Of a stretch of DNA of 64,000 nt, positions 1 to 64,000 are shown in pieces. Numbering within the stretch: position 1 is the stretch's first letter; each line of letters opens with the position of its first letter. This stretch comes from Micromonospora cathayae (GTDB taxonomy: Bacteria > Actinomycetota > Actinomycetes > Mycobacteriales > Micromonosporaceae): the NCBI RefSeq assembly GCF_028993575.1, contig NZ_CP118615.1, forward strand, positions 3,224,001-3,288,000. The letters run 5' to 3'. The notes under the pieces were generated by a model, which saw only the letters and a list, made by a program, of their open reading frames with translations, was not told where the DNA came from and searched no databases. The translations under genes were made by a program, and so were the position numbers.

Positions 1-2400
1 TACCAGGGCCGGGGTATCGGTTCGGTGCTGCTGGAGCATCTCGCCGAGGCTGCCGGCCACAGCGGCATCACGTCCTTCGTCGCCGAGGTGCTCCCGGCCA
101 ACGGGGCGATGCTGCGGGTCTTCGCCGACTTCGGGTACCAACTCCAGCGGCAGTTCGCCGACGGGGTGGTGCACCTGAGCTTCCCGATCGCCCCGACCGA
201 ACAGACCCTGCGGGTGCAGCGGGGCCGGGAGCAGCGTACCGAGGCCCGCTCGATCGCCCGGCTGCTCGCCCCGCGCGGGGTGGCCGTGTACGGGGCCAGC
301 GCCACCGGGCAGGGGGTCGGCGCGGCGGTGCTCGGGCACCTGCGCGACTTCGGCTTCACCGGTGCGGTCGTACCGGTGCATCCGAGCGCGGCCACGGTCG
401 CCGGGCTGCCCGCATACCCGGCGGCGGCCGACGCCGGCGCGCCGGTGGACCTGGCGGTCGTCGCGGTGACCCCGGACGCGGTACCGGCGGTGGTGGCCGA
501 CGCGGCGGCGGCCGGGGCGCACGGCCTGGTGGTGATCTCCGCCGGGTTCGCCGAGGCCGGCCCGGCGGGCGCGGCGGCGCAGCGGGCCCTGGTCCGGCAG
601 GCGCACGCCGCCGGGATGCGGGTGGTCGGCCCGAACTGCCTGGGTGTCGCCAACACCGACCCGGCGGTACGCCTCAACGCCACCGGGGCGCCGGTTCTGC
701 CGCCGGCCGGCCGGGTCGGCTTCTTCAGCCAGTCCGGGGCGTTCGGGGTGGCGCTGCTCGCCGAGGCGGACCGGCGGGGCCTGGGACTGTCCAGTTTCGT
801 CTCGGCCGGCAACCGGGCCGACGTCTCCGGCAACGACCTGCTCCAGTACTGGCAGGACGACCCGGCCACCGACGTGATCATGCTGTATCTGGAGACGTTC
901 GGGAATCCGCGCAAGTTCGCCCGGTTGGCCCGGCGGATCGGCCGGTCGAAGCCGGTGGTGGCGCTCGCCTCCCCGGCCCGACCCGCCGCGACCGCCGTCC
1001 CGACGACCGCCGTCCCGACGACCGCCGCCCCGACGGTCGTGCCCGGCACCGGTCCGACGGCCGCCACCGAACCGGTGGGTGCGGCGGACACCGGCCCGGC
1101 GGCCGGTACCGGGCCGGTGTCCGTGCCGGGCATCGGGCCGGCGGGCGCGACCGGGTTGCCCGCCGGCCCGGACGAGGTGGCGGTGAGCGCGCTGTTCGCC
1201 CAGTCCGGCGTGATCCGGGTGGACACCGTCGCCGAACTGTTCGACGTCGGGGTGCTGCTGGCCAAGCAGCCGCTGCCGGCCGGGCGGCGGGTCGGCGTCG
1301 TCGGCAACTCCTCGGCGCTGGCCGGACTGACCGCCACCGCCTGCCTCGCCCACGGGCTCACCCTCGCCGACGGGTACCCGCGTGATCTCGGCCCGCACGC
1401 CGGGGCCACCGAGTTCGCCCTGGCCCTGGCCGAGACCGCCGCCGACGAGCGGGTCGACGCGCTGGTGGCGGTCTTCACCCCGCCGTTGCCCGGACAGCTG
1501 GTCGACGCCGACGCGGACATCGGCGCGGCGCTGCCCGGCGCGCTCGGCGCGGGCAAGCCGGTGGTGACGGTCTTCCTGGCCGGCAAGCTCCCGGCCGACG
1601 TGCCGGCCTACTCCGGGGTGGAGGAGGCGGTACGGGCGCTGGCCCGGGTGACCCGGTACGCCGACTGGCTCCGCCGTCCACCCGGCACGCTGCCCGAGCT
1701 GCCCGGCGTCGACCCGGACGCGGCCGAGGCGGCGATCCGTGCCGACGGCCCCGACCAGGCCGCCTGCCTGCTCGCCGCGTACGGCGTCGAGGTGGTCGAC
1801 TCGGTGCCGGTCCGGTCCGCCGTCGAGGCGGCTGCCGTCGCCGAGCGGATCGGGTTCCCGGTGGCGCTCAAGGCGGCGGCGGCCGGCCTGCGGCACCGTC
1901 TCGACCTCGGCGCGGTCCGCCTGGACCTGACCGACCCGGCCGCCGTGCGGCGCGCGTACGCCGAGATGGCGGCGGTCTTCGGGGCGGACGTGCTGGTCCA
2001 GGCGATGGTCCCGCCCGGGGTGGCCTGTGTGGTGGAGCTGGTGGAGGATCCGACGTTCGGCCCGGTGGTCGGTTTCGGGCTCGGCGGGGTCGCCACCGAG
2101 CTGCTCGGCGACCGGGCCTGGCGGGCGGTGCCGCTGACCGACCGGGACGCCGCCGAACTGGTCGACGAGCCCCGGGCCGCGCCGCTGCTGCGGGGCTACC
2201 GCGGAGCCGAACCGGTCGACCGGTCCGCCCTGGTCGATCTGCTGCTGCGGGTCGGGCGGCTCGCCGACGAACAGCCCCGGGTCCGCTCGCTGACGCTGAA
2301 CCCGGTGCTGGCCCGCCCGGACGGCATCTCGGTGCTGCACGCCGCCGTCCGGGTCGGCTCGGCCGCCGCCCGCCCCGACACCGGCCCCCGGCGGCTCTGA
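1..2400 (+). CDS. Pat-type GNAT / NDP-forming acyl-CoA synthetase fusion (5' end missing)
   Basis: The frame is open from base 1, so the start lies upstream; 799 residues are visible. Residues 1-60 are the end of a GNAT domain with the acetyl-CoA loop GRGIGSVLL. Then follow a CoA-binding Rossmann domain (GVAVYGASATGQGVG, about residue 93), succinyl-CoA-ligase-like domains (GPNCLGV, GFFSQSGAFG, GNRADVSGNDLLQYW), and a C-terminal ATP-grasp domain (about 570-790, with RIGFPVALKAA). GNAT first is the order known for actinobacterial Pat proteins, relatives of E. coli PatZ. These acetylate lysines of acyl-CoA synthetases and so tie carbon use to acetyl-CoA level. Odd: a Pro/Thr/Ala/Gly-rich insert of about 65 residues (bases about 976-1172) splits the ligase part just before the segment VSALFAQSGVIRVDTVAELF. 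Family call is firm; whether the ligase half is catalytic cannot be told. Confidence 0.85.
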   Translation, partial: YQGRGIGSVLLEHLAEAAGHSGITSFVAEVLPANGAMLRVFADFGYQLQRQFADGVVHLSFPIAPTEQTLRVQRGREQRTEARSIARLLAPRGVAVYGASATGQGVGAAVLGHLRDFGFTGAVVPVHPSAATVAGLPAYPAAADAGAPVDLAVVAVTPDAVPAVVADAAAAGAHGLVVISAGFAEAGPAGAAAQRALVRQAHAAGMRVVGPNCLGVANTDPAVRLNATGAPVLPPAGRVGFFSQSGAFGVALLAEADRRGLGLSSFVSAGNRADVSGNDLLQYWQDDPATDVIMLYLETFGNPRKFARLARRIGRSKPVVALASPARPAATAVPTTAVPTTAAPTVVPGTGPTAATEPVGAADTGPAAGTGPVSVPGIGPAGATGLPAGPDEVAVSALFAQSGVIRVDTVAELFDVGVLLAKQPLPAGRRVGVVGNSSALAGLTATACLAHGLTLADGYPRDLGPHAGATEFALALAETAADERVDALVAVFTPPLPGQLVDADADIGAALPGALGAGKPVVTVFLAGKLPADVPAYSGVEEAVRALARVTRYADWLRRPPGTLPELPGVDPDAAEAAIRADGPDQAACLLAAYGVEVVDSVPVRSAVEAAAVAERIGFPVALKAAAAGLRHRLDLGAVRLDLTDPAAVRRAYAEMAAVFGADVLVQAMVPPGVACVVELVEDPTFGPVVGFGLGGVATELLGDRAWRAVPLTDRDAAELVDEPRAAPLLRGYRGAEPVDRSALVDLLLRVGRLADEQPRVRSLTLNPVLARPDGISVLHAAVRVGSAAARPDTGPRRL

Positions 2401-2440
2401 ACCGGCCAGCCGCTGTCCCCGGCCTCCGGCGGCTCTGAAC
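2388..2440. repeat. 15-bp direct repeat copying the stop region of the Pat-type gene
   Basis: The 15-mer CCGGCGGCTCTGAAC occurs at 2388-2402, spanning the TGA stop, and again at 2426-2440 in the spacer. It is one of several 3'-end duplications in this window. Confidence 0.8.
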
Positions 2441-2539
2441 CCGGCCCGCCGTCGTCGCCCGGCCCGGTACAGCCCGCCGACGCCGTCGGGCGTCCCGGCG
2501 GCTGCGACCTGCCGGCCGCCGCCGCCCGGACACGACAGC

Positions 2540-2564
2540 GGGCCCCGGCGAACCGCCGGGGCCC
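2540..2564. terminator. Hairpin between convergent genes
   Basis: Perfect 11-bp stem (2540-2550 with 2554-2564) and a 3-nt loop, 19 bp from the stop of the sigma-factor gene. It sits where two convergent transcripts meet, so it can serve both. There is no T-run, as is usual in GC-rich actinobacteria. Confidence 0.6.
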
Positions 2565-2582
2565 GGTGTTGCCGGGATCAGC

Positions 2583-3605
<1,023 letters not shown>

Positions 3606-3812
3606 CTCTGTCGCCTCCCCGCGTCAACGTTCGCGCGTACCGGCCCAGTGGTGCCGGTGACACACAGCTTGCCGGGGAGGGCGTGAAACGGGAGTGAGGC
3701 GATCGGGGACCCGACAGCAATAGCGAGCGAACGTATGGCGAGGGTTGCCCGGCCCGGTTACGGTGCCACCGGTCGGCCAGCCGGGCCGCCACGATCAGGC
3801 AAGGAGGTCGTC

Positions 3813-4601
3813 GTGGTCTTCAAGAAGCTCATGCAGGCGATGGGGGTGGGTGGCCCGTCGGTCGAGACGGTACTGGCCAACCCGAACTGCCGTCCGGGTG
3901 GAATCCTGGAGGGGCGGATCCAGGTGCTCGGGGGCGACCACGCCACCGACATCGAGTACCTGGCGCTCGGGCTGGTCACCCGGGTCGAGGTGGAGAGCGG
4001 GGACAGCGAGTACGAGACCACCCAGGAGTTCCACCGCCAGCAGGTCACCGGCCCGTTCCGGCTGGAGGCGAAGCAGCGGTACGACGTGCCGTTCCGGTTC
4101 GAGGTGCCCTGGGAGACCCCGCTCACCGAGCTGTACGGGCAGCACCTGCACGGCATGACCATGGGGCTGCGTACCGAGCTGGAGGTGGCCCGCGCGGTCG
4201 ACAAGGGCGACCTGGACGCGGTGGCGGTGCACCCGCTGCCGGCCCAGGAGAAGATCCTGGAGGCGCTGCTGCGGCTGGGCTTCCGGTTCGCCCGCGCGGA
4301 CGTGGAACGCGGCCACATCTACGGCGTGCGGCAGCACCTGCCGTTCTACCAGGAGATCGAGTTCTACCCGGCGCCGCAGTACGCCAGCGGCATCAACCAG
4401 CTCGAGCTGACCTTCGTCACCAACCCGCAGCACATCCAGGTGGTGTTGGAGATCGACAAGCGGGGTGGCCTGTTCACCGAGGGACGGGACGCGTTCGGCC
4501 GGTTCACCGTCGACCACGCCAGCGCCCACCAGACCGACTGGGCCGCCCAGCTCGACGGCTGGCTGCGCCAGTCCCTCCAACGCCGCGGCCTGTTCTTCTG
4601 A
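3813..4601 (+). CDS. Spo0M family sporulation-control protein
   Basis: 262 residues from GTG 3813, placed 5 nt after the strong AAGGAGG. The upstream in-frame codons have no ribosome site, so the shorter form is chosen. The N-terminus VFKKLMQAMGVGGPSVETVL and the arrestin-like beta-sandwich pattern (DIEYLALGLVTRVE, PFRFEVPWETPLTEL) are characteristic of Spo0M (PF07070). In Bacillus this cytosolic protein affects sporulation; in actinomycetes its role is not settled. It stands alone, divergent from sigB and convergent with dtd. Family call is firm, function is not. Confidence 0.88.
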   Translation: MVFKKLMQAMGVGGPSVETVLANPNCRPGGILEGRIQVLGGDHATDIEYLALGLVTRVEVESGDSEYETTQEFHRQQVTGPFRLEAKQRYDVPFRFEVPWETPLTELYGQHLHGMTMGLRTELEVARAVDKGDLDAVAVHPLPAQEKILEALLRLGFRFARADVERGHIYGVRQHLPFYQEIEFYPAPQYASGINQLELTFVTNPQHIQVVLEIDKRGGLFTEGRDAFGRFTVDHASAHQTDWAAQLDGWLRQSLQRRGLFF

Positions 4602-4619
4602 CCCCGGTCCGCCCACCCT

Positions 4620-4683
4620 GGTCGATCATGAAGTTGTCGTCCGTGTCCTCGGCGTGTCGCGGACAACAACTTCATGATCAACC
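4620..4683. repeat. Long AT-containing inverted repeat, terminator-like or dispersed palindrome
   Basis: Arms 4624-4643 and 4660-4679 pair over 20 bp with a single C/A mismatch around a 16-nt loop; three more pairs follow outside another mismatch. Core motif GATCATGAAGTTGT. It lies 22 bp after the spo0M stop and 20 bp from the dtd stop. Its base composition (GATCATGAAGTT) is unlike the GC-rich flanks, suggesting a dispersed intergenic element that may also terminate both genes. Confidence 0.75.
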
Positions 4684-4702
4684 GGGGGTTGGGTGGGGTG
4701 GG

Positions 4703-5125
4703 TCAGAGGTCCAGGAGGATGGTGCGGGGGCCGACGTTGACGCTCTCCACCAGCATGTGGGCGCGGAACCGGCCGGTCTGCACCGGGGCGCCCCGGGTGC
4801 GCAGCGCGTCGACCACGGCGGTGACCAGGGGCTCGGCCACCTCGGCGGGCGCCGCCGCCGTCCAGGTCGGGCGGCGGCCCTTGCGGGCGTCCCCGTACAG
4901 GGTGAACTGACTAACCACCAGGATCGGCGCGTCGGTGTCGGCGGCGCTGCGCTCGTCGTCCAGGATGCGCAGCTCGTGGATCTTGCGGGCCATGGTCTGG
5001 GCGATCTGCGGGGTGTCCGCGTGGGTCACCCCGAGCAGCACCAGCAGGCCGTCGGTGATCGCGCCCACCACCTCCCCGTCGACCGTCACGCTGGCCCGGC
5101 CGACCGTCTGCACCACCGCCCGCAT
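4703..5125 (-). CDS. dtd: D-aminoacyl-tRNA deacylase
   Basis: 140 residues, the usual length of the DTD family, which hydrolyses D-aminoacyl-tRNAs and Gly-tRNA(Ala) as a cytosolic homodimer. Seen: N-terminal [24 protein letters not shown], and the first signature SQFTLYGD. The second signature, normally NDGPVT, reads NVGPRT here; the Gly-Pro pair that forms the cross-subunit gate is kept but both neighbours differ. The ATG overlaps the stop of the upstream methyltransferase gene by one base (TGATG), so the two are probably translationally coupled. Calls for dtd are secure. Confidence 0.92.
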
Positions 5126-6609
5126 CAGGCCACCACCGGCTCGACGAAGCCCCGCTCCACCAGGTGCGCCACGATCGGACCGGCCGCCTCGGCCAGCTCG
5201 TCGGCGGTGACGTCGTGCGCGGCGGCCAGCAGGGCCAGCTGGTCACGCAGCGGCAACCGGCCGTCCGCCCCACCCACCAGGGCCAGCACCAGCGGGTCGA
5301 TCTCCTCGGTCCAGCGCAGGCCGTGCGGCGCGGCCAGCACCTGCCGGTCCACCGCCCAGCCCTCGTCGCCCATGGTCGCCTCCTGCCGCAGCTGCAACCC
5401 ATCGGCGGCCCGGAACCGGTGCGCCAGCAGCCCTTCGGCGTCGTGCGCGCGCAGCCAGTCCTGCCGGTCGAACCAGTCGGCGACCCGGTCACCCAGCGGC
5501 GGCTCGACCCGCTGCCGCAGATCCTCCACCCGGACCACCGGGTCGTCGTGCCCGCCGTCGCGCAGACTGACGATGCCGAAGCCGACCGCCTCCACCTTGT
5601 GCGCGTCGAACCAGTCCAGCCAGGCCGCCATCCGGTGCGGGTCGGGCGTCTCGCCGACGTCGGTCAGCCACAGGTTCACGTACGCCATCGGGTCGGCTAC
5701 CTCGCGCTGGATCACCCAGGCGTCCAGCCCGGTGCCGGTGAACCAGCCGGCCACCCGCTCGCCCCAGTCCTCCCCGGCCACGTGCACCCAGTTCGCCAGG
5801 TACTGCATGGTGCCACCCTCGGTGAGCAGCCCGGGGGCGGCGGCGGCCAACTCCGCGCCGATCGCGTCCCCGACCCGGCCGGAGTCCCGGTACACGTGGG
5901 TGGTGGTGCCCGGCCCCACCACGAACGGCGGGTTGCTCACCACCAGGTCGAACCGCCGGCCCGCGACCGGGGCGACCAGGTCACCCCGGAGCAGCTCCCA
6001 GTCCTGCCCGTTCAGCGCGGCGGTGGTGGCCGCGAACCGCAGCGCCCGCTCGGACACGTCGGTGGCGGTCACCCGGCCGGCGTGGGTGGACAGGTGCAAC
6101 GCCTGTACACCGGAGCCGGTGCCCAGGTCCAGGGCGGTGTCCACCGGCCGGCGGACCGTCGCGCCGAGCAGGGTCTGGGTCGCCCCGCCGATACCGAGCA
6201 CGTGCTCGGCGTGCAGCGGCCGACCCGGGCGGGCGCTGGCCGGCACGTCGGCGAGCACCCACCAGTGGTCCCCGTACGGCTCCAGGTCGACGGCGGCGCG
6301 CAGGCCGTCGCCGTACCGCTCGACCAGGCCGGCGTCGAGCGCCTCGGTGACGGTCAGCGGCGCGAGCGCGGCGGCCACCGCCGCCTCCGGCTCGGTCTGC
6401 TCGCAGATGAAGACCCTGATCAGGGTGGCCAGCGGATCCCGGTCCTCGGTGGCGCGCAGGGCGGCCCGGTAGTCGTTGCGGGCCATCCCGCCGGTCGCCG
6501 CCGTCCCGAGTCGGGTGGCGATGCCGTTGGCGGTGAAGCCCGCCCCGGTCAGCGCGGTGCGCAGCCGGTCGACCCCGGCGGGGGAGAGCAGCATGTCGTG
6601 TTCGTCCAC
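5125..6609 (-). CDS. Class I SAM-dependent methyltransferase of DUF7059-type architecture
   Basis: 494 residues from GTG 6609. The hexamer CAGGAT lies 6 nt before this GTG, which fits a leaderless start; a longer frame to 6657 has no such support. The middle (about residues 150-300) is a Rossmann methyltransferase with motif [14 protein letters not shown], motif [12 protein letters not shown] and the N-methyltransferase tetrad NPPF in [10 protein letters not shown]. Flanking N- and C-terminal regions match the uncharacterised domains usually found with it in actinobacteria. NPPF suggests methylation of a planar amide or amine nitrogen (protein Gln, RNA or DNA base); the substrate is unknown. 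Coupled to dtd downstream. Confidence 0.82.
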
Positions 6610-6820
6610 CTCGCCATCCTGCCTGCCGTCCGGTGCGGGCGCGCCGGCACCCGGCACCCGCGTGTCCGACCTGCACCTGCGCCCCGCGCCGGCTGCCCTT
6701 GCCCCGCAGCCGGCGGACGTCCCGGTCCTGCGGCCGGGCGGACGCTCCGATCCTGCGGCCGGGCGGGCTTCCCGGCCCGGCGGGCCGGCCGGGGCCCGGT
6801 CCCGCGACCGGCCAGGGCGG

Positions 6821-7855
6821 CTAGCCCACCGGCCAGGCGCGGGCGGTGCCGTCGACCAGCAGGGCCACGTCCGCGCCGACCGGGGCCGGGGCGGCCTCGT
6901 CGAGGATCCGGGCGGTGACCCGGGTGCCGTCGGTCAGCCGCAGGGCGACCAGCGCGTCGTGGCCGTGGAAGTCGTGCCGCAGCACGGTGGCGGGCACGCT
7001 GCCGGGGCGGGCGTCCGGCAGGATACGGACCTGCTCGGGGCGGATCAGGACGGTCACCGCGCCCTCGGTGGGCCGGCCGGCCAGCGGGATCGGGCCGAGC
7101 GGGGTACGCGCCTGCCCGCCGTCGGCGGTGGCCGCCAGCAGCACCGCGTCCCCGACGAAACCGGCCACCCACGGGTCGGCCGGCTCCCGGTAGATCGCGG
7201 TCGGCGCGCCGGCCTGCACCACCCGCCCGGCGCGCAGCACCACCACCCGGTCGGCGACCGACAGCGCCTCGCCCTGGTCGTGGGTGACCAGCACGGCGGT
7301 GGCCCCGTCGGCGCGCAACGCCTCCCGGATGTCGTGCCGCAGCCCGGCGCGCAGCCCGGCGTCCAGGGCGCTGAACGGCTCGTCCAGCAGCACCAGCGAC
7401 GGCCGCGGGGCGAGCGCGCGGGCCACCGCGACCCGCTGCTGCTGGCCGCCGGAGAGCTGGTGCGGCATCCGGTCGCCGTACCCGGCCAGCCCGACCAGGG
7501 TGAGCACCTCCTCGACCCGCCCGCCCCGGCGGTCGGCGCGCTCCAGGCCGTACCCGACGTTGGCGGCCACGCTCAGGTGCGGGAAGAGCGCGCCCTCCTG
7601 CGGGACGACGGCGATCCGGCGACGGTGCGCCGGCAGGTGCCGACCCGGCCCGGCGACCGGCCGGCCGTCCACGTCGATGGTGCCCGCGTCGAGCCGTTCG
7701 AAGCCCGCCAGGCAACGCAGCAGGGTGGTCTTGCCGCAGCCGGACGGTCCGAGCACGGCGGTCAGCTCGCCGGCCGGGACGGTCAGGTCCACCCCGTCCA
7801 GGGCGGTCACCGACCCGTACCGCTTGACGACGTCGGTCAGCACGACCTCGCTCAT
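6821..7855 (-). CDS. fbpC: Ferric-iron ABC transporter ATP-binding protein
   Basis: 344 residues. Walker A GPSGCGKT, signature LSGGQQQRVAVARAL, Walker B LVLLDEPFSALD and the His switch VTHDQGEAL are all present, followed by a TOBE-like C-terminal domain (about 250-344). It energises the permease encoded directly upstream: its ATG overlaps the permease stop by 4 bp (ATGA). Third gene of the fbpA-fbpB-fbpC operon. The iron specificity is inferred from the FbpA-type binding protein, the two-domain permease and the iron box, not from this subunit. The spacer after its stop (6610-6820) shows no gene. Confidence 0.9.
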   Translation of the reverse strand: MSEVVLTDVVKRYGSVTALDGVDLTVPAGELTAVLGPSGCGKTTLLRCLAGFERLDAGTIDVDGRPVAGPGRHLPAHRRRIAVVPQEGALFPHLSVAANVGYGLERADRRGGRVEEVLTLVGLAGYGDRMPHQLSGGQQQRVAVARALAPRPSLVLLDEPFSALDAGLRAGLRHDIREALRADGATAVLVTHDQGEALSVADRVVVLRAGRVVQAGAPTAIYREPADPWVAGFVGDAVLLAATADGGQARTPLGPIPLAGRPTEGAVTVLIRPEQVRILPDARPGSVPATVLRHDFHGHDALVALRLTDGTRVTARILDEAAPAPVGADVALLVDGTARAWPVG

Positions 7856-9627
7856 CGGTGCTCCTCCTTGTCGAGCAGGCCGCTGCGGGCGACCAACCAC
7901 CACGTCGGTACCACGGAGATGGCGACCAGCAGCGCGGCGTACGGCGCGGCGGCCGCGTACGCGCCCACGGCGGTGTGCGTCCACAGTTCGGTGGCCAGGG
8001 TGTCCGTGCCGGTGGGCCGGAGCAGCAGGGTGGCCGGGAGTTCCTTCATGCCGGTCAGGAAGACCAGGGCCGCGCCCGCGCCGATGCCCGGCAGGGTGAG
8101 CGGCAGGGTGACCGTGCGCAGCACCGCCCACGGGCCGCGCCCCAGCGAGCGGGCCACCTCCTCCAGGCCGGGCGGGGCCTGACCGGCGGCCCCGGCCACC
8201 GCGCCGACCGCCAACGGCAGGAAGAGGGTGGCGTAGGCCAGCGCCAGCAGCCACGGCGTCTGGTACAGCGGGTACGCGACGTTGATGCCGAAGAAGATCA
8301 ACGACAATCCGATCACCACGCCGGGCAGCGCGTGCGCCAGGTAGGCCAGCCGGTCCAGCACGGTGGTGAGCGGGCCGGGGGCGCGGGCGGTCAGCAGCCC
8401 CAGCGGCAGCGCCAGCAGGATGGTCAGCCCCGCCCCCACCAGCGAGAACCACAGCGAGTTGCCGGCCGCGGCGGCCACCTCACCCAGCGCGCCCGGCCGG
8501 GACACCCCGGCGGCCAGCCGCTGCGCCAGGCTCACCGCCGGCACCCCCAGGGCCAGCGCGGCGACCGCCAGCAGCGCGCCGATCGTCGGCCAGCGGACCG
8601 CGCCGAGCCGGATCCGGACCGGCGGGCGGCGTGCGCCGCCGATGCGGGCGTACCGGGCGCCCCGGCGGCGGGTGGCCGTCTCGCCGGCCAGCAGCAGCAC
8701 CGTCAACGCCACCAGCACACTGGACAGCACCAGCGCCCCGGTCCGGTCGAACCCCAGGTCGAAGGCGACGAAGATGGCCCGGGTGAAGGTGTCGGTGCGC
8801 AGGATCGACACCGCCCCGAAGTCGGAGAGCACGTACAGCGCTACCAGCAGCGCCCCGGCGGCGGTGGCCGGGCGGATCTGCCGGAGCGTGACCCCGGTGA
8901 AGGTCTGCCAGCCGCTGCGTCCCAGCGAGCGGGACACCTCCTCCTGCGCCGGGTCCGCGCCGCGCAGCGCGGCGGCGACCGGCAGGAAGACGTACGGGTA
9001 GGAGCAGAGGGTCAACACCAGCGCCGCCGGCCAGAACCCGGCCAGCCGGTCGACGGTGGACACCCAGGCGAACGCGGCGATGTAGGTGGGTACCGCCAGC
9101 GGCAGCGCGGCGAGCACCGCGAAGGCCCGCCGTCCGGGCAGGTCGGTCCGGGTGACCAGCCAGGCGGTGCCCACGCCGAGCAGCACACACGCGACGGTGA
9201 CCACGGCGGCCAACCCGAGACTGCGGGCGGCCAGCACCGCGACCCGGGTGGTCAGCAGCTCCTCGGCCAGCTTGGGGCCGCCCGCCTCGACGGTGCGGAC
9301 CGCCAGGTAGACCAGGGGGAGCAGGGCCACCGCCACCGCCGCGGTCGAGGCCGCGAGCAGTGTCGGGCGCGGGGCCAGCCGGCGCAGCATCCCGGGTACG
9401 CCCCGCCGCGGTCCCCGGGCCGGGTCCGGTGTTCCGGTGCCCGTGCTGCCGGCTGGCCGGACCGCTGTCGGGCCGCCCGGCCCGGGTCCGGCGGTCCCAC
9501 CGGTGGCGGTCGCCGCTGTCGGTGCGACCGGCCCGGTTCCGGCCGTTCCACCGGTCACCGGTGTCGTGCCGTCCGGTCCGGTGCCGTCCGTTCCACCGGT
9601 CGCCGGTGTGGCGGCGGCCCGGGACAC
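7852..9627 (-). CDS. fbpB: Ferric-iron ABC transporter permease (FbpB type, fused)
   Basis: 591 residues with about twelve membrane segments and two copies of the permease EAA-type loop (EEVSRSLGRSGWQTF about residue 230 and EEVARSLGRGPWAVL about 495). This is the fused two-domain form typical of FbpB/SfuB iron permeases of the cytoplasmic membrane. Odd: the first 80 residues are a Gly/Thr/Pro-rich run built from near-repeats of GGTAGTGP before MLRRLAPRPT; no clear ribosome site precedes GTG 9627, so the true start could be nearer residue 80. Its stop overlaps fbpC. Only 56 bp separate it from fbpA. Confidence 0.85.
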   Translation of the reverse strand: MSRAAATPATGGTDGTGPDGTTPVTGGTAGTGPVAPTAATATGGTAGPGPGGPTAVRPAGSTGTGTPDPARGPRRGVPGMLRRLAPRPTLLAASTAAVAVALLPLVYLAVRTVEAGGPKLAEELLTTRVAVLAARSLGLAAVVTVACVLLGVGTAWLVTRTDLPGRRAFAVLAALPLAVPTYIAAFAWVSTVDRLAGFWPAALVLTLCSYPYVFLPVAAALRGADPAQEEVSRSLGRSGWQTFTGVTLRQIRPATAAGALLVALYVLSDFGAVSILRTDTFTRAIFVAFDLGFDRTGALVLSSVLVALTVLLLAGETATRRRGARYARIGGARRPPVRIRLGAVRWPTIGALLAVAALALGVPAVSLAQRLAAGVSRPGALGEVAAAAGNSLWFSLVGAGLTILLALPLGLLTARAPGPLTTVLDRLAYLAHALPGVVIGLSLIFFGINVAYPLYQTPWLLALAYATLFLPLAVGAVAGAAGQAPPGLEEVARSLGRGPWAVLRTVTLPLTLPGIGAGAALVFLTGMKELPATLLLRPTGTDTLATELWTHTAVGAYAAAAPYAALLVAISVVPTWWLVARSGLLDKEEHR

Positions 9628-9683
9628 GCCGGACAGGGCCGGCCCGCTGCTGCGGTCCGGCCCTGCGGCGGTCGTCGGCGTGC

Positions 9684-10742
9684 TCAGGGCACCAACCCCG
9701 ATTCCTTGATCAGGGCGACGGTGGCGTCGAGCGTGTCGAGGTCGTTCAGGTCGACGGCGGGCACCTTCAGGTCGGCCAGCGGCGGCACCCCGGCCGGGGT
9801 GACCGCGCCGGCGGCCACCGGGTACTCGAAGGTCTCCTCCGCGAAGTAGGTCTGCGCCTCGGCGCCGAGCAGGTAGTCGACGAAGGCCCGCACGTCGGCG
9901 TCCTCGGCGGAGTCCTTGAGCACGCCCACCCCGGCCACGTTGACCAGCGCGCCGGTGTCGCCGCCCGGGAAGAAGTGCAGCTTGGCCTTGAGCGCGTCCG
10001 GCGTGGTGCCCTGCTCCTTGGCGACCTCGCCCAGGTAGTAGTGGTTGACCAGGCCGACCGCGACGGCGCCGCTGTTCACGTCCTCGACGATCTTGACGTT
10101 GTTGTCCCGGATCTGCGGCTCGTTGGCCTTCAGGCCGGCGAGGAACTCCTTGGCGCGGGCGTCACCGTGCTGCACCCGGATCGCGGTGACGAACGCCTGG
10201 AAGGAGGCGTTGGTGGGGGCCACCCCGACCTTGCCCTTCCACTCCGGCCTGGTGAGGTCGAACACCGACGCCGGCAGTTGCGCGGCCGGCACCTGGTCGG
10301 CGTTGTACACCAGCACCCGGGACCGGGCGGAGACCCCGACCCACTGCCCGCTGCGGGCCCGGTAGCTCTCCGGCACCTTGTTCAGCGTCTCGGTCGGCAG
10401 GGCGGCGAACATGTCGCGTTTGGCGACCGCGCCGAGCGCGCCCGCGTCCTGGGCGAAGAACGCGTCGGCGGGGGACTTGTCGCCCTCCTCGACGAGCTGG
10501 GCGGCGAGCTGCGAGCTGCTCGCGTACCGGGTCTTGACGGTGATCCCGGTCTGCTCGGTGAACTTCTCCAGCAGAGGCTTGACCAGCTGCTCGTTGCGTC
10601 CGCTGTAGACGGTGATCGTCTTGTCGTCCGGCTTGCCCGGGTCGCTGCCGGAGTCGGACTCGCTGCCGCAGCCCACCAGGCCGATCGAGAGCAGTCCGGC
10701 GGCCAGGACGGCGGCGGTGGTCCTACGGGCGGGGCTGGGCAC
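9684..10742 (-). CDS. fbpA: Ferric-iron substrate-binding lipoprotein
   Basis: 352 residues. The signal sequence ends in a lipobox (LSIGLVGC), so the mature protein is lipid-anchored outside the membrane. The body is an FbpA-type periplasmic-binding fold: ITVYSGRNEQLVKPLL at the start of the mature domain and the double-Tyr iron-ligand motif in VGLVNHYYLGEVA (about residues 230-240). GTG 10742 is preceded by AGAAGGAGT. It delivers Fe(III) to the downstream permease and ATPase. An iron-box-like operator lies 57 bp upstream, so repression by an IdeR/DmdR-type regulator under iron sufficiency is likely. Confidence 0.9.
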   Translation of the reverse strand: MPSPARRTTAAVLAAGLLSIGLVGCGSESDSGSDPGKPDDKTITVYSGRNEQLVKPLLEKFTEQTGITVKTRYASSSQLAAQLVEEGDKSPADAFFAQDAGALGAVAKRDMFAALPTETLNKVPESYRARSGQWVGVSARSRVLVYNADQVPAAQLPASVFDLTRPEWKGKVGVAPTNASFQAFVTAIRVQHGDARAKEFLAGLKANEPQIRDNNVKIVEDVNSGAVAVGLVNHYYLGEVAKEQGTTPDALKAKLHFFPGGDTGALVNVAGVGVLKDSAEDADVRAFVDYLLGAEAQTYFAEETFEYPVAAGAVTPAGVPPLADLKVPAVDLNDLDTLDATVALIKESGLVP

Positions 10743-10799
10743 GCTGACACTCCTTCTGCTTCCCGGCCGACGAGGGACGCTCCGGCCGACCTGCAGAAG

Positions 10800-10818
10800 T
10801 TAGCACAGCCTAACCTCA
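10800..10818 (-). promoter_or_regulatory. Iron-box-like operator of fbpABC
   Basis: On the minus strand the 19-mer TGAGGTTAGGCTGTGCTAA matches 15 of 19 positions of the IdeR/DmdR consensus as I recall it (TTAGGTTAGGCTAACCTAA). It contains the inverted half-sites GTTAG and CTAAC. It lies 57 bp upstream of fbpA. Confidence 0.7.
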
Positions 10819-10880
10819 TGTCCAGGGCGGCGGGACGTGGCTCACAACGCGCCGGGTCCGCCGCCCCGGGGAGTCTCCGC

Positions 10881-10984
10881 CGGTCGCCCGGTCGCCCGGT
10901 CGCCCGGTCGCCCGGTCGCCCGGTCGCCCGGTCGCCCGGTGGTCCGGTGGTCCGGTCGGAGGGTGGCCCGGTGGTCCGGTGGAC
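10881..10984. repeat. 8-bp tandem repeat (minisatellite)
   Basis: Seven perfect head-to-tail copies of CGGTCGCC (10881-10936), then six degenerate copies such as CGGTGGTC to 10984. It fills the spacer between fbpA and the divergent HhH-GPD gene. No gene is seen in 10819-11086. Confidence 0.9.
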
Positions 10985-11086
10985 CCGGTCGGACGGTCCG
11001 CTGGTTGGCCGGTCGCGTGGTCGGGTCGTTCGCCGGGACGGCGGGGCGGCGGCGACTGACCGGACCGTGGCGGCAGGATGGGGCAC

Positions 11087-11662
11087 ATGACGCTCTCGCT
11101 CCCCATCGACCCGGAGGCCAACGCCCTGCTCGCCCGCGATCCGCTGGCGTTGCTGACCGGCATGGTCCTGGACCAGCAGATCCCGTTGGAGAAGGCGTTC
11201 ACCTCGCCGTACGTGCTCAGCCAGCGACTCGGGCACGTCCCGGACGCCCGGGAACTGGCCGGCTACGACCCGGACGCGCTGATCGAGATCTTCGCCCGCC
11301 CGCCGGCCCTGCACCGGTTCCCCAAGGCGATGGCCGCCCGGGTACAGGAGGTGTGCCGGGTGGTGGTCGAACGGTACGACGGCGACCCGGCGCGGATCTG
11401 GGCCGACGCCACCGACGGCCCGGACCTGCTGCGCCGCATCGGTGAGCTGCCCGGCTTCGGGAAGCAGAAGTCGCAGATCTTCCTGGCCCTGCTCGGCAAG
11501 CGCGTCGGGGTCCGGCCGACCGGCTGGCGGGAGGCGGCCGGCGGGTACGGTGACGACGGGGCGTACCGGTCGGTCGCCGACATCACCGACGGCGAGTCGC
11601 TGCGTCGGGTACGGGAGTTCAAGCAGCAGCAGAAGGCGGCGGCCCGGGCGGCCCGGGACTGA
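11087..11662 (+). CDS. HhH-GPD type base-excision repair protein
   Basis: 191 residues. The helix-hairpin-helix is RRIGELPGFGKQKSQIFLAL (about residues 115-134) in an HhH-GPD fold; MVLDQQIPLEKAF near the N-terminus matches the usual family opening. The classic catalytic Lys/Asp of endonuclease III is not obvious, and no FeS cysteines follow, so the glycosylase activity is uncertain. ATG 11087 is chosen over 11078 because CAGGAT sits 7 nt from the first base and homologues begin MTLSLPIDPEA. Cytosolic; monocistronic. Confidence 0.8.
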   Translation: MTLSLPIDPEANALLARDPLALLTGMVLDQQIPLEKAFTSPYVLSQRLGHVPDARELAGYDPDALIEIFARPPALHRFPKAMAARVQEVCRVVVERYDGDPARIWADATDGPDLLRRIGELPGFGKQKSQIFLALLGKRVGVRPTGWREAAGGYGDDGAYRSVADITDGESLRRVREFKQQQKAAARAARD

Positions 11663-11800
11663 CCGGCCGCCCCGCGACCGGCCTCCGCCCCCGCGACCGG
11701 CCTCCGCTACCGCCGAACCGCCCCCGGCGACCTGCCCCCGCTACCTGCCCCCGCGACCGGCCGAACCGCCCCGCGACCTGCCCCCGCGAACCGGCCACCC
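11663..11800. repeat. C-rich imperfect repeats in spacer
   Basis: The spacer after the HhH-GPD gene is built of short variants of CCCCGCGACCGGCC and CGACCTGCCCCCG. No coding or structural signal is seen. Confidence 0.5.
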
Positions 11801-11876
11801 GGAATCCGTGCGTCGATTCTCGTTCCGGCGGACCGGATGGTGACAGGATGGGGCCAACCCCTCGAGGAGGTCCGTG

Positions 11877-12230
11877 GTGAAGCGTCAGGCGTACCAGCCG
11901 ATCCTGATCACCGACGCCTCTCGCAGCCAGGACGACCAGCTCAGTAGCCGTCAGCGGCGCTACGTCGTGATGATGTCCATCCGAGCGGCCTGCCTGATCG
12001 TGGGAGCCGTCCTGGTCGGCGCGAACGCGCCGCTGCTCTGGCTGTGGCTGCCGTTGTGCGGCGTCGGGATGGTGCTCATCCCCTGGTTGGCGGTGCTGCT
12101 CGCCAACGACCGGCCGCCGCGCGAGGAGCACCGGCTGCGGCACCGTCCCTCCCGGCGGGAGGCCGCCCCGCCGCGTAGTCTCGCCACCGGCGAGGACCGC
12201 CCGCCCAAGATCATCGACGCCGACCTCTGA
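11877..12230 (+). CDS. DUF3099 membrane protein
   Basis: 117 residues. Opening KRQAYQPILITDASRSQ is typical of DUF3099, followed by two membrane segments (about residues 33-52 and 56-76) and a charged C-terminal tail. GTG 11877 is preferred to GTG 11874 because GAGGAGG lies 6 nt before it. Function is unknown; small actinobacterial inner-membrane protein. Its last codons (IIDADL) are echoed in the spacer just downstream, which also holds a small GCCGACG hairpin (12256-12273). Confidence 0.82.
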   Translation: MKRQAYQPILITDASRSQDDQLSSRQRRYVVMMSIRAACLIVGAVLVGANAPLLWLWLPLCGVGMVLIPWLAVLLANDRPPREEHRLRHRPSRREAAPPRSLATGEDRPPKIIDADL

Positions 12231-12419
12231 CCCCGGCCAGCCGGTCGTGATCGACGCCGACGTCCGCGTCGGCATCCGTGCCGTGTGTCGGGAGCTGGGT
12301 CTGCGGACGTTCATCGAAGGTTGGCCGTCCCGTCGGTCGTGACCGGCCCGACCTCGGCGCCCTCCCCGACCGTCGTGCCCGTACCGGGCCAGCCGTCCGA
12401 CCGGCTCGCACCCCGGCGC

Positions 12420-13466
12420 TCAGCCCGTCGGTCGGGCCCCGATCACCGAAACCGCCCGTGCGCCCAGCTCACCGGCCAAGGCCAGGGCCTCCGCCGGAGC
12501 CGCGCCGGCCAGCCAGCCGGTCAGCAGCCCGGCCGCGAAGGCGTCCCCGGCCCCGGTGACGTCGACCGCGTCGACCCGGCGGGCCGGCACCGAGATCACC
12601 GTGCCGTCCGGCCCGACCCAGTAGGCGCCCGCCGCCCCGCACTTCACCACCACGTGCCGTGCGGTGGCCGTCAGCTCCCGGGCCCGCGCCGCCGCGTCCG
12701 TGCCCCCGGCGAGCACCTCCGCCTCGTCGGCGTTGACCAGGAGCAGGTCGACGTCGCGTACCCAGGCCCGGAAGGCCGCCGCGCCGACCTGCCGCAGCGG
12801 TGCGGCGGAGGCCGCGTCGACGCTGGTGGTGAGCCCGTACCGGCGTGCGGCGGCCAGCGCCCCCAGGCCCGCGTCGCGCGAGGCCGGATCCAGCAGCGGG
12901 TACCCGGACAGGTGCAGGTGCCGGGCGTCCGGTCGGCCGGCCAGGGCCGTCGCCACCTGCCCGGCGGTCAACCGTCGGTTCGCGCCGCGTTCGGTGAGCA
13001 TGGTCCGTTCGGTGCCGGAGGCGAGCACCACGATGCTGCCGGTGGGCTGGTCGTCGTACCCGGTCACCGCGCAGTCGACGCCCACCCGGGTCAGCTCGGC
13101 GACCCGGAGCCGGCCCGCCTCGTCGTCGCCGACCGCGCCGACCAGGGTGACCGGCACCCCCGCGTCGGCCAGCCAGGCGGCGGTGTTGGCGGCCTGGCCA
13201 CCGCCGGTGAACCGGATGGTGGCCGGGGTGTCCGAGCCGGTCGCCAGCGGCGCGGCCAGCACCGCGACCACGTCGGTGACCAGGTCACCCACCACGACCA
13301 CCCGACCCGGACCGACCGGCCGGTCGTCCCGGTCGTCGTAGCCGTCGTGGCCGTCGTGGCCGTCGCCCGGACGGTCCCCGGCCGGGGACGGCCGGGTGCG
13401 GTCCGCCGGGGTGACCGGCGCGCCGCGTGTCCCACCGGGTCGCCGGTCCGGCACCGGGTCGGTCAT
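12420..13466 (-). CDS. psuK: PfkB-family kinase, probable pseudouridine kinase
   Basis: 348 residues. Ribokinase/PfkB fold with the N-terminal [17 protein letters not shown] and the C-terminal catalytic signature [17 protein letters not shown]. Its ATG overlaps the stop of psuG by 4 bp (ATGA), the arrangement expected of a kinase that makes pseudouridine 5'-phosphate for the PsuG lyase. Pfk-family members differ in substrate, so the pseudouridine call rests on this coupling. Odd: the first 57 residues are disordered, with a His/Asp/Gly run ([13 protein letters not shown]). The kinase fold starts at [13 protein letters not shown], so a shorter product is possible. Confidence 0.82.
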
Positions 13467-14392
13467 ACCGCGGTGGGCCACGCGGCGGCGGCGACCGCGA
13501 TCCGGGCGGCCAGGTCCGCGTTGCGGAGGATGATCCGTACGTTCACCGCCAGGCTGGCGCCCTCGGTGACGGAGTGGAAGTGGGACAGCAGGTACGGCGT
13601 CACCGCCTTGCCGGTCACCCCGTCCCGGGCCAGCCGGGCCAACCCGTCGGCCAGGGTCCGGTCGTGCAGGGCCGGATCGAGCTGCTCGTCGGTCGGCAAC
13701 GGGTTCGCCACGATCAGCCCACCTGCGTGCACCCCCTGCCGGACCTGGGCGACCAGGGCGGCGGCGACCTGCTCCGGCGAGTCCACCGACCAGTCCAGGT
13801 CGAAACCGCCGTCGGTGACGAAGAACCCCGGGAACCGTCGGGTGCGGTAGCCGACCACCCCGACCCCGAGCGTCTCCAGCCGTTCCAGGGTCGCGCCGAC
13901 GTCGAGGATCGACTTGACCCCGGCGCAGACCACCGCGATCGGCGTCCGGGCCAGGGTGGTCAGATCGGCCGACTCGTCGAAGGTCTGCGCGGCCTCCCGG
14001 TGCACCCCGCCGAGCCCGCCGGTGGCGAAGACCCGGATCCCGGCCGCAGCGGCCACCGCGCTGGTGGCGGCGACCGTCGTCGCGCCGTCCGCGCCGGTGG
14101 CGGCGGCCACCGCCAGATCGCGTACGGAGAGTTTCGCCACACCGTCGGCGGTGGCCAGCCGGGTCAGCTCCGCGTCGTCGAGCCCCACCACCAGCCGGCC
14201 ACCCACCATGCCGATGGTCGCCGGCACGGCCCCGGCGTCCCGGACCGCCTGTTCGATCTGCCGGGCCACCCGGAGGTTCTCGGGCCGGGGCAGGCCGTGC
14301 GAGACGATGGTGCTCTCCAGGGCGACCACCGGTCGCCGGTTCCGCAGCGCCTCGGCGACCTCGGTGCCGTGCTGGATGTGAAAGTCGGTCAC
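13463..14392 (-). CDS. psuG: Pseudouridine-5'-phosphate glycosidase
   Basis: 309 residues, the usual PsuG length. Seen: [17 protein letters not shown], the catalytic segment [12 protein letters not shown] with Lys, [10 protein letters not shown], and [12 protein letters not shown]. PsuG splits pseudouridine 5'-phosphate into uracil and ribose 5-phosphate, completing breakdown of the modified nucleoside from RNA turnover. GTG 14392 has TACCGT exactly 6 nt upstream (leaderless promoter); longer in-frame starts to 14524 have no support and would run into the divergent DUF3039 gene. First gene of the psuG-psuK pair. Confidence 0.92.
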
Positions 14393-14477
14393 GCCGTCAC
14401 GGTACGACGTGGGTGCGGGACGGCCGCGGTGGACCATGCCGGAGTGACCTGCCAGACTCGAAGGTTGGAGGTGTGAC

Positions 14478-14696
14478 GTGAGCACAGAGGTTCTTGAGCG
14501 TCCGGAGCTGAAGGACGCCGACACCGGTCCGGAGATGTTCCACTACGTCCGTAAAGAGAAGATCGCCGAGAGCGCCGTCATGGGGACGTTCGTGGTCGCG
14601 CTCTGCGGGGAGACCTTCCCGGTGACCAAGGCCGCCAAGCCCGGCTCCCCGGTCTGCCCCAAGTGCAAGGAGATCTACGACTCCTGGGCCGACTGA
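14478..14696 (+). CDS. DUF3039 small zinc-ribbon-like protein
   Basis: 72 residues from GTG 14478 with GGAGGTG just upstream. Conserved opening [16 protein letters not shown] and a possible zinc site: one Cys in VALCGE plus a CPKC knuckle near the C-terminus. Function unknown; a widely kept actinobacterial core protein, found near sigA/sigB in relatives. A perfect hairpin follows 1 bp after its stop. Confidence 0.85.
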
Positions 14697-14697
14697 C

Positions 14698-14723
14698 CGT
14701 GGGCGGCCCCTCGGCCGCCCACG
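14698..14723 (+). terminator. Hairpin after DUF3039
   Basis: Perfect 11-bp stem (14698-14708 with 14713-14723), 4-nt loop CCTC, starting 1 bp after the stop codon and ending just before a leaderless promoter of the next gene. Confidence 0.65.
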
Positions 14724-14735
14724 TAACCTGCGGCG

Positions 14736-15380
14736 GTGACCACCTCCACCGCCCTGCTCCTGGCCGACCTGGCCGGGGTGGCGGTCTTCGCCGCCTCCGG
14801 GGCGTCCGCCGGGGTGGCCAAGCGGCTGGACCTGTTCGGCGTCGTCTTCGTCGGTTTCGTCGCCGCGCTCGGTGGCGGCATCTTCCGGGACCTGGTCATC
14901 GACGAGGCCCCACCACTGGCCTTCGCCGACTGGCGGTACGCCACCACCGCCGTGCTCACCGCCGCGGTCGTCTTCCGGCTGCACCCCCAGCTCGCCCGGC
15001 TCCGTACCACCGTGCTCGTACTGGACGCCGCGGGGCTCGGGCTCTTCACCGTCACCGGCACCCTCAAGGCGCTCGACGCGCAGGTGCCGCCGGTCGGTGC
15101 CTGTCTGATCGGCATGCTCACCGGGATCGGCGGCGGACTCGGCCGGGACCTGCTCACCGGTGAGATCCCGGTCGTACTGCGCCGGGAGATCTACGCGGTC
15201 GCGGCGCTGTCCGGTGCGGTCCTGGTGGTGGCGCTGGACGCCCTGGACCGCACCGGTCCGGTGCCGTTGACCGTCGCCGCGGCGTTCGTCTTCGGGCTAC
15301 GCCTGATCGCCCTACGTCGCCGCTGGTCCGCCCCGGTCGCCGGGGTCCGATCGCCCCCCGTCGACCCGCCCCGGCGCTGA
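14736..15380 (+). CDS. TRIC / UPF0126 family membrane protein
   Basis: 214 residues with six to seven membrane segments in two repeats, each with the Gly-rich motif of this family: ALGGGIFRDLVIDEAPP (about residue 45) and GIGGGLGRDLLTGEIPVVL (about 130). Bacterial TRIC-type proteins form trimers and conduct cations; the exact substrate in actinobacteria is unknown (some UPF0126 proteins have been proposed as glycine transporters). GTG 14736 lies 6 nt after TAACCT, a leaderless promoter squeezed between it and the upstream hairpin. Confidence 0.85.
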   Translation: MTTSTALLLADLAGVAVFAASGASAGVAKRLDLFGVVFVGFVAALGGGIFRDLVIDEAPPLAFADWRYATTAVLTAAVVFRLHPQLARLRTTVLVLDAAGLGLFTVTGTLKALDAQVPPVGACLIGMLTGIGGGLGRDLLTGEIPVVLRREIYAVAALSGAVLVVALDALDRTGPVPLTVAAAFVFGLRLIALRRRWSAPVAGVRSPPVDPPRR

Positions 15381-15717
15381 CCGGCCGGCTGACCGGTTCG
15401 GACCGCCGGCCCCTCCGGCCACCCACCCCCGGCGCGCTGACGGGCCGGCTGCCCTGCCCGTCCCCGCCGACCCCGGGCCGACCGCTCGCGACGGCCCGGT
15501 CCGCGCTGGTCACGACCGGTGGGCCGGCGGTGTGGCCCGTGCCGCCCGAGGCTGTGGTGACCGGTGCGGCGACGGTGTCGCTTTGGGCCGCAGCGGGCCG
15601 CCCTGGTTATGCTGACTGCGCCTTCGCGGAATCCGTGCGCGGAGGCGTTTTCATGGGCGGCGGTACCGTGGCCCTCGGCCGGGGTCCGCCGCACGGCGGT
15701 CGGAGAGGAGCGGTTGG
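15381..15717. other. 337-bp spacer without a gene
   Basis: No convincing reading frame or RNA gene. A possible promoter for the helicase gene is TTGGGC ... TATGCT around 15590-15615 (19-nt spacing, weak). GAGAGGAG before 15718 is the helicase ribosome site. Confidence 0.4.
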
Positions 15718-17451
15718 GTGGCTGCCCGGTTGCCGGCGCTCGAGACGTTTCCGGCCCTGCGTGCCTGGCAACGCAAGGCCCTGGTGGAGTACCTGCGCCG
15801 CCGGGACGCGGACTTCACGGCGGTCGCCACCCCCGGCGCGGGAAAGACCACCTTCGCCCTGCGGATCGCCGCGGAGCTGCTCGTGGACGGCACGGTCGAG
15901 GCGGTCACCGTGGTGGCCCCGACCGAGCACCTGAAGACCCAGTGGGCCCTCGCCGCGGCCCGGATCGGCATCCAGCTCGACGCGTCCTTCCGGAACTCCG
16001 ACGTGCACTCGTCCGCTGACTTCCACGGCGCGGTCGTCACGTACGCGCAGGTGGGCATGGCCCCGCACGTGCACAAGCGGCGGACCCTGACCCGGCGCAC
16101 CCTGGTGATCCTGGACGAGATCCACCACGCCGGGGACTCCCGGACCTGGGGCGACGGGGTGAAGGCCGCCTTCGAGCCCGCGGTACGTCGCCTCATGCTG
16201 ACCGGTACGCCGTTCCGTTCCGACGACAACCCGATCCCGTTCGTCAGCTACGAGCGGGGCGGGGACGGCCTGCTCCGGTCCCGGGCCGACTCGGTGTACG
16301 GCTACGCCGACGCCCTGCGCGACAGCGTGGTCCGGCCGGTGCTGTTCCTGGCGTACTCCGGGGAGACCCGGTGGCGCACCAACGCCGGCGAGGAGTTGGC
16401 GGCCCGGCTCGGCGAGCCGATGACCCAGGATCTGATCGCCCAGGCGTGGCGGACCGCGCTGGACCCGGCCGGCGACTGGATGCCGCAGGTGCTCCGGGCC
16501 GCCGACGCCCGGCTGACCGTGCTGCGCAACGCGGGTATGCCCGACGCCGGCGGCCTGGTGATCGCCACCGACCAGCAGACCGCCCGCTCGTACGCGAAGC
16601 TGCTCGAGCAGGTGACCGGGGAACGGGCCGTGGTGGTCCTCTCCGACGACCAGGGCGCGTCCGCGCGGATCGCCACGTTCTCCGCGTCGGAGCAACGCTG
16701 GATGGTCGCGGTGCGGATGGTCTCCGAGGGGGTGGACATTCCCCGGCTGGCGGTGGGGGTCTACGCGACCAGCGCCAGCACCCCGCTCTACTTCGCCCAG
16801 GCGATCGGCCGGTTCGTGCGGGCCCGTCGGCCGGGGGAGACCGCGTCGGTCTTCCTGCCCAGCGTGCCGCACCTGCTCGGCCTCGCCAGCGAGATGGAGG
16901 CCGACCGGGACCACGTGCTGGGCAAGCCCAAGGACCGGGAGGGCTTCGACGACGACCTGCTGGAGCGGGCCCAACGCGACGACCAGGCCAGCGGTGAGCT
17001 GGAGAAGCGCTTCGCGGCGCTCTCCGCGACCGCCGAACTGGACCAGGTGATCTTTGACGGCGCGTCCTTCGGCACCGCCGCCCAGGCGGGTACGCCGGAG
17101 GAGGAGGAGTATCTCGGCCTCCCCGGTCTGCTCACCGCCGACCAGGTGTCGTTGCTGCTGACCAAACGGCAGGCTGAGCAGCTCGCCGCGCAGCGCCGCC
17201 GGGCGGCCGAACGGGCCGCTGAGCCGGCCGCTGCGGCCCCGGCGGCGCCCCCGGCACCAATGAGTGCCGCCCAGCGCCGGGTGGCCCTACGTCGTCAGCT
17301 CAACGCTCTGGTGGCGGCCCGGCACCACCGTACCGGCCAACCGCACGGCAAGATCCATGCCGAGCTGCGTCGCCTCTGCGGTGGCCCGCCGAGCGCCCAG
17401 GCCACCATCGAGCAGCTCGAGGAACGTATCGCCACGGTCCAGTCCCTCTGA
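15718..17451 (+). CDS. SF2 DEAD/DEAH-box helicase
   Basis: 577 residues. Walker A ATPGAGKTTFALRIAAE (about residue 37), DEIHH motif II (VILDEIHHAGDSRTWG), motif III MLTGTPFRSD, and C-terminal helicase motifs SEGVDIPRLAVGVYATSAS and QAIGRFVRARR. ATP-dependent nucleic-acid translocase of the cytoplasm; most like RecG/Hef-type or UvrB-like restriction-helicase subfamilies kept as housekeeping genes in actinobacteria. The last ~120 residues are Ala/Gln/Arg-rich with a predicted helical tail. GTG 15718 is 7 nt after GAGAGGAG. No neighbouring nuclease or modification gene, so a defence role is not supported. Confidence 0.85.
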   Translation: MAARLPALETFPALRAWQRKALVEYLRRRDADFTAVATPGAGKTTFALRIAAELLVDGTVEAVTVVAPTEHLKTQWALAAARIGIQLDASFRNSDVHSSADFHGAVVTYAQVGMAPHVHKRRTLTRRTLVILDEIHHAGDSRTWGDGVKAAFEPAVRRLMLTGTPFRSDDNPIPFVSYERGGDGLLRSRADSVYGYADALRDSVVRPVLFLAYSGETRWRTNAGEELAARLGEPMTQDLIAQAWRTALDPAGDWMPQVLRAADARLTVLRNAGMPDAGGLVIATDQQTARSYAKLLEQVTGERAVVVLSDDQGASARIATFSASEQRWMVAVRMVSEGVDIPRLAVGVYATSASTPLYFAQAIGRFVRARRPGETASVFLPSVPHLLGLASEMEADRDHVLGKPKDREGFDDDLLERAQRDDQASGELEKRFAALSATAELDQVIFDGASFGTAAQAGTPEEEEYLGLPGLLTADQVSLLLTKRQAEQLAAQRRRAAERAAEPAAAAPAAPPAPMSAAQRRVALRRQLNALVAARHHRTGQPHGKIHAELRRLCGGPPSAQATIEQLEERIATVQSL

Positions 17452-17577
17452 CCGTTCCCGCCCACCCTGACCGTCCCCACCCGCCCCCCCCGCGTCCCGG
17501 GGGACGGGCGGGGCGGAGGGGTGGCGGGAGCTGGGTGGGGAGGGGTGGGTGGGGAGGGAGCTGGGCGGGGGATGGGG

Positions 17578-17610
17578 AAAGCCGGAGGTCCCTGGGGGGC
17601 CTCCGGCTTT
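17578..17610. terminator. Bidirectional hairpin terminator
   Basis: Perfect 11-bp stem AAAGCCGGAGG / CCTCCGGCTTT (17578-17588, 17600-17610) with A/T ends, so it gives a short T-run on both strands. It sits between the convergent helicase gene and the DUF7455 gene. Confidence 0.75.
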
Positions 17611-17633
17611 CGGGTGTATGTCGGGTTATGGGG

Positions 17634-17867
17634 TCAGTTCGCCATCAGATCGGCGCCACGCCAGGTGAACTCCGGGTCCGTCGCGAACCGCACGGTGATC
17701 TTCACGAGATCCTCCGCGTACTTGTTCGCGTGGTGCCCACAGAACACCAGCTCGCTCCCACCTGCCAGAGTGATCCGGAGCTTGCCGGCAGCATTGCAGC
17801 GGTCGCACCGTTCATCGGCGGCTGGGGGAGCCACCGTCTCGGGCGGCGGCGTGAGGGTCGGGGTCAT
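17634..17867 (-). CDS. DUF7455 small zinc-binding-type protein
   Basis: 77 residues. A CDRC knuckle (about residues 21-24) and FCGHH (about 42-46) form a likely Cys2/CysHis zinc site. ATG 17867 has GAGGAGGAAGG directly upstream; the longer frame to 17900 is not needed. Function unknown. It lies downstream of rpoD on the same strand, separated by 242 bp in which no gene is seen, so it probably has its own promoter. Confidence 0.8.
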   Translation of the reverse strand: MTPTLTPPPETVAPPAADERCDRCNAAGKLRITLAGGSELVFCGHHANKYAEDLVKITVRFATDPEFTWRGADLMAN

Positions 17868-18109
17868 CGCCTTCCTCCTCTGGTCGTCACCGATGAACAC
17901 TCTCGTCGGTCATTGCTCACCTATCGTGCAACACCCTTGCCGGGCCCTGCCTTCCCAGTGTGCCCGCGGGGGACCGGGGTCACACCTGGGGGACAGTGTG
18001 CCGTGCACCAAGGGTGCCACGTCAACGATCACAAACGGGTAATCGACCGGTCACTGTCGCGTGTTGTACGACTGGTGATCAAACCGACACCAAACGTTGA
18101 CGGAAGCGG

Positions 18110-19717
<1,608 letters not shown>

Positions 19718-19861
19718 GAATGACCTTCCGGAGGCGATGAGCGAGCACGGCCGGGTTCGCCCGGCGCAGCATGGAGCACCGCGTCGGACGATGTGGTTGA
19801 GGGACCCCCGTGTCCCGGGCCGGCCGGTCGTTGGCGGTCCGTGGCGCGTGGGCAGGGGTGA

Positions 19862-19867
19862 ATTGTA
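19862..19867 (-). promoter_or_regulatory. Possible -10 element of rpoD
   Basis: TACAAT on the minus strand, 144 bp upstream of the rpoD start, in the 288-bp divergent spacer 19718-20005. No good -35 is seen at 17 bp, so the call is weak. No gene is seen in the spacer. Confidence 0.35.
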
Positions 19868-20005
19868 ACGCCGTCTGCGGCGATCATCCTGCGCCGCACG
19901 ACAGACGAACGGTCGGGGCCGCGAAATCGGCGAACTTGTGGACTTTGTAAGGATGATACTCGCGGGCGGCCTCAGGACGTCCCGGACGTGCGGGAAGGGG
20001 ACACC

Positions 20006-20863
20006 ATGAACTCGGCGACGCCGGGGGAACTGCTGGAGATCGCCATCGAGGTCGCCCGGTCGGCGGCGGAGACCGCCCACCGGATGCGGGGTGAGGGGGT
20101 CGCGGTCGCCGCGACCAAGAGCACGGCCACCGACGTGGTCACCGCCGCCGACCGGGCGGTGGAGCGCCAGGTCACCGAGCATCTGCGCCGGCTCCGTCCG
20201 TACGACGCGATCCTGGGCGAGGAGTACGGCGAGGGTACGCCGGCCAGCACCGGGAACGGCGGCAACGGCGGGGCCGGCAGCAGGACCGGAGCCGGGACCG
20301 GGGCCGTCCGGTGGATCGTCGACCCGATCGACGGCACGGTCAACTACCTGTACGGGCTGCCGTACCACGCGGTGTCGTTGGCCGCCGAGGTCGACGGGAC
20401 GGTGGTCGCCGGCGTGGTCCGCAACATCGCCACCGGCGACGAGTGGACCGCCACCCGCGGCGGCGGCGCGTACCGGTCCGGGCAGCGCCTGCGCTGCTCC
20501 ACCGAGACCGATCTCGGTCAGGCCCTGATCGGCACCGGGTTCGGTTACGACGCGGCCCGCCGGGCCCACCAGGCGCGGGTGATCGCCGGGCTGATCACCG
20601 AGGTCCGGGACATCCGCCGGTACGGTGCCGCAGCGCTCGACCTCTGCCAGGCCGCCGAGGGCCGGGTGGACGCGTACTACGAGAAGGGGCTGGGCGCCTG
20701 GGACCTGGCCGCCGGCGGGCTGGTGGCCGCCGAGGCGGGCCTGCGGGTCACCGGACTGCGGGGGCGACCCGCCGGACCGGATCTGGTGCTGGCCGCGCCG
20801 CCGGCGCTCTACCAGGCGCTGCACGACCGGCTCGCCGACCTGGACGCCTCCGGGGGGCCCTGA
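20006..20863 (+). CDS. suhB: Inositol monophosphatase family protein (SuhB-like)
   Basis: 285 residues. Metal-site motifs: ILGEEYGE (Glu), [15 protein letters not shown] (the DPIDGT signature) and [17 protein letters not shown] near the C-terminus. It should dephosphorylate inositol 1-phosphate or a related sugar phosphate with Mg2+, feeding inositol for phosphatidylinositol and mycothiol. ATG 20006 follows GGGAAGGGG. Odd: a Gly/Thr/Ala-rich insert (about residues 78-98) between the first Glu motif and WIVDPIDGT. Its position next to the principal sigma factor is kept in mycobacteria. Confidence 0.88.
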
Positions 20864-20915
20864 CCGGCCACGGCCGGCGAGTTTCGGCTCCGGGCACGCC
20901 GGCCCGGTCAGGGCC
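20856..20915 (+). repeat. 12-bp inverted repeat across the stop codon
   Basis: GGCCCTGACCGG (20856-20867, includes the suhB stop) is repeated inverted as CCGGTCAGGGCC (20904-20915). It may fold as a long-loop hairpin in the 3' end of the transcript. Confidence 0.5.
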
Positions 20916-20971
20916 GGGCACTACGCCACCGCGTTGACCGGCGCGGGTGCGACCCGTCGGGTCACCCGCGG

Positions 20972-21009
20972 GTGGCACCGATCGGCCCGGACGGGCCGAC
21001 CGGTGCCAC
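20972..21009. terminator. Strong hairpin between convergent suhB and the LytR_C gene
   Basis: 17-bp stem with one mismatch (20972-20988 with 20993-21009) and a GGAC tetraloop, ending 2 bp from the stop of the minus-strand gene. Likely bidirectional terminator. Confidence 0.75.
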
Positions 21010-21011
21010 GG

Positions 21012-21548
21012 TCACTTGTCGACCGGTGCCGGGCAGCTGTTCTCCGGGGCCTGCGGCGCGCCGAGGTCACCGAGGGACTGGTTGACCTCGGTGGTGGTGG
21101 CGAGCTGCTGGAACGAACTGCCGAGCACCACGTCGACCACGTCGTCCGCGCGCTTGGCGTCGTACTCGTAGACGGCCTGGTTGAGGAAGTACGCCCGCAG
21201 CAGGTGCGCCGACCCGACCCCCTTCGGCCCGTACCGCAGCACGGCGACCTCGTCGACGCCGCGCTCCTGCGGATCGTTGCCGGTCTTCTTCACCTGGAAC
21301 TTGCGGTTGCGGAAGTCGTCGGCGATGGCGGTGGCGAGGCCCCCCTTTTCGGTGGCGTTGTAGACGTTGATCTTCACGTCCTTGGCCTCGCGGAGGGTCA
21401 CGTCGGCCAGCGGCCAGCCCTCCGGGCAGCCCTTCGCGCCCCCGGCGCCGCTCTGACTGTCCTTCACCAGCGCCACGACCACGAAGACCAGCGCGCAGAG
21501 CGCCAGCACACCGACGACAACGAGTGCTCGCACTCGCGCAAAGCTCAT
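21012..21548 (-). CDS. LytR_C-domain membrane protein (Cei-like)
   Basis: 178 residues. One N-terminal membrane segment (RALVVVGVLALCALVFVVVA, about residues 7-26) and an extracytoplasmic LytR C-terminal-type domain (VKINVYNATEKGGLATAIADDFRNRKF onward, about 57-150). In M. tuberculosis the syntenic protein (Rv2700, Cei) is needed for cell-envelope integrity. ATG 21548 follows GGGGGAG by 7 nt; upstream codons in the same frame to 21887 lie in a promoter region and are rejected. Two Cys (one after the linker, one near the C-terminus) could form a disulfide. Confidence 0.82.
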   Translation of the reverse strand: MSFARVRALVVVGVLALCALVFVVVALVKDSQSGAGGAKGCPEGWPLADVTLREAKDVKINVYNATEKGGLATAIADDFRNRKFQVKKTGNDPQERGVDEVAVLRYGPKGVGSAHLLRAYFLNQAVYEYDAKRADDVVDVVLGSSFQQLATTTEVNQSLGDLGAPQAPENSCPAPVDK

Positions 21549-21740
21549 CTGGGCGCTCCCCCGAGAGGTGGTGGGTTGACGACGGTGCCCACGGCGCGGC
21601 AGGCCGGGCGGCGGGCCGTCGGGTACGCCGCTGAGGTTATCGGTTGTCCGGCGGACGCGTGGAAACAGCCGGACATGCCGGCGCGCCGACCGGCGAGCGG
21701 GTAGTAGTACCCCTATCTTCGTGTCGCCTGAGTCACATTG

Positions 21741-21766
21741 GGAACAACTTTGGGGGCGAGGGCGTA
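21741..21766 (+). promoter_or_regulatory. ECF-type promoter candidate, distal
   Basis: GGAAC (21741-21745), 17 nt, CGTA (21763-21766). It matches the general -35 of extracytoplasmic-function sigma factors; the -10 is imperfect. Confidence 0.3.
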
Positions 21767-21904
21767 CATCCAAGCCACGAGGGCGGTATACATGCCTCGC
21801 CCAGAGGGGGGTAAGGTACCGCGCTCGCTGGGGGAGTTCCTCTGGCAAGCCTCGATCCGACCGGCCGGCGGGTCGGGTGACCGACACTGTGGTGGCCGGC
21901 CAGC

Positions 21905-21931
21905 GGAACCGAAACAGCGTCGTCCGGCGTT
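21905..21931 (+). promoter_or_regulatory. SigR/SigH-like promoter candidate for DUF4193
   Basis: GGAAC (21905-21909), 18 nt, CGTT (21928-21931), close to the oxidative-stress sigma consensus GGAAY-N16-20-GTT. It would start transcription about 35-40 bp before ATG 21974. Confidence 0.45.
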
Positions 21932-21946
21932 ACAACCGGGAAGCGA

Positions 21947-21960
21947 CCATATCGATATGG
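21947..21960. promoter_or_regulatory. Perfect 14-bp palindrome before DUF4193
   Basis: CCATATCGATATGG is its own reverse complement and is AT-rich in a very GC-rich region. It lies 13 bp before the DUF4193 ATG, in the predicted 5' leader or core promoter. Possible operator. Confidence 0.5.
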
Positions 21961-21973
21961 GAGAGTGAAACCG

Positions 21974-22270
21974 ATGGCCACCGACTACGACGCCCCGCGT
22001 CGCGACGAGGTCGACCTCGGCGAGGACAGCCTGGAAGAGCTCAAGGCCCGGCGGGTCGACTCACAGTCGGGCGCCGTGGACGTCGACGAGGCCGAGGTGG
22101 CCGAGAGCTTCGAGCTGCCCGGCGCCGACCTGGCCGACGAGGAGCTGACAGTCAAGGTCCTTCCGATGCAGCAGGACGAGTTCCGCTGTGCCCGCTGCTT
22201 CCTGGTCCATCACCGCAGCCAGCTCGCGACCGAGCGCAACGGGGAACTGATCTGCCGCGAGTGTGTCTGA
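21974..22270 (+). CDS. DUF4193 zinc-ribbon protein
   Basis: 98 residues. Opening MATDYDAPRRDE and a C-terminal zinc ribbon CARCFLVHHRSQLA ... ICREC (four Cys) define DUF4193. The acidic middle is likely flexible. Function unknown; conserved next to cei, DUF3093 and dut in actinobacteria. ATG 21974 is preferred to GTG 21965 because it gives the family N-terminus. Upstream carries an oxidative-stress-type promoter candidate, which would fit a Cys4 zinc protein, but that link is inference. Confidence 0.85.
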   Translation: MATDYDAPRRDEVDLGEDSLEELKARRVDSQSGAVDVDEAEVAESFELPGADLADEELTVKVLPMQQDEFRCARCFLVHHRSQLATERNGELICRECV

Positions 22271-22416
22271 CGACGGCGGACGACGGGCGCCGACCGCCGG
22301 CCATCCGGCCGGCGTGATCTCCGGCCGTCGTGCGCCGGTGGTGGCGAGCTGCTTGACTCGGTGCGGGTACGGGTAGCTCTCTTCCGAACCGGCGCAGCGA
22401 CGCGGGAGGTCACAGC

Positions 22417-23445
22417 ATGAGCGGGCGCGAGACGAGCCCGGCCCCGACCCCGGAGCCGGGCGACAGCACGGGGCCGGGCCCGGCGTCCAGCGGTGGGCCG
22501 GAGCGGCCGCCGTTGACGGACGGTGGGCCGGCCCAGCCGTCCCCGACGTCCGCCGATGGGCCGCCGCCGACGACGGACGGTGGGTCGCTGTCGACGTCCG
22601 GCGATGGGCCGCCGACGTCCGATAGCTTGTCGCCGTCGACGTCCGACGGTGGGCCGGTCGAAGCGTCGACGGGCGGTGGGTCGGGCGGCCCGGCGGGCGA
22701 CGAGCTGGGAGCCACGGTCGCCGCACTGACCGCCGACGACCTGCCGGCGGCGCGACGTCGGCAGTTGCTGACCCGGATGGTGGGGCAGGCCCGCGCCCGA
22801 GGGCTGGCCGACCTGTTCAAGCCACGGGCCGCGCTGCGCTGGATGACCGAGACGGTCGGCGAGATCGCGCCGCACGTGCCGGTCCGGGACCTCGCCACCC
22901 TGCGCCACCACTTCGACGGGCTGGACGGCGAGGCGCTCGCCGACCGGCTCGTCCGTAACGCCGCGCGGGCCACCGCGGGCGTGGGGGCGGCCGGTGGCGG
23001 GGTCGCCGCCGTGGAGTGGACGGTCGCCCCGACCCTGCTCTCCGCGCCGGTGCTGCTGGCCGCCGAGACGGTGGCGGTGGTGGCGATCGAGCTGAAGCTG
23101 ATCGGCGAGCTGCACGAGGTGTACGGCGTGCCGGTGCCCACCGGCGGTACCCAGCGGGCGGTGACGCTGGTGCAGTCCTGGGCGAGTCAGCGGGGGATCA
23201 ACCCGATGGCCCCGGGCGTCGGCGTGGCGGCGGTGCTCGGCACGGCCGCCCGCAAGGAACTACGGGACACCCTGCTCAAGCGGTTCGGCCGGAACCTGAC
23301 CACCCTCGGCCCGTTCCTCACCGGCGCGGCGGTCGCCAGCTACCTCAACCAGCGGGCCACCCGTACCCTGAGCGACCGGCTCCGGGCCGACCTGCGCAAG
23401 CAGCGGGCCGCCCTGCCCGGACCGTCGTCACCCACCGGGCCCTGA
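22417..23445 (+). CDS. Uncharacterised protein with long disordered N-terminus
   Basis: 342 residues, ATG after GGGAGG. Residues 1-95 are disordered, rich in Gly/Pro/Ser/Thr, with repeated DGGP/DGPP motifs. The remainder is helical: TADDLPAARRRQLLTRMVGQAR, FKPRAALRWMTETVGEIAPHVPVRD, two or three hydrophobic stretches (about 187-222 VEWTVAPTLLSAPVLLAAETV), and a C-terminal amphipathic part LRKRFGRNLT-like. I do not recognise the family. The hydrophobic helices and EcsC-like length suggest membrane association. Lies between DUF4193 and DUF3093, absent from the mycobacterial version of this block as I recall it. Confidence 0.7.
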   Translation: MSGRETSPAPTPEPGDSTGPGPASSGGPERPPLTDGGPAQPSPTSADGPPPTTDGGSLSTSGDGPPTSDSLSPSTSDGGPVEASTGGGSGGPAGDELGATVAALTADDLPAARRRQLLTRMVGQARARGLADLFKPRAALRWMTETVGEIAPHVPVRDLATLRHHFDGLDGEALADRLVRNAARATAGVGAAGGGVAAVEWTVAPTLLSAPVLLAAETVAVVAIELKLIGELHEVYGVPVPTGGTQRAVTLVQSWASQRGINPMAPGVGVAAVLGTAARKELRDTLLKRFGRNLTTLGPFLTGAAVASYLNQRATRTLSDRLRADLRKQRAALPGPSSPTGP

Positions 23446-23474
23446 CCTGTCCGTCCAGGGCGCTGGTGAACGGC

Positions 23475-23578
23475 TCAGGGCCGGCTCAGCCGCCGGTCGC
23501 TGTCCGGGGTCAGCCGCGACCCGCTCCGGGCCGGCCCAGCCGCGGGTCGCTCTGTCCGGGGTCAGCGGCCGGTCGCGG
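23475..23578. repeat. Imperfect repeats around the DUF3093 stop
   Basis: Variants of GTCGCTGTCCGGGGTCAGC recur three times from about 23485 to 23575, the last one containing the DUF3093 stop (TCA at 23562). Confidence 0.5.
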
Positions 23579-24107
23579 GCCGGTCCGCCTCGCCGGTCAC
23601 GACGGGCTCCCGGTCGGCGGGACGCGTGGCGTCCCGGGCGGCCAGCAGCGCCTCCGCCAGGCGTACCGGGTGTCGCGTGCTGACCACCCAGAACGGTGTC
23701 GGGTCGGCCGGGTCGTCGAGCAGCACCTGCACCGCGCCCCCCACCCAGGGCCGCTGCACCACGAAGGCGAGCGGATCGGCTGCGACACCCAGGACCTCGC
23801 GCCGCCCCTCGGCGTCCAGCGGCACCACGTCCGCGACGAACCGCACCGGCAGCCGGGCGTCGTCGACCCGCAGTTCGCCGTCGGTGACCGCGATCCGGAT
23901 CCGCCCCAGCCACCACAGCCCGGCCACGGTCAGCGGCAGCAGGACGGCGAACGGCAGCCAGGCGCGTACCCCGTCGCCGCCCATCCAGATCTCGACGGCG
24001 AGCAGCGCGCCGACCGCGATCCCGCCCAGCCAGAGCCACCACGGCAGGGTGAGCCGTTCGGTGAAGCCGCCGGGCGGGGCGGGCGGGGAGGAAGGTGAGT
24101 CGTGCAC
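23562..24107 (-). CDS. DUF3093 membrane protein
   Basis: 181 residues. Pro-rich start, then two membrane segments (about residues 22-40 and 50-67) and a C-terminal soluble domain ([21 protein letters not shown] onward). DUF3093, function unknown. GTG 24107 has TACCCT exactly 6 nt upstream, a leaderless promoter, and is divergent from dut. In mycobacteria the same neighbour pair is kept. Confidence 0.85.
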
Positions 24108-24157
24108 AGTCCGAGGGTACGGCGCGCCGCGCCCCGTCGACCCGGCAGGATGGCAGG

Positions 24158-24209
24158 GTCAGGCGGAGTGCCGCGACCGGAGGACGTCGTCAGGCGGAGT
24201 GCCGCGACC
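24158..24209. repeat. 21-bp perfect direct repeat in dut leader
   Basis: Copies at 24158-24178 and 24189-24209 separated by 10 bp, 34 bp before the dut start. Core AGGCGGAGTGCCGCGACC. Confidence 0.8.
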
Positions 24210-24242
24210 TGGACCTGCCGGATCCGGAGGAAGAGGGAGACC

Positions 24243-24752
24243 GTGACCGACCCCGTACCCGTGCCCGTACGACAGCTCGACCCGGGGCTGCCGCTGCCGG
24301 CGTACGCCCATCCCGGCGACGCCGGGGCCGACCTGATGGCGGCCGTGGACGTCGAGCTTCCCCCCGGCGGCCGGGCCCTGGTGCCCACCGGGATCGCCGT
24401 GGCGCTGCCCGAGGGGTACGTCGGACTGGTGCACCCGCGGTCCGGTCTCGCCGCCCGGCTCGGCGTGACGGTGCTCAACGCGCCCGGTACGGTCGACGCC
24501 GGCTACCGGGGTGAGATCATGGTCAACCTGATCAACCATGATCGGGTGAGTCCGGCCAAGATCTCCCGTGGCGACCGGATCGCGCAGCTCGTCGTGCAGC
24601 GGGTGGCACGGGCCGATTTCCGGCCGGTGGCCGAGCTGCCCGGGTCCCGGCGCGGGGCCGGCGGGCACGGCTCGACCGGTGGACACGCCGGTCTCGGGTC
24701 GCCGCCGGTCGGCGAACGGGTGCGCGACCAGACGGAAGAGGTGGCAGGGTGA
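24243..24752 (+). CDS. dut: dUTP diphosphatase
   Basis: 169 residues. All trimeric-dUTPase motifs: motif 1 DAGADLMAA, motif 2 HPRSGLAAR, motif 3 [11 protein letters not shown] with the catalytic Asp, motif 4 GDRIAQLVV, and motif 5 [11 protein letters not shown] (a variant of GSGGFGSTG with His for Phe). It hydrolyses dUTP to dUMP, keeping uracil out of DNA and supplying thymidylate synthesis. GTG 24243 follows GGAGGAAGAGGGAG. The C-terminal tail after motif 5 is about 20 residues longer than usual. Followed at 25 bp by DUF3710. Confidence 0.95.
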
Positions 24753-24777
24753 GTGCGAACAGCGGAGGGTGGGCACA

Positions 24778-25467
24778 GTGATCTTCTCCCGTAAGCGGGA
24801 CGGTTCCGGACGTCACGCGCGTGACGAGCGGGTGGGCGAACCGGTCACCGGGTCGGACACCGAGGAGTCGACGCCGAGCGCCCCGGACCGCGGCCCGTAC
24901 GACATCTCGGAGGCCCCGCGCGACGTGCAGCGGCTCGACCTGGGCAGCCTGCACATCCCGGCGGTGCCGGAGGTGGAGGTGCGGGTGCAGGCCGATCCGC
25001 AGGGCGTGGTCCAGCAGGTCGTGCTCGTGCACGGGGAGAACGCGCTCCAGCTCGGGGTGTTCGCCGCGCCGCGCAGCGAGGGCATCTGGGACGAGGTCCG
25101 CGAGGAGATCCGGCAGTCGTTGTTCAACGACGGCGCCGCCGCCCAGGAGGTCTCCGGCGAGTACGGTACCGAGCTGCGGGCCCGGGTACGCACCCCGGAG
25201 GGCATCACCGACCTGCGTTTCATCGGCGTGGACGGGCCGCGGTGGATGGTCCGGGGCGTCTACCAGGGGGCGGCGGCCACCGAACCGGCGGCGGCCGGTC
25301 CGCTCGCCGAGTGTCTCAGTGGCCTGGTGGTCGACCGGGGTCAGGAGGCCAAGCCGGTGCGTGAGCCGCTGCCGCTGCGGCTGCCCCGTGAGGTCGCCGC
25401 GCAGCAGCAGGCGCAGGCCGCCGCGGCCGGCGGCGACGCTCCGGCCCCCGGGCCGCGCCAGCCCTGA
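24778..25467 (+). CDS. DUF3710 protein
   Basis: 229 residues, GTG 24778 after GGAGGG. VIFSRKR opening, disordered acidic linker, then the DUF3710 core (PYDISEAP, RLDLGSLHIPAVP, GIWDEVREEI, RWMVRGVYQG). Gln/Ala-rich tail. Function unknown; linked to dut in actinobacteria. The stop lies inside the first copy of a 28-bp tandem duplication. Confidence 0.87.
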   Translation: MIFSRKRDGSGRHARDERVGEPVTGSDTEESTPSAPDRGPYDISEAPRDVQRLDLGSLHIPAVPEVEVRVQADPQGVVQQVVLVHGENALQLGVFAAPRSEGIWDEVREEIRQSLFNDGAAAQEVSGEYGTELRARVRTPEGITDLRFIGVDGPRWMVRGVYQGAAATEPAAAGPLAECLSGLVVDRGQEAKPVREPLPLRLPREVAAQQQAQAAAAGGDAPAPGPRQP

Positions 25468-25510
25468 CCGTGGCCCCGGGCCGCGCCAGCCCTGACCGTG
25501 GCCCCGGGCC
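25447..25510. repeat. 28-bp tandem duplication across the DUF3710 stop
   Basis: Two perfect 28-bp units (25447-25474, 25475-25502) plus 8 bp of a third. The first unit holds the DUF3710 TGA. The perfect identity suggests a recent event. The rest of the spacer to 25718 shows no gene. Confidence 0.9.
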
Positions 25511-25718
25511 GTCCCGGCGACCGGGACGGGGGGCGGTGAGGTCGGCCCGGTCCCGGCAGCCGGTGGCCGGGCCGGGACGCCCGGACCGTCCGTGGAACCA
25601 ACCGGCCCGCCGGAGAGCCCGTCCGATCGGCGTACGCTGACGTACGGGCCCGGCGGTGCCGGGCCACCGGACGCCGGCGCAGTGCCGGCCAGCGTGGAGG
25701 GGTGACGCGGAGGTCATG

Positions 25719-26096
25719 GTGACCGACGAACGCCGGGTGTCGCTGCGACGTCTGCTGCAACGGCTCACCGCCAGCGAGGCCGAGATCGAGGCGCAGGAGC
25801 TGCGCCGGGAGAGCGCCCAGTGCGGCGGCATCCCGGCCCGGCAGTGCCAGCGCGGTCAGGTCGTTTCGGTGTCCGGCCGGTTGCGTACCGTGGTCTACAC
25901 TCCCCGGACGAACCTGCCGACGCTGGAGGCCGACCTGTACGACGGCAGCGACGTGGTGACCCTGGTCTGGCTGGGCCGCCGGCACATCGTCGGCATCGAA
26001 CCGGGCCGGCACCTCACCGCGCGGGGGCGGGTGGCGGTGCGGGACGACCGTAAAGTCATCTACAACCCGTACTACGAGCTCGAGCCGCCACGGTGA
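25719..26096 (+). CDS. OB-fold nucleic-acid-binding domain protein
   Basis: 125 residues. Helical start TDERRVSLRRLLQRLTASEAEIEAQELRR, then an OB fold (QVVSVSGRLRTVVYT, LEADLYDGSDVVTLVWLG, LTARGRVAVRDDRKVIYNPYYEL). GTG 25719 is preferred to ATG 25716 because GGAGG is then 5 nt away. It resembles RecG/aaRS-type OB domains and may bind RNA or single-stranded DNA. Its stop overlaps the GTG of DUF3159 by 4 bp. Confidence 0.82.
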   Translation: MTDERRVSLRRLLQRLTASEAEIEAQELRRESAQCGGIPARQCQRGQVVSVSGRLRTVVYTPRTNLPTLEADLYDGSDVVTLVWLGRRHIVGIEPGRHLTARGRVAVRDDRKVIYNPYYELEPPR

Positions 26097-26809
26097 CGGG
26101 CCCCCGAGCGGAAGACGTGCCGATGACCACTGGACAGCACCGGTCCGCCCCGCCGCAGCCGACCGACCCGGACGGCGAGGAGCGGCTGCCGACCCTGGCC
26201 GAGCAGATGGCCGACCAGCTCGGCGGCTGGCGCGGCCTGGTCGAGTCCAGCGTGCCGGTGATGGTCTTCGTGATCGCCAACATCGTCAGCGACCTGCGTC
26301 CGGCGATCATCGCCTCGGTGGGGGTCGCGCTGCTGATCGCGGTGCTGCGGCTGGCCCAGCGCCGGCCGGTCCGGCACGCGCTCAACGGTCTGTTCGGCAT
26401 CGCCATCGGCGCGGCGATCGCCTGGCGTACCGGCGACGAGAAGACCTTCTACCTGCCCGGCATCCTGTACGGCATCGCGTACGGGCTGGTGCTGCTCGGC
26501 TCGGCGGTGATCCGGCAGCCCCTGGTCGGCTGGATCTGGTCGGTGCTGGCCGCCGGCGGCAAGTCGGAGTGGCGGCGGGACCCGAAGCTGGTGCGGACCT
26601 TCACCTGGCTGACCGCGCTGTGGGGCGTGGTCTGGCTGGCGAAGGTGGGGGTGCAGGCCGCGCTATACCTCGCCGACATGGACACCGCGCTGGGCATCGC
26701 CCGGCTGGCGCTCGGCTACCCGCCGTACGCGCTGCTGCTGCTGATCACGGTCTGGACGGTCCGCCGGGTGACCCGGCATTCCGCTCCCGCTCCCGCGCCC
26801 GGCGGCTGA
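26093..26809 (+). CDS. DUF3159 membrane protein
   Basis: 238 residues with about five membrane segments (for example SSVPVMVFVIANIVSDLRPA, FGIAIGAAIAW, PLVGWIWSVLAAGG). DUF3159, function unknown, conserved with dut and DUF3710. GTG 26093 overlaps the OB-fold gene stop (GTGA); a possible alternative is ATG 26123 with GGAAG upstream. Confidence 0.82.
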   Translation: MTGPRAEDVPMTTGQHRSAPPQPTDPDGEERLPTLAEQMADQLGGWRGLVESSVPVMVFVIANIVSDLRPAIIASVGVALLIAVLRLAQRRPVRHALNGLFGIAIGAAIAWRTGDEKTFYLPGILYGIAYGLVLLGSAVIRQPLVGWIWSVLAAGGKSEWRRDPKLVRTFTWLTALWGVVWLAKVGVQAALYLADMDTALGIARLALGYPPYALLLLITVWTVRRVTRHSAPAPAPGG

Positions 26810-26897
26810 GGCCGCGCCCGACGGTGCCCCGTGGGCCGGGCCGACCGGCGCGCACCGTCCGCCGGGCCATCTGACCCGGCCGTCGACCGTCACCCAG

Positions 26898-26986
26898 GCG
26901 GCCGGACGGGCAGCGGTCGCCGGACTCAGCGGCCGCCGGACCCGTAGCGGCCGGGCGGGCAGCCGTCGTGGGGCTCAGCCGCCGCT
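26898..26986. repeat. Imperfect 40-bp repeat at the ceoC 3' end
   Basis: 26898-26937 and 26947-26986 agree at about 33 of 40 positions (period 49). The second copy contains the ceoC stop codon, the first a displaced copy of it. Confidence 0.55.
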
Positions 26987-27664
26987 GCGGGTCCGCTCGA
27001 CGCTGTCCGCGCCGAGGACGACCGCCCGGACCGCGTCCTCCACCTCGGTGGTGCAGACGAAGACCAGCTCGTCGCCGGCCTCGATCGGGTCGTCCGCGCT
27101 GGGCACCAGGACCCGCTTGCCCCGGACGATCGCCACCAGCGCGCTGTCCCGGGGCAGCGGCACGTCCCGCAGCGGCTGACCGACGTACGGGGCGGCCGGC
27201 GGCAGGGTGATCTCGACCAGGTTGGCCTCGCCCTGCCGGAAGGTCATCAGCCGGACCAGGTCACCGACGGTGACCGCCTCCTCGACCAGGGCGGCCATCA
27301 CCCGCGGCTTGCTGACCGCGACGTCGACGCCCCACTGCTCGGTGAAGAGCCACTCGTTCTCCGCCCGGTTGACCCGGGCGACCACCCGGGGCACCGCGAA
27401 CTCGGTCTTGGCGAGCAGCGACACCACCAGGTTGACCTTGTCGTCGCCGGTGGCCGCGACCACCACGTCGCAGCCGGCGACGTCCGCCTCCTCCAGGCTG
27501 CTCAGCTCGCAGGCGTCCGCCAGCACCCAGTCCGCGCCCGGCACCCGGTCCGGGCGGAGCATCCGGGGCTGCCGCTCGATGAGCATCACCTGGTGCCCGT
27601 TGTCGATCAGCTCCTGGGCGATCGACCGGCCCACGTTGCCGGCCCCGGCGATGGCGATCCGCAT
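26975..27664 (-). CDS. ceoC: RCK / TrkA-family potassium regulatory protein (CeoC-like)
   Basis: 229 residues. N-terminal NAD-binding RCK domain with GAGNVGRSIAQELIDNGH (residues 7-24), then a TrkA-C ligand-binding domain (about 140-220). Such cytosolic proteins assemble as rings and gate potassium carriers in response to NAD(H), ATP/ADP or cyclic di-AMP. The ATG follows GGAGGG and lies 2 bp after the stop of the upstream RCK gene, so the two are co-translated and probably form heteromers. No TrkH/KtrB membrane subunit is nearby; the divergent neighbour is a KimA-type carrier. Confidence 0.88.
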   Translation of the reverse strand: MRIAIAGAGNVGRSIAQELIDNGHQVMLIERQPRMLRPDRVPGADWVLADACELSSLEEADVAGCDVVVAATGDDKVNLVVSLLAKTEFAVPRVVARVNRAENEWLFTEQWGVDVAVSKPRVMAALVEEAVTVGDLVRLMTFRQGEANLVEITLPPAAPYVGQPLRDVPLPRDSALVAIVRGKRVLVPSADDPIEAGDELVFVCTTEVEDAVRAVVLGADSVERTRSGG

Positions 27665-27666
27665 GC

Positions 27667-28332
27667 TCAGTGCCCTCCTTCGGGCGGGGCCACGGCGGTC
27701 GCCGTGACCGCCGTCGCGATGTCGTCGGTGACCAGCATGAAGAGCTGGTCACCCTCCTGCACCACGGTGGAGGCGGTGGGCAGGGTGCCGATGCCGAAGC
27801 GGATCAGGTACGCCGTCCGCGCGCCGGTCGCCTCCTCCAGCATGCGCAGCGGTCGACCGATCCAGTCCCGGTGGGTCGGCACCTCGATGATGGACACCGT
27901 GCTGGTCGGGTCGCGGAAGATCTCCACGTTCCCCTCGGGGACCAGGTGGCGCAGCATCCGGTCCGCCGTCCAGCGCACGGTGGCGACGGTGGGGATGCCG
28001 AGGCGCTCGTACACCTGGGCGCGGCGCTGGTCGTAGATCCGGGCGGCCACCCGGGACACCCCGAACGTCTCCCGGGCCAGCCGGGCCGAGATGATGTTGG
28101 AGTTGTCGCCGCTGGAGACCGCCGCGAAGGCGTCCGCCCGCTCGATGCCGGCCTCCCGCAGGACGGCGCCGTCGAAGCCGGCCCCGGTGACGGTGAGCCC
28201 GGCGAAGTCCGGGCTGAGCCGGCGGAAGGCGTCCCCGTCCTGGTCGATGACCGCCACCGAGTGCCCGCGGGCCTCCAGGTTGTGCGCCAGGGTCGAACCG
28301 ACCCGGCCACAACCCATGATCACGACATGCAC
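27667..28332 (-). CDS. ceoB: RCK / TrkA-family potassium regulatory protein (CeoB-like)
   Basis: 221 residues. NAD-binding motif VHVVIMGCGRVGSTLAHNLE with Asp-containing second strand AVIDQDGDAF, then TrkA-C (about 140-215). GTG 28332 is chosen because GGGAGGG is 5 nt upstream; the longer frame to 28452 is unsupported. In M. tuberculosis CeoB and CeoC are linked to potassium uptake. First gene of a two-gene operon, divergent from the transporter gene across 161 bp. Confidence 0.88.
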   Translation of the reverse strand: MHVVIMGCGRVGSTLAHNLEARGHSVAVIDQDGDAFRRLSPDFAGLTVTGAGFDGAVLREAGIERADAFAAVSSGDNSNIISARLARETFGVSRVAARIYDQRRAQVYERLGIPTVATVRWTADRMLRHLVPEGNVEIFRDPTSTVSIIEVPTHRDWIGRPLRMLEEATGARTAYLIRFGIGTLPTASTVVQEGDQLFMLVTDDIATAVTATAVAPPEGGH

Positions 28333-28479
28333 GGTGTCCCTCCCAAGGTCACCCGCCCGCCCTGCCGGGCCTGTCGTCTGCGAGCCTGCCACGTCCGACC
28401 GGCGCGACGCGGACCGACGGTACCTCCGGGACGCCCGGCGTCGGGCGGGCACCCCCCGGCCGCCCCACCGGGCTGGTCG

Positions 28480-28485
28480 TACGCT
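28480..28485 (+). promoter_or_regulatory. -10 element of the KimA-like gene
   Basis: TACGCT ends 8 nt before GTG 28494, giving an almost leaderless transcript. The remaining divergent spacer (28333-28479) shows no riboswitch-like fold that I can recognise. Confidence 0.55.
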
Positions 28486-28493
28486 TACCCGTT

Positions 28494-30575
28494 GTGGCCA
28501 GTCCCACCGCGCTGCTGAAGCGGCTCCTCGTCGGTCGACCGTTCCGGTCCGACCGGCTCCAGCACACCCTGCTGCCGAAGCGCATCGCCCTGCCGGTGTT
28601 CGCCTCGGACGCCCTCTCCAGCGTCGCGTACGCGCCGGACGAGATCCTGCTGACCCTCTCCATCGCCGGCGCGTCGGCGTACCTCTTCTCGCCGTGGATC
28701 GCGCTCGCGGTGGTCGTGGTGATGCTCACCGTGGTCGCCAGCTACCGGCAGACCGTGCACGCGTACCCGTCCGGCGGCGGCGACTACGAGGTCGCCACGG
28801 TCAACCTCGGCCCCCGGTTCGGGATCGGGGTGGCCAGCGCGCTGCTGGTCGACTACGTGCTGACGGTCGCGGTGTCGGTCTCCTCCGGGGTGGCGAACCT
28901 GGGCTCGGTGATCCCCTTCGTCGCCACCCACAAGGTGCTCATCGCGGTCACCGCGGTGGTCGTGCTCACCGCGATCAACCTGCGTGGCCTGCGCGAGTCG
29001 GGGACCGCCTTCGCCATCCCCACGTACGGCTTCATCATCGTCATCGTCGGCATGATCCTCACCGGCCTGGCCCGGGTCTTCGTCTTCGGGCACGACCTGC
29101 GGGCGCCCAGCGCCGACCTGGAGATCGCCGCCGAGTGGAGCGACACGACCGGCTGGGCCATGGCGTTCCTGCTGCTGCGCAGCTTCTCCTCCGGCTGTGC
29201 GGCGCTGACCGGCGTGGAGGCGATCTCCAACGGGGTGCCCGCGTTCAAGCAGCCGAAGAGCCGCAACGCGGCCACCACCCTGCTGCTGCTCGGCACGGTC
29301 GCGGTCACCATGCTGGTCGGGATCATCTGGCTGGCCCGGCTGACCGGCCTCCAGTTCGTCGAGGACCCGGCCCGGCAGATCGTCTCCGGGCCCGAGGGGT
29401 ACGTCCAGAAGACCGTCACCGCGCAGCTCGGCGAGACCGTCTTCGGCTCCGGCTCGGTACTGCTGTTCCTGGTGGTGGGGGCGACCGCGCTGATCCTGTT
29501 CCTGGCCGCGAACACCGCCTTCAACGGCTTCCCGGTGCTCGGCTCGATCCTGGCGCAGGACCGCTTCCTGCCCCGGCAGCTGCACACCCGCGGCGACCGG
29601 CTGGCCTTCTCCAACGGCATCCTGTTCCTGGCGGTCTTCGCGATCGTGCTGATCGTCGGGTTCCAGGCCGAGGTGACGAAGCTCATCCAGCTCTACATCG
29701 TGGGGGTGTTCGTCTCGTTCACCCTCTCCCAGGCCGGCATGATCCGGCACTGGAACCGGCTGCTGCGTACCGAGCGGGACCCGCAGGCGCGCCGCCGGAT
29801 GGTCCGCTCCCGGGCGATCAACGGGTTCGGCATGGTGCTGACCGGCGCGGTGCTGGTCGTGGTGCTGATCACCAAGTTCCTGCTCGGCGCGTGGATCGCC
29901 ATCGCCGCGATGGCGGTGATCTACGCGTTGATGGTGGCCATCCGCCGGCACTACGACCGGGTCGCGGTGGAACTCACCCCGGACGAGGGCCGACCCGTGC
30001 TGCCCGCCCGCAACCACGCCGTCGTCCTGGTCAGCAAACTGCACCAGCCGACCCTGCGGGCGGTGGCGTACGCGCAGGCGACCCGGCCGGACTCGTTGAC
30101 CGCGGTGACGGTGAACGTGGACGACAAGGACACCCGCCAGCTCCAGGCCGAGTGGGAACGGCGGGCGGTGCCGGTGCCGTTGACCGTGATCGACTCCCCG
30201 TACCGGGAGATCACCCGGCCGATCCTGAACTTCGTCGCCTCGGTCCGCCGGGCCTCGCCCCGGGACGTGGTCACCGTGTTCATCCCGGAGTACGTGGTCG
30301 GCCGCTGGTGGGAGAACCTTTTGCACAACCAGAGCGCGCTGCGGCTGAAGACCAGGCTGCTGTTCGAGCCGGGGGTGATGGTGACCAGCGTGCCGTGGCA
30401 GCTCGCCTCGTCCCGGGGCAAGGACCTCACCCGGTACGACGAGACGCTCAGCCGGGGCCCGGCGCGCGGCCCCCGGGTGGCGCCCAGCAGCACCCTGCCG
30501 CCGACCGTCCCGCCGGTGCCGGCGGCCACCCCCGGCGAGGGCGGCCGGAACGCGACGGGGGCCGACGATGCGTGA
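28494..30575 (+). CDS. KimA-type APC-superfamily potassium/proton symporter
   Basis: 693 residues, about 12 membrane segments and a ~220-residue cytosolic C-terminal domain. Such genes are usually annotated as amino-acid permeases. From memory it aligns closely with Bacillus subtilis KimA (YdaO). The residues I recall as its potassium site are all present: Asp39 and Tyr46 (SDALSSVAY), Asp120 and Thr124 (LLVDYVLT), Thr239 and Glu242 (LTGVEAISN), Tyr401 (LYIVGVF). The C-terminal part (HAVVLVSKLHQPTLRAVAYA, NLLHNQSALRLKTRLLF) matches the domain that binds cyclic di-AMP in KimA. Divergent from two RCK proteins. Its stop overlaps the next gene by 8 bp. Potassium import rather than amino-acid transport is therefore inferred. 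Confidence 0.85.
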   Translation: MASPTALLKRLLVGRPFRSDRLQHTLLPKRIALPVFASDALSSVAYAPDEILLTLSIAGASAYLFSPWIALAVVVVMLTVVASYRQTVHAYPSGGGDYEVATVNLGPRFGIGVASALLVDYVLTVAVSVSSGVANLGSVIPFVATHKVLIAVTAVVVLTAINLRGLRESGTAFAIPTYGFIIVIVGMILTGLARVFVFGHDLRAPSADLEIAAEWSDTTGWAMAFLLLRSFSSGCAALTGVEAISNGVPAFKQPKSRNAATTLLLLGTVAVTMLVGIIWLARLTGLQFVEDPARQIVSGPEGYVQKTVTAQLGETVFGSGSVLLFLVVGATALILFLAANTAFNGFPVLGSILAQDRFLPRQLHTRGDRLAFSNGILFLAVFAIVLIVGFQAEVTKLIQLYIVGVFVSFTLSQAGMIRHWNRLLRTERDPQARRRMVRSRAINGFGMVLTGAVLVVVLITKFLLGAWIAIAAMAVIYALMVAIRRHYDRVAVELTPDEGRPVLPARNHAVVLVSKLHQPTLRAVAYAQATRPDSLTAVTVNVDDKDTRQLQAEWERRAVPVPLTVIDSPYREITRPILNFVASVRRASPRDVVTVFIPEYVVGRWWENLLHNQSALRLKTRLLFEPGVMVTSVPWQLASSRGKDLTRYDETLSRGPARGPRVAPSSTLPPTVPPVPAATPGEGGRNATGADDA

Positions 30576-31830
30576 CCTGGACGTCGTACCGGAGGGGGAT
30601 CGGGTGGAGCTGACCGAGGCCGAACGGGTCGAGCTGACCGTGGGGGCGGTGGCCCCCGGCGGGCACTGCGTGGCCCGGGTGGACGGGCAGGTGGTCTTCG
30701 TCCGGCACGCGCTCCCCGGCGAGCGGGTGCTGGCCGAGATCACCGAGGTGCACCGGGGTTTCCTGCGGGCCGACGCGGTGACGGTGCTCGAGGCCGCCCC
30801 GCAGCGCGTCGAGCCGCCCTGCCGGTACGCGAAACCGGGAAGCTGCGGCGGCTGTGACCTTCAACACGTCGCCCCGGCGGCGCAGCGGGAGTGGAAGGAA
30901 TCGGTGGTCAGGGAGCAGCTCACCCGGCTGGGTGGGCTCACCGACGCGCAGGTCGACGCGCTCGGCGTCACGGTGGAGGCGCTGCCCGGCGGGCCGCTGG
31001 GCTGGCGCTCCCGGGTCCGCTACGCGGTCGACGCCGCCGGCCGGGCCGGGCTGCTCAAACACCGCTCGCACGAGGTGGTGCCGATCGACCGCTGCCTGAT
31101 CGCCCATCCGGCGATCCAGGACCTGCCGGTGCTGTCCGCCGACGGCACCCGCTGGCCGGACGCCGACACGGTCGAGACGGTCGCCAGCACCGCCGGGGAC
31201 GTCACCGTCACCGGGTACGCCGACGGGGTCTCCACCCCGGTCAGCGGCCCCCGGGCGGTCCGCGAAACGGCCGCCGGCCGGGACTGGACGCTGCCCGCGT
31301 CCGGGTTCTGGCAGGTGCACCCGGCCGCGGCGGACACCCTGGTCGGCGCGGTCCTCGAGCTGCTCGACCCGCGCCCCGGCGAGACCGCCTGGGACCTGTA
31401 CGGCGGGGCCGGGCTGTTCGCCGCCGCGCTCGCCGGCCGGGTCGACGGGGCCCGGGTCACCCTGGTCGAAGCGGCTGCGGACGGGGTGGCCGCGGCCCGG
31501 GAGAACCTGGCCGACCTGCCCGCCGTCGAGGTGGTGGCGGCCCGGGTGGAGACCGCGCTGGCCCGCCGCCGGATCACCGGCCCGGTCGACCTGGTGGTGC
31601 TCGACCCGCCGCGCTCCGGCGCGGGGGCCCGGGTGGTGCACGGCCTGGTGGCCGCCGGCCCGCGCGCGGTGGCGTACGTGGCCTGCGACCCGGCCGCCTT
31701 CGCCCGGGACGTGCGGACGTTCGCGGCGGCGGGCTGGCGGCTGGCCGCGCTGCGCGGCTTCGACCTGTTCCCGATGACCCAGCACGTGGAACTGGTCGGG
31801 CTGCTGGTTCCGCCGTCCGGGGAGCGCTGA
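30568..31830 (+). CDS. TRAM-domain class I RNA methyltransferase (TrmA/RlmCD type)
   Basis: 420 residues. N-terminal TRAM RNA-binding domain (about residues 18-78), iron-sulfur cysteines (CRYAKPGSCGGCDLQHV with a fourth Cys in DRCLIAHP), SAM motif AWDLYGGAGLFAAALAG, catalytic region VLDPPRSGAG, the nucleophile Cys in YVACDPAAFARD and the general base Glu in TQHVELVGLL. It should make 5-methyluridine in 23S rRNA or tRNA; which site cannot be told. ATG 30568 lies 8 bp inside the transporter gene. Followed at 3 bp by anmK. Confidence 0.9.
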   Translation: MRDLDVVPEGDRVELTEAERVELTVGAVAPGGHCVARVDGQVVFVRHALPGERVLAEITEVHRGFLRADAVTVLEAAPQRVEPPCRYAKPGSCGGCDLQHVAPAAQREWKESVVREQLTRLGGLTDAQVDALGVTVEALPGGPLGWRSRVRYAVDAAGRAGLLKHRSHEVVPIDRCLIAHPAIQDLPVLSADGTRWPDADTVETVASTAGDVTVTGYADGVSTPVSGPRAVRETAAGRDWTLPASGFWQVHPAAADTLVGAVLELLDPRPGETAWDLYGGAGLFAAALAGRVDGARVTLVEAAADGVAAARENLADLPAVEVVAARVETALARRRITGPVDLVVLDPPRSGAGARVVHGLVAAGPRAVAYVACDPAAFARDVRTFAAAGWRLAALRGFDLFPMTQHVELVGLLVPPSGER

Positions 31831-31833
31831 GCC

Positions 31834-33054
31834 GTGCTGCGGATCGTCGGACTGATGTCGGGCACCTCGTACGACGGGGTGGACGTGGTCGCCGCCGGGT
31901 TCTCCCGGGCGGGGGAGACGCTGCTGCTGCACCCGCTCGGGCACCGTGAGCTGGCGTACCCGGACGACCTGCGGGCCGGGATCGGCGCGCTGCTGCCGCC
32001 GGCGGCCACCACCGTCGAGGCGGTCTGCCGGCTGGACAACCGGCTGGGGGACGTGTTCGCCGAGGCGGCGGCGGTCGGGGTCGAGCTGGCCGGCGGCCGG
32101 GCCGACCTGGTGGTCTCGCCGGGTCAGACGGTCTTCCACTGGGTCGAGGCGGGCCGGGCCCGGGGCACCCTGCAACTGGGCGCGCCGGCCCGGGTGGCCG
32201 CCCGGGTCGGCGTACCGGTGCTCACCGACCTGCGGGGCGCGGACATCGCCGCCGGGGGCCAGGGCGCGCCGCTGGTGCCGGCCTTCGACGCGCTGCTGCT
32301 CGCGGACGAATCGCCGGCCGGGGCGTCGCCCCGGGCGGCGCTGAACCTCGGCGGCATCGCCAACCTCACCGTGGTCTCGCCGGGCCGGCCCGTGCTCGGG
32401 TACGACATCGGCCCGGCCAACGCGCTGCTGGACGCGGCGGCCCGCCGGTTCCTCGACGCGCCCTGCGACGCGGGCGGGGTACGGGCGGCGGCCGGCCGGG
32501 TGCACCCCGGGCTGCTGGAACTGCTGCTGGCCGAGCCGTACTACGCCGCGCCGCCGCCCAAGTCGACCGGCAAGGAACTCTTCCACCCCGGCTACCTGGC
32601 CGACCGGCTCGCCGCGCTCGGCAGCCCGGTGCGCCCTGACGGGGGCGGCGACGACGGGGCTCTGTCCGCCGACGACGTGCTCGCCACGCTCACCGAGCTG
32701 ACCGCCCGGATCGTGGCCGCCGAGTGCGACCGGCACCGGGTCACCGAGGTCGTCGCGGCCGGCGGCGGGGTCCGCAACCCGACCCTGCTGGGCCGGCTCG
32801 CCGCCCTCGGCGCGGGGCGCTGGCGGCTGCGGGTCAGCGACGAGCTGGGGGTGCCGGCCCAGGCCAAGGAGGCGTACGCGTTCGCCCTGCTCGGCTGGCT
32901 CTCCTGGCACGGCCTGCCGGGGGCGGTGCCCTCGGTGACCGGTGCCCGGCGGGCCGCCGTGCTCGGCTCGTGGACGCCGTCCGGGCCGCCCGCCGGCACC
33001 GGCACCGGCCCGGCCCCGCGCCGGCTGCGGGTGGTCGGGACGTCCCGGCCCTGA
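31834..33054 (+). CDS. anmK: Anhydro-N-acetylmuramic acid kinase
   Basis: 406 residues, GTG start 3 bp after the RNA methyltransferase stop. ATP-binding [14 protein letters not shown], the catalytic Asp region [38 protein letters not shown] and the substrate motif KSTGKELF. AnmK opens and phosphorylates the 1,6-anhydro ring of anhMurNAc to MurNAc-6-phosphate, recycling peptidoglycan. The C-terminal 20 residues are a Pro/Gly-rich extension. Confidence 0.94.
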
Positions 33055-33125
33055 CCGGTGTGCCCGTGGGCGGATACGGAGCGTCGCCCGGTTTCGGCCC
33101 AGACTGCGGACTACGCGTCGGCCGA

Positions 33126-33131
33126 TAGACT
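33126..33131 (+). promoter_or_regulatory. -10 element of dxs
   Basis: TAGACT ends 8 nt before ATG 33140; no ribosome site is present, so dxs is probably read from a nearly leaderless mRNA. Confidence 0.55.
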
Positions 33132-33139
33132 CTTCGCTC

Positions 33140-35095
33140 ATGAGTGTTGAAGAGGACACGGCCAACCAGGGCCGGCTACTGGCCACGGTGCGCGGTCCGC
33201 AGGACGTCAAGCGGATGTCCGCCGAGGATCTGGACATCCTCGCCGCCGAGATCCGGGACTTCCTGATCGCCAAGGTCTCCCGGACCGGCGGCCACGTCGG
33301 ACCCAACCTCGGCGTGGTGGAGCTGACCATCGCCATGCACCGGGTCTTCGACTCCCCGCGCGACCGGCTCCTGTTCGACACCGGCCACCAGGCGTACGTG
33401 CACAAGATCCTCACCGGGCGGCAGGCCGGCTTCGACCGGCTGCGCCAGCGTGGTGGCCTGTCGGGCTACCCGAGCCAGGCCGAGAGCGAGCACGACCTGA
33501 TCGAGAACTCGCACGCCTCCACCGCCCTCTCCTACGCCGACGGCCTGGCCAAGGCGTACGCCCTGCGCGGCGAACAGCGCAGCGTGGTCGCCGTGGTCGG
33601 CGACGGCGCGCTGACCGGCGGCATGTGCTGGGAGGCGCTGAACAACATCGCCACCGCCGGCAACCCGCTGGTCATCGTGGTCAACGACAACGGCCGGTCG
33701 TACGCGCCGACCATCGGCGGTCTGGCCGACCACCTCTCGTCGCTGCGGCTCAACCCCGGCTACGAGAAGATCCTCGACACCGTCAAGGACGCCCTCGGCT
33801 CCACCCCGCTGGTCGGTAGGCCGATGTACGAGGTGCTGCACGCGGTCAAGAAGGGCATCAAGGACGCGGTGGCCCCGCAGGCGATGTTCGAGGACCTCGG
33901 CATCAAGTACGTCGGGCCGGTCGACGGGCACGACCGGGAGGCGGTCGAGTCGGCGCTGCGCGCGGCGAAGAACTTCGGCGGCCCGGTGATCGTGCACGCG
34001 GTCACCCGCAAGGGCTATGGTTACCGCCCCGCCGAGGAGGACGAGGCGGACTGCCTGCACGGCCCCGGTGGCGCGTTCGACGTGGAGACCGGCAAGCTGG
34101 TTGCCGCCCCCTCGGTGAAGTGGACGCACGTCTTCGCCGACGAGCTGGTCGCGATCGCCGACGAGCGCCCCGACGTGGTCGGCATCACCGCCGCGATGGC
34201 CGAGCCCACCGGCATCGCCAAGCTGGCCCGCAAGCACCCCGACCGGGTGTACGACGTGGGCATCGCCGAGCAGCACGCGGCCACCTCGGCCGCCGGCCTG
34301 GCGCTGGGCGGGCTGCACCCGGTGGTGGCGGTCTACGCGACCTTCCTCAACCGGGCCTTCGACCAGGTTCTGCTGGACGTGGCGATGCACCGGCTCCCGG
34401 TCACCTTCGTGCTGGACCGGGCCGGCGTCACCGGCCCGGACGGGCCGAGCCACTACGGCCTGTGGGACATGTCGGTCTTCGGGGTGGTGCCCGGCCTGCG
34501 GATCGCCGCGCCCCGGGACGCCGCCACGCTCCGCGAGGAGCTGCGCGAGGCGGTCGCCGTCGACGACGGCCCGACCATCGTCCGCTTCCCGACCGGTACG
34601 GTCGCCGCCGACCTGCCCGCCGTACGCCGGGTCGGCCCGGTGGACGTGCTGGCCGAGTCGACCAGCACCGACGTGCTGCTGGTCGCGGTCGGCTCCTTCG
34701 GCCAGCTCGGCATGGAGGTCGCGAGCCGGCTCGCCGAGCAGGGCTACGGAGTGACCGTGGTGGACCCGCGCTGGGTGCGCCCGGTGCCGGCCGAGCTGGT
34801 CGAGCTGGCCGCCGCGCACCGGCTCGTGGTCACCGTCGAGGACGGGGTCCGCACCGGTGGGGTCGGTACCGCGCTGGCCCAGGCGATGCGCGACGCCGAC
34901 GTCCGGGTTCCGCTGCGTGACCTCGGCGTACCGGCCGACTGGCACCCGCACGGCACCCGGGCGCAGATCCTGGCCGACCTCGGCCTGACCGCGCAGGACG
35001 TGGCCCGGGACGTCACCGGTTGGATCTCCCGGCTCGACTCGGAGACGGGCGAGCCGGTCCGGCTGCCCACCGGTGGGGCGGGCGCGCAGAACTGA
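33140..35095 (+). CDS. dxs: 1-deoxy-D-xylulose-5-phosphate synthase
   Basis: 651 residues. [29 protein letters not shown], the thiamine-diphosphate motif [38 protein letters not shown] and [15 protein letters not shown]. It condenses pyruvate and glyceraldehyde 3-phosphate, the first and flux-setting step of the MEP isoprenoid pathway (menaquinone, polyprenyl phosphates). ATG 33140 is set by the promoter 8 nt upstream and by family length; the longer open frame back into anmK is rejected. Confidence 0.96.
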
Positions 35096-35097
35096 GC

Positions 35098-35148
35098 GGC
35101 ATCCCACCCGGCCCGGCTGCCCTGAGCGGCCGGGCCGGGTGGGGTGCC
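35098..35148. terminator. Strong hairpin after dxs
   Basis: 20-bp stem with a single G-T pair (35098-35117 with 35129-35148), 11-nt loop, between convergent dxs and the lipoprotein gene. Confidence 0.8.
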
Positions 35149-35153
35149 CGCCG

Positions 35154-36350
35154 CTAGCGTCCGTTGACCGACCGGTAGTAGTTGCGCTCCGCGCCGGCCA
35201 GGATGAACGTCTGCTTCTCGGCCGCCTGCGGCACCACCACCAGCCCCGGGCGGTCCACCAGCCGCTGCGTGCCCGGCGGCGTGGACAGCGACGTGCCCTT
35301 GCTGGACCGCCAGCTCAGCACCACCAGCGGCTGACCGGGCACCGGCAGCACGTACGCCTGGAGCGGGTTGGCCCGGTCGGCGACCGAGACGGCGGTCGGC
35401 CCACCCTCGGCGGGCCGGTGCACCAGGGCGGTCAGCGTGCCGGCCTCGCTGACCCAGCTCAACTGCTTCAGCTCGGCCGGCGCACCCCCGCCGAGGGTGA
35501 TCTCGCCCAGCGTCTTCGCGGTGACCTGCTCCACCGGCCAGGAGCGGGGCACCGACTCCGGGGTGTCCCGGTCGCGTACCCGCCGGGGAACGCTGACGAA
35601 CGGGCCGTCCTCCCCGGCCAGCTGGCAGGTGTCCAGCCCGGCGAGGGCGCGTCGACCGGCTCCGGTCTCGTCCCGGACCAGCGGATAGCGGGGAGCCCGG
35701 GTGGCCGTACCCAGGTCGATCAGCGGGTCGGCGGCCCGGCCGCGCGGCAGCGACTCGGTGGCCCGCAGCGTCGCGGTCACCGCGACGGCGGCACAGGCCG
35801 GGACGGCGGCGACCGGCCCGGTCAGCCCGTCGGTGACGCTCAGCGGTCGCCCGTCCGGGCCGGCGAGCCGCGTCACCCGGGCGGAGGTCAGGTAGCGGCG
35901 CTCGTCGCCGAGCTGCACCGGCAGCACGTCCGCGTAGGCCAGGTAGCCCGGATCGGTGTACTCCACGGCCCGGGAGACCGTGAACCGGTCGCCCTCGCCG
36001 GTGAGCTGGAGCAACCAGGACGCGCTCTCGCCGGGGACGTCGGCGGCGACCAGCGCCAGCCGGGTCCCGCCGACCTCGCCGGACCAGAGGATGCCCGAGG
36101 TGGGCAGGTGGGCCCGGTCGTCGATCGGTGACCGCCAGTCGCGGACCGTCTCGGTGACCGCCGCCGTCACCTCGGCGTTCCCGGCCAGGCTGCCGCGTGG
36201 CGGCCAGACCTCGAGCGCACCGTCGAGACTGTCGTAACCGACCGGGAGGCGGGTCTCCTGCCGCTGCGCGACCGGCCCACAGCCGGCCGCCGTGACGGTC
36301 AGGGCCAGCAGCGCCGTGACCGTCCTGCCGCGCCAGCGGACTGAAGCCAC
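35154..36350 (-). CDS. Uncharacterised lipoprotein
   Basis: 398 residues from GTG 36350. Basic start then a hydrophobic stretch ending TVTAAGCGP, a lipobox-like site, so probably lipid-anchored outside the cell. The body is beta-rich with WSGEVGGTRLALVAAD, WLLQLTGEGDRFTV and TLTALVHRP, resembling a beta-propeller or repeated sandwich; no catalytic motif is recognised. ATG 36389 is an alternative start. Two internal Cys (VPACAAVAV and LDTCQLAG) may form a disulfide. Divergent from the first polytopic membrane protein gene across 178 bp. Confidence 0.75.
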   Translation of the reverse strand: MASVRWRGRTVTALLALTVTAAGCGPVAQRQETRLPVGYDSLDGALEVWPPRGSLAGNAEVTAAVTETVRDWRSPIDDRAHLPTSGILWSGEVGGTRLALVAADVPGESASWLLQLTGEGDRFTVSRAVEYTDPGYLAYADVLPVQLGDERRYLTSARVTRLAGPDGRPLSVTDGLTGPVAAVPACAAVAVTATLRATESLPRGRAADPLIDLGTATRAPRYPLVRDETGAGRRALAGLDTCQLAGEDGPFVSVPRRVRDRDTPESVPRSWPVEQVTAKTLGEITLGGGAPAELKQLSWVSEAGTLTALVHRPAEGGPTAVSVADRANPLQAYVLPVPGQPLVVLSWRSSKGTSLSTPPGTQRLVDRPGLVVVPQAAEKQTFILAGAERNYYRSVNGR

Positions 36351-36528
36351 GTGTACGCCCCCGATCGATCTGCCCGGTACGGAAGCCACATGGTACGAGA
36401 CCTCCGGTGGGGCGCGGTCGTCGGCTCGGCTGACTGACCGTACGCTGACCGTACGCTGAGAGGTTGTTACAAACGCGACTCACCACCGTTTTCATGGCTT
36501 TTCGTCGCTCCGGTAGACTCCGCCGACT

Positions 36529-38535
36529 GTGACGCCTGCCGAGCCCTGTGGGGTATCCACGTTGGAGTCCACCACCGTCGGCCCGCAGCGCGACGGGACA
36601 GCGGCGGCCCGGCCGGCCACCGCCCGGTCCGTGGACGAACGGCCGGTCGACGCCCCCACCCCGGCACCCGACGACACCCCGGCCGCCGACGACCACCGGG
36701 TATCCGACGACACCCCGGTGGGTGACGACGCCCCGGCCGTCGACGGCGCGGACCGGCCCGTCGGCCGGGCGGAACCGACGACCGTACGCCGGCCCCGCTG
36801 GCCCACCTGGCGGCGGGACGTCGGCGTCTACGGGGCCTTCCTGCTCGCCGCACTCTGGGTGACCAGCCGGATCTGGGCCGACCCGGCCGGCCGGGTGGCC
36901 TCGCTCTACAGCAGTGACCCGGCCCAGGTGCAGTTCTTCCTGGCCCACTCCGTCCGGGTGGTGCTGCACGGCGAGTTCCCGTTCTACACCGACCAGTTCA
37001 ACTACCCCGACGGGGTGAACCTGATGGCCAACACGGCCATCCTGGCGCTCGGCATCCCGATGGTCCCGGTCACCCTGCTGTTCGGCCCGGCGACGACCTT
37101 CGTGCTGCTGGTCACTCTGGCCCTCGCCGGGACCGCGTCGAGCTGGTACTTCGTGCTCTCCCGGTACGTGGTGCGGACCCCGATCGCGGCGATCGTCGGT
37201 GGCTGGTTCTGCGGGTTCTCGCCGGCGATGCTCTCGCACGCCAACTGGCATCCCAACATCATCAGCCAGTGGCTGCTGCCGCTGATCGTGTGGCGGGTGC
37301 TGGTCATCACCCGCTCCCGCCGTCCGGTGCGCGACGGGCTGATCCTGGCGCTGCTGGTCACGTACCAGGCGTTCATCAACGAGGAGATCCTGCTCTTCAC
37401 CGCGCTGGCCTGCGCCGTCTTCCTGCTCGCCATGGTCGCCCAGCGGCCCGCGCTCTGGTCGGCGGCCTGGCGGCCGATGGCGGTGGCGCTCGGCACCTGC
37501 ACCGTGGTGGCGGGGGCGCTGCTGGCGTACCCGCTCTACGTCCAGTTCGGCGGCCCGATGGCGTACCACGGGCTCAGCGACGCGGTCCGCGACTACGGCA
37601 ACGACATCGCCGCGTTCGTCACGCCGGGCTCCCCGACGCTCGGCGGCAACGAGCGGGCCAACGCCAACCTCGCCCCCAATTACTCGGAGGAGAACGCCTT
37701 CTTCGGGTGGGGGCTGGCGCTGCTCGCCGTCGGCATCGTGGTCTGGCTGCGCCGGGAGCCGCTCGTACGGGCGCTCGCGGTCACCGGGGTCGGCTACGCC
37801 GTGCTCTCCCTCGGCGAGCAGGTCTCCTGGTGGGACCGGGGTCTCTTCACCGGCCCGTGGGAGTGGCTGGTCCGGCTGCCGCTGTTGGACGCGGTGGTGC
37901 CGACCCGGTTCGGGCTGATCACCACCGTGGTCATCGGGGTGCTGCTGGCGCTGGCGATCGAGCGCGCCTGGGTGACCCGTCCGGTGGAGCCGCACACCCG
38001 CAAGCTGGTCGTCGCCGCCCTGGTCGTCGCGCTGCTGCCGATCGCCCCGATGCCGCTGCGGGTGACCAGCCGGCCGCCGGTGCCGGAGTTCGTCACCTCC
38101 GACCAGTGGCGGCGCTACGTCGCCGAGGACCAGACCCTGGTGCCGGTACCGATCCCCAGCATGGGCAACACCCACGGGATGCGGTGGGCCGCCTCGACCA
38201 ACCTGGACTTCAAGATCCCCGGCGGCTACTTCCTCGCGCCGCGCAACGGCAACACCGGCGACCCGGGCCGGTTCGGTGGCCGCCCCAGCGGGGTGGGGGA
38301 GATCCTCCAGGAGGTGGCGACCACCGGGCGGACGCCGAAGCTCACCGACCGGCAACGCCGCCGTTCCCTCGACGAGCTGCGCTACTGGCGGGCGGCCATC
38401 CTGGTGCTGCCGGTCGACCAGAAGAACGTCGAGCCGCTGCGGCAGACCGTCGAACAGCTGGTCGGCCCGGCCCGCCGGGAGCGGGACGTCTGGCTGTGGG
38501 ACGTCCGTCCCCTCACCACCGTCCGCACCGGCTGA
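36529..38535 (+). CDS. Polytopic membrane protein, GT-C glycosyltransferase-like (paralogue A)
   Basis: 668 residues. Residues 1-90 are a disordered Asp/Pro/Ala-rich tail, followed by about 11 membrane segments and a C-terminal soluble domain (about 535-668). First extracellular loop has YSSDPAQVQFF and FNYPDGVNLMANT; later GFSPAMLSHANWHPN and YQAFINEEILLFTALA. The multi-membrane layout with a long acidic first loop resembles GT-C enzymes that use polyprenyl-phosphate sugars, but no family signature is certain. GTG 36529 is 9 nt after TAGACT (near-leaderless). It shares most motifs and the ending DVWLWDVR with the convergent gene at 38645-40600. Substrate unknown. Confidence 0.72.
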   Translation: MTPAEPCGVSTLESTTVGPQRDGTAAARPATARSVDERPVDAPTPAPDDTPAADDHRVSDDTPVGDDAPAVDGADRPVGRAEPTTVRRPRWPTWRRDVGVYGAFLLAALWVTSRIWADPAGRVASLYSSDPAQVQFFLAHSVRVVLHGEFPFYTDQFNYPDGVNLMANTAILALGIPMVPVTLLFGPATTFVLLVTLALAGTASSWYFVLSRYVVRTPIAAIVGGWFCGFSPAMLSHANWHPNIISQWLLPLIVWRVLVITRSRRPVRDGLILALLVTYQAFINEEILLFTALACAVFLLAMVAQRPALWSAAWRPMAVALGTCTVVAGALLAYPLYVQFGGPMAYHGLSDAVRDYGNDIAAFVTPGSPTLGGNERANANLAPNYSEENAFFGWGLALLAVGIVVWLRREPLVRALAVTGVGYAVLSLGEQVSWWDRGLFTGPWEWLVRLPLLDAVVPTRFGLITTVVIGVLLALAIERAWVTRPVEPHTRKLVVAALVVALLPIAPMPLRVTSRPPVPEFVTSDQWRRYVAEDQTLVPVPIPSMGNTHGMRWAASTNLDFKIPGGYFLAPRNGNTGDPGRFGGRPSGVGEILQEVATTGRTPKLTDRQRRRSLDELRYWRAAILVLPVDQKNVEPLRQTVEQLVGPARRERDVWLWDVRPLTTVRTG

Positions 38536-38644
38536 CCGGTCCCACCACCGTCCACGCCGGCACCGGTCCCGGCCACGCCGGCAGCGGGTCCGGTCCCCCG
38601 TCCGTGCCGGCGCTGACCGCGCCGGCTGGTCGGGGCGTCCGCCC

Positions 38645-40600
38645 TCAGCGGACGTCCCACAGCCAGACGTCGTCGACCCGGCGGGGCTCGCCGAGCAGGC
38701 CGGTCATCAGGTCCCGCAGGGCGGCCTCCCGGGGGTGCGCGCCGAGCACCACCACGGAGGCCCGCCAGTAGCGCAGGTCCTCGGCGGCCTGGCGGCGGTT
38801 CTCCTCGGTCAGTTCGGGGGCCGCCCCCTTGTCGATGGTGGAGTAGATCAGCGTGCTGGTCGGCCGGTTCGGCGCGCCGAAGATGCCCTCGTCGTTCGGG
38901 CCGGGGCCGATGAAGTACCCGGCGGGGATGGCGAACTCGTGCCCGGTCAGCGCGCTCCAGCGCAGCGTCGACAGGCCGTGCACGTTGCTCGGGATCGGGA
39001 CCGGCACCAGGGTCCGTCCGGCCGGCACGTACGGCCGCCACGCCCCGGAGGTGATGAACGTCGGCGGCGGGTCGATCCGCTCGGCCGGCAGCGGCCGGGG
39101 GATGATCGGTATCACCGCCAGCGCGATGGCCGCCAGGCCGACCGGACGCAACCAACGCCGCCGCCCGGCGACCGGTGGGGCCGGTTCGGCGGGCGCGTCG
39201 ACGCCCCCGGCGGTGTCGTCGAGGCTCCCGGCGGTGTCGTCCGCGGCGACCGCCCTCTCGGGCCGGCCGTCCCCGGTCAGCGCGTCCCGGTCCTCGGCTG
39301 CCGCCGTCCCGGGGCGGCCGGCGGCGGCTACCGCGTCCCAGGCCAGCGCGAGCAGCACCCCGACCGCGCCGGTCGCCACCAGGGTCAGCCGGGTCGGCAT
39401 CATCATCTCGACCAGCGGCAGGTCGTCCGGGATGTAGTGCCAGGGCCCGTAGACCTCGGTCTCCACCCCGTTGAACCGGACCCGGGGGCCGATCGCCGCC
39501 ACGCTGAAGAGCACCACCAGCACCGCCGCGATCCGCGCCGCCAACGACCGCCGCCAGAGCAGGACCATCGCCACCACGGTGACCAGCACCACCGGCCAGC
39601 CGAACCAGGTGTTCTGCTCGGTCAGGCCGATGGTCTTCTCCACCGCCGGATCACCGGCCAGGCTGTCCCGGGGGAAGGTGACGAAGGCCGCCAGGTCCTC
39701 ACCCCAGGAGTGGAACACGCCGCCCTGCAGACCACGGTAGGACTGCGGGCCGTTGAACTGGAACCAGATCGGGTACGCGGTCAACACCAGCGCCAACCCG
39801 CCGCCGAGGCCGAGCGCGGCCAGGAAGGTGCCGGCCTGCGCCAGCGCCGCGCGCCGGCGGACCACCGCGTACGTGACCACGATCACCAGGCAGGCCAGCG
39901 CGGTGAGCAGCAGCATCTCCTCGTTGATGAAGATCTGGTACGCCACCAGCAGGCCCAGCGCGAGGCCGTTGCGCCGCCACCGGCCCGGCTCCCCGAGCCG
40001 GAGTACCCGCGCCACGATCAGCGGCAGCAGGAAGTTCGACACGAAGTTCGGCTGACCGTTGGCGTGGTGCACGATGCCCGGCGCGAACCCGAGGAACCCG
40101 CCGCCGACGAACGCCGCCGCCCGGGACCGGACCAGGTGCCGCGACAGCACCCAGTACGACGTGGCGGCGGTGGCGGCGAGCGCGCCGCCCAGGTAGAGGG
40201 CGTACACCACCTGCGGGCCGAGCAGCATGGTCAGCGGGGCCAACGGCAGGGTCACCCCGAGCAGCGAGGTGTTCGCCATCATGTTCACCCCGTCCGGGGC
40301 GTTCTGCCGGTCGGAGAACAGCGGGTTCTCCAGGTGCCGCACCGAGTACGCGCCGTGCGAGAAGAGCCACTCGAACCAGCTGTGGTCGGTGGGCAGGTGC
40401 GCGGAGACCCGGTTCTCCACGTCCACCCAGTAGTTGAGGCACACGAGGACACCGAGGAGCACGTAGGCTCCGATGGCCAGTACGTCGATGCGGACGGACC
40501 GGCCGAACCGACCGGTGTCCGGGCGGGCACGCTCGGGCGGATCCGCCGCAGCGGACACGGGCGTGGACGTCAACGAGGGGTCTACCACCGGCACAGCCAC
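38645..40600 (-). CDS. Polytopic membrane protein, GT-C glycosyltransferase-like (paralogue B)
   Basis: 651 residues. Same plan as the convergent neighbour: loop QNAPDGVNMMANTSLLG, then GFAPGIVHHANGQPNFVSNF, YQIFINEEMLLLTALA, and the tail LRYWRASVVVLGAH ... DVWLWDVR. A cytosolic Asp/Ala-rich insert (about residues 445-490) lies between membrane segments. GTG 40600 has TACGAT 8 nt upstream; the frame continues antisense through the next gene and that part is rejected. The C-terminal tail starts with FITSGAWRPYVPAGRTLVPVP, matching VTSDQWRRYVAEDQTLVPVP of paralogue A. Function unknown, GT-C role inferred. Confidence 0.72.
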   Translation of the reverse strand: MAVPVVDPSLTSTPVSAAADPPERARPDTGRFGRSVRIDVLAIGAYVLLGVLVCLNYWVDVENRVSAHLPTDHSWFEWLFSHGAYSVRHLENPLFSDRQNAPDGVNMMANTSLLGVTLPLAPLTMLLGPQVVYALYLGGALAATAATSYWVLSRHLVRSRAAAFVGGGFLGFAPGIVHHANGQPNFVSNFLLPLIVARVLRLGEPGRWRRNGLALGLLVAYQIFINEEMLLLTALACLVIVVTYAVVRRRAALAQAGTFLAALGLGGGLALVLTAYPIWFQFNGPQSYRGLQGGVFHSWGEDLAAFVTFPRDSLAGDPAVEKTIGLTEQNTWFGWPVVLVTVVAMVLLWRRSLAARIAAVLVVLFSVAAIGPRVRFNGVETEVYGPWHYIPDDLPLVEMMMPTRLTLVATGAVGVLLALAWDAVAAAGRPGTAAAEDRDALTGDGRPERAVAADDTAGSLDDTAGGVDAPAEPAPPVAGRRRWLRPVGLAAIALAVIPIIPRPLPAERIDPPPTFITSGAWRPYVPAGRTLVPVPIPSNVHGLSTLRWSALTGHEFAIPAGYFIGPGPNDEGIFGAPNRPTSTLIYSTIDKGAAPELTEENRRQAAEDLRYWRASVVVLGAHPREAALRDLMTGLLGEPRRVDDVWLWDVR

Positions 40601-40705
40601 GACGCGCCATCGTACGCGAGGGTTGTTGTCGCTTTTGCCGGCCCGGTACGTTTCGCGGCGCTGCCGAGGCGACACCGGCCCGTGCGGGTACGAGGAGGAG
40701 TACGG

Positions 40706-41998
40706 GTGGCACTGATCGACCTGGGCGAGCTGCGCGGGGAGCCCGAGCCGGTCCACCGGTCGGGGCGGCGACGCTCCCGGCCGGCCGGTCGCCCCGGGCC
40801 GGTCCTGCTGGTGCTGCTGCTCGTGCTGGTCACCGTGGCCGGTGCGGTGCCGGCCCCCCGCCGGCTCTCGGTGACGTTGACCGTGCCGCCCGGTGCCACG
40901 GTGTACTGGGCCGGCGACCGGCTCGTCGCGGTCGGGCCGGTGGAACTCGGCACCGACGGCGACTTCCAGGTGGTCGCCTTCGACGTACCCGCCGAGGGGC
41001 CGACCGCGACGACGGCCCTCACCCCCCGCTGGCGGACGACCGTGCCGCAGGTCACCGGTCTGCGGCCGATGGGCGACGTCGCGGGCGTCCTGCTGCTGGT
41101 GGGCATCCGGGCCGGGAGTGAGGAGATGGTCACCCTGGACCTGGCGACCGGGCGGCCCGGTTGGCGGCAGCCCGGCAGCGGGATGCCGACCGAACGGGAC
41201 GGGATCCTGCTGCTGACCGGGGACGGGGACGACCGGACGCTGCGGGTGGTGGAGCCGCGCACCGGCGTGCTGCGCTGGTCGGTGCGCGGGGTGCCGCAAC
41301 AGGTGGACTACCGGTTCGGCGGGCACGGCATCGACCGGCTGCTGTGGTCCACTCCGGAGGGTCGGGCCGAGATCCGGGACGCGGACACCGGCAGCGTGCT
41401 GGCCACCGCCCCGCTACGCGTCTCCGCGCCGGTACCGGGCGGGCAACCCCAGTTCCTGGACGACCTGCTGCTGGTGGTCCGTACCGACCCACCGCTGGTG
41501 TCCGCGTACGAGTTGGACCGGCTGACGCCGCGCTGGACGGCGAGCGTGCCCTCGGTGAGCCACCTGCAACCCTGCGGCGTGGTGCTCTGCGCGTGGGGCG
41601 AGACCGGCGGGATGTGGGCGCTCGACCCGGACACCGGCCGGACCAGGTGGAGCGATCCCCGCTGGACGATGGCGGTGCCGGCGGCCGACCGGGTCCTGGT
41701 GACCGACTCGCCGCGGCATTCCGAGAACCTGATCGTGGTGCTCGACGCGTCGACCGGTCGGACGGTACGGGAGCTCGGCGAGTGGCGCGGACTGGGGACA
41801 CCGGAAGACGGCCGGCTGACCGTCTTCCGGCCGGTGGGCGACCGTGCGGCGATGGTGGCCGAGCTGGACGTCGAGGCCGGCGAGACCCGGGTGGTGGACG
41901 TGCTGCCGGGCAGCCTCGACCAGTGTCAGCTGGGCACCTGGCCGGTGCTCTGCCAGGAGGAAGGCGGCTCCTACCGGCTCTGGTGGCCGCCGAACTGA
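40706..41998 (+). CDS. Membrane-anchored PQQ-like beta-propeller protein
   Basis: 430 residues, GTG 40706 after GAGGAGGAG. One membrane segment (PVLLVLLLVLVTVAGAV, about residues 32-48) then an extracytoplasmic beta-propeller of PQQ/BamB type: repeats such as LDLATGRPGWRQP, VEPRTGVLRWSV, RDADTGSVLATAP, LDPDTGRTRWSDP and LDASTGRTVREL. No enzyme motif; such propellers usually act as scaffolds or sensors. Divergent from paralogue B across 105 bp. Two Cys pairs near the C-terminal half may be disulfides. Confidence 0.78.
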   Translation: MALIDLGELRGEPEPVHRSGRRRSRPAGRPGPVLLVLLLVLVTVAGAVPAPRRLSVTLTVPPGATVYWAGDRLVAVGPVELGTDGDFQVVAFDVPAEGPTATTALTPRWRTTVPQVTGLRPMGDVAGVLLLVGIRAGSEEMVTLDLATGRPGWRQPGSGMPTERDGILLLTGDGDDRTLRVVEPRTGVLRWSVRGVPQQVDYRFGGHGIDRLLWSTPEGRAEIRDADTGSVLATAPLRVSAPVPGGQPQFLDDLLLVVRTDPPLVSAYELDRLTPRWTASVPSVSHLQPCGVVLCAWGETGGMWALDPDTGRTRWSDPRWTMAVPAADRVLVTDSPRHSENLIVVLDASTGRTVRELGEWRGLGTPEDGRLTVFRPVGDRAAMVAELDVEAGETRVVDVLPGSLDQCQLGTWPVLCQEEGGSYRLWWPPN

Positions 41999-42122
41999 CC
42001 GCCCGTCCGCTCACCCCGGCAGCGGTTCCGGCGGCCCGGCCGGCGGTTCGGACCTTCCGGCCGATGGTTCGGGCGGCCCGGCCACTCACCCCGGGCCCGA
42101 CGGTCCGGTTCGCCGGGGCCGG

Positions 42123-43430
42123 TCACCAGTTGGGCTGGGCGGGCGGCGGGGGCAGCGGCACGGAGGGCGGGCGGATCACGTACACCATGCCGCCGCTGCC
42201 GCGCTGCCAGGCCGCCTCGAACCGGGACCGGTCCACGATGCGGCGTACCCCGTCGTCGTCCGGCGCGTACGGGTCGTTGAGCACCGGATCACCGTCGGCG
42301 GTGAAGCCGACCAGCACGATCAGGTGCCCCCTGGTGTCGTAGTCCAGGCCGGGCACGTCACCGACCCGGAACGCGGTGGAGACCACCAGCGGTATCCCGG
42401 CCGCGACGAACCGTTCCGCCTCGGCCAGCGACCGCAGCCGGGTGACGAAGGCGGCCATCCCGTACCGCCCGGCGTATGCGGTGTTGAACGCCCAGTTCCC
42501 GGCACCCCGGTAGGCGTGGTCGTAGCAGTGCCGGGCCGCGTGGTCGACCGTCGGCCGGGGGTCGGCCGGATCCACCCAGGCGTACTCGTCCGGGGCTGGC
42601 CCGGCCGCCCAGAAGGCGAGCACCATGGCGGTACAGGTGGGGCTGCACCACGAGTCGCCGCCGCCACCCCAGCGGGGGTAGTGCCCGGCGTGCACCCGCT
42701 GGGAGAACGTGGGCACCGCCAGCACCGTGCCCCGGGCCGCCGGGACACCCCCGTCGACGGTCCCGCCCGCCGGGGCGGCTGTCACGTGCCCCGCCGGGCC
42801 GTGCCCCGCCGGGCCGTGCCCCGCCGGGCCGTGCCCCGCGTGCCCCGCCGGGGCGGCCGGGGGGTCCGCTGCCGGGCCGGCGGCGTCCGCTGACCGGTGG
42901 CCGGAGGCGACCGCGCCGACGGTACGCAGGACCGGGCGGTCGGTGCCGCCCGCCGGTCGGGCCAGGGTCACCCGGAGCTGCCAGCCGGTCAGTCGGGAAC
43001 CGGTGGCGGTCAGCGTGTCGGTGTCGACCTCGGCCTGCCGGTCGCGTTGCCCGGGTACCGAGGTGCGTCGCAGGCCCTCGTCGCCGGCGGCCCAGCGGGC
43101 CAGCACGTACCAGCCGGTGACCGGGGCGTCGTCGGCCCAGCCGCACACCTCCACCTGGAGCCAGCACCCGTCGGGGGTGTCGGCGGTCCAGGACGGGACG
43201 ACCTGGTGGACCGGGAAGCCGACCCGGACCGGCGGGGAGACCCAGCGGCCGACGTCGTACCGGACGTGGGCGCCGGTGTGCGGGTCGGTGTGCGCGAGCC
43301 GGGCCGGCAACGAGCCCAGGACCAGGCCGTCGTCGGCGCAGCGGACGCCGAGCACGGTGCCGTCGGCCAGGTCCGCCGGGAACCGGAAGGCCCGGTAGGC
43401 GATGTTCCGCCCCTGCTCAGCTGCGCTCAT
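42123..43430 (-). CDS. C39-like cysteine peptidase with N-terminal beta-domain
   Basis: 435 residues. N-terminal ~165 residues form a beta-rich domain of unknown family; then a Gly/His/Pro/Ala linker of AGHGP repeats (about 195-213); then a papain-like peptidase C39_2 domain with the catalytic Cys in SWCSPTCTAMVLAFW, His in RGHLIVLVGF and Asp/Asn in VLNDPYAPDD. No clear signal peptide is seen, unusual for this family, so the site of action is uncertain. ATG 43430 lies downstream of a good promoter (43463-43491). No substrate peptide or lantibiotic transporter gene is nearby. Confidence 0.78.
   Translation of the reverse strand: MSAAEQGRNIAYRAFRFPADLADGTVLGVRCADDGLVLGSLPARLAHTDPHTGAHVRYDVGRWVSPPVRVGFPVHQVVPSWTADTPDGCWLQVEVCGWADDAPVTGWYVLARWAAGDEGLRRTSVPGQRDRQAEVDTDTLTATGSRLTGWQLRVTLARPAGGTDRPVLRTVGAVASGHRSADAAGPAADPPAAPAGHAGHGPAGHGPAGHGPAGHVTAAPAGGTVDGGVPAARGTVLAVPTFSQRVHAGHYPRWGGGGDSWCSPTCTAMVLAFWAAGPAPDEYAWVDPADPRPTVDHAARHCYDHAYRGAGNWAFNTAYAGRYGMAAFVTRLRSLAEAERFVAAGIPLVVSTAFRVGDVPGLDYDTRGHLIVLVGFTADGDPVLNDPYAPDDDGVRRIVDRSRFEAAWQRGSGGMVYVIRPPSVPLPPPPAQPNW
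42786..42830. repeat. 15-bp in-frame tandem repeat encoding GPAGH
   Basis: Three perfect copies of GTGCCCCGCCGGGCC inside the linker of the C39-like peptidase gene; partial copies flank it. Confidence 0.85.
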
Positions 43431-43462
43431 GACGATCCGATCGCAGTAGTTATGTTTCGTGC

Positions 43463-43491
43463 AGCATCGCGTACTCGAAGATTGTTTGCAA
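43463..43491 (-). promoter_or_regulatory. Promoter of the C39-like peptidase gene
   Basis: Minus strand TTGCAA (-35, 43486-43491), 17 nt, GATGCT (-10, 43463-43468). The region 43440-43500 is noticeably less GC-rich than its surroundings. Confidence 0.55.
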
Positions 43492-43567
43492 TGGATGGGT
43501 GGCTGCGGTGACCTCGCGTTTGGCGGCCGGCACTAGGTTGTGCGGGGGCGGCACCGAGGAGGCTGGA

Positions 43568-44236
43568 ATGCGGGTACTGGTGGTGGAGGACGAGCGCAAC
43601 CTCGCCGACGCGATCGCGCGGGGACTGCGCCGGCGGGGCATGGCGGTCGACGTCGCGTACGACGGTGACGCCGGCCACGAGATGGCCTTCGTCACCCGGT
43701 ACGACGTGGTCATCCTCGACCGCGACCTGCCCGGCGTGCACGGCGACCAGATCTGCGCCGAGCTGGCCGCCTCCGGCACCCTCACCCGGGTGCTCATGCT
43801 GACCGCCAGCGGCACCGTCTCCGACCGGGTCGAGGGGCTCCAGCTCGGCGCGGACGACTACCTGCCCAAGCCGTTCGCCTTCGACGAGCTGGTCGCCCGG
43901 GTCCAGGCCCTCGGCCGGCGGGCCACCCCGCCCGCCCCGCCGGTGCTGGAACTCGCCGACCTGGTGCTCGACCCGGCCCGCCGGGTGGTCACCCGGGGCG
44001 GCACGCCGGTCGACCTGACCAACAAGGAGTTCGGCGTGCTGGCCGAGCTGCTCAAGGCCCGGGGCGCGGTGGTCTCCAGCGAGGAACTGCTGGAACGGGT
44101 CTGGGACGCCAACACCGACCCGTTCACCACCATCGTCCGGGTCACCGTGATGACGCTACGCAAGAAGCTCGGCGATCCGCCGCTGATCGAGACGGTGGTG
44201 GGCGCCGGATACCGGATGGGCGGAGAACCGGCATGA
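43568..44236 (+). CDS. OmpR/PhoB-family response regulator
   Basis: 222 residues. Receiver domain with acidic pocket VVEDE, phosphoacceptor Asp51 (VVILDRDLPG), Thr in LMLTAS and Lys101 (YLPKPF); C-terminal winged helix (about 130-220, TNKEFGVLAELLKARGAVVSSEELLERVW). ATG 43568 follows GAGGAGG by 5 nt. Its stop overlaps the ATG of the kinase gene (ATGA). Signal and target genes unknown; the divergent peptidase gene is a possible target by position only. Confidence 0.92.
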   Translation: MRVLVVEDERNLADAIARGLRRRGMAVDVAYDGDAGHEMAFVTRYDVVILDRDLPGVHGDQICAELAASGTLTRVLMLTASGTVSDRVEGLQLGADDYLPKPFAFDELVARVQALGRRATPPAPPVLELADLVLDPARRVVTRGGTPVDLTNKEFGVLAELLKARGAVVSSEELLERVWDANTDPFTTIVRVTVMTLRKKLGDPPLIETVVGAGYRMGGEPA

Positions 44237-45468
44237 CCGTCTACCTGACCCGCCGTCCCCGGCTGCGACCCACCCTGCGGCTGCGGCTGACCCTGCTCAA
44301 CGGCATCCTGCTGATCGGGGCCGGGGCGATCCTCGTCCTGCTGGCCTGGCTGCTGGTCCGGGACGCGCTGCGCCCCACCGACGAGCTGCTCCCCGGCACC
44401 ACCGTGGTGCTCGCCGACGGCCGGACCCTGGACGCCGGGCAGTGGCAGCGGCAACTGGTCGACGCCGCGTCCCGGGAACTGCTCGCCAAGGGGCTGGTCG
44501 CGCTGCTGGCGATCAGCGCCGTCGCGGTGGTCGGCGCGTACGCGGTCGCCGGCCGGGCGCTGCGCCCGCTGCACCAGGTCACCTCCACCGCCCGGCGGCT
44601 CGGCGAAGCCACCCTGGACCAGCGGATCGGCTACTCGGGCGCGGACGACGAGGTGGCCGAGCTGGCCAAGACGTTCGACGCCATGCTGGACCGGATCGCC
44701 GAGGCGTTCGAGGCGCAGAAGCGGTTCGTCGCGAACGCCTCGCACGAGCTGCGTACACCGCTGGCGGTGATGCGTACCGAGATCGACGTGACGCTCAGCG
44801 ACGACGAGGCGGACGTGGCCGAGTTCCGTCGGATGGCCACCGTGGTCCGGGACGCCTCCGAACGGGCCAACGGTCTGGTGGACGCGCTGCTGGTGCTGGC
44901 GCGCAGCGAGGCCCAGGCGGGACGGCGGCTGGGCCGCAAGACCGAGTGCGACCTGGCCGACGGTACCGCCGCGGCGCTGTCGGCGGTCCGCCGCGAGGTG
45001 GAGCGGATCAAGCTGCGGGTGGAGACCGACCTGGAGCCGGCCCCGGTGGTCGGTGACCCGGGTCTGCTCGGCCGGCTGGCCGGAAACCTCGTCGAGAACG
45101 CGGTGCGCTACAACCACCTGCACGGGCGGCTCTCGGTACGGACCGGCTCCGACGGGCGCGAGTCGTGGCTGGTGGTGGGAAACACCGGATTCGAGGTGGA
45201 CCAGGCGGACGTGCCCGGCCTGTTCGAGCCGTTCCGCCGGGGCGGGCGGGAGCGGACCGGGGCCCGTGGCTCCGGGCTGGGGCTGTCCATCGTCCGGGCG
45301 GTCTGCGACGCGCACGGCGGCAGCGTACGGGTGGTGGCGCAGCCCGGCGGAGGCCTGGAGGTCACGGTGACGCTGCCCGCGGCGGCGGCCACGCCGGTGG
45401 TCACCGCCTCGGCGGCGGTGACCACCACCCCGCTGCCGCCCGGCGGAACGGAACAGCCGGCCGGCTGA
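44233..45468 (+). CDS. Sensor histidine kinase
   Basis: 411 residues. Two membrane segments (about 20-44 and 88-108) enclosing a short ~40-residue extracytoplasmic loop, HAMP, HisKA with NASHELRTPLAVMRTE, and HATPase with ENAVRYN and GSGLGLSIVRA. C-terminal Ala/Thr/Pro-rich tail. The small loop suggests a membrane or intramembrane cue rather than a large ligand. Coupled by a 4-bp overlap to the response regulator. Confidence 0.92.
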   Translation: MTVYLTRRPRLRPTLRLRLTLLNGILLIGAGAILVLLAWLLVRDALRPTDELLPGTTVVLADGRTLDAGQWQRQLVDAASRELLAKGLVALLAISAVAVVGAYAVAGRALRPLHQVTSTARRLGEATLDQRIGYSGADDEVAELAKTFDAMLDRIAEAFEAQKRFVANASHELRTPLAVMRTEIDVTLSDDEADVAEFRRMATVVRDASERANGLVDALLVLARSEAQAGRRLGRKTECDLADGTAAALSAVRREVERIKLRVETDLEPAPVVGDPGLLGRLAGNLVENAVRYNHLHGRLSVRTGSDGRESWLVVGNTGFEVDQADVPGLFEPFRRGGRERTGARGSGLGLSIVRAVCDAHGGSVRVVAQPGGGLEVTVTLPAAAATPVVTASAAVTTTPLPPGGTEQPAG

Positions 45469-45571
45469 CGAAACCGCCGCCCGGCGGACTGGCGGCGCTG
45501 CTGGCGGGAGCGAGCAGCCGCCCGGCCGGCGGCCGGCCGGACCTGCGCACGGTCGCGGGCCTGACGGGCCG

Positions 45572-46624
45572 TCAGTCGCGCAGCTCGACCGCGGCGCGGA
45601 TGGTGCCGAACTCGGCCGCCGCCGCGGCGGCCGAGGAGAAGAACACCACGACCAGGCCGACGCTGCCGTGGTCGGCCCAGGCGCAGACCCCCAGCGACAC
45701 GTCGGCGGACTTGCCGTCGCCGCACTTCGCCACCCCGCCGAGGGGACCCGGGGCGATGGCGGTCATGCCGGTGACGGACAGGTCCTTGGTGACGCCCTCG
45801 ATCGCGTCGTCGAGTTCCGACTCAGGGCTGAGGACGAACGCGGAGGCGGCCACCAGCATCACCATGTTCCGGTCGTCCGGGCTGCCGTAGAACGCCCCGA
45901 CCACGCCGGTGTCGTCGCTGAGCTTGGACTTCATCTCCCGGACAAGTTCGTCGGAGAGCTTCTGCAACTTGGCGTCGGTGCTCTTCGGCCGGCCGGCGAG
46001 GGTCTCCGGGGTGACCAGCCGGATCTCCGGGTCGGTGCTGGGTGTCGCGGACGGCGTCGGGGCCGGGGTGGTCCCGGTCGGGTCCGCCGAGGCGGTCGGG
46101 GTCACGGTCTCCCGGTCGCCGCCGGTGTCCTCGCCGGCGAGGGCGAAGTAGGTCAGGCCACCGCCGCCGAGCAGCACCGCCAGCACCCCGATGATGCTCA
46201 ACGTCGCCGCCAGGCTGACCGGCCGTCGTCCCGGCGGGGGCGCCGCCACCGGGTAGGGGGCCGGCGCGAAGGCCCCGGGCCCCGGCGGAGGGCCACCGTA
46301 CGTTCCGGTCGGCGCGGCACCCGGCGCGTACGGGCTGACCGGCGCGACACCCGGTGCGTACGGGCTGGTCGGTGCGGCAGGTGTCCCGTACGGGTTGGTC
46401 GGCGCGGCGTACGGGCTCGTCGGCGCGGCCGGTGTGCCGTACGGCAGGGTCGGGTACGGGCCGGGCGGCGGCGTGGGCGTCGCCGGCGGCTCGGCGGGCC
46501 AGCCCGGCTGGTACGGCGGGTGACCGCCCGAGGTGGGCTGGTCGTTCGGCCAGGCCGGCACGTCGTACGTGGTGGGATCCTGCTCGGGCTGCCCGGACCA
46601 GGGGTCGACCGGCGGTGTGGACAT
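45572..46624 (-). CDS. Pro-rich-tail membrane protein with Cys-containing extracellular domain (paralogue 1)
   Basis: 350 residues. Cytosolic Pro/Tyr/Gly/Ala-rich tail (1-170, many PYG/APTSPY units), one membrane segment (SLAATLSIIGVLAVLLGGGG), a Thr/Pro linker, then an extracellular domain (about 235-350) ending with PGPLGGVAKCGDGKSADVSLGVCAW and AEFGTIRAAVELRD. The end domain is clearly shared with the protein at 47532-48290. The two Cys (in KCGDG and GVCAW) likely pair. I do not recognise the family; function unknown. ATG 46624 lies 33 nt after TACCAT. Confidence 0.75.
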   Translation of the reverse strand: MSTPPVDPWSGQPEQDPTTYDVPAWPNDQPTSGGHPPYQPGWPAEPPATPTPPPGPYPTLPYGTPAAPTSPYAAPTNPYGTPAAPTSPYAPGVAPVSPYAPGAAPTGTYGGPPPGPGAFAPAPYPVAAPPPGRRPVSLAATLSIIGVLAVLLGGGGLTYFALAGEDTGGDRETVTPTASADPTGTTPAPTPSATPSTDPEIRLVTPETLAGRPKSTDAKLQKLSDELVREMKSKLSDDTGVVGAFYGSPDDRNMVMLVAASAFVLSPESELDDAIEGVTKDLSVTGMTAIAPGPLGGVAKCGDGKSADVSLGVCAWADHGSVGLVVVFFSSAAAAAAEFGTIRAAVELRD

Positions 46625-46657
46625 CAGATCAGCTCCAGGCGAGGGTACGAACGGGTG

Positions 46658-46663
46658 ATGGTA
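46658..46663 (-). promoter_or_regulatory. -10 element shared with the paralogue at 47532
   Basis: Minus strand TACCATCACCCGTTC here matches TAGCATCACGCGTTC upstream of the paralogous gene (-10 at 48322-48327). Both leaders then carry CCTGGAGC before the start. Conserved promoter-plus-leader of two duplicated genes. Confidence 0.55.
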
Positions 46664-46776
46664 GCCAGTGCCGGGCCGTCGGCGGCACCCCCGGACGCGT
46701 CGGGCCGGCCCGCGCCCGGGTCGGGCGCACCCGGGCACCATCCTCCCCGGAGGACGCAAGGGCGGCTGACGGCCGG

Positions 46777-46824
46777 CCGGGCAGGTTCGCGGTCGGCGGG
46801 CCGGGCAGGTTCGCGGCCGGCGGG
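46777..46824. repeat. 24-bp tandem duplication in spacer
   Basis: 46777-46800 and 46801-46824 differ at one base. Part of the 378-bp spacer 46625-47002, which also holds the short reading frame at 46913. Confidence 0.8.
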
Positions 46825-46845
46825 TCGGAACAGGCGGAATCCGGG

Positions 46846-46875
46846 TTGCACCGGGTCGGGGAGGGCTGCCAGGAT
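46846..46875 (+). promoter_or_regulatory. Promoter upstream of the 14-codon ORF and VOC gene
   Basis: TTGCAC (46846-46851), 18 nt, CAGGAT (46870-46875). It would start a transcript about 37 bp before the small ORF. Confidence 0.45.
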
Positions 46876-46912
46876 GTCCCGGTCAGCCCCGAGCCGGAGG
46901 GAGGTGCGGTCG

Positions 46913-46957
46913 ATGTCCAGCATGATCGTTTCCGCGCCCCGGCGTCCGTACCGCTGA
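46913..46957 (+). CDS. Possible 14-residue leader peptide
   Basis: ATG 46913 lies 6 nt after GGAGGT and reads MSSMIVSAPRRPYR then TGA, 45 bp before the VOC gene start. Promoter, ribosome site and short frame are well placed for a leader ORF, but the size makes chance likely. No known leader family recognised. Confidence 0.3.
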   Translation: MSSMIVSAPRRPYR

Positions 46958-47002
46958 CCGCCGACTCACCGGGGTGCTCTGGTCCACATCGGAGGACACC
47001 CC

Positions 47003-47386
47003 GTGAGTTCAGGAATCCACAGCGTCACGTTCGACTGCGCCGACCCCTACACCCTGGCCGGTTTCTGGTCGGAGGTCTTCGGCTGCCCCCGTCAGCCCGA
47101 CGACCTGCCCGGCGACCCGGAGGCCATGCTGCTGCCGCCGGGCCGGGCGATGGTGCTGTTCGTCCAGGTCCCGGAGGGCAAGACGGTGAAGAACCGGGTC
47201 CACCTGTGCCTGCAGCCGGCCGACCGGAACCGGGACGCCGAGGTCGAGCGGCTGCTCGCCGTCGGCGCCACCCAGGTCGACGACCGGCGACGGCCGGACG
47301 GGACGGGCTGGGTGGTCCTGGCCGACCCGGAGGGCAACGAGTTCTGCGTGGAGCGCAGCGCCGCCGAGCGGGCCACCGCCGGCTGA
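47003..47386 (+). CDS. VOC (glyoxalase/bleomycin-resistance fold) family protein
   Basis: 127 residues, GTG start after GGAGGA. HSVTFDCADPYTLAGFWSEVFG opening and the C-terminal ADPEGNEFCV are typical of VOC proteins. Two beta-alpha-beta-beta-beta modules bind a metal in this family; here the expected ligands (His in the first strand, Glu in EGNEF) are present. Substrate unknown. Not linked in strand to its neighbours, which are the two Pro-rich paralogues on either side. Confidence 0.82.
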   Translation: MSSGIHSVTFDCADPYTLAGFWSEVFGCPRQPDDLPGDPEAMLLPPGRAMVLFVQVPEGKTVKNRVHLCLQPADRNRDAEVERLLAVGATQVDDRRRPDGTGWVVLADPEGNEFCVERSAAERATAG

Positions 47387-47483
47387 CCGCGCTGCCGGCC
47401 CCCCCGGCCTGGCTGACCGGGCCGGGTGGCCGGTCGCCCCGACCGCTGTCAGCCGGGCCGGCTGATCGGCCCGGCTGACCGGG

Positions 47484-47526
47484 GCCGGGCCCCTTCCCCT
47501 GCGGACACCGTGGGAAGGGGCCCGGC
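47484..47526. terminator. Hairpin between VOC gene and paralogue 2
   Basis: Perfect 15-bp stem GCCGGGCCCCTTCCC / GGGAAGGGGCCCGGC (47484-47498, 47512-47526), 13-nt loop, 5 bp from the stop of the minus-strand gene. Confidence 0.75.
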
Positions 47527-47531
47527 TCGCC

Positions 47532-48290
47532 TCAGTTGCGCTGCTCGATCGCGCTGCGGATGGTGGCGAACTCCGCCTCGGCCTGCTTGCCGGTCTTGTA
47601 GTAGAGCACCACCATGCCCAGGCTGCCCCGGTCCGCCCAGACGCAGATCCCCAGGTCGAGGCCCTCGGTCTTGCCGTCGCCGCACTTGGCCTCGCCGCCG
47701 AGCGGCCCCGGCTCCACGTCGGCGAGGTTGGAGGTGCCCAGCTGGCTGGTGGAGGTGGTGACGAAGTCCTGCAACTCCTGCTTCGGGTCGGCGATCAGGC
47801 CCGACACCGCGACGACCATGGCCAGGTCCTGCTTCTCCAGGCCGCCGTAGAACGCCCCGACCGTGCCGGTGGCCTCGGGGACGTCCTTCTTGAGTTCCTC
47901 GACCATCTGCTGCGAGACGGTGGTGAGGCCCGGTTCGGTGGACTTGGCGCGGCCGTTGAGGGTGTCCGGGGTGACCACGGTGGTGTTGGTGGCGTCCACC
48001 ACCTCGCCCACCTCGTCCTTGACCGCGAACCAGGTCACCGCGGCCCCACCGAGGCAGAGCACCAGCACCACGGCGAGGACGATCAGCAGGACCTTGCCGA
48101 CCCCGGACTTCTTCGCCGGCGGCGGCGCGGCCGCGAAGCCGGGCTGTGCCGCGCCGGGGAAGCCGGGCTGCGCCGGGCCGGGGGGCGTCGGCGTCGGGCC
48201 GTAGCCGGGTGGGGTGCCGTAGCCGGACGACGGCTGCGCGGGGTTGTCGGAGCCGAACTGCGGCTGCTCAGGGTGGTGCGGCTGGGACAT
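47532..48290 (-). CDS. Pro-rich-tail membrane protein with Cys-containing extracellular domain (paralogue 2)
   Basis: 252 residues from ATG 48290. Gln/Pro/Gly-rich tail (1-60), membrane segment VGKVLLIVLAVVLVLCLGGAAVTWFAV, then an extracellular domain ending PGPLGGEAKCGDGKTEGLDLGICVWADRG and AEFATIRSAIEQRN. The ending, including both Cys, matches the protein at 45572-46624, and the -10/leader is shared. Family unrecognised. Confidence 0.75.
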   Translation of the reverse strand: MSQPHHPEQPQFGSDNPAQPSSGYGTPPGYGPTPTPPGPAQPGFPGAAQPGFAAAPPPAKKSGVGKVLLIVLAVVLVLCLGGAAVTWFAVKDEVGEVVDATNTTVVTPDTLNGRAKSTEPGLTTVSQQMVEELKKDVPEATGTVGAFYGGLEKQDLAMVVAVSGLIADPKQELQDFVTTSTSQLGTSNLADVEPGPLGGEAKCGDGKTEGLDLGICVWADRGSLGMVVLYYKTGKQAEAEFATIRSAIEQRN

Positions 48291-48435
48291 CAACGCTCCA
48301 GGTGAAAGAAATGAACGCGTGATGCTAACCAACCGGTGCGACATCGACCGACCCGCCGGGATATCCGCCGGCTACCGTGCACCGGGCCGGGGCTCCTCGT
48401 GCGAGGCCGACGGAGGGTACGGGACGGAAACGGGC

Positions 48436-48469
48436 GCGGGGGCCGACCCGGCACCGGGTCGGCCCCCGC
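48436..48469 (-). terminator. Hairpin after the fadJ-type gene
   Basis: Perfect 15-bp stem (48436-48450 with 48455-48469) and GCAC tetraloop, 18 bp downstream of the stop codon at 48488 on the minus strand. Confidence 0.7.
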
Positions 48470-48487
48470 GGAGAGGTACGCGGAGCG

Positions 48488-50590
48488 TCAGGCGGGCAGG
48501 CTCGCCACCCCGTACGGCAGGAACCGGGAGCCGGTGACCCGCTCCGAGGTGCCGGTCCGGTCCAGGTACGGCGTGACGCCGCCCAGGTGGAACGGCCAGC
48601 CGGCCCCGAGGATCATGCACAGGTCGATGTCCTGCGCCTCGGCGACCACGCCCTCGTCCAGCATCAGCCGGATCTCCTGGGCCAGGGCGTCCAGCGCGTT
48701 GCCCCGGACCTGCTCGGCGGTGAGCGGGGCGTCCCCGACCACCAGCAGCTCCGCCACCGCCGGGTTGATCTCGTCGTCCACCACGACCGGCTGGCCGGAC
48801 TCGGCGATCCGCTTCAGGTTCTCGCTGAGCCCGAACCGCTCCGGGTAGGCCGCGTGCAGGGTCCCGCCCACGTGGTACGCGACCGCCGGGCCGACCAGTT
48901 GGAGCAGCGCCAGCGGACGCATCGGCAGGCCCAGCGGGTCCAGCGCGCTGTCGGCGGTCTCCAGCGGGGTGCCGGCGTCCACGGCGGCGAAGACGGTGCC
49001 CAGGAACCGGGTGAGCAGCCGGTTCACCACGAACGCGGGCGCGTCCTTCACCAGCACGCAGGACTTGCGCAGCTGCTTGCCGACCGCGAACGCGGTGGCC
49101 AGGGTGGCGTCGTCGGTGCGTTCGCCCCGGACGATCTCCAGCAGCGGCAGCACCGCGACCGGGTTGAAGAAGTGGAAGCCCACCACCCGCTCGGGGTGCT
49201 CCAGGTCGGCGGCCATCTCGGTCACCGACAGCGAGGAGGTGTTGGTCGCCAGCACCGCCTCCGGCGAGACGATCTTCTCCAGCTCGGCCCAGACCTGCTT
49301 CTTGACGCCGAGGTCCTCGAAGACCGCCTCGATGACGAAGTCACAGTCGGCGAACGACGTGAGCTGACCCGGTGCCGGCGCCGCGAAGGCCTCTGCTTTT
49401 GCCGCGCCGGAGACCAGGCCGTACAGCTTGGCCGCGGTGCCCTTGTCCATCCGGCCCTTGGCGACCTGCTTCTCGATCTGGGCGTGCACGTAGGCCACGC
49501 CCTTGTCCACCCGGGACTGGTCCAGGTCGGTCAGCACCACCGGCACCTGGAGGCGGCGGGCGAACAGCAGGGCGAGCTGGCTGGCCATCAGGCCGGCCCC
49601 GACGATGCCGACCTTGGTGACCTCGCGGGCCAGCCCCTTGTCGGGCGCGCCGGCCGGCCGCTTGGCCCGCCGCTGCACCAGGTCGAACGCGTACAGCCCG
49701 CTGCGCAGCTCCTCGCTGAAGACCAGGTCGGCCAGGGCCTCGTCCTCGGCGGCGGTGCCGGTGGCGAAGTCGGCGTCCTTGGCCAGGGCGAGCAGCTCCA
49801 GGGCCTTGTTCGCGGACGGCACCGCGCCGTGCAGCCGCGCGTCGAGGGTCTGCCGGGCGAAGTACAGCACGCCGTCCCACATGTCCCGGTCGACCTCGGG
49901 CCGGGTCACGGTGACCTCGCCGCGCACCACCCCGGCGGCCCACTCCAGGGACCGTTCGAGGAAGTCGGCCGGCTCCAGCAGCACGTCGGCGATGCCCAGC
50001 TCGGCGGCCTGCTTCGGCTTGAGCATCTTGTTCTGCATCAGCGGGTTCTGGATGATCACCTGGGTGGCGGCCGGGATGCCGATCAGGTTCGGCAACAGCT
50101 GGGTGCCGCCCCAGCCGGGCACCAGGCCCAGCGACACCTCGGGCAGCGCCAGGGCCGCCGCGCCCGCCGACAGCGTCCGGTAGTGGCAGTGCAGGGCCAG
50201 CTCCAGGCCGCCGCCCATGGCCGCGCCGTTGACGAACGCGAACGTCGGTACCGCGCTGTCCTTCAGCCGGGCGAAGACCCGGTGGCCGAGCCGGCCGATC
50301 TCCAGCGCCTGCGCGCGGTCGGCGAGCTGCGGCAGGCCGACGATGTCCGCGCCCACGCAGAAGACGTACGGCTTGCCGGTGACCGCGACGAACGCCGGGT
50401 CCGCCGCCAGGGCCTCGGTGATCGCCTCGTCGAGACTGGTCAGGCCACCCGGGCCGAAGGTGTTCGGCTTGGTGTGGTCGAAGCCGTTGTCCAGGGTGAT
50501 CAGGGCGGCCGGCCGGTCCAGGCCGGGCAGCCGGACCTGGCGCAGCAGCGCCCTGGTGACGACCTCGTTCGGCGCCGCGAGCGTGCTCAC
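48488..50590 (-). CDS. fadJ: Fatty-oxidation multifunctional protein (enoyl-CoA hydratase / 3-hydroxyacyl-CoA dehydrogenase)
   Basis: 700 residues. N-terminal crotonase domain with the oxyanion-hole motif FCVGADIVGL and NGAAMGGGLELALHC; then 3-hydroxyacyl-CoA dehydrogenase with NAD motif VGIVGAGLMASQLALLFARR, catalytic region GFHFFNPVAVLPLLEIV and the C-terminal helical domain. It performs hydration and NAD-dependent oxidation in beta-oxidation. The GTG overlaps the thiolase stop by 4 bp (GTGA) with GGAGGGTGGAG upstream, so the two subunits are made together and should form a trifunctional complex. Confidence 0.93.
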   Translation of the reverse strand: MSTLAAPNEVVTRALLRQVRLPGLDRPAALITLDNGFDHTKPNTFGPGGLTSLDEAITEALAADPAFVAVTGKPYVFCVGADIVGLPQLADRAQALEIGRLGHRVFARLKDSAVPTFAFVNGAAMGGGLELALHCHYRTLSAGAAALALPEVSLGLVPGWGGTQLLPNLIGIPAATQVIIQNPLMQNKMLKPKQAAELGIADVLLEPADFLERSLEWAAGVVRGEVTVTRPEVDRDMWDGVLYFARQTLDARLHGAVPSANKALELLALAKDADFATGTAAEDEALADLVFSEELRSGLYAFDLVQRRAKRPAGAPDKGLAREVTKVGIVGAGLMASQLALLFARRLQVPVVLTDLDQSRVDKGVAYVHAQIEKQVAKGRMDKGTAAKLYGLVSGAAKAEAFAAPAPGQLTSFADCDFVIEAVFEDLGVKKQVWAELEKIVSPEAVLATNTSSLSVTEMAADLEHPERVVGFHFFNPVAVLPLLEIVRGERTDDATLATAFAVGKQLRKSCVLVKDAPAFVVNRLLTRFLGTVFAAVDAGTPLETADSALDPLGLPMRPLALLQLVGPAVAYHVGGTLHAAYPERFGLSENLKRIAESGQPVVVDDEINPAVAELLVVGDAPLTAEQVRGNALDALAQEIRLMLDEGVVAEAQDIDLCMILGAGWPFHLGGVTPYLDRTGTSERVTGSRFLPYGVASLPA

Positions 50591-51786
50591 TTGACTCCAC
50601 CCTCCGTCCAGTGCGGGTTCTCCCAGATCACGGTGCCGCCCATGCCGATGCCGATGCACATGGCGGTGAGGCCGTAGCGGACCTCGGGGTGCTCGGCGAA
50701 CTGCCGGGCGAGCTGGGTCATCAGCCGGACGCCGGAGGCGGCGAGCGGGTGCCCGATGGCGATCGCGCCGCCCCACGGGTTGACCCGGGGGTCGTCGTCG
50801 GCGATACCGAAGTGGTCGAGGAAGGCGAGGACCTGCACGGCGAACGCCTCGTTCAGCTCGAACAGGCCGATGTCGTCGATGCTCAGGCCGGCGATGCGCA
50901 GCGCCTTCTCCGTCGACGGGATCGGGCCGACGCCCATCACCTCCGGCTCGACGCCGACGAAGCCGTACGACACCAGCCGCATCGCCACCGGCAGGCCCAG
51001 CTCGCGGGCGGTGCTCTCGGCGGCGATCAGGCTGGCGGTGGCCCCGTCGTTCAGCCCGGCCGCGTTGCCGGCGGTGACCTTGCCGTGCGGGCGGAACGGG
51101 GTCTTCAGGGTGGCGAGCTTCTCCAGCGAGGTGTCCCGGGGCGCTTCGTCCACCGTGGCCAGACCCCAGCCGCCGTCGGCGTCGCGGACCGCGACCGGCA
51201 CCAGGTCGTCGGCGAGCTTGCCGTTGGCGTACGCCTTGGCGGTCTTGACCTGGGAGGCGAGCGCGAACGCGTCGGTGCGTTCCTTGGTGACGTGCGGGAC
51301 CCGGTCGTGCAGGTTCTCCGCGGTGGCCCCCATGACCAGGGCGGACGGGTCGACCAGCTTCTCGGCGAGGATGCGCGGGTTCGGGTCGACGCCCTCGCCC
51401 ATCGGGTGCCGGCCCATGTGCTCGACGCCACCGGCGATCGCGACGTCGTACGCCCCCATGGCGATGCCGCCGGCGACGGTGGTCACCGCGGTCATCGCGC
51501 CGGCGCACATCCGGTCGATGGCGAAGCCGGGCACGGTCTTCGGCAGTCCGGACAGCAGGGCGGCGGTCCGGCCGATGGTGAGTCCCTGGTCGCCGATCTG
51601 GGTGGTGGCGGCGATGGCCACCTCCTCGACCCGCTCCGGCGGCAGCTGCGGGTTGCGTCGCAGCAGCTCGCGGATGCAGCGGATGACCAGGTCGTCGGCG
51701 CGGGTGTTGGCGTACATGCCACCCGCCTTGCCGAACGGGGTGCGGACGCCGTCGACGAAGACGACGTCGCGAACTTCACGGGGCAC
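50587..51786 (-). CDS. fadA: Acetyl-CoA acyltransferase (thiolase)
   Basis: 399 residues. Catalytic Cys94 (DRMCAGAMTAV), His in NPWGGAIAIGHPLAASG and the second Cys in TAMCIGIGMGG. It cleaves 3-ketoacyl-CoA. GTG 51786 is chosen because GGAGG is 5 nt upstream; ATG 51807 is upstream of that site. First gene of the operon with fadJ. The 138-bp spacer before it shows no gene. Confidence 0.93.
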   Translation of the reverse strand: MPREVRDVVFVDGVRTPFGKAGGMYANTRADDLVIRCIRELLRRNPQLPPERVEEVAIAATTQIGDQGLTIGRTAALLSGLPKTVPGFAIDRMCAGAMTAVTTVAGGIAMGAYDVAIAGGVEHMGRHPMGEGVDPNPRILAEKLVDPSALVMGATAENLHDRVPHVTKERTDAFALASQVKTAKAYANGKLADDLVPVAVRDADGGWGLATVDEAPRDTSLEKLATLKTPFRPHGKVTAGNAAGLNDGATASLIAAESTARELGLPVAMRLVSYGFVGVEPEVMGVGPIPSTEKALRIAGLSIDDIGLFELNEAFAVQVLAFLDHFGIADDDPRVNPWGGAIAIGHPLAASGVRLMTQLARQFAEHPEVRYGLTAMCIGIGMGGTVIWENPHWTEGGVK

Positions 51787-51924
51787 TGGAGCCTCCTTTT
51801 CGACCATCAGTCGGCCTCCGCCCGACGGCGCTGTCGGACCGAACGATGGTCGCCGGCACGGGCGTGGTCCTTCGCATGCTACTCACCGGTAACCACTGGT
51901 GCCCGTACCCCCCGTGTGTCCCAC

Positions 51925-51959
51925 GACACACCCACCCCGGCGACCGGGGTGGGTGTGTC
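51925..51959 (-). terminator. Hairpin after RNase D gene
   Basis: Perfect 16-bp stem GACACACCCACCCCGG with a 3-nt CGA loop (51925-51940, 51944-51959), 6 bp from the stop codon. Confidence 0.75.
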
Positions 51960-51965
51960 ACCCCG

Positions 51966-53282
51966 TCACGGGGTGGGCAGGACCCGGGTCAGCTCCGGCA
52001 CCAGCAGGCCGAGCTGCCAGTTCCGCGCGCCGTACCCGCGCAGCGTCTCCGCCACCGTCTCCTCGGTGATCTCGTCCGGCGGGGACCAGGCCAGTCGCCG
52101 CACCGAGTCCGGAGTGATCAGGTTCTCCGGCGGCAGCCGGTGCTCACCCGCGATCCGGACCACCACCTCCCGGCACCGGGCCAGCCGCGCGGCGGCCACC
52201 GGGTCCCGTTCCGCCCACCGGTGCGGCGGCGGGGGACCCTCCACGACGGGATGCGCCGGCAGCGCGTCCTCGGGCAGCTGCCGGGCGTCCTCCAGTGCCG
52301 CCAGCCAGGTACGGGCCAGCCGGCGCACCGACCGGCCGCCGAACCCGGGCAGGGTCAGCAGGGTCTTCTCGTCCTTCGGGTCCAGCTCGGCGGCGGCGAT
52401 GATCGCCGAGTCGGGCAGCACCCGCCCCGGCGCGGCGTCCCGGCGGGCCGCGATCTGGTCCCGGGCGTACCACATCGAGCGGACCCGGGCCTGGGCCCGC
52501 GCCCCGCGCAGCCGGTGGATGCCCGAGGTACGCCGCCAGGGCTCGGCGCGCACCCTCGGCGGCCGGGTCGCCGAGGCCACCAGCGCCGCGAACTCCTCCG
52601 CCGCCCACTCCTGCTTGCCCTGCCGGACGAGTTCCCCGGCGAGCGCGTCCCGCAGGTCGGTCAGCAGCTCCACGTCCAGCGCGGCGTACGTCAGCCAGGA
52701 CTCGGGCAGCGGCCGGCTCGACCAGTCCGCCGCCGAGTGGTGCTTCTCCAGGGTGTAGCCGAGCAGGTGTTCGGTCAGCGCGGCCAGGCCGACCCGCTCG
52801 AACCCGGCCAGCCGGGCGGCCAGTTCGGTGTCGAACAGCCGGCGCGGACGCAACCCCAGCTCGGCCAGGCAGGGCAGGTCCTGACTGGCCGCGTGGAGCA
52901 CCCACTCGGTCCCGCTGAGTACCTCGTCGAGACCCGACAGGTCGGGCAGCGGCAACGGATCGATCAGGACGGTGCCGGCGCCGAGGCGGCGTAACTGCAC
53001 CAGGTAGGCGCGCTGGCTGTAGCGGTATCCGGAGGCCCGCTCGGCGTCGATGGCCACCGGGCCGGTGCCCGCCGCGAAACGGGCCACCACCTCGGCCAAC
53101 TCACGCGATGTGGACACCGGCGCGGGGGTGCCGTCCCGGGGGGCGGTGAGGGGTACGGGCCCGTCGGCGGTCGCGTCTGTCCCCGCGTCCTCCGGCTCCG
53201 GCGCGGCCGAGGGCGGGTGGTGCAGATCGTTTCCCGGTCGGCTTTCGGCGGCCCGACGGCGCAGGGGTGGTTCGTCGGTCAC
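51966..53282 (-). CDS. rnd: HRDC-domain RNase D-like exonuclease
   Basis: 438 residues. DEDD exonuclease: motif I reads IDAERASGYRY (DAE instead of the usual DTE), HAASQDLPCL, DTELAARLAGF and YAALDVELLTDLR. HRDC domain (about 300-360, ELDPKDEKTLLTLPGFGGRSV). It should trim 3' ends of stable RNA. N-terminal 55 residues are disordered. GTG 53282 has TAGGGT 6 nt upstream (leaderless). Confidence 0.88.
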   Translation of the reverse strand: MTDEPPLRRRAAESRPGNDLHHPPSAAPEPEDAGTDATADGPVPLTAPRDGTPAPVSTSRELAEVVARFAAGTGPVAIDAERASGYRYSQRAYLVQLRRLGAGTVLIDPLPLPDLSGLDEVLSGTEWVLHAASQDLPCLAELGLRPRRLFDTELAARLAGFERVGLAALTEHLLGYTLEKHHSAADWSSRPLPESWLTYAALDVELLTDLRDALAGELVRQGKQEWAAEEFAALVASATRPPRVRAEPWRRTSGIHRLRGARAQARVRSMWYARDQIAARRDAAPGRVLPDSAIIAAAELDPKDEKTLLTLPGFGGRSVRRLARTWLAALEDARQLPEDALPAHPVVEGPPPPHRWAERDPVAAARLARCREVVVRIAGEHRLPPENLITPDSVRRLAWSPPDEITEETVAETLRGYGARNWQLGLLVPELTRVLPTP

Positions 53283-53511
53283 CTGACAACCCTAGTGCGC
53301 GCGGCGATCCGGTGCGCGCAGCCCGTCCGGCGCGTGTCGGTGCGCGGTCCCCGGTGACGGGTCGCGGCCACCCCCCCCCGAACCCGTGCCGCGGTAGCTG
53401 GACACGAGGGGAGACAATGTCCTTCCGGGCCGGTACGGTCCATCGAGCCCACCGCCGGAGAGCGCCGGCGGCGGGTGGCGGACGGGCGCTCACGGGGAGG
53501 ACGTGGCGATC

Positions 53512-54765
53512 ATGACGGCGGGCTACGGGCCACAGGACGGTGGACCGCGCGGGCCGGCGCAGGGATCCGGCGACGAGGGTGGTCGACCCGGTCCGCTGCC
53601 ACCACGGATGGAGCCCCGGGGCGGTTCGGGGGGTTGGCCCACCGTCCCGGCGTCCCGTGCCACGGCACCCGGCCAGCCGCCCGGCTACCCGGCCGGTGCC
53701 TCCACCGGATACCCGTCGGCGCCCGGCGCGCCCGCCGGATATCCGGCCAGCCCCGGCGCGCCCGCCGGCGGCTACCCGTCGGCCCCGGGTGCGCCCGCCG
53801 CCCCAGCGGTGCCGACGCCCCGGGCCACCTGGTCGCCCGCGCCCGAGGCCGGGCAGCGGACCCCGCAGCAGATGTTCCCGCCCCAGAGCGGCCAGCCGGC
53901 CGATCCGCGCGGCTGGTCCGGTGCCCCGGCCGGGCCGCCCACGCCCGTCGCCGGCCCCGGTGCCGCCCACCCTGCGGCCACCCGCCCGAAGTCCGGTTGG
54001 CTGCCCCGCGCGGCCCTGTTCCTGGCGCTGGTACTGGTGCTGGTCAGCGGCGTGCAGGCGTACCAGATCCACCGGCTCAACAGCCGGCTCGCGGACACCG
54101 ACCGGAACATGTCGGCGGCCCAGGGCGACGACGGCGTCCGCCTCGACGGCCTGGAGCAGCGGGCAGAGGAACTGGAGAAGCAGGCCGGCACCGTGTTCAA
54201 CCCGGAATCCATCGCCGCCGCCGTGCTGCCCAGCGTCTTCCGGGTCAAGGCCGGGCAGTTCACCGGCACCGCCTTCGCCGTGGGCAAGCCCAACTCCGAG
54301 GGCGGCGCGAACCTGTTCACCAACTACCACGTGGTCGAGTCGGTCTGGGACAGCGGCGGGCGGCAGGTCTTCCTGGAACGCACCGACCAGCGGTTCCCGG
54401 CCACCATCGTCAAGGTCGACGAGGAGAACGACATCGCCCACCTGCGGACCAGCGCCAAGTTCACCGGCCTGGTCACCGCGCCCACCCCGGTCAAGTCCGG
54501 CCAGCAGATCGTCGTCGTCGGCGCGCCGCTGGGCCTCACCGACAGCGTGACCACCGGCGTGGTGAGCGCCTTCCGCAAGGCGGAGAACGGCTCCGGCGAC
54601 GTGATCCAGTTCGACGCCCCGATCAACCCCGGCAACTCCGGCGGCCCGGTGATCAACGGAGCGAAGCAGGTCGTCGGGATCGCCACCGCCAAGGCCCGCG
54701 ACGCCGAGGGCATCGGCCTCGCCGTGCCGATCAAGACCGCCTGCGACGGCTTCGACATCTGCTGA
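53512..54765 (+). CDS. Membrane-anchored HtrA-like serine protease
   Basis: 417 residues from ATG 53512 (GTG 53503 is possible but only 2 nt from GGGGAGG). Residues 1-155 are Gly/Pro/Ala/Tyr-rich with GYPSAPGAPAG-type repeats, then one membrane segment (AALFLALVLVLVSGVQ, about 167-182), a short coiled coil, and a trypsin-like domain with His in TNYHVVE, Asp in ENDIAHL and Ser in INPGNSGGPVI. No PDZ domain. Likely an extracytoplasmic protein-quality protease with a cytosolic Pro-rich tail. Followed after 75 bp by a protein of the same tail type. Confidence 0.87.
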   Translation: MTAGYGPQDGGPRGPAQGSGDEGGRPGPLPPRMEPRGGSGGWPTVPASRATAPGQPPGYPAGASTGYPSAPGAPAGYPASPGAPAGGYPSAPGAPAAPAVPTPRATWSPAPEAGQRTPQQMFPPQSGQPADPRGWSGAPAGPPTPVAGPGAAHPAATRPKSGWLPRAALFLALVLVLVSGVQAYQIHRLNSRLADTDRNMSAAQGDDGVRLDGLEQRAEELEKQAGTVFNPESIAAAVLPSVFRVKAGQFTGTAFAVGKPNSEGGANLFTNYHVVESVWDSGGRQVFLERTDQRFPATIVKVDEENDIAHLRTSAKFTGLVTAPTPVKSGQQIVVVGAPLGLTDSVTTGVVSAFRKAENGSGDVIQFDAPINPGNSGGPVINGAKQVVGIATAKARDAEGIGLAVPIKTACDGFDIC

Positions 54766-54840
54766 CCGGTCCCCGGTCCCGTACCCGTCCGGTCCGCCCG
54801 GTCAGCCGGCGTGGCCCGCCCCCTTCGGAGGATTCCAGAC

Positions 54841-55710
54841 ATGACCCAGCCACCCTCCGGCGGTTATCCGCCGCCCGGTCACCCGCCGCAGCAGCCGGCC
54901 GGCGGCGGACTGTACGGATCCCAGCGTGCCCCGCAGGACCACCAGCCCACCCAGCAGTTCGGTGTCGACCCGACGGTCCCGGCCCAGCCGCCGGCCGGGT
55001 ACCCGCCGTCCACCCCGCCCACGGCCGCGTACCCCCAGCCCGGGTACGGCGGCTACCCGCAGTCCGCCCCGCCCTCGGGTTACCCGCAGTCGGCCCCACC
55101 GTCGCCGGGTTACCCGCAGTCGGCCCCGCCCTCGTCGGGTTACCCGCAGTCCGCGCCGCCGTCGCCGGGCGAGCACCCGGCCGGGTACGGCCCCTCCTCG
55201 GCGCCCCCGGCCCCCGGCCAGTACGCGCCCGCCTCCGGTCAGCCCTTCGGGCCGCCGATGTCCGGTCCGCCCGGATATCCGCCTCCGGCCGCCGCCGGCG
55301 GCGGTGGCGGACGCGGTCGGGCGGTGCTGGTGCTGGCGGTCGTGGCGGCGCTGCTCTTCGTGCTCGGCGGGGTGATGACCGGCCTCTACCTGAACACCAG
55401 CGGCGACCTGGAGCGCACCGAGCAGACCCTGGCCTCCCGGACCACCGACCGGGACACCAAGGTCAAGGAGATCGAGAAGCTCAAGGTCGAGTTGCAGACC
55501 GCGAAGGACAAGCTGACCGACACCCAGCAGGACCTGACCGGCACCAAGAACGACCGGGACGAGCAGGCTCGGCAGAAGAAGGTCATCGCCAACTGCCTGG
55601 AGAAGCTCACCACCGCGCTGACCGCCGCCGCCGCCGGCAACAAGGCCGCGTACGACCAGGCCACCAAGGGTCTCGACGCGGTCTGCGAGGAGGCCGAGAA
55701 GTACCTCTGA
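54841..55710 (+). CDS. Pro-rich membrane protein with extracellular coiled coil
   Basis: 289 residues, ATG after GGAGG. Tail (1-160) with four near-perfect GYPQSAPPS units (bases about 55050-55170), membrane segment VLVLAVVAALLFVLGGVMTGLYL, then a charged heptad-repeat coiled coil (about 185-245) and an Ala-rich end with two Cys. No enzyme motif. Lies on the same strand as the HtrA-like protease and shares its Pro-tail/single-membrane plan; a functional link is inferred only from this. Confidence 0.8.
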   Translation: MTQPPSGGYPPPGHPPQQPAGGGLYGSQRAPQDHQPTQQFGVDPTVPAQPPAGYPPSTPPTAAYPQPGYGGYPQSAPPSGYPQSAPPSPGYPQSAPPSSGYPQSAPPSPGEHPAGYGPSSAPPAPGQYAPASGQPFGPPMSGPPGYPPPAAAGGGGGRGRAVLVLAVVAALLFVLGGVMTGLYLNTSGDLERTEQTLASRTTDRDTKVKEIEKLKVELQTAKDKLTDTQQDLTGTKNDRDEQARQKKVIANCLEKLTTALTAAAAGNKAAYDQATKGLDAVCEEAEKYL

Positions 55711-55749
55711 CCCGCCATCCGCACCGCCCCCGGGCTCTCCTAGGACGGG

Positions 55750-56322
55750 TCAGGGGGTGGTGGCCGGACGGCGGTCCGGCAGGGCGGTCACCCCGGGCGG
55801 CGGCAGCCCGGCCGTCGAGGCCAGCAGCGCGCACCAGCCCAGCAGGTGCGGGGCCAGGTCGTCGGTCAGCGGCGTCCACGAGGCCCGGATCTCGATGTCC
55901 CCGACGGCGGGCGGCCCGGCCAGGTCACCGAACCGGGTCGACATGGTCTGGGTGACCGTGCCGCCGAGCGCCCGGTACCCGGCGTCCTGCGCGTCCAACG
56001 CGTCGGTCAGCCAGGTCCAGCCCACCCCGGGCAGCAGCGGGTCGGCGGCCAGGTCGGCCTCCAGCTCCGCGGTCACGTAGGTGACCAGCCGCAGGGTGCC
56101 CTGCCACGCCTCGTGCCCGGCCGGGTCGTGCAGCAGGATCAGCCGCCCGGTGGTCACCTCGTCGTCGTCGCGGAGCACGCTGGCGGAGAGCGCGAAGGCG
56201 TGTGGGGCGAGCCGTTTCGGCGCGCCCACCTCCTCCAGCACGATCTCGGCCCGGGGGGTGGTCGACCGCAGCCCGGCGACCGCGCGGGCGAAGGTCTCCG
56301 GAAGCGCGATCGGGGGGGACAT
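55750..56322 (-). CDS. DUF3000 protein
   Basis: 190 residues. Core VTTGRLILLHDPAGHEAWQG and RFGDLAGPPAVGDIEIRASWTP. DUF3000, function unknown, conserved beside RNase D and hemE in actinobacteria. ATG 56322 has TAGGCT 6 nt upstream (leaderless). Divergent from hemE across 287 bp, in which a longer antisense frame is rejected. Confidence 0.85.
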   Translation of the reverse strand: MSPPIALPETFARAVAGLRSTTPRAEIVLEEVGAPKRLAPHAFALSASVLRDDDEVTTGRLILLHDPAGHEAWQGTLRLVTYVTAELEADLAADPLLPGVGWTWLTDALDAQDAGYRALGGTVTQTMSTRFGDLAGPPAVGDIEIRASWTPLTDDLAPHLLGWCALLASTAGLPPPGVTALPDRRPATTP

Positions 56323-56609
56323 GACGGCAGCCTATGCCGCCGTCGGGCCGGCTGTTCGGACGGCGCGCCGGCACCGTCGACGCTCATCACCGGTCCGGAC
56401 GGTTCCACCGGTCCGGGCGGACGATCCCGTCGGCGCGCTGGACGGTGCCACACCGGCCCCGCCGGGGGAGACCGGGGGAGTTCGGTCGGCGCGGCGCGGG
56501 TGCCGCCGACCCGTCCGGGGCGGTCGCGCCGGTCCGGACCACCGGGCCGGGGTGTCCTTCGCAACCCGGAGGATGGGACGCGGCACCGAACGTGGCACGA
56601 TTGCGGGCG

Positions 56610-57719
56610 ATGACCACCACCACCGCGGGCGACGCCGCCCGAGACGGCAAGACCCGACCGGGCGGGACGTTCCGCACCGGCGGGCCGGCGGACTCGCCTT
56701 TCGTGCGGGCCTGCCGTCGGCAGCCCGGCCCGCACACCCCGGTCTGGTTCATGCGTCAGGCCGGACGTTCGCTGCCGGAGTACCGGGAGATCCGGGCCAA
56801 CGTGGCGATGCTGGAGTCCTGCCGCCGCCCCGAGCTGGTGGCCGAGATCACCCTCCAGCCGGTCCGCCGGCACGGGGTCGACGCCGCGATCCTGTTCAGC
56901 GACATCGTGGTGCCGGTCGCCGCGGCCGGCGTCGACCTGGACATCGTGCCCGGCACCGGCCCGGTGGTGGCCGAGCCGGTCCGTACCGCCGCCGACGTCG
57001 ACCGGATCCGCCCGATCACCCGTGACGACGTGTCCTTCGTCGACGAGGCGGTCCGGCTGCTCGTCGCCGAGCTGGGCGACACTCCGCTGATCGGGTTCGC
57101 CGGGGCCCCGTTCACCCTGGCCAGCTACCTGGTCGAGGGCGGCCCGTCGCGGACCCACGCGAAGACCAAGGCGCTGATGTACGGCGACCCGGAGCTGTGG
57201 CACGCGCTCTGCGGCCGGCTCGCCGAGGTGACCCTGGAGTTCCTCCGCGTCCAGGCCGCCGCCGGGGTCTCCGCCGTGCAACTGTTCGACTCGTGGGCCG
57301 GCGCGCTCTCCGAGGCCGACTACCGGCGCTACGTGCAGCCGCACTCGGCGCGGGTGCTGGCCGGGCTGGCCGACACCGGCATCCCGCGCATCCACTTCGG
57401 GGTGGGCACCGCCGAGCTGCTGACCGCGATGGGCGAGGCCGGGGCCGACGTGGTCGGCGTGGACTGGCGTACCCCGCTCGACGTCGCCACCGGGCGGATC
57501 GGCCCGGACCGGGCCGTCCAGGGCAACCTGGACCCGTGCGTGCTGTTCGCCCCCTGGCCGGTGGTGGAGGCCGAGGTGCGGCGCATCCTCGACGAGGGCC
57601 GGGCGGCCCCCGGCCACGTGTTCAACCTCGGCCACGGCGTCCTGCCGGAGACCGACCCCGACGTGCTGACCCGGGTGGTCGCGCTGGTGCACGAGGTGTC
57701 CGCGCGGCCCGTCGACTAG
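56610..57719 (+). CDS. hemE: Uroporphyrinogen decarboxylase
   Basis: 369 residues. Signature [24 protein letters not shown] segment, FSDIVVP, and [17 protein letters not shown]. It converts uroporphyrinogen III to coproporphyrinogen III. ATG 56610 gives the usual start before the conserved [26 protein letters not shown] lies 8 nt upstream. First gene of the haem set hemE-cgoX-chdC. Confidence 0.95.
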
Positions 57720-57731
57720 CGGGAGGCGACC

Positions 57732-59141
57732 ATGCGGCGACCGTGGCGGATCGCGGTGGTCGGCGGCGGGATCACCGGGCTGGCCGCCGCCGTCCGGCTA
57801 CGCGACCGCGCCCCCGCCGGCACCGACATCACCGTGTACGAGCAGTCCGGTCTCCTCGGTGGCAAGCTGCGCACCGGCAGCCTGGCCGGCTCGACGGTGG
57901 AGTTCGGGGCCGAGTCGTTCCTGATGCGCGACCCGGCCGGCGGGGAGTCCGCGGCGGTGACCCTGGTCCGCCGGCTCGGGCTGACCGACGGGATCGTGCA
58001 CCCCACCGTCGGGCAGGCCGCGTTGGCCCTCGACGGGCGGCTGCGCCCGATCCCGGGCGGCACGCTGGTGGGTGTACCGGGGGATCTGGCGCAGGTGACG
58101 ACGGTGGCCGAGCCCACCGCGGCGGCCGACGTCGACGCCGGCCGGCCGCTGCTCGGGCCGGACGAGGACGTGCCGGTCGGCGCGCTGGTCCGGCAGCGGT
58201 TCGGTGACCAGGTGGTGGACCGGCTGGTCGACCCGATGCTCGGCGGGGTGTACGCCGGCCGCGCCGACGACCTCTCCCTGGTCACCACCATGCCGGCGCT
58301 GGCCCGGGCGGCCCGTACCGCGCACACCCTGACCGGGGCGGTGCGGGCGGCCCAGGCCGCCGCGCCCCGGGCCCCCGGCGCACCGGTCTTCGGCACCCTG
58401 GCCGGCGGGCTGAGCCGGCTGGTCGACGCGGCGGCCACCGCCAGCGGCGCGACCGTCCGGCGGAACGCCACCGTCCGCGAGCTGACCCCGGTCGCGGGCG
58501 GCTGGCGGCTCACCGTCGGCCCCACCCGCGACCCGGAGCACGTCGAGGTCGACGCGGTGGTGCTGGCCGTGCCGGCCCGCCCGGCCGCCCGGCTGCTGGC
58601 CGGCCCGGCCCCGCAGGTGGCGGGGACCGTCGGCGGGCTCGACTACGCCAGCGTCGCGCTGGTCACCCTGGCCCTGCCCGAGCCGGAGCTGCCCGCCCTG
58701 TCCGGGTTCCTGGTGCCCGGCACCGAGGGGCTGCTGATCAAGGCGGCCACCTTCTTCACCACCAAGTGGGGGCACCTGCGCCGGCCGGACGGGGTGGCGC
58801 TGGTGCGGGCCTCGGTGGGTCGGTACGGCGAGGAGCGGCAGTTGCAGCTCCCCGACGCGGAGCTGGTCGACACCGTGCACCGGGAACTGTCCGAGGTGCT
58901 CGGCGCGAAGCTGCCCACCCCGCTGGCCGGTCACGTGCAGCGCTGGGGTGGGGCGCTGCCGCAGTACACCCCCGGGCACCTGGACCGGGTGGCCGCCGCG
59001 CGGTCGGCCCTGCGGTCGGCGTACCCGACCCTCGCGCTGGCCGGGGCCGGGTACGACGGGGTGGGCATCCCGGTCTGCGTCCGCTCCGGCGGGACCGCGG
59101 CCGAAGAGATCATCAGCGCACTGGAAGGATCGGCGAGATGA
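57732..59141 (+). CDS. hemY: Coproporphyrinogen III oxidase (HemY/CgoX)
   Basis: 469 residues. FAD-binding [18 protein letters not shown] and [22 protein letters not shown], then the FAD C-terminal motif [14 protein letters not shown]. With HemQ next door, the product is coproporphyrin III rather than protoporphyrin: the coproporphyrin-dependent pathway of actinobacteria and firmicutes. ATG after GGGAGG, 12 bp after hemE. Its TGA overlaps the hemQ ATG. Confidence 0.93.
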
Positions 59142-59839
59142 CCGAGCAGAGCAACGCGGCCCGGCTGCGCGAACTGAACGCCAGCATCCGCTACACCATG
59201 TGGTCGGTGTTCCGGGCGAGCAGCCCGCTGCCGGCGCTGCGGGAGAACGTCACCGCCGAGGCCGAGGCCCTGGTCGAGGAGCTGGCCGGCAAGGACGTGG
59301 TGGTCCGGGGCACGTACGACGTGTCCGGGCTGCGGGCCGACGCCGACCTGATGATCTGGTGGCACTCCGCCTCCAGCGACGCCCTCCAGGACGCGTACGG
59401 CCGGTTCCGGCGGACCGCGCTGGGCCGGACGATGACCCCGGTGTGGTCGCAGATGGCCCTGCACCGGCCGGCCGAGTTCAACAAGAGCCACGTCCCGGCG
59501 TTCCTGGCCGGCGAGGAGGCCCGGGCGTACGTCTGCGTCTACCCGTTCGTCCGATCGTACGAGTGGTACCTGCTGCCGGACGCCGAGCGGCGGGAACTGC
59601 TCGCCGAGCACGGCCAGATGGCCCGGGGCTACCCGGACGTGCGGGCCAACACGGTCGCCTCGTTCGCGCTCGGCGACTACGAGTGGCTGCTCGCCTTCGA
59701 GGCCGACGAACTGCACCGGATCGTCGACCTGATGCGGGACCTGCGGGCCTCCCGGGCGCGCCGGCACGTCCGTGAGGAGATCCCCTTCTACACCGGCCGC
59801 CGCCGCAGCATCGGCGACATCGTCACGGCCCTGCCCTGA
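59138..59839 (+). CDS. hemQ: Coproheme decarboxylase
   Basis: 233 residues, chlorite-dismutase-like fold. Conserved RSYEWYLLP (catalytic Tyr), [15 protein letters not shown] with His at the haem side, and [11 protein letters not shown]. It oxidatively decarboxylates coproheme to haem b. ATG 59138 overlaps the hemY stop (ATGA). Terminal step of the pathway; the ferrochelatase gene (cpfC/hemH) is not in the window. Confidence 0.93.
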
Positions 59840-59900
59840 GTCGCGCGTTCCGCGCTGGGCCGTGATCCGGGGCTGGGGAGCGGTCGGTGCGTGGGCCGGC

Positions 59901-59937
59901 CGGGGCCGCAGCCGGAGGGGATTCGGCTGCGGCCCCG
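59901..59937. terminator. Hairpin between hemQ and the LPMO gene
   Basis: Perfect 14-bp stem CGGGGCCGCAGCCG / CGGCTGCGGCCCCG (59901-59914, 59924-59937), 9-nt loop; convergent junction. Confidence 0.75.
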
Positions 59938-59944
59938 ACCGGGG

Positions 59945-61036
59945 TCACGCGGTGGTGGAGCAGGTCACGGGCGGCAGGCTGGTGCTGCTGCCCGAGGCGG
60001 TGAAGCCGAAGCTGGTGCTCGCTCCGGCGCCCAGGCTGCCGTTGTAGGCGACGTTGGTCGCCGCCACGGTGCCACCGCTGGTGGTGAGGTTGGCGTTCCA
60101 GAACTGGCTGATCTGCTGGCCGCTCGGCAGCGACCAGGTGACCCGCCAGCCCCTGATCGCGGCGCTGCCGGCGGTCACCTTGACCTCACCCTGGAAACCG
60201 CCGTTCCACGACGAGGTCACCGAGTAGGTGGCGGAGCAACCGTTCCCGGCGGGCGGCGGAGTGGTCGGCGGCGGCGTGGTGGGCGGCGGGGTGGTCGGCG
60301 GGGGCGTGGTCGGGGGCGGGGTGGTGGGCGGAGTCGTGGTGCCACCGAAGTTGACGTCACTGCACAGGTAGTACGACTGGTCCAGGTGGCTGGCCTGCCA
60401 GATGGTGTAGACGATGTGCCGGCCGGTGCGGCCCGGCGCGTTGGCCGGGATGCTGATCTCGACACCCTCGGGGACCTTCTGCCACTCCGAGGCAGGGGTG
60501 TTGCCGATCTGGCCGACCAGTTCCAGGTCGCTCCAGGCCAGCGGCTTGGTGAGCGCGTTGAAGCCCTGCTTGGTGGCGTACACCCGGATGTAGTCGGCGC
60601 CGTGGCTGGCCTGGTCGAAGAACCGGATGCGGAAGCTGTTGGCGATGTTGGTCGTCTTCCACGCGCCGACCGTGTCGAGGGCGTTGTAGCGCCCGTTCTG
60701 GGTCCGGCCGCCGGAACAGAGTTGGCCGTCCGGGATGGCACCCTGGTGGTTGCCGGCGACGCCCTCGCGGAACAGGCCGTTCCAGTTCCACATGGCCTGC
60801 GGGTCGGCCTGCCAGGCCTGCCAGCACATCGGGTCCTGGTTGGCCATGTCAGGGTTCTGGAAGTCGCTGCCCCAGCGCTGCCAGCAGCCGTAGTTGCGGG
60901 ACGCGGGGTCGAGCACGTTGCCGTGGGCGGAGGCGGGGTTGGTCAGCGCCGTGGTCAGGAGCAGCACGCCGGTCGCGGCGGCGGCGAGCAGCCCCGCCAC
61001 GAGCGGCTTGCGACGGGTACGGGTCAGGATGGACAT
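59945..61036 (-). CDS. AA10 lytic polysaccharide monooxygenase with CBM2
   Basis: 363 residues. Signal peptide ends TNPASA, exposing His38 as the N-terminal copper His; GNVLDPASRNYGCWQRWG and IWQASHLDQSYYLCSDVNF (second Cu His and the disulfide Cys) are typical of AA10. The catalytic domain most resembles Thermobifida E7 (TfLPMO10A), which oxidises chitin and cellulose. A Thr/Pro linker (about 240-270) joins a C-terminal CBM2 (GCSATYSVTSSWNGGFQGEV, SQFWNANLTT). Secreted. Promoter and an inverted repeat lie upstream. Confidence 0.93.
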   Translation of the reverse strand: MSILTRTRRKPLVAGLLAAAATGVLLLTTALTNPASAHGNVLDPASRNYGCWQRWGSDFQNPDMANQDPMCWQAWQADPQAMWNWNGLFREGVAGNHQGAIPDGQLCSGGRTQNGRYNALDTVGAWKTTNIANSFRIRFFDQASHGADYIRVYATKQGFNALTKPLAWSDLELVGQIGNTPASEWQKVPEGVEISIPANAPGRTGRHIVYTIWQASHLDQSYYLCSDVNFGGTTTPPTTPPPTTPPPTTPPPTTPPPTTPPPAGNGCSATYSVTSSWNGGFQGEVKVTAGSAAIRGWRVTWSLPSGQQISQFWNANLTTSGGTVAATNVAYNGSLGAGASTSFGFTASGSSTSLPPVTCSTTA

Positions 61037-61075
61037 GAGCCTTCCAGGGGGAGTGTCGGACTGACGTCGTCCGGC

Positions 61076-61093
61076 CGGGAGTGCCCGCTCCCG
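61076..61093. promoter_or_regulatory. Inverted repeat in LPMO leader
   Basis: CGGGAG-N6-CTCCCG, 39 bp upstream of the LPMO start and inside the predicted leader. It resembles but does not match the CebR site (TGGGAGCGCTCCCA). Confidence 0.35.
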
Positions 61094-61132
61094 CGCCGAC
61101 TGTGCGTGGCTCCCGCGGCGGCTCTGCTGCGC

Positions 61133-61161
61133 AGAATGCCATTTCTATAGTCGTCAGTCAA
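61133..61161 (-). promoter_or_regulatory. Promoter of the LPMO gene
   Basis: Minus strand TTGACT (-35, 61156-61161), 17 nt, CATTCT (-10, 61133-61138). AT-rich for this genome. Confidence 0.6.
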
Positions 61162-61279
61162 TCCCTGCCCGGTTCGGGCTGCGGGTACGAGACCCTGCCT
61201 TGCTCGGTTGGGGCTGTGGCGCGATGCCCTGCCCGGCCCGGCTGCCCGGTCCGGTCCGGCGCTGGCGGCCGGACCGCCG

Positions 61280-61732
61280 TCAGGGGGTCGGCTCCCGGCG
61301 CATCGGCGTGTGCGGGATGCCGTCCTCGACGTACTCCGGGCCGCTGGCCGCGAAACCATGCCCGGCGTAGAAGCCGACCAGATGCGACTGCGCATCCAGG
61401 ACGCACGGCCGGTGCCCCACCACCGCCAACGCCTCGACCATCAGGCGTCCCGCGTGTCCGTGGCCGCGCGCCGCCGGGGCCACCACCACCCGACCGATCC
61501 GTTCGACGCCGCCGGGGTCGGCCAGGATCCGCAGGTACGCCACGGGCGTGCCGTTCTCGGCCAACCACAGGTGCCGGGTGCCCGGCTCGACGTCCCGCCC
61601 GTCGAGTTCCGGGTACGGGCAGTTCTGTTCGACCACGAACACGTCGATGCGCAGGCGCAGCAGGTCGTGGAAGGTGCGGGCATCCAGGTCGGCGAAGGAG
61701 GCGACCCGCAGGTCGGTGGTACGCGACGGCAT
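61280..61732 (-). CDS. ElaA-like GNAT acetyltransferase
   Basis: 150 residues. RLRIDVFVVEQNCPYPELDGRD is the ElaA-type opening; the acetyl-CoA loop is RGHGHAGRLM. Substrate unknown. ATG 61732 has TAGCAT 6 nt upstream (leaderless). Lies upstream of the LPMO gene on the same strand but separated by 243 bp with its own promoter. Confidence 0.85.
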   Translation of the reverse strand: MPSRTTDLRVASFADLDARTFHDLLRLRIDVFVVEQNCPYPELDGRDVEPGTRHLWLAENGTPVAYLRILADPGGVERIGRVVVAPAARGHGHAGRLMVEALAVVGHRPCVLDAQSHLVGFYAGHGFAASGPEYVEDGIPHTPMRREPTP

Positions 61733-61776
61733 CCCGTGATGCTAGGTCCCCGGGTGCCGGCAGCCGGTCGGCCCCC

Positions 61777-61870
61777 TCGGCGGTGCCTGCCCCGGGCGGT
61801 CCGTCGGCTCTCGGCGGTGCCTGCTCCGGGCGGTCGGTCGGCCCTCTCGGCGGTGCCTGCCCCGGGTGGT
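61777..61870. repeat. Three 24-bp imperfect repeats
   Basis: Units at 61777-61800, 61811-61834 and 61847-61870 share TCGGCGGTGCCTGC followed by CCGGG. Spacer between GNAT and the small Cys-rich gene. Confidence 0.75.
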
Positions 61871-61926
61871 CCGTCGGCCGGTTGGAGCGGCAGCGGTGGG
61901 TGGCCCCGGTAACGGCCCGGTGTTCC

Positions 61927-62187
61927 TCAGGCGGGGCGGGCGCCGACGGCGTCGGCGATGGCGGCGGCGCGTTCGCCCTCCACCGCGCGGGCGCAGTGCG
62001 CCGAGCAGAAGAACCGGCCGGACACCTCGGTACCGTGGCCGACGATCTTGAGCTGGCAGTTCTCGCAGATCGGAGCGAGCTTGTGCACGGCGCACTCGAA
62101 GGAGTCGAAGGTGTGCGTGTCACCGCTGACCGTCCGCACCTCGAACGCCATCCAGTAGTCGTTGCCGCAGACCTCACACGTCGCCAT
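61927..62187 (-). CDS. Small Cys-rich (zinc-ribbon-like) protein
   Basis: 86 residues, seven Cys. CEVCGNDYW at residues 4-12 and CENC, FFCSAHCARAVEG further on look like two metal-binding knuckles with a His (CAVHKL). ATG 62187 follows GGGGG directly and CACCCT 6 nt upstream. No family recognised with confidence. Divergent from the CBM48-like gene. Confidence 0.72.
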   Translation of the reverse strand: MATCEVCGNDYWMAFEVRTVSGDTHTFDSFECAVHKLAPICENCQLKIVGHGTEVSGRFFCSAHCARAVEGERAAAIADAVGARPA

Positions 62188-62317
62188 GCCCCCAGGGTGC
62201 GGCACCGGACCGGGCGTCGGGGGCGGAACGGGCGAAAGCCACCCGGTCGGCGGCGCGTCGTCCCGGGCGTGTCGCGCGTTGGTCCGGGTGAGAGGCCCTG
62301 ACCGGCGGAGGATCGGC

Positions 62318-62593
62318 GTGATCAAACGCAGCAAGCTCTTCGGTAACCAGACCCGGGTCACCTTCTGCCTGCCCCGCGACGTCCCGCCCGGGACGGTGAG
62401 CGTGGTCGGCTCGTTCAACGACTGGGAACCCGGCCGGCACGAACTGGTCGCCCGCCGCGACGGCACCCGTACCGTCACCGTGAAGCTGCCCCCGGGGGAG
62501 TACCGCTTCCGGTACCTGGCCAGTGGCGGCGTGTGGCTGGACGACGAGCACGCCGACGCGCTCGACGAGCGGGGCGGCCTGCTGCTGATCTGA
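62318..62593 (+). CDS. Stand-alone CBM48 / isoamylase-N-like protein
   Basis: 91 residues from GTG 62318 with GGAGG 6 nt upstream. SVVGSFNDWEPGRHEL and GEYRFRYLASGGVWLDDE are hallmarks of the glycogen-binding early-set domain (CBM48). No catalytic domain follows, so it may bind glycogen or alpha-glucan as a regulatory subunit. No glycogen gene is nearby. Confidence 0.82.
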   Translation: MIKRSKLFGNQTRVTFCLPRDVPPGTVSVVGSFNDWEPGRHELVARRDGTRTVTVKLPPGEYRFRYLASGGVWLDDEHADALDERGGLLLI

Positions 62594-62613
62594 ACCCGCC
62601 GACCGGCCGTCCG

Positions 62614-63018
62614 CTACTTCGGTTCCAGGCGGAGGGAGACCGAGTTCACGCAGTGCCGGGTGTCCTTCGGGGTGAACCCCTCGCCGTGGAAGACGTGCCC
62701 CAGGTGACTGTCGCAGCGCGCGCAGCGGATCTCCGTACGCCGCATGCCGAGGCTGGTGTCCTCGATCTCCTTCACCGCGCCGGGCAGCGCGTCGTCGAAG
62801 CTCGGCCAACCGCAGTGCGAGTCGAACTTGGTGTCGCTGGAGAAGAGTTCCGCGCCACAGGCCCGGCAGTGGTAGACGCCGGCCGTCTTGGTGTCGACGT
62901 ACTCACCGGTCCACGGGCGTTCGGTGCCGGCCTGGCGCAGCACCCGGAACTCCTCGGGGCTGAGCCGGACCCGCCACTCGTCGTCGGTGCGGGGCAGTTC
63001 GCTCTCGGAAAGACTCAC
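62614..63018 (-). CDS. msrB: Peptide-methionine (R)-S-oxide reductase
   Basis: 134 residues. Zinc Cys pairs CRACG and CARCD, GWPSF, and the catalytic Cys in RHCVNSVSL. It repairs methionine-R-sulfoxide in proteins. GTG 63018 has TACCGT 6 nt upstream (leaderless). Convergent with the CBM48-like gene and divergent from the LigD-type gene. Confidence 0.95.
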   Translation of the reverse strand: MSLSESELPRTDDEWRVRLSPEEFRVLRQAGTERPWTGEYVDTKTAGVYHCRACGAELFSSDTKFDSHCGWPSFDDALPGAVKEIEDTSLGMRRTEIRCARCDSHLGHVFHGEGFTPKDTRHCVNSVSLRLEPK

Positions 63019-63065
63019 CCGTCAACGGTACGCCGGGTGTCACAGGTGTGGCATATGGTCGCGGA

Positions 63066-64000
63066 ATGGGTGGCACCAGCAGGGCGGTCGAGGTCGAGGT
63101 CGCCGGGCACACCGTCCGGCTGAGCAGCCCGGACCGGGTGATCTATCCGGGGCGGGGCTTCACCAAGGCCGACGTCTTCCACTACTACCTCGCCGTGGGT
63201 GACGGCATCATGCGGGCGCTGCGGCACCGCCCCACCACCCTGCAACGCTTCCCCGAGGGCATCGAGGGGGAGATGTTCTTCCAGAAGCGGGTGCCGGCCC
63301 GGGGCGTGCCGCCGTGGGTGGAGACCGCCCGGATCAACTTCCCGAGCGGGCGCAGCGCCGACGAGCTGTGCCCGGCCGACCTGGCCCACGTGGCCTGGGC
63401 CGCGCAGATGGGCACGATCGTGTTCCACCCGTGGCCGGTCCGCTCCGCCGACGTGGACCGGCCCGACGAGCTGCGCATCGACCTGGACCCGCAGCCCGGC
63501 ACCGACTTCGCCGACGCGGTGGTGGCTGCCGGCGAGGTCCGGGCGCTGCTCGACGAGCTGGGGGTGACCGGCTGGCCGAAGACCTCCGGCGGCCGGGGCG
63601 TGCACGTCTACCTGCGCATCCAGCCCCGCTGGACGTTCACCGAGGTGCGCCGGGCCACCATCGCGCTGGCCCGGGAGCTGGAACGCCGCCGCCCCGACCT
63701 GGTCACCACCGCCTGGTGGAAGGAGCAGCGCGGGGCGCACGTCTTCGTCGACTACAACCAGATGGCCCGGGACCGGACCATCGCCTGCGCGTACTCGTTA
63801 CGGGCCAACGCACGGGCCACCGTCTCCACCCCGGTTGACTGGGGTGAACTGCCCGACGTCGATCCGGACGACCTGCACCTGGGCAGCGTGCCGGCCCGGT
63901 TGGCCGAGCGCGGCGACCCGCACGCCGGCATCGACGACGCCCCGTGGGACATCACCCCGCTGCTGGAGTGGGCCGACCGGGACGACGCGGCCGGCTCGGG
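63066..64000 (+). CDS. LigD-type DNA polymerase (PolDom), 3' end cut
   Basis: 311 codons visible, running off the window end. Archaeo-eukaryotic-primase fold of LigD: metal motif LRIDLDPQPGTDF, GRGVHVYLRI and VFVDYNQMARDRTIACAYSL. No ligase or nuclease domain is seen before it, and typical stand-alone PolDom proteins end near this point, so this is probably a separate polymerase for NHEJ or gap filling. ATG 63066 has TATGGT 6 nt upstream. Confidence 0.88.
   Translation, partial: MGGTSRAVEVEVAGHTVRLSSPDRVIYPGRGFTKADVFHYYLAVGDGIMRALRHRPTTLQRFPEGIEGEMFFQKRVPARGVPPWVETARINFPSGRSADELCPADLAHVAWAAQMGTIVFHPWPVRSADVDRPDELRIDLDPQPGTDFADAVVAAGEVRALLDELGVTGWPKTSGGRGVHVYLRIQPRWTFTEVRRATIALARELERRRPDLVTTAWWKEQRGAHVFVDYNQMARDRTIACAYSLRANARATVSTPVDWGELPDVDPDDLHLGSVPARLAERGDPHAGIDDAPWDITPLLEWADRDDAAGS

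What the first reader, a model, noticed from the sequence alone, without database searches (positions are those of the whole stretch)
26975..30575. KimA-type potassium carrier divergent from two RCK proteins (CeoB/CeoC)
The gene at 28494-30575 would normally be called an amino-acid permease, but every residue I recall as forming the KimA potassium site is present (Asp39, Tyr46, Asp120, Thr124, Thr239, Glu242, Tyr401), as are the LTGVEAISN and NLLHNQSALRLK segments. The adjacent ceoB-ceoC pair encodes potassium-gating RCK proteins with no TrkH/KtrB partner in sight. The simplest hypothesis is that this carrier is the missing membrane partner: an APC-fold transporter controlled by RCK subunits, which is not the textbook Trk/Ktr arrangement.
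Basis: partly seen in the sequence, partly recalled or inferred. Interest (0 to 1): 0.7.

Follow-up and report, generated by a model that had tools for sequence, protein, structure and literature searches.

The report
Potassium symporter paired with Trk regulators
In this actinobacterium and most of its sampled relatives, a gene for a KimA-family protein, predicted to import potassium, stands back to back with two genes for regulators of the kind that elsewhere gate a different potassium channel (TrkH), so the regulators likely control this carrier and it would be the unrecognised membrane part of that 'Trk' system.

Summary
The divergent pair (26975-28332) is a two-subunit TrkA. The genome has one TrkH, 2.6 Mb away, with its own RCK gene.

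The link holds beyond this genome. Of 118 genomes of the class, 113 have the pair and 105 of these a KimA; in 90 they are neighbours, always divergent; no pair lies beside TrkH. Outside the class, RCK genes like the window's lie beside KimA 23 times, TrkH 0 times, neither 6 times; more distant ones lie beside TrkH 50 times, KimA once, neither 48 times. In one genome a distant KimA lineage fills the same slot. One published tuberculosis screen and one variant survey hit ceoB and the carrier together; two other screens list the carrier alone.

Against: 8 of 113 genomes have the pair but no KimA found; in 15 KimA lies elsewhere; no KimA residue tracks the link; physical gating is untested. Most likely: a KimA symporter gated by a two-subunit TrkA ring, a new variant of RCK-regulated potassium transport.

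The parts
26975..27664 (-). Distal RCK subunit (229 aa; TrkA second-half type; positional equivalent of ceoC)
   Evidence: TrkA_N 92.9 bits and TrkA_C 59 bits, both over cut-off; best PDB match covers TrkA residues 234-437; scores higher to TM1088B (86.0 bits) than TM1088A (42.2)
27667..28332 (-). Proximal RCK subunit (221 aa from GTG at 28332; TrkA first-half type; positional equivalent of ceoB)
   Evidence: TrkA_N 85.0 bits and TrkA_C 29.4 bits, both over cut-off (scanned from 28314); best PDB match covers TrkA residues 4-219; scores higher to TM1088A (90.6 bits) than TM1088B (59.5); GGGAG at 28340-28344 read on the - strand
28333..28493 (.). 161-bp intergenic region between the divergent genes; presumably holds both promoters (inferred)
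   Evidence: sequence; no Rfam match in 24000-36000
28494..30575 (+). KimA-family carrier, 693 aa, predicted K+/H+ symporter
   Evidence: only PDB match at E<=0.01 is KimA, E=5.4e-114; all seven named K+-site residues present
29976..30413 (+). Part of the carrier gene for the C-terminal cytosolic domain (about residues 495-640). Of nine residues reported around c-di-AMP in KimA eight are identical in the window protein: V540, H611, N612, Q613, S614 in this part, R361, V490, L494 before it; P479 of KimA is L512 here
   Evidence: alignment; contact residues from PMC10284832 passages
30568..31830 (+). RlmD/TrmA-like RNA methyltransferase, overlaps the end of the carrier gene by 8 bp; neighbour kept within the class, not found at the loci outside it
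   Evidence: TRAM and tRNA_U5-meth_tr; synteny
26093..26809 (+). DUF3159 membrane protein; neighbour kept within the class, not found at the loci outside it
   Evidence: PF11361 220.7 bits; synteny

Best explanation
Mechanism proposed: the proximal and distal RCK proteins would assemble into a ring like TM1088A/TM1088B of Thermotoga (predicted), bind a nucleotide at the GxGxxG sites kept in both (motif shown, ligand inferred), and dock on the cytosolic face of the KimA dimer to allow or stop K+ entry with the energy or redox state of the cell (inferred). The c-di-AMP pocket of the KimA cytosolic domain is also largely kept, so c-di-AMP would be a second, independent brake (predicted). Shown here: gene identities, site residues, conserved pairing across the phylum sample, separation of the KimA-linked RCK type from the TrkH-linked type. 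Not shown: complex formation, transport, gating, ligand.
For: Identity. Pairing in the class: 113 of 118 genomes have the distal RCK, 107 KimA, 105 both; 90 are neighbours and all 90 divergent; 0 of 116 RCK rows within 5 kb of TrkH. 74 of the 105 have no TrkH match, among them 9 of 9 sampled genomes of family f2, which holds Mycolicibacterium. Where TrkH exists, 17 of 20 fetched TrkH loci (of 52 TrkH rows over cut-off) carry their own KtrA-type RCK gene. Outside the class the outer neighbours RlmD, Dut, DUF3159, DUF3710 were not found, yet 22 of 35 KimA-bearing genomes keep the pair within 6 kb of KimA (20 within 1.5 kb), 19 divergent and 3 codirectional. Partner split outside the class: RCK hits of 170 bits or more: 23 KimA, 0 TrkH, 6 neither; weaker hits: 1 KimA (a truncated piece), 50 TrkH, 48 neither (Fisher p=2.9e-18 on the linked ones, relatedness not corrected); one change on the distal-RCK tree separates the two sides. 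In G155 a class-type RCK pair (265 and 288 bits) sits beside a KimA of a deep lineage, 35-37% identical to the window's, in the same slot between RlmD and the pair (L031): the slot seems to have been refilled with another KimA. Published: ceoB and adjacent Rv2690 mutants share a phenotype (PMC12216072, abstract and passages); both are enriched for within-host variants (PMC13308281, table passages).
Against: No direct evidence of binding or gating. 8 of 113 class genomes keep the pair with no KimA found; 7 of these 8 have TrkH, but in 4 of the 7 (G160, G191, G207, G215) the only TrkH found already has its own RCK; the eighth is cut by a contig end. 15 of 105 keep KimA away from the pair. 13 of 35 KimA-bearing genomes outside the class have no pair near the KimA loci fetched (some lie on short contigs). 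48 of 99 weaker RCK hits lie by neither partner. Within the class the pair also stays with RlmD, DUF3159 and Dut, so adjacency there is partly block synteny. No KimA position tracks the RCK link across deep clades (D97 does so only inside the class). 57 of 172 KimA rows, one of them B. subtilis, are solitary. KimA of B. subtilis was solved as a homodimer and restores growth of E. coli LB2003 when expressed from a plasmid (PMC6994465 passages). No KimA-RCK fusion among 175 KimA-matching frames. Two tuberculosis screens list Rv2690c while ceoB and ceoC do not occur in the text (PMC8805019, PMC10534295).
Confidence: 0.65

Rival explanations
1. The carrier is a KimA K+ importer regulated only by c-di-AMP, and the RCK pair gates something else (TrkH/KtrB where present, or a two-helix K+ channel); the genes are neighbours because they share a divergent promoter region in a conserved chromosome block.
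For: KimA of B. subtilis is inhibited by c-di-AMP and 8 of 9 pocket residues are kept; the block Dut-DUF3710-OB-DUF3159-RCK-RCK-KimA-RlmD is conserved within the class; 8 genomes keep the pair without a KimA match.
Against: Outside the class the block was not found but the pairing stays in 22 of 35 genomes; TrkH mostly has its own RCK (17 of 20 fetched loci); 74 of 105 genomes have no TrkH match; the slot was refilled by a distant KimA lineage in L031. Other K+ channels were not surveyed.
Confidence: 0.22
2. The RCK pair and KimA act in the same potassium pathway but by regulation of expression or by separate functions (for example redox or NAD sensing), without forming a complex.
For: Divergent rather than operon order in 90 of 90 class genomes fits shared regulation; ceoB and Rv2690 share a screen phenotype, which does not need a complex (PMC12216072).
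Against: The pair is homologous over most of its length to rings that dock on membrane partners (TrkA-TrkH 4j9u; TM1088A/B); in three genomes outside the class KimA and the pair are codirectional, so a shared divergent promoter is not what is kept.
Confidence: 0.1
3. The carrier is an amino-acid permease and the K+ reading is wrong.
For: Pfam calls PF13520 at 95 bits and sources name relatives 'APC family permease' or 'amino acid transporter'.
Against: Only KimA matches among PDB sequences at E<=0.01; D36, Y43, T121 and Y377 equivalents are invariant and D117, T230, E233 nearly so in 105 RCK-linked rows; the only NCBIfam match at E<=0.01 is 17 bits to an ethanolamine permease, far under its cut-off.
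Confidence: 0.03

Closest known systems
KimA of Bacillus subtilis (KUP family, LeuT/APC fold; PDB 6s3k, 8b70, 8b71)
   Same: Sequence over residues 8-636, the seven K+-site residues, proton-coupling Glu, C-terminal cytosolic domain; 8 of 9 residues reported around c-di-AMP
   Different: Solved as a homodimer without RCK subunits (PMC6994465, PMC10284832 passages); no Rfam match, so no ydaO riboswitch, in 24-36 kb here; here a divergent two-gene TrkA accompanies it
Two-subunit TrkA of Thermotoga maritima (TM1088A/TM1088B with TrkH TM1089; PMC4380455 passages)
   Same: Two separate RCK proteins matching the two halves of TrkA; the proximal one scores higher to TM1088A, the distal one to TM1088B. 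That paper already mentions two-subunit homologues in Actinobacteria and M. tuberculosis
   Different: Membrane partner there is TrkH; here TrkH is adjacent to the pair in none of 118 class genomes and the usual neighbour is KimA
CeoB-CeoC 'Trk' system of Mycobacterium tuberculosis (PMC4553272, PMC12136442, PMC13163235: passages; PMC6375644: term counts only)
   Same: By the Mycolicibacterium loci L192 and L193 the pair has KimA next to it in the window's gene order; Rv2690c is stated to be adjacent to ceoB. Rv2690c itself was not aligned here
   Different: PMC4553272 and PMC13163235 describe it as two TrkA proteins; TrkH has 0 hits in the four texts and Rv2690 0 hits in the three where it was asked
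KtrAB/TrkH with KtrA-type RCK
   Same: RCK gene beside a K+ membrane protein; present elsewhere in this genome
   Different: Different RCK type (172-213 bits to this genome's KtrA, at most 36 bits to the window pair in 17 of the 20 loci) and a channel-type membrane subunit
KhtTU / CpeA-CpeB (RCK_C-regulated K+/H+ antiporter; PMC10117811 passages)
   Same: Precedent that RCK-type subunits regulate a proton-coupled K+ carrier rather than a channel
   Different: Export antiporter with a single RCK_C subunit that binds c-di-AMP; the window pair lacks that RCK_C signature (0 of 119 distal and 0 of 116 proximal proteins)

Membership tests
KimA subfamily of KUP | Full-length sequence match to KimA | tested here: met
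   385 bits, E=5.4e-114, residues 8-636 of 693
KimA subfamily of KUP | K+-site and proton-coupling residues D36, Y43, D117, T121, T230, E233, Y377 | tested here: met
   All seven in the window; each in 103-105 of 105 RCK-linked rows
KimA subfamily of KUP | C-terminal cytosolic domain with the residues around c-di-AMP | tested here: met
   8 of 9 residues identical, P479 is Leu; binding itself not tested
KimA subfamily of KUP | Proton-coupled K+ uptake | not testable with these tools
   Needs a transport assay
KimA of B. subtilis type | Upstream c-di-AMP (ydaO) riboswitch (recalled for B. subtilis) | tested here: not met
   No Rfam match at gathering threshold in 24000-36000
Two-subunit TrkA (TM1088A/B type) | Two adjacent genes, each TrkA_N plus TrkA_C, matching first and second half of TrkA | tested here: met
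Two-subunit TrkA (TM1088A/B type) | Nucleotide-binding GxGxxG in both subunits | tested here: met
   Window: GAGNVG and GCGRVG; 117 of 119 distal and 115 of 116 proximal relatives
Two-subunit TrkA (TM1088A/B type) | Hetero-octameric ring | not testable with these tools
   No complex prediction offered
Trk/Ktr K+ uptake system | TrkH/KtrB membrane subunit encoded with the RCK genes | tested here: not met
   Single TrkH of the genome lies elsewhere with its own RCK; 0 of 116 RCK rows within 5 kb of TrkH in 118 class genomes
Amino-acid permease (APC) | Reaches the cut-off of an amino-acid permease equivalog, or matches a solved amino-acid transporter | tested here: not met
   NCBIfam: only 17 bits to an ethanolamine permease, cut-off 382; PDB: none but KimA at E<=0.01. 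The broad Pfam family PF13520 is met
RCK_C c-di-AMP receptor | (I/L)(I/L)X2DX1RX5N(I/L)(I/L) signature | tested here: not met
   0 of 119 distal, 0 of 116 proximal; signature from PMC10117811 passage

The most novel reading that the evidence does not exclude
CeoB-CeoC and its homologues are not a Trk channel system: they are the gating ring of a KimA symporter, the first LeuT/APC-fold carrier controlled by an RCK ring, and the missing membrane subunit of the actinobacterial, including mycobacterial, 'Trk' system is KimA. More widely, the two-subunit TrkA ring is an exchangeable control module that has been fitted to TrkH channels, KimA symporters and type II P-type ATPases in different branches of the same phylum.
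Probability: 0.5. Interest if true: 0.86.

Novelty: new variant of a known kind. Interest (0 to 1): 0.74.

Why it matters
RCK rings are known as gates of K+ channels and of some antiporters; a ring that controls a K+/H+ symporter of the LeuT/APC fold would be a new coupling (my knowledge, plus the passages read). It also gives a concrete answer to an open question: passages in two papers describe the tuberculosis 'Trk' system as two TrkA proteins, with no pore named (PMC4553272, PMC13163235). It would explain why ceoB and Rv2690c come up together in one published screen and one variant survey, and offers a candidate for the remaining K+ uptake of a strain lacking ceoBC and kdp (PMC13163235 passage; that paper suggests other proteins). 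In genomes without TrkH the prediction is sharp and testable in harmless laboratory strains.

Tried and rejected
Amino-acid permease reading: rejected. Fusion of KimA with an RCK domain as Rosetta stone: none among 175 KimA-matching frames (loci fetched later were not checked for this). Riboswitch: no Rfam match. c-di-AMP as ligand of the RCK pair: signature absent. A KimA residue that marks the RCK link: seven candidate positions inside the class, led by D97, but none holds across the deep clades. TrkH as the partner of the window pair: no adjacency in 118 genomes, and TrkH mostly has its own RCK (17 of 20 fetched loci).

The divergence of the distal RCK in KimA-less genomes was considered as evidence of co-evolution: in family f59 four KimA-less members score 170-223 bits against 306-321 bits in five members with the usual KimA, while RlmD and Dut of those four loci score no lower than in L094, the one f59 locus with KimA fetched from the survey. 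It rests on one family and a Mann-Whitney p of 0.02, three of the eight KimA-less genomes score normally (293-300 bits), and G172 (173 bits) has a distant partial KimA elsewhere, so it is only a hint. The TrkH excess in KimA-less genomes (7 of 8 against 31 of 105, Fisher p=0.002) is not corrected for relatedness.

Rows dropped before counts: one search used the 52 TrkH rows over cut-off (one row under it was left out). In one search I did not paste the rows of the class, three RCK rows of 76.8-77.6 bits (proximal partners of pairs already counted), KimA matches of G037, G048 and G124 (very weak), and second fragments of split TrkH or KimA matches; the list was itself cut at the bottom. The 170-bit line was drawn after seeing the data. 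In one search, 5 of the 40 KimA-matching genomes outside the class were left out: G037, G048, G124, one fragment (G051, whose fragment does lie beside the pair) and G133, whose 27%-identical carrier also lies beside the pair (L221). In one search most Streptomyces loci were thinned out and truncated RCK genes skipped. KimA rows with inner stops or under 1500 bp were left out of the tree.


Full report
WHAT IS THERE. The window comes from a 7.2-Mb single-contig Micromonospora genome (relatives; place). Reading leftwards from 28332 lie two RCK genes (27667-28332 and 26975-27664, - strand); reading rightwards from 28494 lies a 693-aa carrier. Both RCK proteins have TrkA_N and TrkA_C over cut-off. 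The carrier is PF13520 by Pfam but its only match among PDB sequences at E<=0.01 is KimA of B. subtilis, E=5.4e-114. PMC6994465 (passages) reports that changes of D36 or Y43 abolished uptake, that T121A and Y377A lowered apparent affinity while T230A was like wild type, that E233 is assigned to proton coupling and D117 is proposed to sense internal K+. Of nine residues described around c-di-AMP in KimA (PMC10284832 passages), eight are identical here.

WHAT THE RCK PAIR IS. Against the PDB, the proximal protein aligns best with the first half of Vibrio TrkA (4g65, residues 4-219), the distal one with the second half (4j9u, 234-437); the proximal one scores 90.6 bits to TM1088A and 59.5 to TM1088B, the distal one 42.2 and 86.0. 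So the pair is a two-subunit TrkA. In Thermotoga this type works with the TrkH protein TM1089 (PMC4380455 passages). Both window proteins keep GxGxxG; neither has the c-di-AMP signature of RCK_C domains. PMC10117811 reports that of six purified RCK_C domains of S. venezuelae two bound c-di-AMP and four, Vnz_27460 among them, did not (citing partly unpublished data; passages).

IS TRKH AVAILABLE? The genome has one TrkH at 650584-651816, followed at once by its own RCK gene. In the class survey of 118 genomes, TrkH occurs in 43; 0 of 116 RCK rows of the window type lie within 5 kb of it. Of 20 TrkH loci that I fetched (of 52 TrkH rows over cut-off), 17 have a KtrA-type RCK next door that scores 172-213 bits to this genome's KtrA and at most 36 bits to the window pair; three do not (L077, L079, L091).

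PAIRING IN THE CLASS. KimA at E<=1e-40 is in 107 of 118 genomes, the distal RCK at E<=1e-30 in 113, both in 105. In 90 they lie within 5 kb, always divergent, 719-1480 bp apart; in all the loci of this kind that I fetched (L092-L111, L192-L196, L231, L031) the proximal RCK fills the gap. In 15 more both exist but apart: ten small genomes of family f64 with a KimA 34-37% identical to the window's, four of f57, and G172. Eight have the pair without a KimA match; seven of them have TrkH, and in the eighth (G201) the contig ends inside the proximal RCK gene. At 13 of the 16 loci fetched where the pair lacks a neighbouring KimA, RlmD, the RCK pair, DUF3159 and Dut follow each other as if KimA had been cut out; G201 ends before RlmD, and L023 and L024 have extra sequence in between. 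Two genomes have KimA without the pair. 74 of the 105 have no TrkH match, including 9 of 9 genomes of f2; a carrier of an f2 genome is 99% identical to one of Mycolicibacterium pallens, and there (L192, L193) the order is RlmD, KimA, RCK pair, DUF3159, OB, DUF3710, Dut.

NAMED LOCI. Of 80 loci of named organisms found with a carrier 95% identical to that of Jiangella muralis, 50 have the pair within 1.5 kb and three more at 2-5 kb; of the other 27 some are cut by contig ends and most are a KimA without a detected pair, many in Streptomyces, also in Kitasatospora, Streptacidiphilus, Nocardia and Amycolatopsis. PMC10117811 already lists two KimA-like proteins in S. venezuelae (Vnz_27465, Vnz_15480), reports no TrkH there, and lists Vnz_27460 among RCK_C proteins; the passages read do not connect Vnz_27460 with Vnz_27465.

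OUTSIDE THE CLASS. Within the class, block synteny could keep any two genes together. Outside it the block was not found: around the 22 RCK-linked KimA loci no RlmD, Dut, DUF3159, DUF3710, Dxs or AnmK matched at E<=1e-5, only an OB-fold gene (15 matches). Yet 22 of 35 genomes keep the pair within 6 kb of KimA, 20 within 1.5 kb; 19 are divergent and three codirectional (L059, L061, L063), an operon-like order. The other 13 have no pair at the loci fetched. The converse survey is the sharpest result: of 29 RCK hits outside the class with 170 bits or more, 23 lie within 6 kb of KimA, 0 of TrkH, 6 of neither; of 99 weaker hits, 50 lie by TrkH, 1 by KimA (a truncated piece in G082), 48 by neither. 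All 29 genomes with the window-type RCK have a KimA match (in G051, G013 and G040 partial, in G133 27% identical at best); 5 have TrkH. On a tree of 97 distal subunits, the rows of the KimA side and those of the TrkH/ATPase side are separated by one change (branch support 99/73); on the proximal tree by two. The TrkH rows are the positive control: RCK neighbours do point to known partners.

REFILLED SLOT. In G155 (L031) the order RlmD, KimA, RCK, RCK, DUF3710, Dut is as usual and the RCK pair is class-typical (265 and 288 bits), but the KimA is 35-37% identical to the window's and falls in a deep clade with loci from outside the class and with extra KimA copies of class genomes (L197, L198, L204). 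A different KimA lineage thus occupies the slot beside the pair. On the KimA tree of 172 rows the RCK label needs 14 changes against 47.6 in shuffles, so RCK-linked KimAs are spread over old branches rather than one recent one; the quick tree has long branches and should be read with care.

LITERATURE. PMC4553272 and PMC13163235 (passages) describe the tuberculosis Trk system as two TrkA proteins; PMC12136442 (passages) calls ceoBC the Trk uptake system; of PMC6375644 only term counts were seen. TrkH has no hit in the four texts. [quoted passage not shown] PMC13308281 (a preprint; table passages) lists Rv2690c and ceoB among regions enriched for within-host variants. PMC11878324 (passages) shows Rv2690c and ceoC variants at 26% and 25% in one isolate. 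On the other side, PMC8805019 and PMC10534295 list Rv2690c as a screen hit with no mention of ceoB, ceoC or potassium, and PMC2864267 lists it alone. None of these passages names KimA. That Rv2690c is the KimA of this report rests on position and the Mycolicibacterium loci; I did not align Rv2690c itself. I found no paper that links KimA with an RCK ring in the listings, which cover open-licence PMC papers only and of which I opened a part.

HOW IT MOST LIKELY WORKS. Shown: identities, site residues, nucleotide motifs, pairing and partner split. Inferred: the two RCK proteins form a ring, sense a nucleotide, and gate the KimA dimer from the cytosol, in place of TrkH; c-di-AMP is a second brake on the KimA domain. 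Against: no physical evidence, eight genomes with the pair and no KimA match, of which four (G160, G191, G207, G215) offer no TrkH without its own RCK either, and no KimA residue that tracks the link.

NOVELTY. KimA and two-subunit TrkA are known kinds; their combination is, as far as the searches reach, not in print, hence a new variant. The four loci L248-L251, where an RCK pair follows a type II P-type cation ATPase, suggest that the ring is an exchangeable module; this was seen in passing in four loci chosen from the hits by neither partner.

Noticed in passing
L248 1315-5550, L251 507-4745, L249 4207-10590, L250 279-6846: In other classes of the phylum an RCK pair directly follows a 938-956 aa type II P-type cation ATPase (Cation_ATPase_N, E1-E2_ATPase, Cation_ATPase_C): a possible third membrane partner of the two-subunit TrkA ring. 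Seen in all four 'neither' loci fetched.
   Followed up: partly
L249, L250: Arrays with more RCK units: a pair, then a 470-487 aa frame (two TrkA_N stretches in the one scanned, L250), then another RCK gene.
   Followed up: no
L044, L052-L067, L070, L071: KimA frames outside the class of 755-946 aa match the cytosolic domain twice, i.e. seem to carry a doubled C-terminal domain.
   Followed up: no
L031 6270-8129: A deep-lineage KimA occupies the usual slot between RlmD and the RCK pair in a class genome, apparently a replacement in place.
   Followed up: partly
L123 1590-5714: In a Frankiaceae MAG, TrkH, a KtrA-type RCK and a KimA stand in a row on one strand, so a KimA may sit in a Ktr operon.
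   Followed up: no
L022 5974-6575: In a genome without a KimA match (G231) the proximal RCK gene appears in two overlapping frames, a frameshift or assembly error.
   Followed up: no
L028 6432-7088, L029 6074-6736: Two f2 genomes carry a second distal-type RCK gene (56% identical) with no KimA, TrkH or proximal RCK match in 14 kb.
   Followed up: no
L015-L018 and L197, L198: Small genomes (1.2-2.2 Mb, family f64) keep the RCK pair in the old block while a deep-lineage KimA (frames of about 780-800 aa) lies far away.
   Followed up: partly
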